From a bacterium (GTDB taxonomy: Bacteria > Patescibacteriota > Saccharimonadia > Saccharimonadales > SZUA-47): a stretch of DNA of 41,617 bases. Of this stretch, positions 1 to 41,617 are shown piece after piece. The position numbers and the translations under genes are program-made. How positions within the stretch are numbered: position 1 is the first letter of the stretch; each line of letters begins with the position of its first letter. The DNA is taken from contig JAUIKH010000006.1 in the NCBI GenBank assembly GCA_030430915.1, positions 1 through 41,617 on the forward strand. The letters are read 5' to 3'. Below the pieces are notes generated by a model. It was not told the DNA's origin and did no database searches. It saw nothing but the letters and a program-made list of their open reading frames with translations.

Positions 1-1
1 A

Positions 2-805
2 ATCGATGTTAAAGAGCCGCTGTATGATTCAACTATGGCATGGCTAAACAACGGAAATCCATTACTGGCTGATGAAGGCCTGCAGACATTTGATGGCAAG
101 AGAGCTCTGTACTATGCGAGGTCTCGCCACGGGAGTTCAAGAGGCGATTTTGATCGAACAGAAAGGCAAAGAGAAGTAATAATAGCCTTACAGCAAAAAG
201 TACTAAGCCTTGGAACATTCTCTAATCCATTTAAAATGGTAGAACTGTTAAATACTTTTGGAGATAATGTTAGGACTGATTTAAATGGAACAAGTGAGTT
301 AAAAAGATTATACGAGATAGGTCAAAATATAGGAGCCGAGAGAGTTACATCTGTTGGTTTGGCAGACCCACCTAATATTTTGGTTACGACTGATTTTGTT
401 GCCAACCAGTCAGTTGTGGTGCCGGTTGCTGGACTTTATCAATATGATGAAATACAAGATTATATAAGAAACACTTTGAGAGATCCTTACTTAAAACAAG
501 AAGATGCGAGAATAGTAATACTAAACGGTACCACAACCGGTGGATTAGCAACTGCAAGAGAAAAAGAACTAAAGTCCTACGGATACAATGTAGTGTCAGT
601 TGATAATGCTCCTACTTCAGATTATGAAACTACGATGATCATTGATCTAAACAGCGGAGAAAAGCGCTATACTAAAAGCTATCTAGAGAGACGTCTTGGA
701 AAAAATGTGGTTACTGAATATATTGATGGGATTCCAACAATAGAAACAGCAGATTTTGTTATAATTTTAGGTAGAGATGAAGCTTTTAAGACGACGTCAA
801 ACTAA
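2..805 (+). CDS. LytR-CpsA-Psr (LCP) family cell-wall ligase, 3' part
   Basis: LCP enzymes move undecaprenyl-linked glycopolymers onto peptidoglycan at the outer face of the membrane. The frame is open from base 2, so the N-terminal membrane anchor and the first part of the catalytic domain lie outside the window. The visible part begins with the end of the LCP domain: a DGKRALYYARSR stretch followed by GDFDRTERQREVI, which carries the conserved arginines that bind the polyprenyl phosphate. After about residue 160 comes a LytR_C-type domain (IVILNGTTTGGLATAREKEL to FVIILGRD), the usual C-terminal partner. The next gene starts inside the last 29 nt, which suggests translational coupling. Family assignment is firm; the polymer transferred is unknown. 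Confidence 0.88.
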   Translation: MDVKEPLYDSTMAWLNNGNPLLADEGLQTFDGKRALYYARSRHGSSRGDFDRTERQREVIIALQQKVLSLGTFSNPFKMVELLNTFGDNVRTDLNGTSELKRLYEIGQNIGAERVTSVGLADPPNILVTTDFVANQSVVVPVAGLYQYDEIQDYIRNTLRDPYLKQEDARIVILNGTTTGGLATAREKELKSYGYNVVSVDNAPTSDYETTMIIDLNSGEKRYTKSYLERRLGKNVVTEYIDGIPTIETADFVIILGRDEAFKTTSN

Positions 806-1529
806 ACCTACAGGTGGCTACGCTTCGTTTTTACATATTATTCTTACGGCTGTACTACCAATAATTTTATATGTATTAATTAGATTGGACTTTGTGGCAT
901 TTGCTTTTCTGGCTGTAATACTCAGTAAATGGCGCATGTTTGCAGTTAAATTACGACATTGGCCTGTAAATTTTAGGGCCAATGCAGTTGACTTATTATT
1001 GGGTCTATCTGTGGTAGTGTTTATGTCAGTTGCGGACAGTCAGTTGTTACAGGTGGCGTGGGTTGTCTGCTACACTGGATGGCTTTTGTTCATTAAGCCT
1101 CAATCTAGCGTTTTATGGGTAGGACTACAGGCTATGATTGCCCAAGCACTTTCTTTAACAGCAATTTTTATAGTTTGGAACGAAGCTAGTGAAGCAGTGT
1201 TGGTGTTTACGGTTTGGGGCGTCACGTATCTTTGTGCTAGGCATTTTCTTGCAGCTTTTGATGAAGCAATGGCTAGAGCAACAGCATATGTTTGGGCTTT
1301 TTTCTGCGCCTCATTAACCTGGCTGTCGGCCCATTGGCTGTTATATTACAATTCAATTTCTCAGGTTGCTCTCATAATTACAGTGATAGGCTATAGTATA
1401 GCGGCGCTGTATTATCTAGATCATAAAGATAAGCTGAAAAAAGGCGTTAGAAGACAGTTTATATTTTTAATGATTACAATCCTACTGTTTATACTAGTCT
1501 TCTCTGATTGGAGTGGGGACATAATATAA
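777..1529 (+). CDS. Polytopic membrane protein, unknown function
   Basis: This 250-aa protein is mostly hydrophobic, with about seven or eight likely membrane segments separated by short basic loops (for example KWRMFAVKLRHW and the DHKDKLKKGVRRQ loop near the C-terminus). I recognise no catalytic motif. The start overlaps the end of the LCP gene by 29 nt, and htrA follows 18 nt after its stop, so the three genes look like one envelope operon. The basic N-terminus (MKLLRRRQTKP) suggests the N-terminus is cytoplasmic. It could be a partner of the LCP ligase or a lipid or polymer carrier, but nothing in the sequence decides this. Confidence 0.7.
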   Translation: MKLLRRRQTKPTGGYASFLHIILTAVLPIILYVLIRLDFVAFAFLAVILSKWRMFAVKLRHWPVNFRANAVDLLLGLSVVVFMSVADSQLLQVAWVVCYTGWLLFIKPQSSVLWVGLQAMIAQALSLTAIFIVWNEASEAVLVFTVWGVTYLCARHFLAAFDEAMARATAYVWAFFCASLTWLSAHWLLYYNSISQVALIITVIGYSIAALYYLDHKDKLKKGVRRQFIFLMITILLFILVFSDWSGDII

Positions 1530-1547
1530 GTTAAAAAAGGAGTTTAA

Positions 1548-2711
1548 ATGGCAGTCGACAAAAAAACAACTAACAAAAAACCTAATCAAACAGCAAAAAT
1601 TTTATTAGTTGTTATGAGTGCTGTTGTAGCTGGATTTTTTGGAGGATGGTTTGGGTCAGAAGCCAGAACCGACCTTGGTGAAAGTCAAACCAGTATTCAA
1701 AGAGAGGTAATAACCAACGAAGGGAACCTTATAAACACAATAGCTAAGGACGTTGGACCTAGTGTAGTTTCTGTAAACGTACAAAGTGTTGGTATTTCTA
1801 GGGATTTCTTTGGCTTTGGTCGTGAAACTGAGCGTTCGTCAGCTGGTACAGGAGTTATATTAAGTAAAGATGGATTCATCGTCACCAATAGGCACGTAGT
1901 ACCTAGGGACACATCAGACGTTAGTATTACTTTATCTGACGGAACAGAAGTAGAGGATGTCGAAGTAGTCGGCAGAACAAATGATAGTGATCCACTAGAT
2001 ATAGCATTCCTAAAAATTAAAGATACTAAAGATTTAGATCTTGTCCCTGCAAACCTAGGAGACTCTTCTAAAGTAGAAGTAGGAGACAGGGTAGTAGCGA
2101 TAGGAAATGCATTAGGGCAATTCCAAAATACTGTAACTAGTGGTATTATTTCTGGCTTCGGTAGAGACATACAAGCCTCAAACGGAACAGATTTAGAATC
2201 CCTACAAAACCTATTTCAGACCGACGCTGCAATAAATGGAGGTAACTCCGGCGGACCTTTAGTAAATGCATCCAGCGAGGTAATAGCGATAAATGTAGCT
2301 ACAGCAGGAGCCGACAATATTAGCTTTGCCATTCCCATTAACGATGTTAAAGGGCTGATAGACACCGTACTAAAAGAAGGTGAGCTGGTCAGGCCATATC
2401 TGGGCATAAGGTATGTACCGATTACTGACGACATAGCATTCGAGCTGGATTTACCAGTAAAACGAGGAGTGTATATACCAAGATCAACAGAATCTCAGCC
2501 TTCGATAATAGATGGCAGTCCTGCTCAGAAAGCTGGCTTAGAAGAAAGAGACATAATCACAGAAGTTGACGGTGTAAAACTTGATGAAGACAATAGCTTA
2601 GTTAGTATTTTGGGTAAAAAGAGTGTAGGTGAGGAGATAGAACTGAAAGTTATTAGAGGCGAAGAAGAATTGACACTGAAAGCTACGCTAGAAGCTGCAC
2701 CAGAGCAATAA
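1548..2711 (+). CDS. htrA: HtrA/DegP-type S1C serine protease with PDZ domain
   Basis: A membrane-anchored quality-control protease of 387 aa acting outside the cytoplasmic membrane. After a basic N-terminus there is one membrane segment (about residues 17-36). A trypsin-like domain follows, with the catalytic triad visible as His116 (TNRHVV), Asp151 (DIAFLKI) and Ser234 in GGNSGGPLVN. One PDZ domain occupies about residues 275-385 (RPYLGIRYVPI, then SPAQKAGLEERDIITEVDG). A good Shine-Dalgarno sequence (AAAGGAG) lies just before the ATG. It is the last gene of the LCP cluster, and its stop codon is only 4 nt from the convergent prmC stop, with no terminator hairpin between them. Size and architecture are typical of single-PDZ HtrA proteins. 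Confidence 0.95.
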   Translation: MAVDKKTTNKKPNQTAKILLVVMSAVVAGFFGGWFGSEARTDLGESQTSIQREVITNEGNLINTIAKDVGPSVVSVNVQSVGISRDFFGFGRETERSSAGTGVILSKDGFIVTNRHVVPRDTSDVSITLSDGTEVEDVEVVGRTNDSDPLDIAFLKIKDTKDLDLVPANLGDSSKVEVGDRVVAIGNALGQFQNTVTSGIISGFGRDIQASNGTDLESLQNLFQTDAAINGGNSGGPLVNASSEVIAINVATAGADNISFAIPINDVKGLIDTVLKEGELVRPYLGIRYVPITDDIAFELDLPVKRGVYIPRSTESQPSIIDGSPAQKAGLEERDIITEVDGVKLDEDNSLVSILGKKSVGEEIELKVIRGEEELTLKATLEAAPEQ

Positions 2712-2715
2712 TCAC

Positions 2716-3588
2716 TTAAGTTCGCTTAAATACTTGAATTAACCCCTGTTGCAAAACAGGTTCATAACCGCTATCTTTGGCAATTTCTTCTAATTGTTTG
2801 TGCTGAAAGTCTAAGGACTCAGTCAAAACATAAGGTATTGTTTCATTAGTCATTTTAAATAAATTTCGATAATAATCTAGCCCATCAGGTCCTGCAAATA
2901 TAGCGTTCTTTGGTTCGTGTTTAGCTGATTCGTTAATTTTATATTTATTAGGGACGTAGGGAAGGTTCGCTAGTATAAATGAATTATCTAGAATATTTGT
3001 TTTCTTTAGTTCTTTACTAATATCAAGCTTACAAAAATCTACGGGTGCTCCGAGATTTTTTGCATTTTTTTCAGCAATTTCTAAAGCTTTTTGGTCAACA
3101 TCAAAACCTGTATAGCTTTTAAATTTATAGGTTTCATCAAGCTCCAAGTAAGCAGAAATTATTATGCAGCCCGAGCCTGTTCCAATATCTACCAAGTTAG
3201 TATTTTTAATCTCGGATAAGTCCATGAATTTTGAGACTTTAACTACCAAATCGACCATATCTTCAGTTTCAGGTCGAGGTGTTAGAATACCGGAGTTAAC
3301 TATGAATTTATGCCCGTAAAATTCTTTAAAACCTCGAATGTAAGCTAGCGGCTCATGTTTAGTTCTTCTATCAATTTGAAATTCTAACTTTCTTAAGAAC
3401 GTAAGAACATCATAATCTAGGTCTATTTCATCTATATTTTTATCCATATTTGCGTGCAACCATGACCTGTCTACTTTTAATGAATCTGCTATCAGAATCT
3501 CTGCATCCAATCTAGCTGTGTCTACATTTTTATCTTCAAGCTTTTCAATATGAGATGCTAAAAGGCTTTTAATTGTCATATGAGCCAC
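2716..3588 (-). CDS. prmC: Peptide chain release factor N5-glutamine methyltransferase
   Basis: PrmC methylates the glutamine of the GGQ motif in RF1 and RF2, both encoded in this window. The 290-aa protein has an N-terminal helical domain followed by a Rossmann methyltransferase domain: PRPETEDMVD (104-113), the SAM-binding VDIGTGSGC (133-141), an acidic residue in GFDVD, and the catalytic loop NLPY (208-211), where most relatives have NPPY. The C-terminal EP-x-A-x-F-x-G-x-DGLD-x-Y element is present. It begins immediately after the prfA stop codon (TGA then GTG), the classical prfA-prmC pairing, so translation is probably coupled. GTG at 3588 is the first start; an ATG three codons in (3579) is equally plausible. 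Confidence 0.93.
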   Translation of the reverse strand: MAHMTIKSLLASHIEKLEDKNVDTARLDAEILIADSLKVDRSWLHANMDKNIDEIDLDYDVLTFLRKLEFQIDRRTKHEPLAYIRGFKEFYGHKFIVNSGILTPRPETEDMVDLVVKVSKFMDLSEIKNTNLVDIGTGSGCIIISAYLELDETYKFKSYTGFDVDQKALEIAEKNAKNLGAPVDFCKLDISKELKKTNILDNSFILANLPYVPNKYKINESAKHEPKNAIFAGPDGLDYYRNLFKMTNETIPYVLTESLDFQHKQLEEIAKDSGYEPVLQQGLIQVFKRT

Positions 3589-4641
3589 TCAAGCTTCGCT
3601 TTTAAACAGGTCAGCTTCTGCTTTTTTTAGCTCTTCCATGAGATCAGAGATGTTGCCGCTTAATGCTCCTGGCAAGTTAGACCTTGAGAATCCTATTCTG
3701 TGATCAGTTATGCGGTCTTGAGGGAAGTTATAGGTTCGAATTTTTTCAGATCTATCTCCTGATCCGATTAGTTTTTTACGTGCAGCACTGGCTTCAGCTT
3801 GTTCTTTCTCAATCTTGGCTTGTAAGATTCTTGAGCGCAAAACCCCCATGGCTTTATCTTTATTCTTAATTTGAGATTTCTCATCTTGCATAGTTACGAC
3901 TATTCCTGTTGGTTTATGAGTTATTCTTACGGCTGAATCAGTAGTGTTTACAGATTGACCTCCATGCCCGCTAGCACGATATGTGTCGATTTGTAAGTCT
4001 TGCTGGTTGATTTCTACATCTGATTCTTCTGCCTCTGGTAGCACTGCAACTGTTACGGTTGATGTATGAACCCGACCTTGAGACTCTGTTGCCGGAACTC
4101 TTTGCACACGGTGTACGCCAGCCTCTAGGTGAAAATGTGCATATGCTCCAGCTCCTTTAATAGCAAAACTAATCTCTTTATATCCTCCAACTTCTGATGG
4201 GCTTTCATTTAGTAGCTCTGTTTTAAAACCGCTATCTTCAGCATGCTTGGCATACATTCGATATAGCTCTCCTGCAAACAATGAGGCTTCGTCACCACCA
4301 GCTCCAGCTCTAATTTCGACAATGCAATCTTTATCTGCATTGGGATCTTTTGGTATTAGCAATTCTTGCAGTTTTTCTTGTAACTTTTCGACTTTTGAAT
4401 TATTTTCTTCAATTTCTATCTTAGCCATTTCAATCAGCTCAGCATCTTTACCGCTAAGAATATCTTTGGCTTGATCAGTAGAGGATTTTAGCTGACTAAC
4501 CTTATCTATAGTTTCAATAATTTCTTCTAGCTCTGCTATTCTTTTAGCAGTTTTTGGATACTCTTTAGATGAATAATAGCTAGGATCGTCTAATTTAGAT
4601 TTTAATTGGTTTAGCTCTTCGATGTATTGATCTTTTTTCAT
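3589..4641 (-). CDS. prfA: Peptide chain release factor 1 (RF1)
   Basis: RF1 recognises UAA and UAG in the ribosomal A site and triggers peptide release. The 350-aa protein is full length for the family. The decoding motif PAT (183-185) in HRVQRVPATESQGRVHTST is the RF1-type tripeptide, and the catalytic GGQ (227-229) lies in SGHGGQSVNTTDSAVR. An N-terminal coiled-coil domain and the GAGGDEASLFA segment of domain 2 are clear. It is transcribed with prmC and lies downstream of the rpmE terminator, so it either has its own promoter in the 70-nt gap or depends on readthrough. Together with RF2 at 33569 it shows that UGA is a stop codon here. Confidence 0.96.
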   Translation of the reverse strand: MKKDQYIEELNQLKSKLDDPSYYSSKEYPKTAKRIAELEEIIETIDKVSQLKSSTDQAKDILSGKDAELIEMAKIEIEENNSKVEKLQEKLQELLIPKDPNADKDCIVEIRAGAGGDEASLFAGELYRMYAKHAEDSGFKTELLNESPSEVGGYKEISFAIKGAGAYAHFHLEAGVHRVQRVPATESQGRVHTSTVTVAVLPEAEESDVEINQQDLQIDTYRASGHGGQSVNTTDSAVRITHKPTGIVVTMQDEKSQIKNKDKAMGVLRSRILQAKIEKEQAEASAARKKLIGSGDRSEKIRTYNFPQDRITDHRIGFSRSNLPGALSGNISDLMEELKKAEADLFKSEA

Positions 4642-4663
4642 AAGTTACCTATCTTTAGTTTAC

Positions 4664-4701
4664 AAATAAAAAAGCTCCAATCAAAGTTGATGTGGAGCTT
4701 T
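4664..4701 (-). terminator. Intrinsic terminator of rpmE
   Basis: Read on the minus strand, AAAGCTCCA (4701-4693) pairs perfectly with TGGAGCTTT (4679-4671) across a 13-nt loop. The T-rich tract TTTTATTT follows directly. It lies 14 nt beyond the rpmE stop and before prfA. This is the only textbook intrinsic terminator I found in the window. Confidence 0.85.
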
Positions 4702-4714
4702 AGTCTTAAGTTAG

Positions 4715-5053
4715 CTAACCGATTTTTTGAGGTTGTTCTTTTTCTTCAGTTTTTTCACCTTTTGCAGGTTTTGCTGACTTCTTAGCTTTTTGTTCCTTCG
4801 CCTTTTTAGCTGCATCACGTCTAGCTTGGAATTTATCAACACGTCCTTCAATGTCTACTAGCTTCTCTTGGCCTGTGTAGAAGGGGTGAGAAGAACTTGA
4901 AATATGTACTTTAACTAGTGGGTATTCGTTGCCATCTTCCCATTTAACAGTCTCTTCACTGGCTACAGTCGAGCGAGTTAGTATCTTGGTTCCGTCGTTT
5001 AAGTCTTCAAAAACAACTAATCTATAATTTTTTGGATGAATATCTTTCTTCAT
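4715..5053 (-). CDS. rpmE: Ribosomal protein bL31 (type B-like, zinc-free)
   Basis: bL31 is a bridge protein between the ribosomal subunits. The core [20 protein letters not shown] with TRSTV, then [20 protein letters not shown], is diagnostic. No CxxC zinc ligands are present, so it resembles the type B (RpmE2) form. After residue 75 comes a lysine/alanine/glutamate-rich tail that lengthens the protein to 112 aa. I chose the ATG at 5053, not the in-frame ATG at 5107: the family N-terminus starts here, and a promoter (-10 at 5066-5071) lies between the two ATGs. There is no Shine-Dalgarno sequence, and the predicted leader is only about 6 nt. The gene has its own terminator. Confidence 0.93.
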
Positions 5054-5065
5054 GATCAAGAAGTG

Positions 5066-5094
5066 ATTATACGCTAAAACACAGTCATATTCAA
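5066..5094 (-). promoter_or_regulatory. Promoter of rpmE
   Basis: On the minus strand, TTGAAT (5094-5089), a 17-nt spacer and a perfect TATAAT (5071-5066) precede the ATG at 5053. The predicted start of transcription is about 6 nt before the ATG. It diverges from the promoter at 5118-5146. Confidence 0.8.
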
Positions 5095-5117
5095 CTAAAA
5101 AATCCAATGTATTAATA

Positions 5118-5146
5118 TTGACAAATAAGCAAAAGCATGATAGTAT
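5118..5146 (+). promoter_or_regulatory. Promoter of the OmpA-like protein gene
   Basis: A consensus TTGACA (5118-5123), a 17-nt spacer and TAGTAT (5141-5146), preceded by an extended TGA at 5138-5140. It is among the strongest matches to sigma-70 consensus in the window. The leader would be about 32 nt. Confidence 0.85.
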
Positions 5147-5184
5147 GGAAAAGTTAAATCAAAAACAAAAGAATAAAAAAGAAT

Positions 5185-6243
5185 ATGAAAGAACAGTTAA
5201 GCACACCACAAAACCAACCTGAACACCAAGACGATGGCAAAAGAGATATAGGTATTTTAACTACAGCAGGCGTAGTAGGGGCTTTGCTTGTTACGTCAGG
5301 CGGAGTTGATGTTGAACATGAAAGAAATGTGCTTCCTGGCCCTGAGGAATCAGCAGTATTAGTAATTGATGGTCCTGCAGATGATCAAAAAGGTGGAGAA
5401 GTTTCTTCAGCAATCATTGAAAAACACGCTGTTAACGAAGCGTGGGCAAGATTATTTTCTGAAGATCCACATGCTGGTGAGTTAACACGTCCTGAGCAGG
5501 TTGACATGATCGGTGAAAGAGTTAAAGAACTTATTGATCAAGGTTTTAGCATTACTGAAGTAAGCATGCAGGGTTTTGCTTCTGACGAAGATGATTCTGC
5601 AGAAAATGCCGGTATCGGTCAGGGTAATAGAAAAAATGTAGACCTAGCCAATACACGAACAGTCAAGCTATATCCAGAGCTAAAGCAAGAAATGGAAGAA
5701 AGTGGTTATAGTGCCGATATTGGAATAGAAGGTGGTATTGAAGACATCCTTACTGACAGCGAAAGAGGCGAACTATCATTTATAGCTAAAGCTACACAAC
5801 ACGAAGATGTAACAAGCCTAATAAAGCAATACAATAGAGATCCAAGCTCACTAAGCAAGACGGCTAGACAAGGTTTGGATAAGATTCTAGGCTCTGAGCG
5901 TAAAGTTGAAGTTACAATATCTGCCGAAACTGAGCAAGCACCAATTCCCGAAAATTTGCCAGAAGGAAGCAAGATAGAGGTTGTAGCTCAAGGTGAAGGA
6001 GAAGAAGTAACTACCAAATACATAATCAAAACACCTGTAATGATGACAATGAAAGCGGTGTTTCCAGCAGTTGAGCCTTTGATTGAAGAACCAGTTGAAA
6101 TAACAGGAGGCAATCGACGTCCTACAAGAGACATCCATGACCCTAAACTAGAACACCCCGCCCAAAGGGATCACCGTAGTAAACCAATTCATGGTCAAAA
6201 CAGCTCTATTTGGTCCGGTGAAATGAACTCAGGCAACCACTAG
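5185..6243 (+). CDS. Single-TM protein with OmpA-like domain
   Basis: The 352-aa protein has a polar N-terminus, one membrane segment (about 22-40), and a region of about residues 80-246 that resembles an OmpA-type peptidoglycan-binding fold. Its features are an opening strand ending in EVSMQGFASDEDD, an asparagine followed by a helix with LANTRTVKLYPEL, an acidic insertion, and a closing strand RKVEVTISA after a YNRD segment. OmpA domains normally read G-x-A-(S/D)-x(n)-N-x2-LA-x2-RA and bind diaminopimelate in the wall. The last 100 residues are low-complexity and charged. It has its own strong promoter, and the rpsB promoter follows it. Related proteins seem to recur in Saccharibacteria; this is from memory, and the domain call is inference. 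Confidence 0.6.
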   Translation: MKEQLSTPQNQPEHQDDGKRDIGILTTAGVVGALLVTSGGVDVEHERNVLPGPEESAVLVIDGPADDQKGGEVSSAIIEKHAVNEAWARLFSEDPHAGELTRPEQVDMIGERVKELIDQGFSITEVSMQGFASDEDDSAENAGIGQGNRKNVDLANTRTVKLYPELKQEMEESGYSADIGIEGGIEDILTDSERGELSFIAKATQHEDVTSLIKQYNRDPSSLSKTARQGLDKILGSERKVEVTISAETEQAPIPENLPEGSKIEVVAQGEGEEVTTKYIIKTPVMMTMKAVFPAVEPLIEEPVEITGGNRRPTRDIHDPKLEHPAQRDHRSKPIHGQNSSIWSGEMNSGNH

Positions 6244-6265
6244 CACTTAAAATCTGTTAATAACA

Positions 6266-6294
6266 TTGTTAAAAAACACTTCAAATGCTATAAT
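6266..6294 (+). promoter_or_regulatory. Promoter of rpsB-tsf
   Basis: TTGTTA (6266-6271), a 17-nt spacer and a perfect TATAAT (6289-6294), preceded by TGC. Transcription is predicted to start near 6301, giving a leader of about 95 nt before rpsB. Confidence 0.85.
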
Positions 6295-6300
6295 TTGTCC

Positions 6301-6395
6301 ATAAATAATTAAACAACTGTGTGGAGTTATTCCTCCCAGCGAACTGAATTAGAAGTTCTAAAGGGTTACACATAGTGAAGAGAAAGGATAAACAT
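6301..6395 (+). promoter_or_regulatory. Structured 5' leader of rpsB
   Basis: The leader can fold into a three-way junction. An outer stem pairs ACTGTGT (6316-6322) with ACACATAGT (6368-6376), leaving AT bulged. Hairpin one is GGAG (6323-6326) with CTCC (6333-6336). Hairpin two is GAACT (6341-6345) with AGTTC (6354-6358). The Shine-Dalgarno sequence AAAGGA (6383-6388) follows 6 nt after the outer stem. In other bacteria S2 represses its own mRNA through the leader, so the same role is plausible here. I cannot match it to a named RNA family. Confidence 0.5.
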
Positions 6396-7139
6396 ATGGC
6401 CTCAAAGATAGAGGTAGATGCTAAGAAATTATTAGAAGCAGGAGCCCACTTCGGTCACAAGACTAGTCGATGGCACCCAGCAATGAGACCGTTCATACAT
6501 GGTAAGCGTGGTGATACGCATATTATTGATCTGACAACTACTGCTGACAGTTTAGAAAAAGCTTTAGAAATTATTACTAAGAAGGTTGCAAATGGCGGCC
6601 AAGTACTACTAGTTTCAACCAAGAGACAAGCCAAAGAACCAATAGAAAACTTGGCTAAAGAAACGGGTATGCCATACGTAGTTAACAGATGGCTTGGCGG
6701 TATGCTAACTAACAAGAAGACAATTGGTGAGCGTGTTAAATACCTTAAAAAGCAAGAAGATAGAATGAGCTCAGGTGAGCTTGAGAAAAAGTACAGCAAA
6801 CTAGAAGTTCAAAATTACCAAGAAGAGATTGACGAAATGAATGTTTTATATTCAGGCATTAAAGACATGGCTGGATATCCGAAAGTTGTATTTGTTGTAG
6901 ACATTCTTCATGACAAAAACGCGGTCTCAGAGGCAAATAAGCTAAATATTCCAGTAGTCGGGCTAGTCGATACCAATGGTGACCCAAGAACAATTAGTTA
7001 TCCTGTGCCTTGTAATGACGACGCACTAAAAACTATTCAGCTAGTGTGCGACTATGTAAAACAAGCAATTGAAGCTGGAAAAGCTTTACAAAAACAACCA
7101 AAAACAGATAAAGACGTAAAGTCTGAAGGGAAGAAATAA
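6396..7139 (+). CDS. rpsB: Ribosomal protein uS2
   Basis: uS2 is a small-subunit protein needed for recruiting mRNA and bS1-like factors. The 247-aa sequence carries the family marks: LLEAGAHFGHKTSRWHPAMRPFI at the N-terminus, NRWLGGMLTN near residue 97, and PVVGLVDTNGDP with a following cysteine-containing segment in the C-terminal half. I set the start at ATG 6396 (MASKIEVD), seven codons inside the longest frame, because AAAGGA sits 7 nt upstream and the upstream GTG would fall at the edge of the leader stem. Its stop codon overlaps the tsf start (TAATG), as in the usual rpsB-tsf operon. Its own promoter and structured leader suggest autoregulation. Confidence 0.96.
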   Translation: MASKIEVDAKKLLEAGAHFGHKTSRWHPAMRPFIHGKRGDTHIIDLTTTADSLEKALEIITKKVANGGQVLLVSTKRQAKEPIENLAKETGMPYVVNRWLGGMLTNKKTIGERVKYLKKQEDRMSSGELEKKYSKLEVQNYQEEIDEMNVLYSGIKDMAGYPKVVFVVDILHDKNAVSEANKLNIPVVGLVDTNGDPRTISYPVPCNDDALKTIQLVCDYVKQAIEAGKALQKQPKTDKDVKSEGKK

Positions 7140-7726
7140 TGGACATCGATAGCATTAAGAGATTAAAAAATTTAACAGGTGTAGGATTGACAGACGCTAA
7201 AGCAGCGCTAACAGAAGCTAATGGTGACTTTGATAAAGCACTGGAAGCAATGCGTAAAAAGGGTATGACCAAAGCCGAAAAACGAGGTGAGAGAGAAGCA
7301 AGGGAAGGCGTGATTGGCAGTTATGTCCACGACAATAGAATCGGTGTAATTGTAGAAGTAAATTGTGAGACTGATTTTGTTGCTAAGAATGAGAAGTTTA
7401 CGGATTTAGTTAAAGACGTTAGCATGCATATTGCAGCAAGCTCACCAGAATATGTGTCAGACCAGGACATTCCTGAAGATGTTAAAAAAGCTAAGCATGA
7501 TGAATTTAGCGAAAAAGCTAAGTCTGAAGGTAAGCCAGAAAAAATGATAGACAATATCGTTTCAGGAATGGTTAAAAAGTACTTTTCAGAATTATGCCTA
7601 CTAGACCAACCTTTCATCAAGAATCCGGACCAAACGGTCGGTGATTTAGTAAAAGAAGCAAACGCTCAATTAGGTGAAAACATAGTTGTAAGAAGATTTA
7701 GCCGCCTGCAACTGGGTGAAGTTTAA
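7139..7726 (+). CDS. tsf: Translation elongation factor Ts
   Basis: EF-Ts is the nucleotide exchange factor that recycles EF-Tu. The 195-aa protein has an N-terminal UBA-like domain (about 1-50, with LTGVGLTDAKAAL and AMRKKG) and one core domain containing the EF-Tu contact NCETDFVAKNEKF. It is a short version of the family, similar in length to the Thermus type and lacking the duplicated core and coiled-coil additions of the E. coli protein. The ATG shares its A with the rpsB stop codon, so the two genes are translationally coupled. A separate promoter for frr follows. Confidence 0.95.
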   Translation: MDIDSIKRLKNLTGVGLTDAKAALTEANGDFDKALEAMRKKGMTKAEKRGEREAREGVIGSYVHDNRIGVIVEVNCETDFVAKNEKFTDLVKDVSMHIAASSPEYVSDQDIPEDVKKAKHDEFSEKAKSEGKPEKMIDNIVSGMVKKYFSELCLLDQPFIKNPDQTVGDLVKEANAQLGENIVVRRFSRLQLGEV

Positions 7727-7748
7727 TCCAAGATAACTAATCATAAAC

Positions 7749-7757
7749 TGATACAAT
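7749..7757 (+). promoter_or_regulatory. Extended -10 promoter of frr
   Basis: TGA directly followed by TACAAT (7752-7757). No good -35 box is visible at the right distance. The leader would be about 22 nt, with AAGGAG at 7773-7778. Confidence 0.55.
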
Positions 7758-7785
7758 ATATTTACACTATATAAGGAGTATTATT

Positions 7786-8349
7786 TTGAATGATAAAGAT
7801 GTAATTTCTGATCTAAAGTCCAGCATTAAGCAAGTGCAGGACAGGTTTTCTAGCGAAATAAGTAAACTCAGAACAGGTAGAGCTCACCCTAGTATGGTTG
7901 AAGACGTAACTGCTGAAGTTTATGGAACACAAATGCCATTAAAACAGCTAGCAACAATAACTACGCCAGAGCCTCAACTAATTCAAATTTCACCATTTGA
8001 TCCAACAAATATAGCAACTATTTCAACAGTAATCAGAAATAATCAAACCTTAGGCCTAAATCCAGTAGATGACGGTCGACTGATAAGAATTCAAATTCCA
8101 GCTCTTACAGAAGAGCGCCGAAAGCTAATAGTGAAACAATTGGGTGAAAAACAAGAAGAAGCAAATATTGGCCTAAGAAAAGCCAGACATGAAGCTATGG
8201 GAGTTGTTGATAAAGCTAAGAAAGCTAAAGATATCAGTGAAGACATTGCATCAAGAACTCAAAAGCAAATTGATGAACAAATTAATAGCTCAAAATCAGA
8301 AATTGAAGCTACTTTTAAGGCTAAAGAAAAAGAAATAATGACGGTTTAG
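7786..8349 (+). CDS. frr: Ribosome recycling factor
   Basis: RRF splits post-termination ribosomes together with EF-G. The 187-aa length and the sequence are standard: KLRTGRAHPSMVEDVTAEVYG near the N-terminus, the PxxI/PFD strand in domain II (TTPEPQLIQISPFD), IPALTEERRKLIVKQLGE, and a C-terminal helix rich in lysine and glutamate. The start codon is TTG at 7786. It is supported by AAGGAG 7 nt upstream and by the family N-terminus; the nearby ATG at 7790 is out of frame. It follows tsf and leads into uppS 8 nt after its stop, the common tsf-frr-uppS order. Confidence 0.95.
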   Translation: MNDKDVISDLKSSIKQVQDRFSSEISKLRTGRAHPSMVEDVTAEVYGTQMPLKQLATITTPEPQLIQISPFDPTNIATISTVIRNNQTLGLNPVDDGRLIRIQIPALTEERRKLIVKQLGEKQEEANIGLRKARHEAMGVVDKAKKAKDISEDIASRTQKQIDEQINSSKSEIEATFKAKEKEIMTV

Positions 8350-8357
8350 GTCGTAAA

Positions 8358-9050
8358 TTGAACAGTAGTCCAATACCTAAACACGTAGGATTTATTCTTG
8401 ATGGTAATAGACGATGGGCAAAAGAGCATGGAGTTTCGTCACTAGAAGGTCATAAAAAAGGCTATGAGAATCTGAAATCCATATCTGAAGCTGCGTTTAA
8501 TCACGGAGCTGATTATGTATCTGCGTATATTTTTTCTACTGAAAACTGGAATAGGTCTAAAGAAGAAGTAGGCTACTTGATGAATCTAGTAGTTAATCTT
8601 GCTTCAAATGAACTTAACGGTATTATTGATAAAGATATCAAAATAGTCTTTCTAGGAACAAGGGATAAGCTATCCCAAAAAGTAATCAAAGCAATTGAAT
8701 CTGCAGAAAATAAATCTAAAAGTAATAAATCAGGCACACTAGCACTTTGCTTCAATTATGGCGGTAAAGAAGAGATTATTAGTGCTGCTAAAAGATTAGC
8801 CAACAAAGGAACTGGTCTAGATGAAATTAACGAAGATGATTTCGAAGAAGCCTTATACCACTCCGAAATTCCACCTCTAGATTTTATTATACGAACTTCG
8901 GGCGAGAAAAGATTGAGTAATTTTATGTTGTGGAGAGCTGCCTATTCTGAACTATATTTTGTTGATAAGCACTGGCCAGCTTTCAGTCCTAGTGATTTAG
9001 AAATGGCTTTCGATGAATATGCAAATCGTAAAAGACGATTTGGTAAATAG
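8358..9050 (+). CDS. uppS: Undecaprenyl diphosphate synthase (cis-prenyltransferase)
   Basis: UppS condenses isopentenyl diphosphate onto farnesyl diphosphate to make the C55 carrier lipid for peptidoglycan and wall polymers. The 230-aa sequence contains HVGFILDGNRRWAKEHG, whose DGN aspartate binds the pyrophosphate, then the GxxxL segment (GHKKGYENLKSI), FSTENWNRSKEEV, and the C-terminal RTSGEKRLSNFMLWRAAYSELYF with its substrate-binding arginines. The start is TTG at 8358, 8 nt beyond the frr stop, with AGG just upstream. The protein is soluble but works at the membrane. It is the partner of the LCP ligase, which uses the same lipid. Confidence 0.95.
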   Translation: MNSSPIPKHVGFILDGNRRWAKEHGVSSLEGHKKGYENLKSISEAAFNHGADYVSAYIFSTENWNRSKEEVGYLMNLVVNLASNELNGIIDKDIKIVFLGTRDKLSQKVIKAIESAENKSKSNKSGTLALCFNYGGKEEIISAAKRLANKGTGLDEINEDDFEEALYHSEIPPLDFIIRTSGEKRLSNFMLWRAAYSELYFVDKHWPAFSPSDLEMAFDEYANRKRRFGK

Positions 9051-9053
9051 ACT

Positions 9054-9082
9054 TTGAAGTAAAGGGGTGTGATAGCTATAAT
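9054..9082 (+). promoter_or_regulatory. Promoter of rseP
   Basis: TTGAAG (9054-9059), a 17-nt spacer and a perfect TATAAT (9077-9082). The ATG at 9091 is 9 nt from the end of the -10 box, so the predicted leader is about 2 nt. Confidence 0.8.
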
Positions 9083-9090
9083 ATATAACA

Positions 9091-10278
9091 ATGCTTATAG
9101 TTGTCGGTGTATTAATGTTGATTGGACTGGTCATACTGCATGAACTAGGTCATTTTTATGCTGCTAGAAAATCCGGCATAGATGTTGAAGAATTTGGAAT
9201 TGGGTTTCCGCCAAAGGCAAAAAGTTTAGGCAAGAAAAACGGAACAGAATATACGCTCAATTGGCTGCCGTTGGGTGGTTTTGTAAAGTTGAAAGGTGAA
9301 CACGACGCCGATACAGCTAAAGGTTCATTTGGTGCAGCATCTTTAGCAGACAAAGTTAAAGTGATGATTGCAGGTGTTGTAGTTAATTTGTTTGTAGCAA
9401 TAGCACTAATTGCAGTTGTTGCAATGTTTGGACTGCCTAAAGTATTGGATAATCAATTCACGATTGAAAGTGATCAGAAAATTGCCCAACAAGACATAAT
9501 TGCTAGTTATGTGGCCGAAGTATCTCCAGCAGAATCAGCTGGGCTTGTTGCTGGAGATACTATCCTATCCGTAACAGAAGTAGGTGAATGTGGTCAAAAT
9601 TGTAAGTCATATGAAATAACACAAGCTGATAATTTGAGCATTGCTACCAAAGAATTGAGCGGAAAGATGGTTCAGGTTAGCTATAAAAATCAAGGTAGCT
9701 CGGAAGTAAAAACATCAGAAATTGTCCAACTTCAAACGGATTCAGAAATTGAGAAGAGCAGACAAGTAACTGAAGATTGTATTTCGTCAGGTAAAAATGT
9801 TGAAGAATGTCCAGAAATAAAAGGATTTCTAGGAGTGGTCCCATCTGATTACGTTGAATACAAATACACTTGGAGTGCACCAATTGTCGCAACGGTATTT
9901 TCAGCTCAGTTAGTTCAGGAGACTTTTGTGAATCTAGGCACACTACTGGGGGATTTATTTAAAGGAGATACTCAATCAGCAAGCCAACAGGTTACCGGTG
10001 TGGTTGGTATTGGCTATGTTCTTGGTCAGCTTAGCGCTCAAGGATTTATATCAGTCTTGTTTTTGATTGCTGTAATTTCTCTCTCGTTAGCTATTATGAA
10101 CATCTTACCGATACCTGCGCTTGATGGAGGCAGGCTTTTCGTGACGCTATTATTTAAAGCTATCAATAAGCCTTTAACAAAAGACTTGGAAGAAAAGATA
10201 CACGGAACAGGTTTTGCTGCTTTAATGATTTTGTTTTTATTAATAACAGTTGTCGATGTCCAAAGATTTATACTCTAG
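9091..10278 (+). CDS. rseP: Site-2 protease, M50 family (RseP/RasP)
   Basis: An intramembrane zinc metalloprotease that cuts anti-sigma factors or leftover signal peptides inside the membrane. The zinc-binding HELGH (17-21) sits in the first membrane segment (LVILHELGHFYAARKSG). A PDZ domain follows (SPAESAGLVAGDTILSVTE, about 145-165). The C-terminal half has the third zinc ligand region NILPIPALDGGRLF before the last membrane segment. At 395 aa it is full length. An insertion after the PDZ start carries four cysteines in two pairs (CGQNC, and C...C in TEDCISSGKNVEECP), which might form disulfides outside the membrane. No Shine-Dalgarno sequence; the promoter sits directly upstream. The next gene overlaps its 3' end. 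Confidence 0.94.
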   Translation: MLIVVGVLMLIGLVILHELGHFYAARKSGIDVEEFGIGFPPKAKSLGKKNGTEYTLNWLPLGGFVKLKGEHDADTAKGSFGAASLADKVKVMIAGVVVNLFVAIALIAVVAMFGLPKVLDNQFTIESDQKIAQQDIIASYVAEVSPAESAGLVAGDTILSVTEVGECGQNCKSYEITQADNLSIATKELSGKMVQVSYKNQGSSEVKTSEIVQLQTDSEIEKSRQVTEDCISSGKNVEECPEIKGFLGVVPSDYVEYKYTWSAPIVATVFSAQLVQETFVNLGTLLGDLFKGDTQSASQQVTGVVGIGYVLGQLSAQGFISVLFLIAVISLSLAIMNILPIPALDGGRLFVTLLFKAINKPLTKDLEEKIHGTGFAALMILFLLITVVDVQRFIL

Positions 10279-11074
10279 GCTAAAACGAAAGCACAAAATT
10301 ATACATAAGTCTGATAAGACTACTTTAGAATATGACAAATCCAATAAAAAAACTGATCTAGCGAAATCTATAATCATTGTTTTTTCATCTTTATTTTTCT
10401 TTTTTGGTGCTCAAATAATACCTATAGTGCTCATGGTTACGGCGTTACGTGTAGCTGGATACACAAGCGAGGAAACCAAGGAGCTTTTTACTGAAAATCA
10501 TGCCGTGCAATTCCTAGCAATTCTATTGGTGTCGTTCACGATTGTTTTTTCTGTCTACAAGTTTTTGCAGATAGTTAAGCAAAAACCCATAACTTTTCTG
10601 TTACTCAATAAGAAGCCAAACCTAACACAACTAGCAGAAGTTATCATTACGTACGGCGTATATTTATTTGGACTGATTATCACCATAGCACTAGTAGGTG
10701 AATTTACTTCAGTAGATGTCAATCAATCTCAAGAGCTAGGTATTTCTGATCCGCAGTCCGGAATATCATTAGTACTTGTATTTTTGTCACTGGTAGTTTT
10801 ACCAGCCATTAGTGAGGAGGTTCTGTTTAGAGGTTACCTCTTCAACGGGTTAAAGAAGTACTCCAATGTTATTGTTGCATACACAGTGACCTGTTTATTA
10901 TTTGGTATAGCTCATCTGGAATATGACAATTTGAACTGGATTGCGGTGATTGATACCTTAATTTTCTCGGTCTTTTTGATTTATATATCTCAACGTCACA
11001 AATCACTCTATAGTGCTATGTTTTTACATGCTATTAAAAATTCAGTTGCCTTTTTTGTTTTATTTGTACGCTAA
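10256..11074 (+). CDS. CPBP-family intramembrane metalloprotease
   Basis: A polytopic protein of the CPBP (CAAX protease and bacteriocin processing, ABI) family. Motif 1, EEVLFRGYLF (glutamates and arginine of EExxxR), motif 2, FGIAHLEYD, and the third His-containing motif MFLHAIKNS are all present in the C-terminal half, so the metal-binding site looks complete. The N-terminal third is a basic cytoplasmic stretch followed by membrane segments. I place the start at ATG 10256, two codons inside the longest frame (which would use TTG at 10250). Either way it overlaps the end of rseP by at least 23 nt and is probably translated by coupling. The substrate is unknown. Confidence 0.88.
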   Translation: MSKDLYSRLKRKHKIIHKSDKTTLEYDKSNKKTDLAKSIIIVFSSLFFFFGAQIIPIVLMVTALRVAGYTSEETKELFTENHAVQFLAILLVSFTIVFSVYKFLQIVKQKPITFLLLNKKPNLTQLAEVIITYGVYLFGLIITIALVGEFTSVDVNQSQELGISDPQSGISLVLVFLSLVVLPAISEEVLFRGYLFNGLKKYSNVIVAYTVTCLLFGIAHLEYDNLNWIAVIDTLIFSVFLIYISQRHKSLYSAMFLHAIKNSVAFFVLFVR

Positions 11075-11154
11075 ACTGGCCATTGATGGACTAGTTAAGT
11101 ACAATATTAGACGAGATAAAAGAAACTAAAGATGCAAGAAACGGTGTTTTATAC

Positions 11155-12405
11155 ATGAAAAGATCAGAACTATTTATCAAAACTAAGAAAAACGCTCCAA
11201 GTGATGAAGTTGCTAAAAATGCTCAACTTTTAATAAGAGCAGGCTATGTACATAAGGTTATGGCAGGTGTCTATGTCTATACACCCTTAGGTATAAGAGT
11301 CGTTGAAAAAATTAAGCAAATTGTACGAGAAGAGATGGACAGAATTGGTGGTCAAGAATTGATTATGACTGCTCTTCAGCCAAAAAGTGTATGGGAGGCT
11401 ACCGGAAGATGGGATGATGAAGTTGTCGATGTGTGGTTTAAAACAAAGCTTAAGGATGAAACTGAAATTGGCCTAAGTTGGTCACACGAAGAAGCTATAA
11501 TCGACATGATGAAACAGCATATTTCTAGCTACCGTGACTTACCAGCCAATGTCTATCAATTTCAGACTAAATTTAGAAATGAATTAAGATCAAAAAGCGG
11601 AATAATGCGTGGTAGAGAATTCGTTATGAAGGATATGTATTCTTGCAGTCTGGATGAGCAGCAGCATGAAGCATTCTATCAATCATGTATAGTCGCCTAT
11701 AATAAGATATTTGAAAGACTTGGTTTGGGAGCAGACACTTATGTTACGTTTGCATCAGGTGGAGCATTCACAAAGTTTAGCCACGAGTTCCAGACCGTGT
11801 GTGATGCAGGAGAAGATAATATTTATATCAACAAGGACAAATCAATTGCTGTTAATGAAGAAGTGCTAACTGAAGAAAACCTGAAACAACTTGGCATAAA
11901 CAGGGATGAATTGACTGAGGTAAAAACAGCAGAAGTGGGAAATATATTTAATTTCGGCACTCAAAAAAGTGAAGAAATGGATTTTAGCTACACAGATTCT
12001 GATGGCAACAAAAAATATGTACACCTAGGGTCCTATGGAATCGGTATTACTCGAGTCATGGGGGTTATAGCCGAAAAGTTTGCAGACGATAATGGTCTAG
12101 TTTGGTCGGATAATATTGCACCTTATACTATCTATCTTGCTTCGATAGGGGATGTTTCTAAAGAAGCTCAAAAGCTATATGAAGAATTGTCAGAGCAGGG
12201 GATAGAGGTGCTGTTTGATGATAGAGATGTTAGGCCAGGAGACAAATTTGCTGATTCTGACTTGATGGGTATCCCGTATAGGCTGGTGATCAGCGACAGA
12301 AGCTTAAAGGAAGAATCAGTAGAGGTTAAACATCGTAAATCTGGACAAGCAGAAAATATAAAAATAAACAAAATTGTAAGTTATTTAACTGACAAAATAA
12401 ACTAG
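11155..12405 (+). CDS. proS: Prolyl-tRNA synthetase, short form without editing domain
   Basis: Class II synthetase that charges tRNA-Pro. Motif 1 lies around GVYVYTPLGIRVVEKI, motif 2 in the FQTKFRNELRSKSGIMRGREFVMKDMYS segment, and motif 3 in GSYGIGITRVMG. A C-terminal anticodon-binding domain begins at about residue 320 (PYTIYLASIG). The protein is 416 aa, whereas E. coli ProRS is 572 aa. Between FQTVCDAGED and VGNIFNFGTQ, where the bacterial type has the roughly 180-residue INS editing domain, there are only about 40 residues. The catalytic core is intact, but clearance of Ala-tRNA-Pro in cis is not expected. Confidence 0.95.
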   Translation: MKRSELFIKTKKNAPSDEVAKNAQLLIRAGYVHKVMAGVYVYTPLGIRVVEKIKQIVREEMDRIGGQELIMTALQPKSVWEATGRWDDEVVDVWFKTKLKDETEIGLSWSHEEAIIDMMKQHISSYRDLPANVYQFQTKFRNELRSKSGIMRGREFVMKDMYSCSLDEQQHEAFYQSCIVAYNKIFERLGLGADTYVTFASGGAFTKFSHEFQTVCDAGEDNIYINKDKSIAVNEEVLTEENLKQLGINRDELTEVKTAEVGNIFNFGTQKSEEMDFSYTDSDGNKKYVHLGSYGIGITRVMGVIAEKFADDNGLVWSDNIAPYTIYLASIGDVSKEAQKLYEELSEQGIEVLFDDRDVRPGDKFADSDLMGIPYRLVISDRSLKEESVEVKHRKSGQAENIKINKIVSYLTDKIN

Positions 12406-12415
12406 GCTAAAAGCC

Positions 12416-12469
12416 TTGTGGTATAGACGGTAGGTTTGCTATAGTTTTGTCACGGAACTACTACCACAA
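12416..12469 (+). promoter_or_regulatory. greA promoter inside an inverted repeat
   Basis: A candidate promoter reads TTGTGG (12416-12421), 18 nt, then TGC-TATAGT (12440-12445). It is bracketed by a perfect 8-bp inverted repeat, TTGTGGTA (12416-12423) and TACCACAA (12462-12469), which extends to about 11 bp if one base is bulged. No T-tract follows, so a terminator for proS is less likely than a regulatory site or an RNA structure. Confidence 0.45.
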
Positions 12470-12518
12470 ATCTAAACACCTAGTTTCACTCACTAAATTG
12501 AATACGTAAGGAATAACA

Positions 12519-12977
12519 ATGAATAAACAGTTTAAACTAACTAATAAAGGTATATCTGAGCTAAAAACTGAGAGAGATGCTTTGGTTTCTCAAAGAAGTG
12601 AAGTTGCAGACCGGATTAAAACTGCAAGAGAGTTCGGTGATCTTTCAGAAAATGCTGAATATAGCGCTGCTAGGCAAGAGCAAGAGAGAAATGAAAACCG
12701 AATATCCGAGATAGAACACATTTTATTAAATGCTGAAACAATCAGCCAACCAAAGGATAAAAAAATTGTTGAGCTAGGTAACACAGTTGTACTTAGTAAT
12801 GGCAAGGCAAAAAAGACGTTTACAATAGTTGGTTCAGTAGAAGCAGATCCTTTGAATGGAAAAGTGTCTAATGAGTCGCCGATTGGCAAAAATTTAATTG
12901 GAAAAAATGTCGGTGACGAAGTAGAAATAGTCACTCCAAGCGACACAATCAAATACAAAATAGCAGAATTGTCTTAA
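12519..12977 (+). CDS. greA: Transcription elongation factor GreA
   Basis: GreA rescues backtracked RNA polymerase by stimulating cleavage of the transcript. The 152-aa protein has the N-terminal antiparallel coiled coil with the acidic tip DLSENAEYSAARQEQ, whose carboxylates reach the polymerase active site, and the C-terminal FKBP-like domain ending in SPIGKNLIGKNVGDEVEI. Length and motifs are standard. A Shine-Dalgarno sequence (AAGGA) sits before the ATG. It lies between proS and lysS; a greA-lysS pairing is common in bacteria. Confidence 0.95.
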   Translation: MNKQFKLTNKGISELKTERDALVSQRSEVADRIKTAREFGDLSENAEYSAARQEQERNENRISEIEHILLNAETISQPKDKKIVELGNTVVLSNGKAKKTFTIVGSVEADPLNGKVSNESPIGKNLIGKNVGDEVEIVTPSDTIKYKIAELS

Positions 12978-13042
12978 AACTCTTAGTGATTCAACCTAAA
13001 ACACTGTTATCTGTCAGATCTTTATTGTAAACTGTTATCTAT

Positions 13043-14557
13043 ATGGCAACATTAAAAGACTTTAGGGATGAGAGACTTAGAAAACTAGAAGAGATAAAAA
13101 ATCTAGGCATAAACCCATACCCAGCAGAAGCAAATCGTACTCACGAAATTAGTCAGATTATTAGTGATTTTGATCATTTCGAAGGAAAATCAGTTACTGT
13201 GGTTGGTCGAATTTTATCGATTAGAAAGTTTGGCAAATTAGCATTTATAGTTATTAAAGACATGAGTGGGCAAGTACAGCTATTTTGTAAAAAAAGCTCA
13301 GAACTCCCACAAACAGATAGGGCGTTAAGTGAACTTGCTATGCCAGACGAAATTTCACTACTAGATACGGGTGATTTTGTTGAATGCAACGGCGAAGTCA
13401 TTAAAACTCAAACAGGCGAAATTTCGGTTACCTGTAAAAAATTAAGAATTTTAGCAAAAGCTTTAAGACCGATGCCTAGCATACAAGACGGATTCACTGA
13501 CAAAGAGCAGCGCTTTAGACGGCGGTATGTTGATATGAATGTAAACACAGATGTCAGGGATAGGTTTATACGCCGAAGCAAGTTTTGGCAAGCCACACGT
13601 GATTTCATGAATCAAGAAGGATTTATAGAGATTAACATCCCAGTTTTGGAGCATACTACTGGTGGGGCAGATGCAAACCCATTTGTGACACATATGGATG
13701 CGTTGGATCAGGACTTTTACCTTAGAATTTCCCATGAGCTACCTCTAAAGCGCTTAATTGGAGCAGGATATGAAAAAGTTTACGATTTAGGGCCTAGATT
13801 TAGAAATGAGAATTACAGCGACGAGCACTTGCCTGAGCATATAGCTATGGAGTGGTACTGGGCATATGCCGACTGGCAAGACGGTATGAAGCTGACAGAA
13901 AGAATGTTTTGGTATATTACCAAGGCTGCATTTGGAAAAACTGAGTTTGAATGGGAAGGTCAAAAAATTGACCTGGGTTCAGAGTGGGAGAAGTGGGATT
14001 ACTCAGAAGTGATAAAAAAGCATTATGAGATTGATATTTTTGACTGCACAATTGAACAAGTTCAGCAGAAGCTCAAAGAAAACAAGCTAGAAGTTGAAAA
14101 AACTGACAACATACCTAGAGGAATTGATAAATTATGGAAAAATATCAGGAAGAACGTGGCTGGTCCAGTTTGGCTGATTAATACACCGACCTTCATTTCG
14201 CCTTTAAGTAAAGCAGATGACAAAGATCCTAGATTGGTTCAGCGTTTTCAGGCTGTGATTGCTGGCAGTGAACAGAGCAATGGCTTTAGCGAGCTAAATG
14301 ATCCTGTTGATCAGTTGAATAGGTTCGTAGAGCAGCAGGGTATGAGAGATTCCGGTGATGAGGAAGCTCATATGCTAGACATAGACTATGTTGAAATGCT
14401 TGAGTACGGTATGCCGCCAGCTTGTGGGCTAGGATTTAGTGAAAGAGTGTTTTGGACAATAGAAGGAGTAAGCGCAAGGGAAGGTGTACCTTTTCCTCAG
14501 TTACGCAGCGAGATTGATGAAGTCACAAAGTCAATTTATCCTGATCTAGAATTGTAA
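13043..14557 (+). CDS. lysS: Lysyl-tRNA synthetase, class II
   Basis: Charges tRNA-Lys. An OB-fold anticodon-binding domain comes first (about 45-150, VTVVGRILSIRKFGKLAFI), followed by the class II catalytic domain: motif 2 FRNENYSDEHLPEH and motif 3 GMPPACGLGFSERVFW, which keeps the essential arginine but differs from the usual GGLGIGIDRL. The F-x-Q-x-GDEEAHMLDIDYVEMLEYG segment is the family signature. At 504 aa it is full length. No clear Shine-Dalgarno sequence precedes the ATG. The 10-base sequence ACTGTTATCT occurs twice upstream (13003-13012 and 13031-13040); either copy could be a -10 region. Its stop is 3 nt from the convergent stop of the next gene. Confidence 0.94.
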   Translation: MATLKDFRDERLRKLEEIKNLGINPYPAEANRTHEISQIISDFDHFEGKSVTVVGRILSIRKFGKLAFIVIKDMSGQVQLFCKKSSELPQTDRALSELAMPDEISLLDTGDFVECNGEVIKTQTGEISVTCKKLRILAKALRPMPSIQDGFTDKEQRFRRRYVDMNVNTDVRDRFIRRSKFWQATRDFMNQEGFIEINIPVLEHTTGGADANPFVTHMDALDQDFYLRISHELPLKRLIGAGYEKVYDLGPRFRNENYSDEHLPEHIAMEWYWAYADWQDGMKLTERMFWYITKAAFGKTEFEWEGQKIDLGSEWEKWDYSEVIKKHYEIDIFDCTIEQVQQKLKENKLEVEKTDNIPRGIDKLWKNIRKNVAGPVWLINTPTFISPLSKADDKDPRLVQRFQAVIAGSEQSNGFSELNDPVDQLNRFVEQQGMRDSGDEEAHMLDIDYVEMLEYGMPPACGLGFSERVFWTIEGVSAREGVPFPQLRSEIDEVTKSIYPDLEL

Positions 14558-14560
14558 AAA

Positions 14561-15121
14561 CTAGACAGAATCGTGACGGAGTCCGTCCAGCACCATTATC
14601 ATCCAAGCAAATATAAAGCACAAACTACAGTAGAATACTATATTGCCCCATAATTGAATTCTATAGCCTTCATTAAAGAAGTCATTAAAGTATTTAACCG
14701 AAACCAACGCATAAGTAGCCGCTGTTAAAGCCGCTGTTCCTAGCAGTAAAGTTCGACGTCTTAATACACCTATAGTAATAATTGGCAATGCCAGTAACAA
14801 AGTAGAAGTTGCAGCCATTCCACGCTCCCAGTAGATTATGAATCCTGCAAATATAATTTGTGCTACAACCAATGCAGATATTGCATACATAATTTTATAA
14901 TTCTTATCAGCATATTTTACGTAATACCAAATGATAAGATTAACAATTAGCAATAATGTGGCTGCAATCCATCTCTCTGATACTGACTGTTTGGTTATTA
15001 GATTGCCAGAATCATAAATTACCGTGACAATCATTACTAAAACCACAATAAAGAAATTAGTCCTAGCAGCTCTAGTAGAGTCTAGCCTTAGTTTTTTAGA
15101 AAGTTTAGAATTTTTAGTCAT
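14561..15121 (-). CDS. Polytopic membrane protein, unknown function
   Basis: A 186-aa protein with a lysine-rich cytoplasmic N-terminus (MTKNSKLSKKLR) and about five or six hydrophobic segments, ending in DGLRHDSV. It has no soluble domain and no motif I recognise. It is transcribed away from the MacB-type transporter, with which it shares a 140-nt control region holding a 30-bp palindrome and a second box over its own transcription start. That arrangement suggests co-regulation with the transporter. Its promoter (-35 TTGAAA, -10 TACACT) predicts a leader of about 5 nt and there is no Shine-Dalgarno sequence. A sensor or transport accessory role is possible but unsupported. Confidence 0.7.
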   Translation of the reverse strand: MTKNSKLSKKLRLDSTRAARTNFFIVVLVMIVTVIYDSGNLITKQSVSERWIAATLLLIVNLIIWYYVKYADKNYKIMYAISALVVAQIIFAGFIIYWERGMAATSTLLLALPIITIGVLRRRTLLLGTAALTAATYALVSVKYFNDFFNEGYRIQLWGNIVFYCSLCFIFAWMIMVLDGLRHDSV

Positions 15122-15134
15122 ACTTAAGCATAAG
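15121..15134. promoter_or_regulatory. Operator-like box at the start of the 14561 gene
   Basis: TACTTAAGCATAAG overlaps the predicted -10 edge and transcription start of the minus-strand gene. It matches TACTTAAACATAAG at 17381-17394 at 13 of 14 bases. The inner part (ACTTA/TAAGT) is itself an inverted repeat. A shared regulator is inferred. Confidence 0.45.
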
Positions 15135-15161
15135 TGTAAACAAATAATTATGAATTTTCAA
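15133..15161 (-). promoter_or_regulatory. Promoter of the 14561 membrane protein gene
   Basis: On the minus strand, TTGAAA (15161-15156), a 17-nt spacer and TACACT (15138-15133). The predicted start near 15126 leaves about 5 nt before the ATG at 15121. Confidence 0.75.
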
Positions 15162-15170
15162 AAAATAATA

Positions 15171-15200
15171 TATTCTAATATTCTTAAGAACATTAGAATA
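15171..15200. promoter_or_regulatory. 30-bp near-perfect palindrome between divergent genes
   Basis: TATTCTAAT (15171-15179) and ATTAGAATA (15192-15200) flank the perfect 10-bp palindrome TTCTTAAGAA (15181-15190). Only the pair 15180/15191 fails to match, so 14 of 15 base pairs are symmetrical. Its position between two divergent genes and its lack of a loop favour a dimeric repressor operator over an RNA hairpin. Confidence 0.6.
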
Positions 15201-15265
15201 TAACATTTACTATTCTATTTTGGAAAAATTAACAAATGTACTTTTTATACATGTACAATATATCT

Positions 15266-15964
15266 ATGGTTGAGATTAAGGGCGTCACAAAAACATATGG
15301 CAAAAAAGATAATTTGTTTAAAGCTTTGGATAATGTAAGTGCAACGATAAAAGATTCTACTACCGTAGCCATTACGGGTAAGAGTGGCTCTGGAAAAAGC
15401 ACCTTAATGCATGTAATTAGCGGGCTTGATCATGCCACATCAGGTGAAGTTATCATAAATAATAAGCCTCTACATTCAATGAATAAAAAAGAAGTTGATA
15501 AATTCCGTAGTGACCAGATCGGCTTTATATTCCAAGCATTTTTTATAGAGGGCAACCAAACATGCTTAAACAATGTAATGTTACCTCTTGAAATTGCAGG
15601 AACTTCTCCAAAGCGAAGGGTTAAGCTAGCTAAAGAAGCTCTCAAGTCTGTTGATTTAGAAGATAAAATCAATCAGAAGGCTAAAAATTTATCAGGAGGT
15701 CAGAAACAAAGACTAGCCATTGCTAGAGCTATTGTTAATAAACCTAAACTGATTTTTGCAGATGAGCCCACAGGAAACCTAGACAGTGTAACTGGCAATT
15801 TGGTGACAAAATTACTTTTCGACTTAAACAAAAGCCTCAAAGCTACTCTGATTATCGTCACGCATGACAAGGACCTAGCCAGTAAGTGTTCTCAGCAAAT
15901 TATTCTAAAAGATGGCAAGATAATTAGCAATAAACTTAAAAAACGGGCAAAGGTTAAAAAATGA
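15266..15964 (+). CDS. ABC transporter ATP-binding protein, MacB/LolD type
   Basis: The ATPase half of a MacB-type mechanotransmission or efflux transporter. Visible are Walker A GKSGSGKST, the Q-loop region IGFIFQAFF, the signature LSGGQKQRLAIARA, Walker B LIFADEPTGNLD and the switch His in VTHDKD. I start it at ATG 15266 (MVEIKGVTKTYG), the usual N-terminus for the family. The longest frame begins at 15236 and would add ten unlikely residues. TACAAT at 15254-15259, 7 nt before the ATG, could be a -10 for a leaderless transcript. The C-terminus is very basic (KLKKRAKVKK). It overlaps the permease gene by 4 nt (ATGA). Regulation from the palindrome at 15171-15200 is likely. Confidence 0.9.
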   Translation: MVEIKGVTKTYGKKDNLFKALDNVSATIKDSTTVAITGKSGSGKSTLMHVISGLDHATSGEVIINNKPLHSMNKKEVDKFRSDQIGFIFQAFFIEGNQTCLNNVMLPLEIAGTSPKRRVKLAKEALKSVDLEDKINQKAKNLSGGQKQRLAIARAIVNKPKLIFADEPTGNLDSVTGNLVTKLLFDLNKSLKATLIIVTHDKDLASKCSQQIILKDGKIISNKLKKRAKVKK

Positions 15965-17358
15965 AGTTACGTGATTTAGCTAAAAGATCAGCCAGAAATC
16001 TAAAAAATGCTAAGCTCCGAACAATTTTAACAGCCCTAGCAATTGCTGTAGGAGGTTTTACTCTATGCCTAACTTTAGCTGCCGGAAATGGAGTCAGAAA
16101 GTATACTGAAAATTTAGTATCCAGTAACTTTGATCCGGCAGAGCTTATTGTTGGACGCGACCCAGAGATTACAAATACCGGTACCCCGTCAGAAAAACCC
16201 AAAGAATACGATGAATCAATCACTAGTTTTCAGGGAGGTGATCCAGGATCAAGTCTGCAAATTATTCAAGTAACGAGAGATGATATAGAAGAAATTGAAC
16301 AGATAGATGGTATTGAGTCTGTTCGTGAAACGTACAACTTAAATATTAGGTATATAACTCGGGAAGGTCATAAAAAATATACGGCAAGCGCAGAAGCCTA
16401 CAACCCATCACAAAAACCAGAAATTATAAGCGGTAACGTGCCAGAAAACAGAGACATAGCAGCAGGGTCGATTTTGCTTCCAGATTCATATTTAGAGTCA
16501 TTAGGATTTAATTCTCCTGAAGAGGCTTTAGGACAGAAGATCAAGGTGGTCGTAGAGCAATCTTTCTCTATAGAGAGTTTGCAACAACTCGCAAATAGCG
16601 CATCTACAAATGGGACTATAGATCTAAATAAATTAGAAGAGGATTCTTTTGAACCGGAAGAAAAAGTTTACGAATTAATCGTGAGCGCAGTGACTCGTAA
16701 GCCAGCAACTAGTATATCTTTTGGTCCGCAGGCGTTAATAATTAGCAATCATGATGCAAAGCAAATATATGATTTTACAACTCAAGGAACTGCAAACTAT
16801 GACAAGTATTTATACGTTAGTGCAAGAGTAGAAAATGGTGAAAACAAACAAATAAGAGATGCGGTGAAATCAGATCTAGAATCAAAAGAGTACTATGTCC
16901 AAAGTAGTGAAGACATACAAAAAACTATTACCCAATTTGTAGACATTTTACAGGGGATTGTTGTTGCTCTCGGCAGTATTACAATTTTAGCTTCAGTATT
17001 CGGAATCGTAAACACGCAGTATATAAGCGTTCTAGAGCGTACAAGAGAAATCGGCTTGATAAAAGCGCTAGGAATGAGTAGTAAAAAGGTTCTTACACTG
17101 TTTGTTCTTGAAGCTATGTGGATTGGATTTATTGGTGGAGCTATTGGAATTATAGGTGGATATGTAGCAGGGTTGGTTCTCAATCCTTTTATAACTGAAA
17201 GTCTGGACTTAGGTGAAGGCAATAGTCTGATTATTTTTAGCTTTTTACAAATATTTGCTCTATTAGTTTCTTTGATGACAATTGCAGCAGTTGCCGGTTT
17301 ATTGCCCGCCAGGAAGGCTGCTAAGCTAGATCCGGTTGAAGCACTAAGAACTGAGTAG
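15961..17358 (+). CDS. ABC transporter permease, MacB/FtsX fold
   Basis: The 465-aa membrane subunit that pairs with the ATPase upstream. The first membrane segment (about 18-40) is followed by a large MacB_PCD-type extracytoplasmic domain (about 45-320). Three more membrane segments form the FtsX-like core: QYISVLERTREIGLIKALGMSSKKV is the coupling region that touches the ATPase, and the C-terminus LPARKAAKLDPVEALRTE is the family hallmark. In MacB systems the extracytoplasmic domain couples ATP use to events outside the membrane. No MacA-like adaptor gene is adjacent. Substrates could be peptides, lipoproteins or wall components; the sequence does not tell. Confidence 0.92.
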   Translation: MKLRDLAKRSARNLKNAKLRTILTALAIAVGGFTLCLTLAAGNGVRKYTENLVSSNFDPAELIVGRDPEITNTGTPSEKPKEYDESITSFQGGDPGSSLQIIQVTRDDIEEIEQIDGIESVRETYNLNIRYITREGHKKYTASAEAYNPSQKPEIISGNVPENRDIAAGSILLPDSYLESLGFNSPEEALGQKIKVVVEQSFSIESLQQLANSASTNGTIDLNKLEEDSFEPEEKVYELIVSAVTRKPATSISFGPQALIISNHDAKQIYDFTTQGTANYDKYLYVSARVENGENKQIRDAVKSDLESKEYYVQSSEDIQKTITQFVDILQGIVVALGSITILASVFGIVNTQYISVLERTREIGLIKALGMSSKKVLTLFVLEAMWIGFIGGAIGIIGGYVAGLVLNPFITESLDLGEGNSLIIFSFLQIFALLVSLMTIAAVAGLLPARKAAKLDPVEALRTE

Positions 17359-17364
17359 CAAAAT

Positions 17365-17394
17365 CTTATGTTTAAGTGTATACTTAAACATAAG
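17365..17394. promoter_or_regulatory. 30-bp palindrome upstream of the DUF427 gene
   Basis: Perfect 13-bp arms CTTATGTTTAAGT (17365-17377) and ACTTAAACATAAG (17382-17394) around GTAT. The centre contains TATACT (17379-17384), a possible -10 box. The right arm repeats the box at 15121-15134. No T-tract follows on either strand, so it is more likely an operator than a terminator. Confidence 0.5.
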
Positions 17395-17419
17395 AAACCT
17401 AACAAAGGAGTAAATTAAA

Positions 17420-17722
17420 ATTAAAGCAATTTTTAACAACAAGGTTGTAGCCGAAGCCGACAAAGAAGAATTGATATTTATAGAAGGTAATTGGTACTTT
17501 CCGCCAAGCTCAGTAAAAGATGAATTTTATTCAGAAACTGACACGCAATATCACTGTCCATGGAAAGGAGACTGTAAGTACTATACCGTTTCGGTTGATG
17601 GACAGGAGTCGAAAGACGGAGCATTTACCTACCCAGAGCCGTTACCCACAGCCATTGAAAGAGTTAAAAAAGATTTCAGTGGTTACTATGCATTTTGGAA
17701 TGGCGTTGAAGTTAAAGAATAG
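17420..17722 (+). CDS. DUF427-family protein with probable ATT start codon
   Basis: A small single-domain protein of about 100 aa. The family signature is clear: EGNWYFPPSSV, HCPWKGDCKYYTVSVDG, and the C-terminal YYAFWNGVEV. DUF427 proteins have a beta-rich fold of unknown biochemical function. No ATG, GTG or TTG gives a complete N-terminus: a TTG at 17471 would remove the first strand. Reading upstream in frame gives KAIFNNKVVAEADKEELIFI, which matches the family N-terminus, preceded by ATT at 17420. A strong AAAGGAG lies 9 nt before it (17404-17410), and a stop at 17411 closes the frame. A mutated or misread ATG is the alternative. It probably has its own promoter within the palindrome. Confidence 0.75.
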   Translation: MKAIFNNKVVAEADKEELIFIEGNWYFPPSSVKDEFYSETDTQYHCPWKGDCKYYTVSVDGQESKDGAFTYPEPLPTAIERVKKDFSGYYAFWNGVEVKE

Positions 17723-17763
17723 AATTCTTTCGAAGCAAAAAATGTAAGTGTATTTTTAACTAC

Positions 17764-17778
17764 AAGTATCATATACTT
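17764..17778. promoter_or_regulatory. Inverted repeat overlapping a -10-like box before the pilin operon
   Basis: AAGTAT (17764-17769) and ATACTT (17773-17778) separated by CAT. It overlaps TATACT (17772-17777), a possible -10 for the pilin operon, with no clear -35. The half-site TATACTT also occurs in the palindrome at 17365-17394. Short and AT-rich, so chance is possible. Confidence 0.3.
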
Positions 17779-17822
17779 TATAGAGGTTATGGTTATTTTC
17801 CACTGCCTTTAATAAAGAATAT

Positions 17823-19379
17823 ATGAATAGTCTCAATAAAGTAGAAAAAATTAGAAAAAGATCAAGAAAAGACCAGGCGGGGTTTTCTATGGTCGAGCTA
17901 CTAATTTCTCTAGTTGTGGCTACTCTTTTAGTCGGTGTATTATCATCAATCGTACAGAACTCTATGAGTCTAAATGCGAAAGCGGCTTTGCGATCAGAAG
18001 CAGGGTCAATTGCGTTTAAGAAGGTTCAAGATTATATAAATCTTGACTTTACGAATATCCCAATAGGAGATGTAGCTACCAGCTATGAAGTTGAAGATTT
18101 TTCAACTGAAGCCGAAAATTTAAACCTAAGAAATGTATCAGCTAAAGTGTATGTAGAACCTGAAAGTGAGCTTGACTCTACAAGTACCTCAACGACCAAC
18201 TATTCTCAAAGCATTGCCGCTGACACAGCATTTGTTAGTGGTTCAGAAATAAGCTCTATAGATGTTGATGATGCTACAGGAGACTGGTGGCGCAGAAGTA
18301 GAATGAGTGACGATAACTATTCAAATTACACCTATAGTAGGTATGCTTCAAGCCCTGATAATTTAGCCGGCCCATCAATAGATCTTGGCTCATCTCAAGA
18401 TGTCGATACAATAAGGGTGAATTGGTATGGCTGTGGCTATGGCGCTAATGATTTCAGAGTAGAGGCGAAAAACAGCAGTCCAAACACTAATAGTGGCTGG
18501 ACCACTATAGTTAGCGGTTTATCTGACAATGGTATACCTTGCTATATAGGTGACCACCCTCAGGATATAGATGTAAGCTCTAACTCAACACCGTATAGAT
18601 ACTGGAGATTGTATTTTGTAGATGCAGTAGATAGTGATTTTAGCGTAATTTCCGAACTTGAAGCATTTTCATCTGATATTCCTGGTGACACAGTTGAGCA
18701 GCGTGGCTCAGATGCTTCATCATCGCCTGGGGCACTGTATTTTAGCAGCTCAGACCTTGAAATGTCTGAGGATGGTTCCAGAGGTCACCAATCTATCGGT
18801 ATGATATTCGATCAAATAGAGGCTAATAAAGACGCCACAATAGACAGTGCTTATATTAGCTTTACTGCTGATGAGTCGAATTCAGGTGATGTAACCTTAC
18901 TTGTAAGTGCGGCAGATGTAGATAACGGAGTTGATTGGGTTGGAGATTATGCCGTAGATAATGCAGTAGATAACGACAACTCTGATGGTAGTGTAGGCAC
19001 AAATGCAAAAACTACGTGGAATCCGGCAGCTTGGAGTTCAGGAGAAAACGGACCAGACACCCAAGTAGATGTAACATCAATCGTACAAGAGATAGTAAAT
19101 AGACCAGGCTGGGATGCAGATAATAGAATGTCATTTGCTATTCAATATGTATCAGGGTCAGATAAAAGAGTTGCTGAACGTTCTCCTGCTCCGGAGCTTG
19201 TTATTAACTGGTCTGAAACCGTTGCAGTCGACGGGACTTACGTAGATAGTGATGGAGATGGAGACGTCGATAACCCAACCTTAGTAAGAGTTACAGCGAT
19301 AATTGAATATGAGGCTTTTTTGCAAACACATAAAGTTATGTATTCTTCATACATTAGGAAGTACGGGATAGGTCAATAA
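17823..19379 (+). CDS. Type IV minor pilin with discoidin-like and DNRLRE-like adhesive domains
   Basis: A 518-aa prepilin-type protein. The N-terminus has a basic leader and the class III signal GFSMVELLISLVVATLLV, with Glu at the +5 position, cut by prepilin peptidase. A domain at about 150-280 resembles an F5/8 type C (discoidin) sugar- or lipid-binding module: YASSPDNLAGPSIDLGSSQD, GYGANDFRVEAKNS, YRYWRLYF, SELEAFSSD. A second beta-sandwich domain at about 290-470 resembles the DNRLRE / carbohydrate-binding type: ATIDSAYISFTADES, DVTSIVQEIVNRPGW, SPAPELVINW. The combination suggests a tip adhesin. It is the first gene of a three-gene operon. Domain calls rest on motif recognition; the pilin call is firm. 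Confidence 0.82.
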   Translation: MNSLNKVEKIRKRSRKDQAGFSMVELLISLVVATLLVGVLSSIVQNSMSLNAKAALRSEAGSIAFKKVQDYINLDFTNIPIGDVATSYEVEDFSTEAENLNLRNVSAKVYVEPESELDSTSTSTTNYSQSIAADTAFVSGSEISSIDVDDATGDWWRRSRMSDDNYSNYTYSRYASSPDNLAGPSIDLGSSQDVDTIRVNWYGCGYGANDFRVEAKNSSPNTNSGWTTIVSGLSDNGIPCYIGDHPQDIDVSSNSTPYRYWRLYFVDAVDSDFSVISELEAFSSDIPGDTVEQRGSDASSSPGALYFSSSDLEMSEDGSRGHQSIGMIFDQIEANKDATIDSAYISFTADESNSGDVTLLVSAADVDNGVDWVGDYAVDNAVDNDNSDGSVGTNAKTTWNPAAWSSGENGPDTQVDVTSIVQEIVNRPGWDADNRMSFAIQYVSGSDKRVAERSPAPELVINWSETVAVDGTYVDSDGDGDVDNPTLVRVTAIIEYEAFLQTHKVMYSSYIRKYGIGQ

Positions 19380-19380
19380 T

Positions 19381-20184
19381 ATGAATATTCTAAGCCTAAA
19401 AAAATCACAAAAAGGACTTACAATAATTGAATTATTAATAGCAATTCCGATAGCAACAATAATACTCGTTGTAATAATGGCAGCGTTTTTTATTCAATAC
19501 ACAAATGTTTTAGCTGAATCTTCCAGAACAACATTGCGTACAAGTGGACAAGCATTGTTGATAAACCTTCAGGATGAATTACTATTTACAATAGCTTACG
19601 GTGAAACTTTGGAGACTAGCCTAACAGATCCTCATCAGCCTACTGGTGGCTGGACGAACGATTCATCTCCATTTGAGACATTAATAATTAACGAAATAGC
19701 TCTAGACTCTACTAGACGTGATGACAACCGTAACATTATAAGACAGCTCATTAATCCCTGTGAATCATCCGGTGTTACATCAAATCCAGTAGCAATAAAC
19801 AACGTAATATATTTTGTTGAAAAACCGACTGGTGAGAATTTCGGAACCTTGTATAAAAGAACGATAGTGCCTACATACGATCTATGTAGTATAGACAGAG
19901 ATACTGGCGACCCCTGTACACCAGAGTCGACTACATGTTTAGGCAATGCTAAAGCTACTACTTGTCCCGAAGGACAGGTTGGGAATAATGATTGTGTTGC
20001 TGTCGATCAAGCATTAACTGAGAATGTTGTAGACTTTCAAATTACCTATTTTGCTAAAGACAATGTAGAGACTGCTTTTCCGTCTGCTGCAAACAAAGTC
20101 GAAATAGATCTAACTCTTGGAGATAAGGTATACGGTAAAGACGTTCAGGCAAAAATTAAACACACCATTAGGAAAATTAATTAG
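19381..20184 (+). CDS. Type IV minor pilin (PilW/PilJ-like)
   Basis: A 267-aa prepilin-type protein with the cleavage motif KGLTIIELLIAIPIATIILVV near the N-terminus and a long amphipathic N-terminal helix (about 40-75). The soluble part includes several cysteines (PCESS, DLCSI, PCTPESTTC, TTCPEGQVGNNDC), likely disulfide-forming outside the cell, and ends in strands typical of minor pilins (VVDFQITYF to KIKHTIRKIN). It starts 1 nt after the stop of the preceding pilin gene and ends 2 nt before the vWA gene, so the three products are probably made together and co-assemble. PilW-like placement is by general resemblance in length and position, not by a specific motif. Confidence 0.8.
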   Translation: MNILSLKKSQKGLTIIELLIAIPIATIILVVIMAAFFIQYTNVLAESSRTTLRTSGQALLINLQDELLFTIAYGETLETSLTDPHQPTGGWTNDSSPFETLIINEIALDSTRRDDNRNIIRQLINPCESSGVTSNPVAINNVIYFVEKPTGENFGTLYKRTIVPTYDLCSIDRDTGDPCTPESTTCLGNAKATTCPEGQVGNNDCVAVDQALTENVVDFQITYFAKDNVETAFPSAANKVEIDLTLGDKVYGKDVQAKIKHTIRKIN

Positions 20185-20186
20185 TT

Positions 20187-21407
20187 ATGAAAAAGCTTCA
20201 CACATATGATAAAAATACCGAAGCTAAAGATTCGGGGTTTATTCTTGCATCGCTAGTTTTTTTTATGCCTTTAGTGATTATACTAAGCACTCTAGTGATT
20301 GGCTATGCGCTGCAAGCTTACCAAACAACTATCAGGCAAGAGTATATAAAGCAGGCTCAGTTAGCTAGCGTTACTGCCATGGAATTTGCCAAAGAGCAGT
20401 ACGAGCTGGACGTTTCTTATACCGGTACGCCTGAAACTACTCTGTATGAAACAGATTTGTATGTAGTTAAGTATGAGGTTGTTCATAAGGGCTTCACAAA
20501 CCCAAGCAACACACAACAAGACATACAAGGAGTCGGTAGAGTATATAAGAAAGGATCACTAACCCCGCTTTATACAAGGGAGATACAGGGAAAAATAACT
20601 TATACTTCGGGTAGTGCAGCGAGTATAAAATTTATATTTATTGTTGATAATTCAGGATCAATGAGCACATCAGAATGGTTAGACAGTAAAGGCACAGTAG
20701 ATGCTTCAATAAATTATGTGCTAGACAATGTGCCTACAGCAGAGGTAGCAGTAGTGCAATATGGCACAAATACATATAACTATGAGCATAAATATGATGT
20801 GACAATACCATTTACCAGTGACAAATCAACGGCTACAACTTGGGATAGAAGGTATGGTCCGGGCAGTACAGCATACTACGATCTACAAGATCATTTACCA
20901 GCATCGCTGGCGCGTATGAGGCTCGATTCTGTCTATGGTCCGTATGACGAACTAGATTTATCAGGAGCAACAGACATTCAATATGTCATATTTACAGACG
21001 GTTGGGGAGACGGTTTACCTGCAGGCCATTGTTGTTCTTTTTTGAAAAAATATCCATCCGAACCAAGTAGCTGGTACAGTAACAATGGCTCAGGCTTCTC
21101 TGTGTTATCAGGTCACGGAGAAATAAACGCCCTAAAAGACGGCAGTGTTTTTAATGACGATGGCTATCCTGGATTAACAGCGCAATTTACAATACTGAAC
21201 ATCAATAATGACGACACAGCTAAAGAAGTTTCAGCAGCGATTGCTTCTCCAGGAGGGACATGGACAGGAGCTGTTGATTCTAATCCTGGTGATCCTGAAG
21301 GAGACGGGATACTCCCTAGAAGATTTATCAGCACAACGCTATCAGCTGGTCCTACAGAGATAATCTCGTTATTAGAAGAAATAATCGAAGAAGAGTTAAA
21401 TATCTAA
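20187..21407 (+). CDS. Pilus-associated protein with von Willebrand A domain
   Basis: A 406-aa protein with one N-terminal membrane segment (SGFILASLVFFMPLVIILS, about 16-40) in the style of PilX-type minor pilins but without the Glu5 motif. A vWA domain follows from about residue 146. It has a complete-looking metal-ion-dependent adhesion site: D154-x-S156-x-S158 in FIVDNSGSM, and Asp271 in VIFTDGWGDG. vWA domains at type IV pilus tips (as in PilY1 or PilC proteins) bind host surfaces and sense force. Two adjacent cysteines (281-283 region, HCCSF) lie after the MIDAS. It closes the pilin operon and precedes the heliorhodopsin gene. The vWA call is secure; a pilus-tip location is inferred from the operon. 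Confidence 0.85.
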   Translation: MKKLHTYDKNTEAKDSGFILASLVFFMPLVIILSTLVIGYALQAYQTTIRQEYIKQAQLASVTAMEFAKEQYELDVSYTGTPETTLYETDLYVVKYEVVHKGFTNPSNTQQDIQGVGRVYKKGSLTPLYTREIQGKITYTSGSAASIKFIFIVDNSGSMSTSEWLDSKGTVDASINYVLDNVPTAEVAVVQYGTNTYNYEHKYDVTIPFTSDKSTATTWDRRYGPGSTAYYDLQDHLPASLARMRLDSVYGPYDELDLSGATDIQYVIFTDGWGDGLPAGHCCSFLKKYPSEPSSWYSNNGSGFSVLSGHGEINALKDGSVFNDDGYPGLTAQFTILNINNDDTAKEVSAAIASPGGTWTGAVDSNPGDPEGDGILPRRFISTTLSAGPTEIISLLEEIIEEELNI

Positions 21408-21467
21408 TAAATTGCATTGTAATTTTAACAATCACCGCTGGTTAGTGTGATAGGTTCAGTATTTATA

Positions 21468-21476
21468 TGGTATAGT
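21468..21476 (+). promoter_or_regulatory. Extended -10 promoter of the heliorhodopsin gene
   Basis: TGG followed by TATAGT (21471-21476). The ATG at 21484 is 8 nt from the end of the -10, so the predicted leader is 0-1 nt. No convincing -35 box. It shows that the gene can be expressed separately from the pilin operon. Confidence 0.6.
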
Positions 21477-21483
21477 CTATTGC

Positions 21484-22467
21484 ATGGCAACAACTAAGAA
21501 TAAATCTACATCTAAAAAGAAAAATTCAAAGTCTAGTTCAGCAAAGGCTGCATCTAAGTCTAAAAAGAAAACAGCGGCAAAAAGAACCAGTACCAAAACT
21601 ACATCAGCTAAAAAAACTGACAAGAATACTAAAGTAAGTAAATCAACAAATAAATCTGCTTCTAAAAAATCTACACAGAAAAAATCAGCTAAATGGGATG
21701 ACTCAAAGAAGCTGAATGTATGGAACTATGTCATGGCTTTTCTTCATGCTGCTCAAGGAGTTGCAGTAGTTTTATTAGCTCAAAGCTCACCATTTGATAT
21801 AACGACAAATTATCTAACGGTCGACAGCCTAGCATCTAGTGAGGGGTCACCAGCTTTAGTCTCTGCAACTAGGACATTATTTGATATTAATCTAGCTTAC
21901 CTAGTGGCAGCGTTCTTCTTCATGTCAGCCATTGCGCACTTAATAATAGCTACAATTTATCGTAAGAAATACGAAGAAAACCTTAAAAAGGGTATTAACA
22001 AAGCACGCTGGTATGAGTATGGCATAAGTGCCAGTACTATGATGATAGCAATTGCTATGCTTAGTGGCGTATCTGACTTATCAACACTATTATTGATATT
22101 TGGTACAACTTTGGTTATGAATCTACTAGGATTGGTTATGGAAATACACAACCAAACGACTAAAAACACCAAATGGATTAGTTATGTCGTTGGAACAATC
22201 TCTGGACTATTACCTTGGGTAGTTGTTGGACTATACCTCTGGGGATCAAATCAGTATGGAGAGGGTGACATACCTACTTTCGTTTACTGGATTTACGGTA
22301 GTATATTTGTCTTCTTCAGTAGCTTTGCTGTTAATATGTATCTTCAATACAAGAAGATCGGTAAGTGGAGCGACTACATATATGGTGAAAAAGCTTACAT
22401 GGTACTAAGTCTAGTCGCTAAATCAGCTCTAGCTTGGCAAGTTTTCTTTGGCGCTTTAAGACCTTAA
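21484..22467 (+). CDS. Heliorhodopsin with lysine-rich N-terminal tail
   Basis: A 327-aa seven-helix retinal protein of the heliorhodopsin family. Helices lie at about 79-100, 134-158, 174-196, 199-222, 231-253, 264-288 and 303-325. Helix 3 has the family motif RWYEYGISAS with the counterion Glu178; helix 7 has SLVAKSALAWQVFFGALRP with the retinal Schiff-base Lys313. Their separation (135) is close to that in the type protein 48C12 (E107 to K241). His88 in helix 1 and His152 in helix 2 correspond to its conserved histidines. Heliorhodopsins sit with the N-terminus in the cytoplasm, opposite to type 1 rhodopsins. The first 70 residues are unusual: 24 Lys, 1 Arg, one Asp, the rest mostly Ser, Thr and Ala. 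No retinal-synthesis gene is nearby. Function is probably sensory or regulatory, not pumping. Confidence 0.93.
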   Translation: MATTKNKSTSKKKNSKSSSAKAASKSKKKTAAKRTSTKTTSAKKTDKNTKVSKSTNKSASKKSTQKKSAKWDDSKKLNVWNYVMAFLHAAQGVAVVLLAQSSPFDITTNYLTVDSLASSEGSPALVSATRTLFDINLAYLVAAFFFMSAIAHLIIATIYRKKYEENLKKGINKARWYEYGISASTMMIAIAMLSGVSDLSTLLLIFGTTLVMNLLGLVMEIHNQTTKNTKWISYVVGTISGLLPWVVVGLYLWGSNQYGEGDIPTFVYWIYGSIFVFFSSFAVNMYLQYKKIGKWSDYIYGEKAYMVLSLVAKSALAWQVFFGALRP

Positions 22468-22476
22468 GTAAATCTA

Positions 22477-23751
22477 ATGGTTAAGAAAAAACAGATAATT
22501 AAATCTGTTAAACTTGATAAGTTTGTTCATGGCGGGCAAGTTATTGGCACTCTGTCTAGCGGAGAAAAGATACTTGTTTGGAACGGTTTACCTGATGAAG
22601 TAGCTGATATTGAGGTGATTAAGAAAAAAGGCTCATACTATGAGGGCTTGGCAATAAACATAATTGAAACTAGTAAAGACCGAATAAATCCAAGAGAACC
22701 TAGCAGTTATCTATCCACGTCTCCTTGGCAAATACTAGATTTTGATGCCGAAAAAGGTGCAAAACAAGCCATTCTTATAGAGACTCTCGAAAGAGAAGGG
22801 CTAACTAGTTTGGCATTCAGGCCTTTTTTAAATGACATCCAAGAGTTTAACTACAGAAACAAACAAGAATTTGGGTTTTGGGGCGACGATACTGGCTTAA
22901 ACCTAGCTCATTATATGAGGGGCACTCACAATAAAGTGAAGATTAACGGTAGTGATCTGGCCAAACAAGAAATTAATTTGGCTGCCAGAGACTTAAGAGA
23001 TGAGTTAAATAGACTAAATGTATGGGGCGGTAAACTAAAAACTTTAGTTGTGCGTAGCTCAAGACAAAAGGAAGTAGTTTCTGCTTTGTTTATTAAGGAA
23101 GACATAAAGGAACTAGCAGACTTTAAGCTTCCAAAAACGTTAAAAGGGCTGGATATATACTTGTCAGATCCAAGAAGCCCGGCGGCGGTTGTAACTAAGA
23201 ATTTATATTCATTTGGTGATATAAACTTAGTAGATAGGGTAATGGGCGCTAATATCACATATGATGTAATGTCGTTTTTTCAAATAAACCTACCGATGTT
23301 TGAGATGACACTAGAAGACATAAGGCGCATATCAGAAGGACTACCTGTGATTGATATGTATAGTGGTGTAGGGACTATAGGTCTAAGTCTAGAAAATACT
23401 CAAGCCATAGTAGAAACAGATACAAATAATATAAACAAGGCGCTTGTAAATGCTAAAAAAAGCTCAGTTAAAGTTATTCATGCATCCTCCGAAAAAGCTC
23501 TAGAGTATATACCTAAAGACGGAGCTCTTGTGCTTGATCCACCTAGAGCAGGGTTACATAGAAAGGTTATCGAGGGAATTCGGCAGGCTAAACCAGAAAA
23601 AGTAATTTATTTGAGCTGCAATCCTTCAACACAAGCTCGGGATATAAAACTGTTAGCTGACATATATAAGGTTGATTTTATACAGGGCTATAATTATTTC
23701 CCCAGGACTCCACACATAGAGAGTCTGGTCTCACTCACCAAGGTTGATTAA
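22477..23751 (+). CDS. RNA (uracil-5-)-methyltransferase, RlmD/TrmA family
   Basis: A SAM-dependent enzyme that makes 5-methyluridine in rRNA or tRNA. The 424-aa protein starts with a TRAM-type RNA-binding beta-barrel (about 5-65, VHGGQVIGTLSSGEKILVWNGLPDE). The catalytic domain carries a SAM-binding DMYSGVGTIGLSL, DPPRAGLHRKVIEG, and the catalytic cysteine motif SCNPSTQARDIKLL, ending in PRTPHIESLVSL. I see no CxxxxxCxxC Fe-S cluster near the TRAM domain, which E. coli RlmD has, so it is nearer to Gram-positive Fe-S-free members. The target base cannot be told from sequence alone. It begins 9 nt after the heliorhodopsin stop and is probably co-transcribed with it. Confidence 0.9.
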   Translation: MVKKKQIIKSVKLDKFVHGGQVIGTLSSGEKILVWNGLPDEVADIEVIKKKGSYYEGLAINIIETSKDRINPREPSSYLSTSPWQILDFDAEKGAKQAILIETLEREGLTSLAFRPFLNDIQEFNYRNKQEFGFWGDDTGLNLAHYMRGTHNKVKINGSDLAKQEINLAARDLRDELNRLNVWGGKLKTLVVRSSRQKEVVSALFIKEDIKELADFKLPKTLKGLDIYLSDPRSPAAVVTKNLYSFGDINLVDRVMGANITYDVMSFFQINLPMFEMTLEDIRRISEGLPVIDMYSGVGTIGLSLENTQAIVETDTNNINKALVNAKKSSVKVIHASSEKALEYIPKDGALVLDPPRAGLHRKVIEGIRQAKPEKVIYLSCNPSTQARDIKLLADIYKVDFIQGYNYFPRTPHIESLVSLTKVD

Positions 23752-23771
23752 AAAATTGCTTATGCTATGAT
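23744..23771 (+). promoter_or_regulatory. Promoter of the 23810 membrane protein gene
   Basis: TTGATT (23744-23749), a 16-nt spacer and TATGAT (23766-23771) preceded by TGC. The gene then has a strong AAGGAGG (about 23798-23804). The -10 overlaps a TTATGC/GCATAA inverted repeat. Confidence 0.6.
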
Positions 23772-23809
23772 AATGGCATAAATATATCAAAATAAAAAAG
23801 GAGGGGCAT

Positions 23810-24631
23810 ATGTCCCCAGAAAATAGTCAAAATATAAAAACTCAATTCAGCCCACCAGAGCATAGTGGTTCGCCACAAAACTCTCAACTGCCAAAACAGC
23901 ACGAGCCACAAACCAATGTGCCCAATACCAATACCAATAGTAATAGTGTAGGAAGTTTACATAATGTTCCTACTGATCAGCAAACGAGCACAGTAAATCG
24001 ATCCATTAATCAGCCCGCTAACGACAAAGTAAAAGAAACTTCAACATGGAATAAGATTCCAAAGATGTCTTCATCTAAAAGTGCTGGCTTTAGTGGCCCT
24101 CAGACAAATGAAGCCAAGCCTTCTGATAGTAGTGATATTAATTTTGGTATGGGTTCATTTAAAATAGACCAAGAATCTAAAGAGTCGGTACCCGTGGTCA
24201 AAGTTTGGAGTGTTAGGGGTGTTGAATACGCGATAATGAGTTTCATGCTTTGGTCAATAGCGATATCAGTTACCTGGGTAATTGTGTCTTTAATAAATGG
24301 TCTATCTGGCTTTGGGGCTTTATCACCTCCTTTAGCTCTACTAATAGTTAGCTTGCCTTTTTTTGCGGTTTTCTTTCTACGATTAAAAAAAGCAGAACTT
24401 ATACAGCCAGAACTAAAAACAGAATCAACCAAAAGACGATTTAGTCAAATTACTCAAATAGTTTCTTTTGCGGTAATATTTTTCTCACTACTAAGTATAG
24501 TCGCCAGTATACTTGCCAAAATAGGAGGTGATGAAATTGATCTAGCAAAAACCATATTCAGCGCACTAGCATTTATTGTAGTGTGGGGTACTCTATTCGC
24601 TTATTATTGGGTAGACGAACATAGAAAGTAG
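23810..24631 (+). CDS. Membrane protein with disordered N-terminus (DUF5671-like)
   Basis: A 273-aa protein. The first 120 residues are rich in Pro, Gln, Asn and Ser and look disordered. The C-terminal half has four likely membrane segments, with a polar loop FFLRLKKAELIQPELKTEST between the second and third and a final AYYWVDEHRK. This layout resembles DUF5671 membrane domains, a resemblance from memory. The gene has its own promoter and a strong Shine-Dalgarno sequence. The next small gene follows after 7 nt. A cytoplasmic, flexible N-terminal tail is expected from the charge distribution. Function unknown. Confidence 0.65.
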   Translation: MSPENSQNIKTQFSPPEHSGSPQNSQLPKQHEPQTNVPNTNTNSNSVGSLHNVPTDQQTSTVNRSINQPANDKVKETSTWNKIPKMSSSKSAGFSGPQTNEAKPSDSSDINFGMGSFKIDQESKESVPVVKVWSVRGVEYAIMSFMLWSIAISVTWVIVSLINGLSGFGALSPPLALLIVSLPFFAVFFLRLKKAELIQPELKTESTKRRFSQITQIVSFAVIFFSLLSIVASILAKIGGDEIDLAKTIFSALAFIVVWGTLFAYYWVDEHRK

Positions 24632-24638
24632 GCATAGT

Positions 24639-25187
24639 ATGAATCCAAAAAATAAACTACTCAAATACTATGTAGGCATAGGAGTTCTAGTTATATTTAC
24701 GCTAGGGTTAGCGATATTTGTTTCATCACAAGGGTCACAACAAAAAAAGGATAAACAGGTTAATGCAGCTGCTATACAGATAGCTGAAGATCTAAACGAA
24801 TATATAGAAGAAAAGCAGAAAATACCAGATGCGTTAAGTGATGTAAGTAACGTAAACATACCTGAAGAAGTGACTTATACTAAAAAACAAGATAGTTATG
24901 AGTTTTGTGTTAGCTATAATAGTGATTCCAGTAGTGGCCTCTCTGCTGATTCAATAGTATCGCAAGGTCTGTCTGGTAGCTATGGAGGTGTTGGCAGGTA
25001 TGAGTATGAGAGCAGGTACAAGCCAAGCACTCTATATGTTTCTAGCTATAGCTGGAGCGAAGGTGAGAAATGCTACGAAGTAGAACCCATTATTTATGAT
25101 AATAGATATTTCTTCAACGATGACGACAGCTACCTGAATGATTATGACTATAATTACGATGATATAAGACTGGAATCTGCTAATTAA
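24639..25187 (+). CDS. Single-TM extracytoplasmic protein, unknown function
   Basis: A 182-aa protein with a basic N-terminus, one membrane segment (about 10-30), then an outside domain starting with a helix (AAAIQIAEDLNEYIEEKQKIPDAL) and a strand region with two cysteines (YEFCVSYN and EKCYEVEP) that may pair. The last 30 residues are very rich in Asp, Asn and Tyr, acidic and probably disordered. The helix-plus-small-domain layout recalls pilin-like or pseudopilin proteins, but the GFxxxE cleavage motif is missing. It follows the upstream membrane protein by 7 nt, so the two are probably co-transcribed. I do not recognise the family. Confidence 0.6.
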   Translation: MNPKNKLLKYYVGIGVLVIFTLGLAIFVSSQGSQQKKDKQVNAAAIQIAEDLNEYIEEKQKIPDALSDVSNVNIPEEVTYTKKQDSYEFCVSYNSDSSSGLSADSIVSQGLSGSYGGVGRYEYESRYKPSTLYVSSYSWSEGEKCYEVEPIIYDNRYFFNDDDSYLNDYDYNYDDIRLESAN

Positions 25188-25208
25188 GTGCTTTAATATG
25201 CATATAAA

Positions 25209-25913
25209 ATGAGAATTCATAGATTTTATATTGGAGATGATTTAGAATTAGCAGCCAAGGTTTGGGTCAATGATAAGAATTTACTTCATCAATGGTGCAG
25301 TGTCTTAAGGTTTAAACCGGGGCAACAAATCACTCTTTTCAATAACATAAAAGAGGAAAGACTTTATGAGGTGGATGTAGTTGAGTCAAATGCAGTTCAT
25401 TTAAAATTGGTTACAGAACTCAAGCCAACACTTCCTAAAAAAGATGTGTACTTGTGTTTCTCACTTTTAAAAAAAGACAAAAATGATTGGGTATTGCAGA
25501 AGGCTACAGAGATTGGGGTAAATCATTTGCTGCCAATAATCAGTAGCAGAGTAGAGAAAAAGGGCTTAAATCTCGATAGGGCTAAAAAGATTGTTGTGGA
25601 GGCTTCCGAACAGTGTGGCAGGACAAATATACCTAGTATCAGAGAGCCAGTAGGCTTAGAAACTGCAATCAAAGAGTTGCGACAAAATAGCAACTTATAT
25701 TTTGCTGACCAGGGAGGAAAAGATTTAAACACTATAAAAAGTAATGAGGACAAGCCGGAGGTGATTTTTATTGGGCCAGAAGGTGGATGGACGGAGTCAG
25801 AGACTAAGCTGCTAAATAATTCTGAAGCAATAAAGGTAGGTCTAAGTGATTTGACTCTAAGAGCTGAAACAGCTTGTGTAGTAGCTGCATCTCAGTTGCT
25901 AACCAAAATGTAG
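25209..25913 (+). CDS. rsmE: 16S rRNA m3U1498 methyltransferase
   Basis: RsmE methylates N3 of U1498 in 16S rRNA at the decoding centre. The 234-aa SPOUT-fold enzyme has an N-terminal PUA-like RNA-binding part (RIHRFYIGDDL, VLRFKPGQQITLFN) and the C-terminal knotted domain with FSLLKKDKNDWVLQKATEIGV, EASEQCGRTNIP, IGPEGGWTESE and the closing LRAETACVVA loop that binds SAM. Length and motif order are standard. There is no Shine-Dalgarno sequence. TGGAAT (25171-25176), 17 nt, then TAATAT (25194-25199) might be a promoter 10 nt from the ATG, which would make another nearly leaderless mRNA. Confidence 0.94.
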   Translation: MRIHRFYIGDDLELAAKVWVNDKNLLHQWCSVLRFKPGQQITLFNNIKEERLYEVDVVESNAVHLKLVTELKPTLPKKDVYLCFSLLKKDKNDWVLQKATEIGVNHLLPIISSRVEKKGLNLDRAKKIVVEASEQCGRTNIPSIREPVGLETAIKELRQNSNLYFADQGGKDLNTIKSNEDKPEVIFIGPEGGWTESETKLLNNSEAIKVGLSDLTLRAETACVVAASQLLTKM

Positions 25914-25976
25914 ATTATGGTTAGATGCTCAAGCATAACAATGTTACAATTATAAAAAATAATAAAAGGTGTAAGT

Positions 25977-27020
25977 ATGAACCCAAATAGTCAACAAAAC
26001 AATGGAGCAGAACCAATAACTCCAAATCAACCACAGTCTCCGCAACCTCCGTCTGCCAACCAAAACAATGTCACAAACAATCCCGTGAGTAATCCTAATT
26101 CTAGCCAAAAAGTTTTTAACACTGAACAACAAAATAGAATTCTACAAACTCAAACACCTCAACAACCGCAGTCTCCAGCCCAGGCTCCACAACAATCCGT
26201 ACAACAGCCACAGCATCCTGCACAGTCTCAACCACAACAAACACAGTCCCAGCAACAACCTGTTGCTCAAAATCCTAGCAATCCAGTAAGCTCACAAAAC
26301 CCTAGTAATAATTCACAAACACCCCAACCCGTTGGAGGTGTAGTAAGCAGTAGTTATCCAGCTAATCAAAATCCAGTTAGTAGCCAGACTTTTCCTAATA
26401 ACGGAATGTCTGGCGGAGGCAATAAAAAGAAAAAGAATATAAAGATGGCAGTTTTTGGAGTAGCAGGGTTGGTAATTCTGTCCGGTTTGATATTTGGAAT
26501 AATGACATTTCTATCTTCTGATAAGCTAACTTTAATTGAAGAAACTGAGAGTGGAATTACTTATAAAAGACCAAAACAGTGGTTCAAAGTAGAAGAAGAA
26601 AAAGCAGATATTGCGTATGCAGACACTGAAAACAAAGAAGAATCAAAACAAGGAATGTTAATTGCTAAACAACCACTTGGTGCAAACTATGATAGTTTTT
26701 CAGACTCACAAAAAGATTTATTTGCTGAAGGCTTCAAAAAAGGTTTTAGTGATTCAAGTAGTCTAGAGAGCGATAACTGTAAAGAGACAAAGGATGTAAG
26801 TATTACTGAATCTGATTATAGTTCGTATTCCACATCTTTTATTATAGAAGCTATCTGTACAGAGTCGACCTCTTTAGGTGAAGATGCAAAAATTAAAATG
26901 CTTGTTGGAGTTAAGGGTTCTGATATCCAACTTTCTGCTATAGTAGCTACAAATGAAAATTGGGACAAAAATTCAGAGGTTTATGAGGAAATATTTTCTA
27001 GCGTTGAAATTGCAGAGTAA
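25977..27020 (+). CDS. Membrane-anchored protein with Q/P/N-rich N-terminus
   Basis: A 347-aa protein in three parts: a 140-residue stretch of almost pure Gln, Pro, Asn and Ser; one membrane segment (about 155-178) after a lysine cluster GGNKKKKNIKM; and an outside domain of about 160 residues. The domain starts ITYKRPKQWFKVEEE and contains strands and two cysteines (DNCKET and AICTES). The opening recalls PsbP-like or DUF1795-type domains, which begin with Y-x-x-P-x-x-W; this is a weak resemblance. By topology the Q/P/N-rich tail would be cytoplasmic, as in the unrelated protein at 23810. A Shine-Dalgarno sequence AAGGTG precedes the ATG. Its stop is directly followed by the ATG of the nuclease gene. 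Confidence 0.6.
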   Translation: MNPNSQQNNGAEPITPNQPQSPQPPSANQNNVTNNPVSNPNSSQKVFNTEQQNRILQTQTPQQPQSPAQAPQQSVQQPQHPAQSQPQQTQSQQQPVAQNPSNPVSSQNPSNNSQTPQPVGGVVSSSYPANQNPVSSQTFPNNGMSGGGNKKKKNIKMAVFGVAGLVILSGLIFGIMTFLSSDKLTLIEETESGITYKRPKQWFKVEEEKADIAYADTENKEESKQGMLIAKQPLGANYDSFSDSQKDLFAEGFKKGFSDSSSLESDNCKETKDVSITESDYSSYSTSFIIEAICTESTSLGEDAKIKMLVGVKGSDIQLSAIVATNENWDKNSEVYEEIFSSVEIAE

Positions 27021-27797
27021 ATGAACTATTGGTCTGAGAGAAATTTACCCTATAAGCCAGGTCAGCAAAAACCGTATAAAATTAGCCGTAGTAAAATCGA
27101 GTTATTCACTCAGTGTCCCAGATGCTTTTGGCTCGATGCAAGGCTGAAAATCAAGAGACCAAGCAGTCCGCCATTCCAAATAAATAAGGCTATCGATGAA
27201 CTATTCAAAAGTGAATTCGATATATATCGAGTTCAAGAAAAGCCTCATCCAATAATGAAAGACAATCAAATCAAAGCTGTGCCAATGAAGCATAAAGATC
27301 TAGATAAATGGCGGCATAATTTCACTGGTGTCGTGCATATTCATGAGCCGACAAATTTTCATGTTTTTGGAGCTATTGATGATGTTTGGATTAATGATGT
27401 TGGCGATTTGATAGTCGTTGACTATAAGGCTACTTCAAAAAAAAGCGAGATAACCTTAGACTCTGATTGGCAAATTATGTATAAACGACAGATGGAAATC
27501 TACCAATGGCTATTAAGACAGAACAATTTTAATGTGAGCGATACTGGCTATTTTGTTTATGCAAATGGCAATGCAGATAATGAAAGATTTGATAATAAAG
27601 TAGAGTTTACCACTAAGCTCATTCCATACACAGGAAGTTCTAATTGGGTCGATGATACTTTGCTTCAAATAAAAAAATGTTTGGACAGCGATAAGATGCC
27701 AGAAGTTGGAACAGCAGCAATGGGTGGGCCTTGTGAACACTGTGAGTATGCAAGATCTAGAACAGAATTAACACTAAAAGCTTTAAAGAAAGCCTGA
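27021..27797 (+). CDS. PD-(D/E)XK nuclease-superfamily protein with four cysteines
   Basis: A 258-aa protein with RecB/Cas4-like nuclease features. The catalytic core is GAIDDVWINDVGDLIVVDYKAT (Asp, then D-x-K), followed by YKRQMEIYQWLLR, the usual Q-x3-Y helix. Two cysteine pairs, CPRC near residue 33 and CEHC near residue 236, sit at the two ends as in the Fe-S 'staple' of AddB, Cas4 and related enzymes, though the spacing (two plus two) differs from the common one plus three. There is no helicase domain or CRISPR array nearby. Start codon abuts the previous stop. Similar proteins seem conserved in Saccharibacteria and other Patescibacteria (from memory). A role in DNA repair or uptake is inferred. 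Confidence 0.8.
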   Translation: MNYWSERNLPYKPGQQKPYKISRSKIELFTQCPRCFWLDARLKIKRPSSPPFQINKAIDELFKSEFDIYRVQEKPHPIMKDNQIKAVPMKHKDLDKWRHNFTGVVHIHEPTNFHVFGAIDDVWINDVGDLIVVDYKATSKKSEITLDSDWQIMYKRQMEIYQWLLRQNNFNVSDTGYFVYANGNADNERFDNKVEFTTKLIPYTGSSNWVDDTLLQIKKCLDSDKMPEVGTAAMGGPCEHCEYARSRTELTLKALKKA

Positions 27798-27802
27798 ATC
27801 TA

Positions 27803-27832
27803 CTGTAATTTAATCTGTTACTGGCGTATAAT
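27803..27832 (+). promoter_or_regulatory. Promoter of serS
   Basis: A perfect TATAAT (27827-27832) with a weak CTGTAA (27803-27808) 18 nt upstream. The ATG at 27842 is 10 nt from the -10, so the predicted leader is about 3 nt. Confidence 0.65.
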
Positions 27833-27841
27833 AGAAGTATA

Positions 27842-29140
27842 ATGATTGATATTCAGATACTAAGAGATAGCCCAGAGCTCGTGGTTGCTAAAAGTAAACT
27901 TAAACAAGTTGATGTAAATGCTGACAAGATTTTATCTCTTGATAAAGATAGGCGTGACTTGCTGCAACAAGTAGAGTCACTTCGACAAAAACGCAATGAG
28001 ATAAGCTCAAAAATGAAAAACGGCAAACCTGACGACACACTAATAAACGAGGGTAAGCAGTTAAAAATAGAATTATCTGACAGAGAAGAGTTGCTCGACA
28101 GCACGGAAGAAAATTTATATTCAGAGATTAAAAAAATACCAAATATACCACTGGAAAATGTGCCACCTGGAGAGACAGAAGACGACAATGTAATAGTAAA
28201 AACTGTTGGTAAAAAACCAGAATTTAATTTTGAACCAAAACCACACTGGGAGATTGCCCAAGATCGTGACATGCTGGATAAGGAAAGAGCATCCAAAGTA
28301 TCTGGTAGCCGATTCGCCTATTTAAAAGGAGGAATTGTTCAGCTTCAGTTTGCAATTGTGCAATATGTCATGGACGTATTAACCAATGAAGACATCCTTA
28401 AAAAAATAATTAATGAAAAAGAGCTAACTATCAGCTCTAAGCCATTTACTCCTATTTTGCCACCCGCATTACTTAGGACAGAGCCGTATGAGGCAAGTGC
28501 TAGACTTGATGCAAAAGATACAACTTACAAGCTTGATGGAGATGATCTTTGGCTTAATGCGAGTGCAGAGCATACGCTGTGTACTATGTACTGGAACGAA
28601 GTTATTCCGGCAGACCAGCTTCCAATTCGCTACATTGGTTACTCGACTAGTTTTAGACGTGAAGCAGGAACATACGGTAAGGACACCGAGGGGATTATTA
28701 GATTGCATCAGTTTGATAAGTTAGAAATGGAAGTATTTAGCAGCAAAGATACGGGAGAGCAAGAGCACAAACTATTAGTCGCAATGCAAGAGTACTTCAT
28801 GCAAGATTTAGGTCTGTGCTATAACTTTATTCAGAAAAGTACAGCTGATATCGGCAAGCCAAATGCTAGCGGTATAGATATAGATTGTTGGTATCCTGGT
28901 CAGAACAAATTTATCGAGACACATACGGCAGACTACATGACTGATTATCAAGCTCGTGATTTAAAAATTAGAACACGAGGTAATGATGGTCAAATCGAAT
29001 TTGTTCATACAAATGATGCCACAGCTTTTGCACTGAGCAGAATTTTGGCAGCAATAATTGAGAATTTTCAGAATTCTGACGGGGGAATTAGAATTCCGGA
29101 ATCTTTACAAAAATATATGGGAGGTAAGGAACTAATATGA
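27842..29140 (+). CDS. serS: Seryl-tRNA synthetase
   Basis: Charges tRNA-Ser (and tRNA-Sec where present). The 432-aa protein has the N-terminal long antiparallel coiled coil that grips the tRNA variable arm (about 30-105) and a class II catalytic domain: KVSGSRFAYLKGGIVQLQFA, TSFRREAGTYGKDTEG (motif 2), HQFDKLEMEVF, and motif 3 NDATAFALSRILAAIIENFQ. Length is typical. There is no Shine-Dalgarno sequence, and the promoter lies just upstream. The stop codon overlaps the hpf start by 4 nt (ATGA), so the two are coupled. Confidence 0.96.
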   Translation: MIDIQILRDSPELVVAKSKLKQVDVNADKILSLDKDRRDLLQQVESLRQKRNEISSKMKNGKPDDTLINEGKQLKIELSDREELLDSTEENLYSEIKKIPNIPLENVPPGETEDDNVIVKTVGKKPEFNFEPKPHWEIAQDRDMLDKERASKVSGSRFAYLKGGIVQLQFAIVQYVMDVLTNEDILKKIINEKELTISSKPFTPILPPALLRTEPYEASARLDAKDTTYKLDGDDLWLNASAEHTLCTMYWNEVIPADQLPIRYIGYSTSFRREAGTYGKDTEGIIRLHQFDKLEMEVFSSKDTGEQEHKLLVAMQEYFMQDLGLCYNFIQKSTADIGKPNASGIDIDCWYPGQNKFIETHTADYMTDYQARDLKIRTRGNDGQIEFVHTNDATAFALSRILAAIIENFQNSDGGIRIPESLQKYMGGKELI

Positions 29141-29514
29141 TTAAAAATATAGCAATTGCCAATAATGGCGAAGAAATTAGTGACGAGTTAGAGCAATATA
29201 TAAATAAAAAAATCGGAAAACTGGATAGGCATTTAAAAAGAAGTCAACGTGGCAGTGTTAGGGCTGATGTTAAGCTACGTGAATCAACCAGTAAAAAAAC
29301 AGGCAAAAAGTGTTCATGCGAGGTGATCTTGCATATCCCTGGCGCGAAACTAACAGCTAAAGAGTCAACGATGAATATGTTTGCCGCAGTAGATATTGTA
29401 GAAGCAAAATTGCAAAATCAACTCAAGAAATATAAAGATAAACACTCACAATCTAGAGATAAGCATAAAAATAGTAAGGCACGTAAGGCTTTAGGTAAAT
29501 TCCTCTCGCGTTAG
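29137..29514 (+). CDS. hpf: Ribosome hibernation factor, short HPF/RaiA type
   Basis: A 125-aa protein that binds the decoding region of idle ribosomes. The N-terminal domain has the family pattern: KNIAIANNGEEISDELEQYINKKIGKLDRH, the basic strand region VRADVKLRES, and IPGAKLTAKESTMNMFAAVDIVEAKLQNQLKKYKDK. It lacks the C-terminal dimerisation domain of long HPF, so it corresponds to the short class, which in other bacteria works with RMF to form 100S ribosomes or acts alone to inactivate 70S. It ends in a very basic tail (KNSKARKALGKFLSR). It is translated from the serS mRNA through the ATGA overlap. Confidence 0.9.
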   Translation: MIKNIAIANNGEEISDELEQYINKKIGKLDRHLKRSQRGSVRADVKLRESTSKKTGKKCSCEVILHIPGAKLTAKESTMNMFAAVDIVEAKLQNQLKKYKDKHSQSRDKHKNSKARKALGKFLSR

Positions 29515-29529
29515 ATGGGGTATTTGAGC

Positions 29530-29535
29530 TATAAT
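29530..29535 (+). promoter_or_regulatory. -10 box of the secA promoter
   Basis: A perfect TATAAT at 29530-29535; no good -35 box at 16-18 nt. Transcription would start near 29542, leaving a leader of about 100 nt. Confidence 0.5.
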
Positions 29536-29541
29536 AATACA

Positions 29542-29644
29542 AACGAGAATAATAATTGTTGGACAGTGGTGGGCTTCAGACAAACATGCTGACAACTCGT
29601 ATGTGTAAAGCAACAAATATTTAGAGGGCTAAGGCTAATAATTT
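29542..29644 (+). promoter_or_regulatory. Structured 5' leader of secA
   Basis: An outer stem can form between TTGTTG (29556-29561) and CAACAA (29611-29616), enclosing 49 nt with GC-richer sequence than its surroundings and short internal pairings (ACAT with ATGT). AGAGGG near 29622-29627 could serve as a distant ribosome-binding element. In other bacteria secA is controlled through its mRNA leader (for example SecM arrest in E. coli), but there is no open reading frame here, so this would be a different mechanism if it is one. Confidence 0.35.
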
Positions 29645-32254
29645 ATGAAGAAAATAGCAAAAAAAATTCTTGGAGACCCAGAGGCAAAGACGCTGAAAAG
29701 ATTAAAAAAGCGGGTTAAACCTATAAATGAACTCGAGTCAAAATATAAAAAACTGTCAGACGCAGCACTAAGTAAAAAAACAGATGACTTCAAAAAAGCC
29801 TTAAGAGATAAGAAAAAGACGCTAGACGACCTATTGCCAGATGCATTTGCTGTTGTTAGAGAAACAGCTTGGCGTAAGTTAGAGCAGAGGCACTACGATG
29901 TTCAGCTAATTGGTGGCATGGCCTTGCATGAAGGCATGGTTACTGAGATGAAAACAGGAGAAGGTAAAACTTTAGTAGCTACTCTACCTGTCTATCTCAA
30001 TGCTCTATCAGAGAAAGGTGTCCACGTTGTTACTGTGAATGACTATCTTGCACAACGTGATGCAGGATGGATGGGCGAGATTTACGATGCACTGGGCCTC
30101 AGTGTAGCGGTTATAATTCCTGATAAATCACTTATATATGATAAAGAATTTACGAATGAAGATCATAGTGATCCGAGGCTAAAGCATCTTAAGCCATGCA
30201 CCAGACAAGAAGCCTACGCAGCAGATATTACTTACGGAACTAACAACGAATTCGGTTTTGACTATCTAAGAGACAATATGGTCAGAGAGGTAGATCAGCT
30301 AAGACAACGAGACCTAAATTACGCAATAGTTGACGAAGTAGATTCTATCTTAATTGATGAGGCACGAACACCTTTGATTATATCTGCTCCATCGGCTACA
30401 AGTGGAACATCTTACGAGCAGTTTTCAAGATTAGCTAGACAACTAAAAAGAGATAAACACTTTGAAGTAGACGAAAAAAGGAGGGCAGTAGTCCTAACTG
30501 ATGAAGGGATAGTTTTTGTAGAAAAAGCTCTTGGAATCGAAAATCTTTACGATACTCAAAATATTAGAACTATCTATCATCTTGACCAGGCTTTGAGAGC
30601 GGAGGCTCTATTTAAACGGGATAAAGAATACGTCGTTACAAGTGATGGAGAGGTGGTAATAGTTGATGAACATACAGGACGTCTGCTAGCAGGAAGAAGA
30701 TATAATGAGGGCCTTCATCAAGCGATTGAAGCTAAAGAAAACGTTGAAATTCAAGAAGAATCTATGACCTTGGCGACTGTAAGTTTCCAGAATTACTTCC
30801 GTCTATATGACAAATTGTCGGGTATGACGGGTACTGCTAAGACCGAGAGCGAAGAGTTTCACCAGATTTATAAGTTAGACGTAGTCGAAGTTCCGCCCAA
30901 TAGGCCGCTTGCCAGAAAAGATAAATCAGACATGATTTTCAGAAGCACTTCAGGCAAGTTCAAAGCAATAATTGATCAAGTAAAAGAATTACAAGAAAAA
31001 GGACAACCTGTACTTATCGGTACGTCTGCAATTGAAAACAACGAAGAGCTCGGTAAGTTACTTAAAAAAGCAGGCATAAAGCACCAGGTTCTAAATGCTA
31101 AAAATAATGAACGAGAAGCACAAATTGTCGAAAAAGCTGGACAAAAAGGTGCAGTGACCTTAGCTACCAACATTGCTGGTCGAGGTACAGATATTGTACT
31201 GGGGGAAGGCGTGAAAGATCTAGGCGGCTTGTATGTAATAGGTAGCGAGAGGCATGAATCGAGAAGAATAGACAACCAGCTGCGAGGTCGTTCAGGTAGA
31301 CAGGGCGATCCGGGTGAGACCCAATTTTATGTCAGCACAGAAGACGATTTAATGCGAGTATTCGGTGGTGACAGAATTAAAAACGTCATGAATAGACTGA
31401 AGATTGATGATGAAACTCCGATACAAAACAGGGTTATAAGTAAAAGCCTCGAGGCAGCTCAAAAGCGTGTCGAAGGATTTAATTTCGATGCGCGTAAAAA
31501 TGTTGTTCAATATGATGATGTTATGAATCGTCACAGAGTGGCTATTTATACATTACGTAAAGAAGTTCTAAAACAAGCAAATATTACAGGTAAAATTAAG
31601 GATTTCATAAAAGAACAGGCTAGCGTAATGGCTAAATCACCTGAATCATTCAGCGATACGTTCGAAGATCAGCTAAAGGATGTTTTTGCTCTTGATGATG
31701 AAGTTATAGATAAATTGTTTGACGTGGACTCAGAGAAGTTCGAAAAAGAATTAATAAAAGAGTTGCTCAAAAAATATGAAGAGCAGGTCGATGATTTTGG
31801 TAAAGACATTATTGAAAAAGTAGAAAGAGACATATATCTGCAGGTTATGGATAACCTTTGGATGGAACACCTTGAAAGTATGGATCACATGAGACAGGGT
31901 ATTCACTGGATTTCTGTTGGGCAAAAAGATCCGTTAGTTGAATACAGAAGGCAGTCAAAGATACTGTTTGAAAGCATGCAGAATGTCCTAAGACATGATG
32001 TGGTTAAATCGCTATTCCATGCAAGACCTGTTGCTCACGATCATCTAGATGACCCTATTGAAACTGAACTGACTCGTGCTGCTCGTTCTTCTGTAGATAA
32101 TGCAGACAGGATTATAGACACTGGTGGCTCATTCGAAGAGGATGATTTTAAGGTTGTCAAAAAAGGTACTTCCTCGGCCACAAAAAAGCAACAGCAAAGA
32201 AAGAAAAAACGAAAGGCTGAGAGAAAAAATCGTAAGAAAAATCGTAAGAAATAA
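29645..32254 (+). CDS. secA: Preprotein translocase ATPase SecA
   Basis: The motor that drives preproteins through SecYEG. The 869-aa protein has nucleotide-binding domain 1 with Walker A MKTGEGKTL (about 102-110) and DEVDSILIDEARTPL. The preprotein cross-linking domain comes next, then NBD2 with TNIAGRGTDIVLGEGV, GSERHESRRIDNQLRGRSGRQGDPG and the arginine finger region. The helical scaffold and wing domains end with DNLWMEHLESMDHMRQGI. The usual C-terminal zinc finger (C-x-C-x8-C-H) that binds SecB is absent; the last 30 residues are a Lys/Arg/Gln tail. That fits a lineage without SecB. A leader of about 100 nt precedes it. Confidence 0.97.
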   Translation: MKKIAKKILGDPEAKTLKRLKKRVKPINELESKYKKLSDAALSKKTDDFKKALRDKKKTLDDLLPDAFAVVRETAWRKLEQRHYDVQLIGGMALHEGMVTEMKTGEGKTLVATLPVYLNALSEKGVHVVTVNDYLAQRDAGWMGEIYDALGLSVAVIIPDKSLIYDKEFTNEDHSDPRLKHLKPCTRQEAYAADITYGTNNEFGFDYLRDNMVREVDQLRQRDLNYAIVDEVDSILIDEARTPLIISAPSATSGTSYEQFSRLARQLKRDKHFEVDEKRRAVVLTDEGIVFVEKALGIENLYDTQNIRTIYHLDQALRAEALFKRDKEYVVTSDGEVVIVDEHTGRLLAGRRYNEGLHQAIEAKENVEIQEESMTLATVSFQNYFRLYDKLSGMTGTAKTESEEFHQIYKLDVVEVPPNRPLARKDKSDMIFRSTSGKFKAIIDQVKELQEKGQPVLIGTSAIENNEELGKLLKKAGIKHQVLNAKNNEREAQIVEKAGQKGAVTLATNIAGRGTDIVLGEGVKDLGGLYVIGSERHESRRIDNQLRGRSGRQGDPGETQFYVSTEDDLMRVFGGDRIKNVMNRLKIDDETPIQNRVISKSLEAAQKRVEGFNFDARKNVVQYDDVMNRHRVAIYTLRKEVLKQANITGKIKDFIKEQASVMAKSPESFSDTFEDQLKDVFALDDEVIDKLFDVDSEKFEKELIKELLKKYEEQVDDFGKDIIEKVERDIYLQVMDNLWMEHLESMDHMRQGIHWISVGQKDPLVEYRRQSKILFESMQNVLRHDVVKSLFHARPVAHDHLDDPIETELTRAARSSVDNADRIIDTGGSFEEDDFKVVKKGTSSATKKQQQRKKKRKAERKNRKKNRKK

Positions 32255-32272
32255 CAACGGAATACCTACAGT

Positions 32273-33556
32273 ATGCTGCGCCACAAAGTAAAAGAAATGT
32301 CCTTCCCCTCTGGCTTAAAAGGTTTGGTTATCGATACGCCTAAAACAGGCGTAGTTGTAGCTGAAGTGGGATTTAGAGCTGGAGAATTTTTGCTAGAGAA
32401 GGAAAAATGGGAGACCGCTCATCTTATGGAGCATGTGCTGCTTGGCGCGAATAAAAATTTTGAAAAAGCACGAGACTTTCAAGCTGCAATAGAGCAAAAC
32501 GGTGCATACTCCAATGCATCGACAAGTGTATACGACATAACTTATGAGGTAGAGACTGCACATTTTGAATGGCAGAGAGTTCTTGGACTGCTCCTTGACG
32601 GAATAAGCGCCCCTAAGTTTTTACAAGAAGAGATTGACTCTGAAGCAAGTAATGTTAAAGAAGAGCTTATAAGTAGATCAAACAATCATTTTAGACATCT
32701 AAATGCTGCGCTTAGGCAGAAAATGGGCCTGAGTTCTTTAACAGACCAAGAGAGAGTTGAACTCATGTCTAATGTTACTAGGAGCGATTTGCTTGATCAC
32801 TACGACAGAACTCATACACTTTCAAATGCTAGGTTTATTGTAGCTGGCAACTTTAAAGGCGATTATCAAGAAGTAGAAGAATTGTTCAGCAAGCGACTGA
32901 AACTTAATAAAGGCAGTTCAAGGATTTCGTTGCCGTCAGAAAGTGCAAAGTATTGTGATGACCCTTTTGTAATTCGTAAACCGAGTGTACCAAATGTCTA
33001 TCTATACTTGGATTTATACTTAGATCGTATTTTGACTCAAAGAGAGAAGATTGCAATGCAGATTTTATGCACAATGCTTACCGAAACTATGTACTCACGA
33101 ATTTTTGGCACTGCCAGAGAAAAAGGCTGGGTTTATGGTATGGGATCTGGTCTAACATATGCGAGAAACCTGTCTAGCTGGTGGTTAGGAGCTCAAGTCA
33201 GCAAGACCAATAGCCAGGCGTTAATTAGACATATAAGAGACGAATTACTTAGGCTAAGACAGGGTAAAATTGATGATGCTGATTTCTTGTCAGCCCAAAA
33301 ACATTTATTAGGCAAGACAATGCGTTCTGGCCAGACAGCCACAGGGCTTGTTAATCGCTATGGGTATTTTTACGTCGATGATTCTATAAATGATTTAAAT
33401 AAGCTGCCAAAATTAATGCAAAAAGTTAAAAAAGATGAATGCTTGAACTTGTTCAATGAAATGCTAGATAAAAACATTTGGGGGTTGGGTTTGTTGGGCT
33501 CCACCTCTTTAGTCCCGGCTCGCAAAATGAAAAAATATCTAGAAGAAATATTTTAG
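32273..33556 (+). CDS. M16-family (pitrilysin-like) zinc peptidase
   Basis: A 427-aa peptidase of the insulinase/mitochondrial processing family. The inverted zinc motif H50-L-M-E53-H54 lies in WETAHLMEHVLLG, and the third zinc ligand, a glutamate in NVKEELISR (about residue 130), is at the expected distance of about 76. The C-terminal half is the inactive sister domain with ...REKGWVYGMGSGLTYARN, where the R/Y pair positions the substrate. M16 enzymes work as clamshells of two such halves, one protein or a dimer of two; here one gene encodes both halves in the compact form. It lies between secA and prfB, 18 nt after secA, and would degrade short peptides in the cytoplasm, possibly signal-peptide remnants. 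Confidence 0.88.
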   Translation: MLRHKVKEMSFPSGLKGLVIDTPKTGVVVAEVGFRAGEFLLEKEKWETAHLMEHVLLGANKNFEKARDFQAAIEQNGAYSNASTSVYDITYEVETAHFEWQRVLGLLLDGISAPKFLQEEIDSEASNVKEELISRSNNHFRHLNAALRQKMGLSSLTDQERVELMSNVTRSDLLDHYDRTHTLSNARFIVAGNFKGDYQEVEELFSKRLKLNKGSSRISLPSESAKYCDDPFVIRKPSVPNVYLYLDLYLDRILTQREKIAMQILCTMLTETMYSRIFGTAREKGWVYGMGSGLTYARNLSSWWLGAQVSKTNSQALIRHIRDELLRLRQGKIDDADFLSAQKHLLGKTMRSGQTATGLVNRYGYFYVDDSINDLNKLPKLMQKVKKDECLNLFNEMLDKNIWGLGLLGSTSLVPARKMKKYLEEIF

Positions 33557-33568
33557 AGGTCTGTTGCC

Positions 33569-34648
33569 ATGGTATCAATTAATGATGCAAAAGAACAAAA
33601 AAACGAAATCGAGTTAGCTTATAAAAGGTTGAATATTAGTGAGCTTAAAGAAAAAGCATCTTCACTTCAATCGAAGATGAACTCGAACGACTTTTGGCAA
33701 GATAATGTTAAAGCACAAGAAGTTACTAAGGAACATGCTTTTTTAGATAAAAGAGTAAGGTTTTGGACTAATTTATTAGACAGAGCAAATGAGCTTATAG
33801 AATTAATTGAATTAAAAGATGACAGTTTGTCTGCAGGCGTAGATAAACAATATAAAGAGGTCAAAGAATCGTTTCAGGTTGCAAAAAGAGAATTAATGTT
33901 TGACGGTCCGTATGATAATTCAAATGTTATTTTGAGCATTTTTGCAGGAGCAGGGGGAACTGATGCACAAGACTGGTCAGAAATGTTACTTAGAATGTAT
34001 GGTAGATGGGCAGATAGTGAAAAAGTTAGTACAGAAACAATAGACAAATCGACAGGCGAAGAAGCAGGTATTAAAAGCTCTACGATTAGGCTCAGCAATG
34101 GTAATTATTTATATGGAAAACTAAAGGGTGAAAATGGAGTTCATAGACTAGTTAGATTGAGTCCTTTTAATTCAGACAATTTAAGACAAACAAGTTTCGC
34201 CAGAGTGGAAATAATGCCAGAGGTTGTATCTCCCGAACAAGTTGAGATTGACGATAGTGACCTGAAAATAGACGTTTATCGTAGCGGAGGCAAGGGCGGT
34301 CAAAGTGTTAATACTACCGACTCGGCTGTCCGCATAACTCACAAGCCTACAGGCATTGTTGTGTCTATTCAGAATGAACGCAGTCAGCTACAAAACAAAG
34401 AAACAGCTCTAACCATTCTAAGGTCTAAACTAACGCAACTGAAACTAGAGCAACATAAAGACAAGATCAGTGAAATTAAGGGGCCGAACGAACAAGCAGC
34501 TTGGGGAAATCAGATAAGAAATTATGTTATGCACCCGTATACTATGGTAAAGGATACAAGAACTAAGCATCAAACAACAGATGTAAACTCTGTTTTGGAT
34601 GGCAATATAAACGAGTTTATAAACTCATATCTAGATAGTCAGCTATAA
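33569..34648 (+). CDS. prfB: Peptide chain release factor 2 (RF2)
   Basis: RF2 recognises UAA and UGA. The 359-aa protein carries the RF2 decoding tripeptide SPF (198-200) in RLSPFNSDNLRQTSFA and the catalytic GGQ (243-245) in SGGKGGQSVNTTDSAVR. The N-terminal helices match the family from about residue 20. Unlike E. coli prfB there is no programmed +1 frameshift: the reading frame is open from the ATG, and no CTTTGA element is present in the first 30 codons, so UGA-dependent autoregulation of this kind is not expected. It sits before ftsE, the common prfB-ftsEX order. ATG at 33569 lies 13 nt after the previous stop. Confidence 0.95.
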   Translation: MVSINDAKEQKNEIELAYKRLNISELKEKASSLQSKMNSNDFWQDNVKAQEVTKEHAFLDKRVRFWTNLLDRANELIELIELKDDSLSAGVDKQYKEVKESFQVAKRELMFDGPYDNSNVILSIFAGAGGTDAQDWSEMLLRMYGRWADSEKVSTETIDKSTGEEAGIKSSTIRLSNGNYLYGKLKGENGVHRLVRLSPFNSDNLRQTSFARVEIMPEVVSPEQVEIDDSDLKIDVYRSGGKGGQSVNTTDSAVRITHKPTGIVVSIQNERSQLQNKETALTILRSKLTQLKLEQHKDKISEIKGPNEQAAWGNQIRNYVMHPYTMVKDTRTKHQTTDVNSVLDGNINEFINSYLDSQL

Positions 34649-34674
34649 GAGGTGTATTTATTGTTCTCATGCTT

Positions 34675-34683
34675 TGATATAAT
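34675..34683 (+). promoter_or_regulatory. Extended -10 promoter of ftsE
   Basis: TGA directly followed by a perfect TATAAT (34678-34683), with no clear -35. The start codon at 34692 is 9 nt from the -10, so the predicted leader is about 2 nt. The upstream in-frame TTG at 34683 overlaps the -10 and is therefore unlikely. Confidence 0.7.
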
Positions 34684-34691
34684 TGGGCTAT

Positions 34692-35372
34692 ATGATTCTT
34701 TTTGATAGGGTTACAAAAAAGTATAAGAAAAAGGGCGCAGTGTTGGAGCGCATTAATCTTCACGTTGAGCCAAAAGAATTTGTAGTATTGGTAGGAGAAA
34801 GCGGTGCAGGTAAATCAACTCTACTAAAATTACTGACGAGAGAAGAAAAACCCACAGGTGGTAAAATAATAGTTGGTGGAATAGACTACGAAAGACTAAA
34901 GGACAAAGACATACCGTTTTTGAGAAGGAAAATTGGTGTCGTTTTTCAGGACTTTAAATTATTGAGTAATAGAACTGTGTTTGAAAATGTAGCCTTTGCT
35001 CTAGAAATTGTAGGAATGAGTAATAAGGAGATTCGTCATACAGTTCCAAAGGTGTTGAATATAGTTGGGCTTAAATCTAAGGCGGACAGCTATCCTTCAG
35101 AGTTATCAGGTGGTGAACGCCAACGTGTGGCTATAGCCAGAGCAATTGTAAGGCAACCAAAAATTCTCATTGCCGATGAGCCCACAGGTAATTTAGACCC
35201 TAAACACGCATGGGATGTTATTAAAGTTTTAGAAAAAATTAATAGATATGGCACTACTGTACTATTAACAACCCACAACAGAGATATAGTTAATAAACTA
35301 AAAAGACGAGTTGTGACGATTAAAGACGGTAAACTTAGCAGTGATCGAGCTAGATCGGAGTATAAATTATGA
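34692..35372 (+). CDS. ftsE: Cell-division ATP-binding protein FtsE
   Basis: The ATPase that works with FtsX to control septal peptidoglycan hydrolases. Walker A GESGAGKSTLLKLL, the Q-loop VFQDFKLL, signature LSGGERQRVAIARA, Walker B ILIADEPTGNLD and switch His TTHN are all present. I use ATG 34692 (MILFDRVTKKYKKKG), the normal FtsE N-terminus, rather than the longer TTG start, because a promoter sits between them. The protein ends EYKL, and its TGA stop overlaps an ATG (ATGA) that would begin a 36-codon micro-ORF leading to ftsX. Partner genes ftsX and the EnvC-like hydrolase activator follow. Confidence 0.95.
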   Translation: MILFDRVTKKYKKKGAVLERINLHVEPKEFVVLVGESGAGKSTLLKLLTREEKPTGGKIIVGGIDYERLKDKDIPFLRRKIGVVFQDFKLLSNRTVFENVAFALEIVGMSNKEIRHTVPKVLNIVGLKSKADSYPSELSGGERQRVAIARAIVRQPKILIADEPTGNLDPKHAWDVIKVLEKINRYGTTVLLTTHNRDIVNKLKRRVVTIKDGKLSSDRARSEYKL

Positions 35373-35479
35373 GCTTTTCAAAAGGAAAAAGAGCAAACGG
35401 AGCGTCAAACTTGTTTTGCGCCCCGCTTGATGAGAAAAAACCTTTGGTTTTGTCTCATAATACGGAGTATAAACTATGA
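35369..35479 (+). CDS. Possible 36-aa micro-ORF linking ftsE and ftsX
   Basis: An ATG at 35369 overlaps the ftsE stop as ATGA. The frame runs 36 codons to a TGA (35477-35479) that overlaps the ATG of ftsX, again as ATGA. The peptide starts MSFSKGKRANG and ends TEYKL, the same last four residues as FtsE. GGAG lies 8 nt upstream. It is too short and too low in information to judge as a protein; a role in handing ribosomes from ftsE to ftsX (coupling) is more likely than a functional peptide. Confidence 0.35.
   Translation: MSFSKGKRANGASNLFCAPLDEKKPLVLSHNTEYKL
35430..35458 (+). other. Stable hairpin between ftsE and ftsX
   Basis: ATGAGA-A-AAAACC (35430-35442) pairs with GGTTTT-G-TCTCAT (35446-35458) around a TTT loop: 12 base pairs and one A-G mismatch. 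It ends 17 nt before the ftsX ATG, just before its GGAG. There is no T-tract on either strand, so it is not a standard terminator. It might tune ftsX translation or protect an mRNA end. Confidence 0.5.
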
Positions 35480-36420
35480 GTACTTCGCGAAGATTTTATA
35501 CAACCATTAGAATATTGAAATCTGGTGCTGTTAATCTGTTTAGAAATGCATGGCTAACGGTAGCTGCAACTGCAGTAATGGTTGTTGCTCTAAGTATAAT
35601 TTTGTTAGCAGTTGTCCTAAACGTTACGGCTAATAATGCTATCAGTGAATTAGCCAGAGATCTTAAGGCGTCTATATACCTTACTAACTCCGCAACAGAT
35701 GAGGATATAGTTACTCTACGAGATGACGTGCAGTCTTTAGATTTTGTTGAGGCTGTTGACTATGTTTCACAGGATCAAGCGCAAAAAGATTTGGCAGGTG
35801 ACTTTGAAAATGACTCAGAAATTCTACAAGCTCTAGCTTTGGCAGGCGAGGATGCACTGCCTGCCAGCTTAAGGATAACTGTTAGTGATCTCGAAAGAAT
35901 GCCTGAAATTAAGGAATTTGTAGAGCAGGATCAATACTCTGATTCAGTAGAAAGTGTATCTTTAGGTCAGACAGATGCCCAAACTACAATTGATCGTGCA
36001 GCCGCAGCGCAAAGATTTATAAATATTGGCAGTATTTTGGCGGCATCTGTGCTGTCTGTTGTATCAATCATGATTATATTTAATACGATTAGGATGGCAA
36101 TTTACACTCGACGTGATGAAATAAGTATAATGAAATTAATTGGTGCAACTCCAGACTATATCAGAGGTCCATTTTTAGTTGAAGCATCGTTATACGGAGT
36201 AATTGCAGGCTTTATTGCCTGTGGCATTGCTTATTCTTTAGTTTTTTCTATGGGTAAAAAAGTCGCTGATCAACCTGAGTTTTCACAAACCTATACATTT
36301 TTCACTCAACCAAATATTATTATTGTTATGGCTTTAAGCGCAATACTAGTCGGAATACTAATAGGAGCCGTTTCAAGTATGATGGCCATGGAAAGGCACC
36401 TAAGGCTAAAAAACTGGTAA
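35476..36420 (+). CDS. ftsX: Cell-division protein FtsX
   Basis: The 314-aa membrane partner of FtsE. A cytoplasmic basic N-terminus leads to membrane segment 1 (about 23-47), an extracytoplasmic domain (about 50-175, with the FtsX-type AVDYVSQDQAQKDL and LPASLRITVSD) and three further membrane segments; the ARRDEISIMKLIGATPDYIRGPFLVE-like stretch (TRRDEISIMKLIGAT) is the coupling helix region for FtsE. The extracytoplasmic loop recruits EnvC-type hydrolase activators, and such a gene follows directly. The ATG is preceded by GGAG and overlaps the end of the micro-ORF. Length and topology are normal. Confidence 0.94.
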   Translation: MSTSRRFYTTIRILKSGAVNLFRNAWLTVAATAVMVVALSIILLAVVLNVTANNAISELARDLKASIYLTNSATDEDIVTLRDDVQSLDFVEAVDYVSQDQAQKDLAGDFENDSEILQALALAGEDALPASLRITVSDLERMPEIKEFVEQDQYSDSVESVSLGQTDAQTTIDRAAAAQRFINIGSILAASVLSVVSIMIIFNTIRMAIYTRRDEISIMKLIGATPDYIRGPFLVEASLYGVIAGFIACGIAYSLVFSMGKKVADQPEFSQTYTFFTQPNIIIVMALSAILVGILIGAVSSMMAMERHLRLKNW

Positions 36421-36430
36421 CACATTGCAC

Positions 36431-36459
36431 TTTATAAGTTAGTCGATAAATGCTATAAT
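36431..36459 (+). promoter_or_regulatory. Promoter of the EnvC-like gene
   Basis: TTTATA (36431-36436), a 17-nt spacer and a perfect TATAAT (36454-36459) preceded by TGC. The start codon at 36466 is exactly where transcription should begin, so the mRNA is predicted to be leaderless. Confidence 0.75.
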
Positions 36460-36465
36460 AAGCTT

Positions 36466-37623
36466 ATGTTTTATAAACATACAAAAACTATTAAGAAATT
36501 TGTTCTTTTTGCTGTAGCAGCATTGCTTATAGTTGCAATTTTTCCTAATTTTTCGAAAGCTGAAAGTATAGATAGTCTACAGAAAAAGTCCCAGGATTTG
36601 CAGTCAAAAATAAGCTCCAATAATAACCAGATTACAGAACTAAGTAAAAAAGCCGACAGCCTACAGGTTAAGGTAGATCAACTAAACGTAGAAATTTCTA
36701 AAGCAAATGCTGAAATTGAACTAACAGAAGTGAATCTAAAAGAGTTAAGGCAAAGGCTTAAAGAGGCAGAGGAAGAACTGAAACGACAGAAAGGCTTACT
36801 GAAAGCTTCACTAAGAGCACTGTATGCCAAGCAGGGGGCGTCAACTGTAGAGCTACTAATAGCTAGCGATAGCTTCTCTTCATTTATAAATGAGCAAGAG
36901 TATTTAGAGCGCTTGCAAAGCTCGGTTAAAGAGTCAGCTGAAAAAGTCATAGCTCTTAAACAAGAAATAGAAGATCAAAAGCAAGAGCAGGAGGCGCTGC
37001 TCAAAAAACAAGAACAGCAAAAACAAGTTCTTTCAAGTAAAAGGCAAGAGCAACAGACTCTGTTAAATCAAACTCAGGGTGAAGAGGCAAAATATCGCAA
37101 TATTGTAGCTTCACAGCTGGCAGAGCTAGAAAAAGCCGAAGAGCAATTAGCAGCGCTTTTGTCTGCGGGTAGTGCAGTTAGCTTGGGACCTGTGTCTAGA
37201 GGTCAGCAAATAGGACAGGTTGGAAGTACAGGATTTTCTACCGGTCCACACATCCATTTTCAAGTATATAGAAATGGGGTAACCCAAAACCCATACGCTG
37301 GAGGAGGATCATTAATCAATGGATATACTTGGCCTTTATCCTACAGTTCAGGGGCTGCTGATATATCTCAAAGTTATGGTTGTGTGGCTCCACCTTGGTA
37401 CTACTCAGTACAGTGTAACGGTGGCCAAAATAGCTTCCATAGTGGGTTAGATATACGGGGTAACGCTTTTGACCCAATTGTAGCTGCTGCGGACGGGAAC
37501 ATTATTTATAAAGGCTGTAAGGCCGGGCTAGGCTATGTAATAGTGGTTGATCACGGCGGGGGTTGGCAGACGTGGTATCCGCATCAAGTTACTCCGTCTG
37601 GACAAGTGTACGGTTACTGTTAG
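36466..37623 (+). CDS. EnvC-like coiled-coil protein with rearranged M23 peptidase motifs
   Basis: A 385-aa secreted or anchored protein with a signal sequence (basic N-terminus, hydrophobic 12-27, possible cleavage after SKA at 30-32) and a long coiled coil (about 35-232), as in EnvC, the partner of FtsEX. The C-terminal region holds both halves of an M23 (LytM) domain in reversed order: first SRGQQIGQVGSTGFSTGPHIHFQVY, carrying the H-x-H pair His262/His264, then at 324-330 FHSGLDI (His325, Asp329) with AAADGNIIYKG and VDHGGGWQTWYPHQ. In a normal M23 domain FHSGLDI comes first and H-x-H last. All metal ligands exist, so a circularly permuted active domain is possible. It lies right after ftsX. 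Confidence 0.85.
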   Translation: MFYKHTKTIKKFVLFAVAALLIVAIFPNFSKAESIDSLQKKSQDLQSKISSNNNQITELSKKADSLQVKVDQLNVEISKANAEIELTEVNLKELRQRLKEAEEELKRQKGLLKASLRALYAKQGASTVELLIASDSFSSFINEQEYLERLQSSVKESAEKVIALKQEIEDQKQEQEALLKKQEQQKQVLSSKRQEQQTLLNQTQGEEAKYRNIVASQLAELEKAEEQLAALLSAGSAVSLGPVSRGQQIGQVGSTGFSTGPHIHFQVYRNGVTQNPYAGGGSLINGYTWPLSYSSGAADISQSYGCVAPPWYYSVQCNGGQNSFHSGLDIRGNAFDPIVAAADGNIIYKGCKAGLGYVIVVDHGGGWQTWYPHQVTPSGQVYGYC

Positions 37624-37656
37624 ATAATTAAACAAACATAAAAGGGGTGTTAAGTC

Positions 37657-38886
37657 TTGGAAGAACAAGAATCTAGAATAAGTTCAGACATTCAAAAGTC
37701 TAAAAATGTATCAATGACTAAAAAAAGCTTTGTGTTAATGATGCTAGTTGCATTTATAACTTTTGGCATGGGTTTGCTGGTAGGTGGTGGCGACTTACAG
37801 TTTGGCAGCTCTAGGTTCAACAACGTTTCTATAGAAAATTCAGCAAACATTTCAACTGAAGGCGTCCAGGAAATTTATGACGAGCTAGTTAAAAATTATG
37901 ATGGCCAGATCAATGAGGAAGAGCTAACAGAAGGTATGCGCCGAGGGCTTGTTGAAGCTGTAGGGGACACTCACACGACATATCTTACAGAAGAAGAAAC
38001 AGCAGAGTTTAATTCAGATTTAAATGGGACTTTCGAAGGAATCGGTGCAGAACTAGGCGAAAAGGATGGTTTTATTGAGATTGTAGCACCTATAAAAGGC
38101 GCTCCTGCTGAAAAAGCTGGCATTAAAGCAGGTGATGTAATAATAGAAATAGATGGTGAGTCATCTACGGATATTTCTGTTTACGAAGCAGTTAAAAAAA
38201 TTAGAGGTGAAAAGGGTACCGAAGTTGTGCTGACAGTTGTTAGAGACGGTGAAAAAAAAGAAATTCCAATAATCAGAGATAAAATAGATATTCCTAGTGT
38301 TGAATGGAGAACAGAAAATGGCATAGGAATAATTGAACTAAGTAGGTTTGGTACTGACACGACTGAACTGGTAGAAAAAGCCGCAAAAGAGTTTAGTAAT
38401 TCTGGAATTGAAAAGGTCATCTTAGATATGAGAGGTAATCCAGGAGGCTTATTAGATGAAGCTGTGACTGTTTCAAATGTTTGGCTGCCAAAAGGTGCAG
38501 TAGTTTTAGAAGAGAAGCGTGGTGGCGAAACAGTAGAGACTTTTACTACAAAAAATGAGCCAGTACTTGAAGGAGTAGAAACAGTTGTCTTAATAGATGG
38601 AGGTAGTGCTAGTGCTAGTGAAATAGTGGCTGGAGCCTTAAAGGACAACAACGCAGCAACCTTAACGGGCGAAACAAGTTACGGAAAGGGTAGTGTCCAG
38701 CAGTTAATAGATCTTAGTTTTGGAGGTTCCTTAAAAGTAACTATAGCTCGATGGTTTACTCCGGGCGGCAAAAATATAGATAAAGAAGGAATTAATCCTG
38801 ATACTGAAGTGAAGCTAACTCCAGAAGATGCAGAAAACGACAATGACCCGCAACTAGAAGAAGCTAAAAAAGTTTTGTCTAACTAG
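37657..38886 (+). CDS. C-terminal processing peptidase, S41 family with PDZ
   Basis: A tail-specific protease that trims or degrades secreted proteins and peptidoglycan enzymes. The 409-aa protein has a membrane segment (about 24-43), a PDZ domain (about 125-200, GIGAELGEKDGFIEIVAPIKG, with GIKAGDVIIEIDG), and the S41 catalytic domain with MRGNPGG, DGGSASASEIVAGAL (nucleophile Ser319) and SYGKGSVQ (general base Lys344). The 25-residue Ser-Lys gap equals that of B. subtilis CtpB. The start codon is TTG at 37657, supported by AAAGGGGTG about 8 nt upstream. It follows the EnvC-like gene by 33 nt; hydrolase activators are known substrates of such proteases in other bacteria. Confidence 0.93.
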   Translation: MEEQESRISSDIQKSKNVSMTKKSFVLMMLVAFITFGMGLLVGGGDLQFGSSRFNNVSIENSANISTEGVQEIYDELVKNYDGQINEEELTEGMRRGLVEAVGDTHTTYLTEEETAEFNSDLNGTFEGIGAELGEKDGFIEIVAPIKGAPAEKAGIKAGDVIIEIDGESSTDISVYEAVKKIRGEKGTEVVLTVVRDGEKKEIPIIRDKIDIPSVEWRTENGIGIIELSRFGTDTTELVEKAAKEFSNSGIEKVILDMRGNPGGLLDEAVTVSNVWLPKGAVVLEEKRGGETVETFTTKNEPVLEGVETVVLIDGGSASASEIVAGALKDNNAATLTGETSYGKGSVQQLIDLSFGGSLKVTIARWFTPGGKNIDKEGINPDTEVKLTPEDAENDNDPQLEEAKKVLSN

Positions 38887-38940
38887 CAAAATTAGTTTAA
38901 CTAATGTAGTATTTATAGAGAAAGTTTTTAGGGAGAAACA

Positions 38941-40539
38941 GTGAGTAAGCGTAATCAGCCTAAGTATGTATTTGTTACAGGTGGCGTCCTGTCTGGGATT
39001 GGGAAGGGCATAACAGCCGCATCAATTGGGAATATACTTAAAAGTCGTGGCCTATCTGTAAATATTCAAAAATGCGACCCATATCTAAATGTAGATGCTG
39101 GCACACTTAACCCAGGTGAACATGGAGAGTGTTTTGTGACGGTTGACGGGGCAGAAACTGATCTAGATCTCGGACACTACGAAAGATTCATGGATATTGA
39201 GCTTAAACAGTCTAGTTCGCTAATGAGTGGTCAAGTTCTTCAAAAAGTTATTAGTGATGAGCGAGCAGGAAAGTACTTAGGAAAAACTGTTCAAATCATT
39301 CCTCATGTGACTACATCAATAGGTGATTCAATTATTGAAACTGCTAAAGGATTTGATGTACATATTGTAGAAATTGGCGGAACTGTTGGAGACTACGAAG
39401 GCTTAAGTTTTATTGAGGCAATTAGAGAACTCCCAATGAGAGTTGGTAGAGAGAACTGTGTATTTGTGCACGTTGTATACCTGCCTTATTTAAGTGCTAG
39501 TGGAGAATTCAAAACCAAGCCCGCACAAAATGCTGTTAGAGAATTGAGGGGCCTAGGGATTGTTCCAGATGTTCTAGCTGCACGTAGTGAATATGAAGCT
39601 CCTGATGAAGCGATAGAAAAACTAAGTCTATTCAGTGGCGTACCTGAAGAAGCTATTGTTCAGCTACCGAATGCAAAATCAATATATCAAGTGCCACTTA
39701 CGATCGAAGATGGAGGAATAGGTAAGGTTATTGTCTCTAAGCTGTCGCTTAGCAAACATAAACCGGCATTGAAAAAGTGGAGTAATCTTGTTTCTAGGGC
39801 AACAGACGAGACTGCTCCAATAATAAAAATTGGCGTTGTTGCAAAGTATTTAAACAACCAAGACACATACATGTCAGTGTTTGAGGCGCTAAAAGCTGCA
39901 GCGTGGGATAGGAATTATCAAGTTGATATAGACTGGATAGATGCTGAAAAGATTACTACAAGTAATGCAGTCAAGTTGTTGTCTCATGTAGATGGGATTG
40001 TTGTCCCAGGCGGTTTTGGTAATCGAGGGTTAGAGGGCAAGGTAGCAGCAGCACAGTATGCTCTTAAGGAGAAGATTCCTTATTTAGGACTTTGTCTAGG
40101 TTTACAGATGGCAGTTGTTGCTGCTGCAAGAAACGCGGGGCTGGAAGATGCTAATTCAGTTGAGCTTGACCCTAACACTAAAAATCCAGTTATAAATACT
40201 ATGAATGATCAAAGAGGTAAAGAAGCTACAGGAGGCACAATGAGGCTGGGCAACTATCCTTGTAAAATTCAAAAACACACATTGGCTGACAAAACCTACA
40301 AAAAGAGCAAAATTCAAGAAAGACATCGTCATAGGTATGAATGTAATAATGACTATCGAGATGACTACCCTAAATGGGGCATAGATGCATCAGGTGTTTC
40401 GCCAGACGGAACCTTAGTGGAGATGATTGAAGCAGTAGACCATCCCTTCTTTTTAGCTTCACAGTTTCATCCTGAATTAGCATCAAGACCTAACAAACCA
40501 CACCCAATGTTTGTCGGATTTGTTAGTGCACTAATATAA
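38941..40539 (+). CDS. pyrG: CTP synthase
   Basis: Makes CTP from UTP, ATP and glutamine. The 532-aa protein has the amidoligase domain (FVTGGVLSGIGKGITAASIG P-loop, KCDPYLNVDAGTL) and a class I glutaminase domain with the nucleophile Cys in PYLGLCLGLQMAV and the His/Glu pair in QFHPELASRP. The RHRHRYECNN segment is the lid. The start codon is GTG at 38941, supported by AGGGAG upstream and the family N-terminus. Full length for the family. TAGTAT at 38907-38912 might be a -10 for its own promoter. Confidence 0.97.
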   Translation: MSKRNQPKYVFVTGGVLSGIGKGITAASIGNILKSRGLSVNIQKCDPYLNVDAGTLNPGEHGECFVTVDGAETDLDLGHYERFMDIELKQSSSLMSGQVLQKVISDERAGKYLGKTVQIIPHVTTSIGDSIIETAKGFDVHIVEIGGTVGDYEGLSFIEAIRELPMRVGRENCVFVHVVYLPYLSASGEFKTKPAQNAVRELRGLGIVPDVLAARSEYEAPDEAIEKLSLFSGVPEEAIVQLPNAKSIYQVPLTIEDGGIGKVIVSKLSLSKHKPALKKWSNLVSRATDETAPIIKIGVVAKYLNNQDTYMSVFEALKAAAWDRNYQVDIDWIDAEKITTSNAVKLLSHVDGIVVPGGFGNRGLEGKVAAAQYALKEKIPYLGLCLGLQMAVVAAARNAGLEDANSVELDPNTKNPVINTMNDQRGKEATGGTMRLGNYPCKIQKHTLADKTYKKSKIQERHRHRYECNNDYRDDYPKWGIDASGVSPDGTLVEMIEAVDHPFFLASQFHPELASRPNKPHPMFVGFVSALI

Positions 40540-40562
40540 ATGATAAGTAACATCTATTAAAT

Positions 40563-40591
40563 TTGAATAACTAGATGGTATATGCTAGCAT
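40563..40591 (+). promoter_or_regulatory. Promoter of the receiver-protein gene
   Basis: TTGAAT (40563-40568), a 17-nt spacer and TAGCAT (40586-40591) preceded by TGC. Transcription should start at about 40598, one base before the ATG chosen for the gene. Confidence 0.7.
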
Positions 40592-40598
40592 AAGCTTC

Positions 40599-40979
40599 AT
40601 GGATGACAAACAAAAGAAAATTTTACTAGTAGAAGACGACGATAATTTAGCAGCAGTATACAAAACAAGGCTAGAGGCCGAAGGGTTTGTAGTCAATCGT
40701 GTACCAAACGGTGAAGACGCACTAGCGGCAGCTCTGAATCATAAGCCAGATTTGATATTGTTGGACGTCATGATGCCAAAAGTAAGCGGTTTTGATGTAC
40801 TTGATATTTTGCGCAATACTCCAGAAACTGCAAATTTACAGGTTATTATGCTTACAGCATTATCACAAGAGAGCGATAAAAAACGAGCAGAAGAATTAGG
40901 CGTAGATGATTATCTTGTTAAATCTCAAGTCGTAATAGCAGACGTCGTAGAGAAGATAAAAGCTAAACTTAACGCTTAA
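40599..40979 (+). CDS. Stand-alone response regulator receiver (CheY-like)
   Basis: A 126-aa receiver domain with no output domain. The acidic pocket is in LLVEDDDN, the phospho-acceptor Asp in LILLDVMMPKVSGFDVL, the switch Thr in VIMLTALSQ and the conserved Lys in DYLVKSQ, so it looks competent for phosphorylation. It must act through a partner protein, perhaps a pilus motor or a transcription regulator elsewhere. I chose ATG 40599 (MDDKQKKILLVEDD) over the first ATG in frame (40575) because the -10 box lies between them. No histidine kinase gene is nearby. Confidence 0.92.
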   Translation: MDDKQKKILLVEDDDNLAAVYKTRLEAEGFVVNRVPNGEDALAAALNHKPDLILLDVMMPKVSGFDVLDILRNTPETANLQVIMLTALSQESDKKRAEELGVDDYLVKSQVVIADVVEKIKAKLNA

Positions 40980-41006
40980 AATTACTTTGACCTCAATTTA
41001 CAACTA

Positions 41007-41023
41007 GACTGCCATAAGCAGTC
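41007..41023 (+). other. Small hairpin after the receiver gene
   Basis: GACTGC (41007-41012) and GCAGTC (41018-41023) pair around CATAA, 28 nt after the gene's stop. No T-tract follows, so it is at best a weak 3'-end structure. Confidence 0.3.
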
Positions 41024-41037
41024 AGTCATACTAGTAA

Positions 41038-41391
41038 TAGCTAAGTATATCTAAAACAGCTCATGCAGTAGAGAATGGGAAGATTGTGTATGGGTGTGCT
41101 GGGCGGTAGTATGGCTGACATGTATACGATGGATCCTGATGGGTCAAATAATGCCCAATTAACTTCAGGAAATGATTCTGGTTATTATTCCCAGAGACTT
41201 TTAGTCTAGGTAACATCCCACGATCAATACTAAGAGTGCCGTCAGCATACATCTACAGAATGCCAGTTGAACCCCTAATGATAGCTGAACCCAACATAGC
41301 CAAACAATACACCTACTGGCACCACCTAAAGGTAGTACGACTCCCTATAGCTAAGTACAGGGTTATGGTTGTTTTTGAGAGGCGGGGGTAG
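41038..41391 (+). pseudogene. Decayed WD40-like (PD40/TolB-type) beta-propeller fragment
   Basis: Within a 513-nt stretch without an intact gene (40980-41492), one frame reads AVENGKIVYGCAG (41065-41103) before a stop. The +1 frame then reads MADMYTMDPDGSNNAQLTSG (41111-41170), ending at a stop at 41207-41209. NGKIVY followed by D-x-YTM-x-DGSN-x-QLT is the hallmark of PD40 propeller repeats, split here by a frameshift. The first frame is open again to 41391 without recognisable motifs. No start codon and no ribosome-binding site are seen. The remaining part of the stretch to 41439 holds nothing I can identify. A minus-strand frame (41061-41252) looks like a shadow. Confidence 0.45.
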
Positions 41392-41439
41392 AGGGTAAAC
41401 CTTAAGTAAGGTAAAAAGCTACGGCGCACCAAGAAATAC

Positions 41440-41468
41440 TTGCATAAATAGTTAAAAAGTGCTATACT
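41440..41468 (+). promoter_or_regulatory. Promoter of the 3'-terminal partial gene
   Basis: TTGCAT (41440-41445), a 17-nt spacer and TATACT (41463-41468) preceded by TGC. The leader would be about 18 nt. Confidence 0.75.
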
Positions 41469-41492
41469 ATAACAGTTAATTGAAAAACAAAA

Positions 41493-41617
41493 ATGTCAGT
41501 AAAAAATATTGAAAAAGCACCATTGCAAAATTCACCTGAATCTCCAGCCCCAGAACTGCCTCAAGGAGATGAGTTCTCTCATGTATCTGATCACACAATG
41601 TATGCTAGTGATTTAGC
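41493..41617 (+). CDS. 5' part of an unidentified gene
   Basis: An ATG at 41493 opens a frame that runs to the window end (41 complete codons). The peptide starts MSVKNIEKAPLQNSPESPAPE and continues LPQGDEFSHVSDHTMYASDL, rich in Pro, Ser and Glu, so it looks like a disordered N-terminus. There is no Shine-Dalgarno sequence, but a good promoter lies 24 nt upstream. The function cannot be told from the visible part. Confidence 0.6.
   Translation, partial: MSVKNIEKAPLQNSPESPAPELPQGDEFSHVSDHTMYASDL

Follow-up and report, generated by a model that had tools for sequence, protein, structure and literature searches.

The open reading frame at positions 21484-22467 (+ strand; ATG start, 327 aa) of the 41,617-nucleotide stretch of DNA analysed here (the window) encodes a heliorhodopsin with an intact retinal site, preceded by a lysine-rich N-terminal tail of 70 residues that is predicted to be disordered. 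The same kind of tail recurs in relatives, including several that have lost the retinal-binding lysine. The reading that we favour, with moderate confidence, is that the tail tethers the protein electrostatically and independently of light, probably to RNA, ribosomes or DNA.

The Pfam heliorhodopsin profile PF18761 is matched over its full length (profile positions 1-242 of 242, residues 77-325, E = 2.9e-92), and the closest solved structure by PDB sequence match is the Thermoplasmatales heliorhodopsin TaHeR (6is6, E = 6.7e-72). In an AlphaFold2 model built from 42 sequences, the seven-helix core (residues 77-327; 21712..22464, +) has pLDDT values mostly above 90, and a Foldseek search with this model returned 7u55 and 6is6 at TM scores of about 0.9, normalised by target. 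His88 (21745..21747, +), His152 (21937..21939, +), Arg175, Glu178 at the counterion position (22015..22017, +; TaHeR Glu108), Ser309 and the retinal Schiff-base lysine Lys313 (22420..22422, +) occupy conserved heliorhodopsin columns, matching the solved TaHeR. Glu178, Lys313, His88 and His152 were the hallmarks named in the original prediction, and all four are borne out. The window protein thus resembles the two solved members compared, TaHeR (6is6) and 48C12, in its seven-helix core, the Glu counterion in helix 3, the SxxxK motif of helix 7 (SLVAK, Ser309/Lys313), both His residues and, by charge, an N-in topology, but neither of the two carries a 70-residue Lys-rich tail.

The tail (residues 1-70; 21484..21693, +) contains 24 Lys, 16 Ser, 12 Thr, 9 Ala, 4 Asn, one Arg and one Asp, so that the count of basic and acidic residues in front of helix 1 given earlier is correct. 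Relative to the proteins encoded in the window (K 7.5%, D+E 13.7%), it is both enriched in lysine (P(K ≥ 24) = 1.3e-10) and poor in acidic residues (P(acidic ≤ 1) = 3.9e-4). It is predicted to be disordered (AlphaFold2 pLDDT 42-54), and is followed by a WDDSKK stretch (21694..21711, +) that contains two further acidic residues and forms the linker and start of helix 1, the modelled helix beginning at residue 73. Synonymous codons for Lys, Ser, Thr and Ala are mixed, and the tail DNA holds no tandem repeat, which rules out a DNA repeat artefact as its origin. The original description of the tail as histone-like holds for composition, since the C-terminal domain of histone H1, Hc1 and AlgP-type tails likewise are acid-poor, disordered and made up of Lys, Ala, Ser and Thr. 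It does not extend to family membership, as a Pfam search with the tail alone gave nothing below E = 9.7 and no histone H1, Hc1 or AlgP family, and unlike these proteins the tail is fused to a membrane protein.

Translation beginning immediately ahead of helix 1 had been raised as the case against a genuine tail, but direct reading of the sequence revealed no in-frame ATG, GTG or TTG between tail and helix 1. An extended -10 element, TGgTATAGT (21468..21476, +), ends 7 nt ahead of the tail's ATG, and a TGnTAnnnT element stands 7 nt (10 nt in one case) before this ATG in all six members of the protein's own clade. The same spacing was seen in 23 of 29 tailed genes (counted before bad starts were weeded out), 53 of 83 untailed genes (mostly from Saccharibacteria) and 125 of 881 background genes. 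A consensus promoter scan of the window found sites no more often than expected by chance, so the weight of the promoter evidence rests on conservation. Taken at face value, the spacing implies a nearly leaderless mRNA for the heliorhodopsin gene. A wrong start codon or a chance upstream ORF was ruled out by the missing in-frame alternative, the shared promoter spacing and the occurrence of the tail in all clade members. Extended -10 elements 6-7 nt before the ATG were also observed in many Saccharibacteria heliorhodopsin loci, which suggests widespread leaderless transcription.

With the tail left out of the count, the loops carry 9 K/R and 3 D/E on the N-terminal side and 2 K/R and 7 D/E on the other, and therefore the tail is very probably cytosolic, judged by this charge asymmetry only. 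This agrees with the cytoplasmic N-terminus expected in the original prediction and with the cytosolic N-terminus of other heliorhodopsins (PMC11109279). A basic, cytosolic segment adjoining helix 1 conforms to the positive-inside rule, and the tail could accordingly serve to set the N-in orientation or to bind acidic phospholipids at the cytosolic face. We regard this as unlikely, given that untailed heliorhodopsins with N-termini of 10-15 aa are abundant and 20-27 charges are hence unneeded for topology. Moreover, basic lipid-binding segments typically carry aromatic residues, which are nearly absent from the tail.

Heliorhodopsins were present in 70 of 100 relatives and in 114 of the 393 genomes sampled from the order. 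In a tree of 144 heliorhodopsin cores, the window protein falls into a six-member clade drawn entirely from its own family (SH-aLRT 100), and all six members bear Lys313 and tails of 64-78 aa with 20-27 K/R. The nearest protein outside this clade (L017) has a basic N-terminus of 26 aa. Most other heliorhodopsin N-termini comprise 10-20 aa and lack such a tail, as do most retinal-competent heliorhodopsins of the order and the heliorhodopsins sampled from Chloroflexota, Actinomycetota, Halobacteria and other phyla. Most members of a second, divergent group of about 25 Saccharibacteria heliorhodopsin-like proteins, spread over many families of the order, are tailed as well (MATTKKSTKAKTKTT etc.), and parsimony requires at least eight changes of the tail trait. 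The alignment with heliorhodopsins proposed at the outset thus places basic tails throughout the own-family clade as well as in the divergent Saccharibacteria group; on these comparisons, the tail is no oddity of one genome.

The tail also stands out from other proteins of these genomes. A screen for basic tails was passed by 18 of the 1,069 genes scanned, and all 18 are heliorhodopsin-like, so that within this sample such tails are not a trait of Saccharibacteria proteins at large. In 207 kb of the own genome, with 211 genes, the window tail is the most basic 60-residue stretch, and a protein-similarity search of that genome with the tail, a search that is weak for low-complexity sequence, found only the tail itself. 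The sampling covered the surroundings of heliorhodopsin genes and one quarter of the window's own genome, on contigs from metagenome assemblies. One genome of the same family (G002) holds two heliorhodopsin genes (L097 and L135): one canonical and tail-less on a distant branch, possibly a horizontal gain, and the other tailed, Lys-less and at the usual locus. Heliorhodopsins that share 43-45% identity with the query core are also encoded on two IMG/VR contigs classed as viral (L200 and L201).

Cytosolic N-terminal additions are known from Znf-HeR and MORN-HeR (Bulzu et al. 2021, PMC8612252). There the addition is a folded domain containing Cys or MORN repeats, in contrast to the disordered basic arm of the window protein, which is devoid of Cys, Tyr, Trp and Gly and contains neither a CxxC-x17-CxxC zinc ribbon nor MORN repeats. 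The known Znf type was also encountered at three Thermoplasmata loci (L064, L070 and L076). The same study lists ten N-terminal variants (ntv1-ntv10) in its supplement, of which the main text names the zinc ribbon only, and the basic tail may already be listed there, unexplained. The literature searched, which covered sources other than that supplement, yielded no lysine-rich heliorhodopsin tail.

Within the own clade, tails share 33-63% identity and cores 70-88%. Tail dN was lower than dS in every pair tried, with the reservation that dS is near saturation and low-complexity alignments flatter conservation. Pooled over 28 tails, lysine makes up 28% and D+E 1.7% of residues, and the net charge per residue lies mostly between 0.25 and 0.35 (range 0.18-0.40). 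This charge is independent of GC content (r = -0.11 over GC 0.37-0.52), with Arg rising as GC rises, and an AT-driven excess of lysine was ruled out on this ground. Together, dN below dS and the steady charge suggest that selection acts on the charge density of the disordered arm. They argue against a neutral low-complexity expansion without function, as do the presence of the tail in every clade member, its recurrence in the second group and the small, streamlined genome. Such an expansion would account for the fast turnover of the tails, with indels, and for the shorter basic N-termini of graded length in the sister lineages L017 and L105, but we consider it highly improbable.

Twelve of the 28 tailed proteins have lost the Schiff-base lysine, which is replaced by R, Q, A, V, I or T, and the remaining 16 keep it. 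Lys-less members of the family comprise L098 (from genome G007), L117, L118, L125, L129, L130, L133, L135, L160, L161, L164, L168, L169, L174, L175 and others, and across all Saccharibacteria Lys-less heliorhodopsin-family proteins the replacements are R, Q, A, V, L, S, E, I or T. Lysine loss requires at least nine changes on the tree, a rough count given the long branches. Tail and loss of Lys313 are associated in a Fisher test (p = 1.4e-4), but nothing is left of this after correction for phylogeny, and the statistical tie was dropped. The divergent proteins share their neighbourhood with ordinary heliorhodopsins, often after MsrA and before m5U and RsmE-type RNA methyltransferases, a shared position that suggests displaced orthologues and not new genes. 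Earlier surveys demanded the SxxxK motif (PMC8612252; PMC9166423), and Lys-less relatives were apparently filtered out there; judged by titles, the literature searched reports no Lys-less heliorhodopsins.

The protein from G007, a genome of the window's own family, has Val in place of Lys313, Gly in place of Glu178 and Ala in place of His88. Its neighbour genes are the same as those of the window family, and the start MATTTKRGA(A/T)KK is common to G007 and the tailed, Lys-bearing protein of G001. Between these two, dN is 0.31 in the tail and 0.60 in the core. Grouping G007 with the six-member clade is not rejected (p-AU 0.556) and gives a slightly better likelihood, its placement being unsure on a long branch. 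By these comparisons, selection appears to maintain the G007 tail even as the light site is being lost.

The original prediction took the tail as an output element, in which a change in the core on illumination would alter binding of the tail to nucleic acid, lipid or a partner. The own clade does keep a complete retinal site beside the tail, and other heliorhodopsins bind and regulate cytosolic partners light-dependently via cytosolic basic residues (PMC9529153; PMC11109279). However, the same tail is kept on the 12 relatives without the Schiff-base lysine, the G007 tail is more conserved than its core, and most retinal-competent heliorhodopsins of the order are tail-free. As an account of the tail, light output is quite unlikely; it is possible, yet the Lys-less tailed relatives show that the tail must be kept for some other reason as well. 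The tails on the 12 Lys-less proteins, together with the conservation in G007, therefore suggest a tail function that is at least partly independent of light.

In the window species, which keeps all retinal-site residues, the core may still be modulated by light. The absence of a retinal-synthesis gene, as originally stated, was confirmed genome-wide for phytoene synthase (PF00494) and RPE65/CarOx (PF03055), both missing from the 99%-complete genome in searches with working controls; the search for Blh (PF15461) gave no match in the genome and none for any control either. With no phytoene synthase or carotenoid oxygenase found, retinal for the window protein would have to come from outside the cell, a supply that has been argued for the type-1 rhodopsins of Saccharibacteria (PMC9296517). 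No type-1 rhodopsin was found.

With 20-27 positive charges and few hydrophobic or aromatic residues, the arm should bind polyanions. Composition alone cannot separate nucleic acid from acidic lipid or acidic protein as the ligand. In the tether that we favour, a disordered, strongly basic cytosolic arm on a heliorhodopsin bearing a retinal site would bind a cytosolic polyanion constitutively, holding the membrane protein to ribosomal or other RNA, or to the nucleoid; both the nucleic acid ligand and the light-free binding are what we infer. Three other basic arms were found in the 207 kb of the own genome, two of which belong to YidC (C-terminal; L180:3452-4405) and RNase J (N-terminal; L193:2500-4578). 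These two families work on ribosomes or RNA, and basic C-terminal YidC tails bind ribosomes. Like the window protein, YidC/Oxa1 crosses the membrane several times and extends a basic arm into the cytosol, and it is present in the same genome, but it differs in its unrelated fold, the C-terminal position of its arm and its role as an insertase. Nine nucleotides downstream of the heliorhodopsin gene lies a tRNA/rRNA m5U methyltransferase gene of the TrmA/RlmD type (22477..23751, +; PF05958), which is probably co-transcribed with it. The YidC and RNase J arms and the adjacent RNA methyltransferase are the reasons why RNA, the ribosome or DNA is favoured as the ligand, and nucleic-acid binding by the tail is a reasonable proposal.

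An m5U methyltransferase gene lies directly downstream in 19 of 28 tailed as against 2 of 66 untailed loci of the Saccharibacteria order (Fisher p = 3e-11). Corrected for phylogeny, the association is not significant, with about three usable pairs that point in the same direction, and we treat it as a lead only. This conserved neighbour in tailed loci, and the precedent of a heliorhodopsin that interacts with glutamine synthetase via Lys residues (PMC9529153), would fit a tail that recruits one specific acidic protein partner, such as the product of a neighbouring gene. A specific interface should keep a motif, and the tails share composition instead, at the 33-63% identity seen in the own clade; as the methyltransferase association is moreover not phylogeny-corrected, recruitment of a single partner seems very unlikely.

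The tether leads to a broader proposal, which we put forward only tentatively: that in Saccharibacteria a photoreceptor became, on several occasions, a membrane anchor that holds nucleic acid or ribosomes irrespective of light, by gain of an H1-like arm that was kept, together with the gene position, after loss of the retinal lysine. The window protein would then be an intermediate, both photoreceptor and tether. A tail common to retinal-competent and Lys-less members supplies a natural control with which light-dependent functions of heliorhodopsins could be told apart from light-independent ones. Should the tail bind RNA or DNA, it would provide a direct link from membrane to nucleic acid in some of the smallest known bacteria.

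The next conserved gene of the locus encodes an RsmE-type RNA methyltransferase (25209..25913, +; PF04452, synteny). In the window (22477-27797) and its relatives, the order (MsrA)-heliorhodopsin-m5U methyltransferase-RsmE-type methyltransferase-PD-(D/E)XK nuclease-probable SerRS is conserved in Saccharibacteria, and MsrA beside heliorhodopsin fits a link to oxidative stress. Directly upstream (17823-21407), the window contains prepilin-like and VWA-domain pilin-type genes that are common to members of its own family (clusters c36, c28 and c23).
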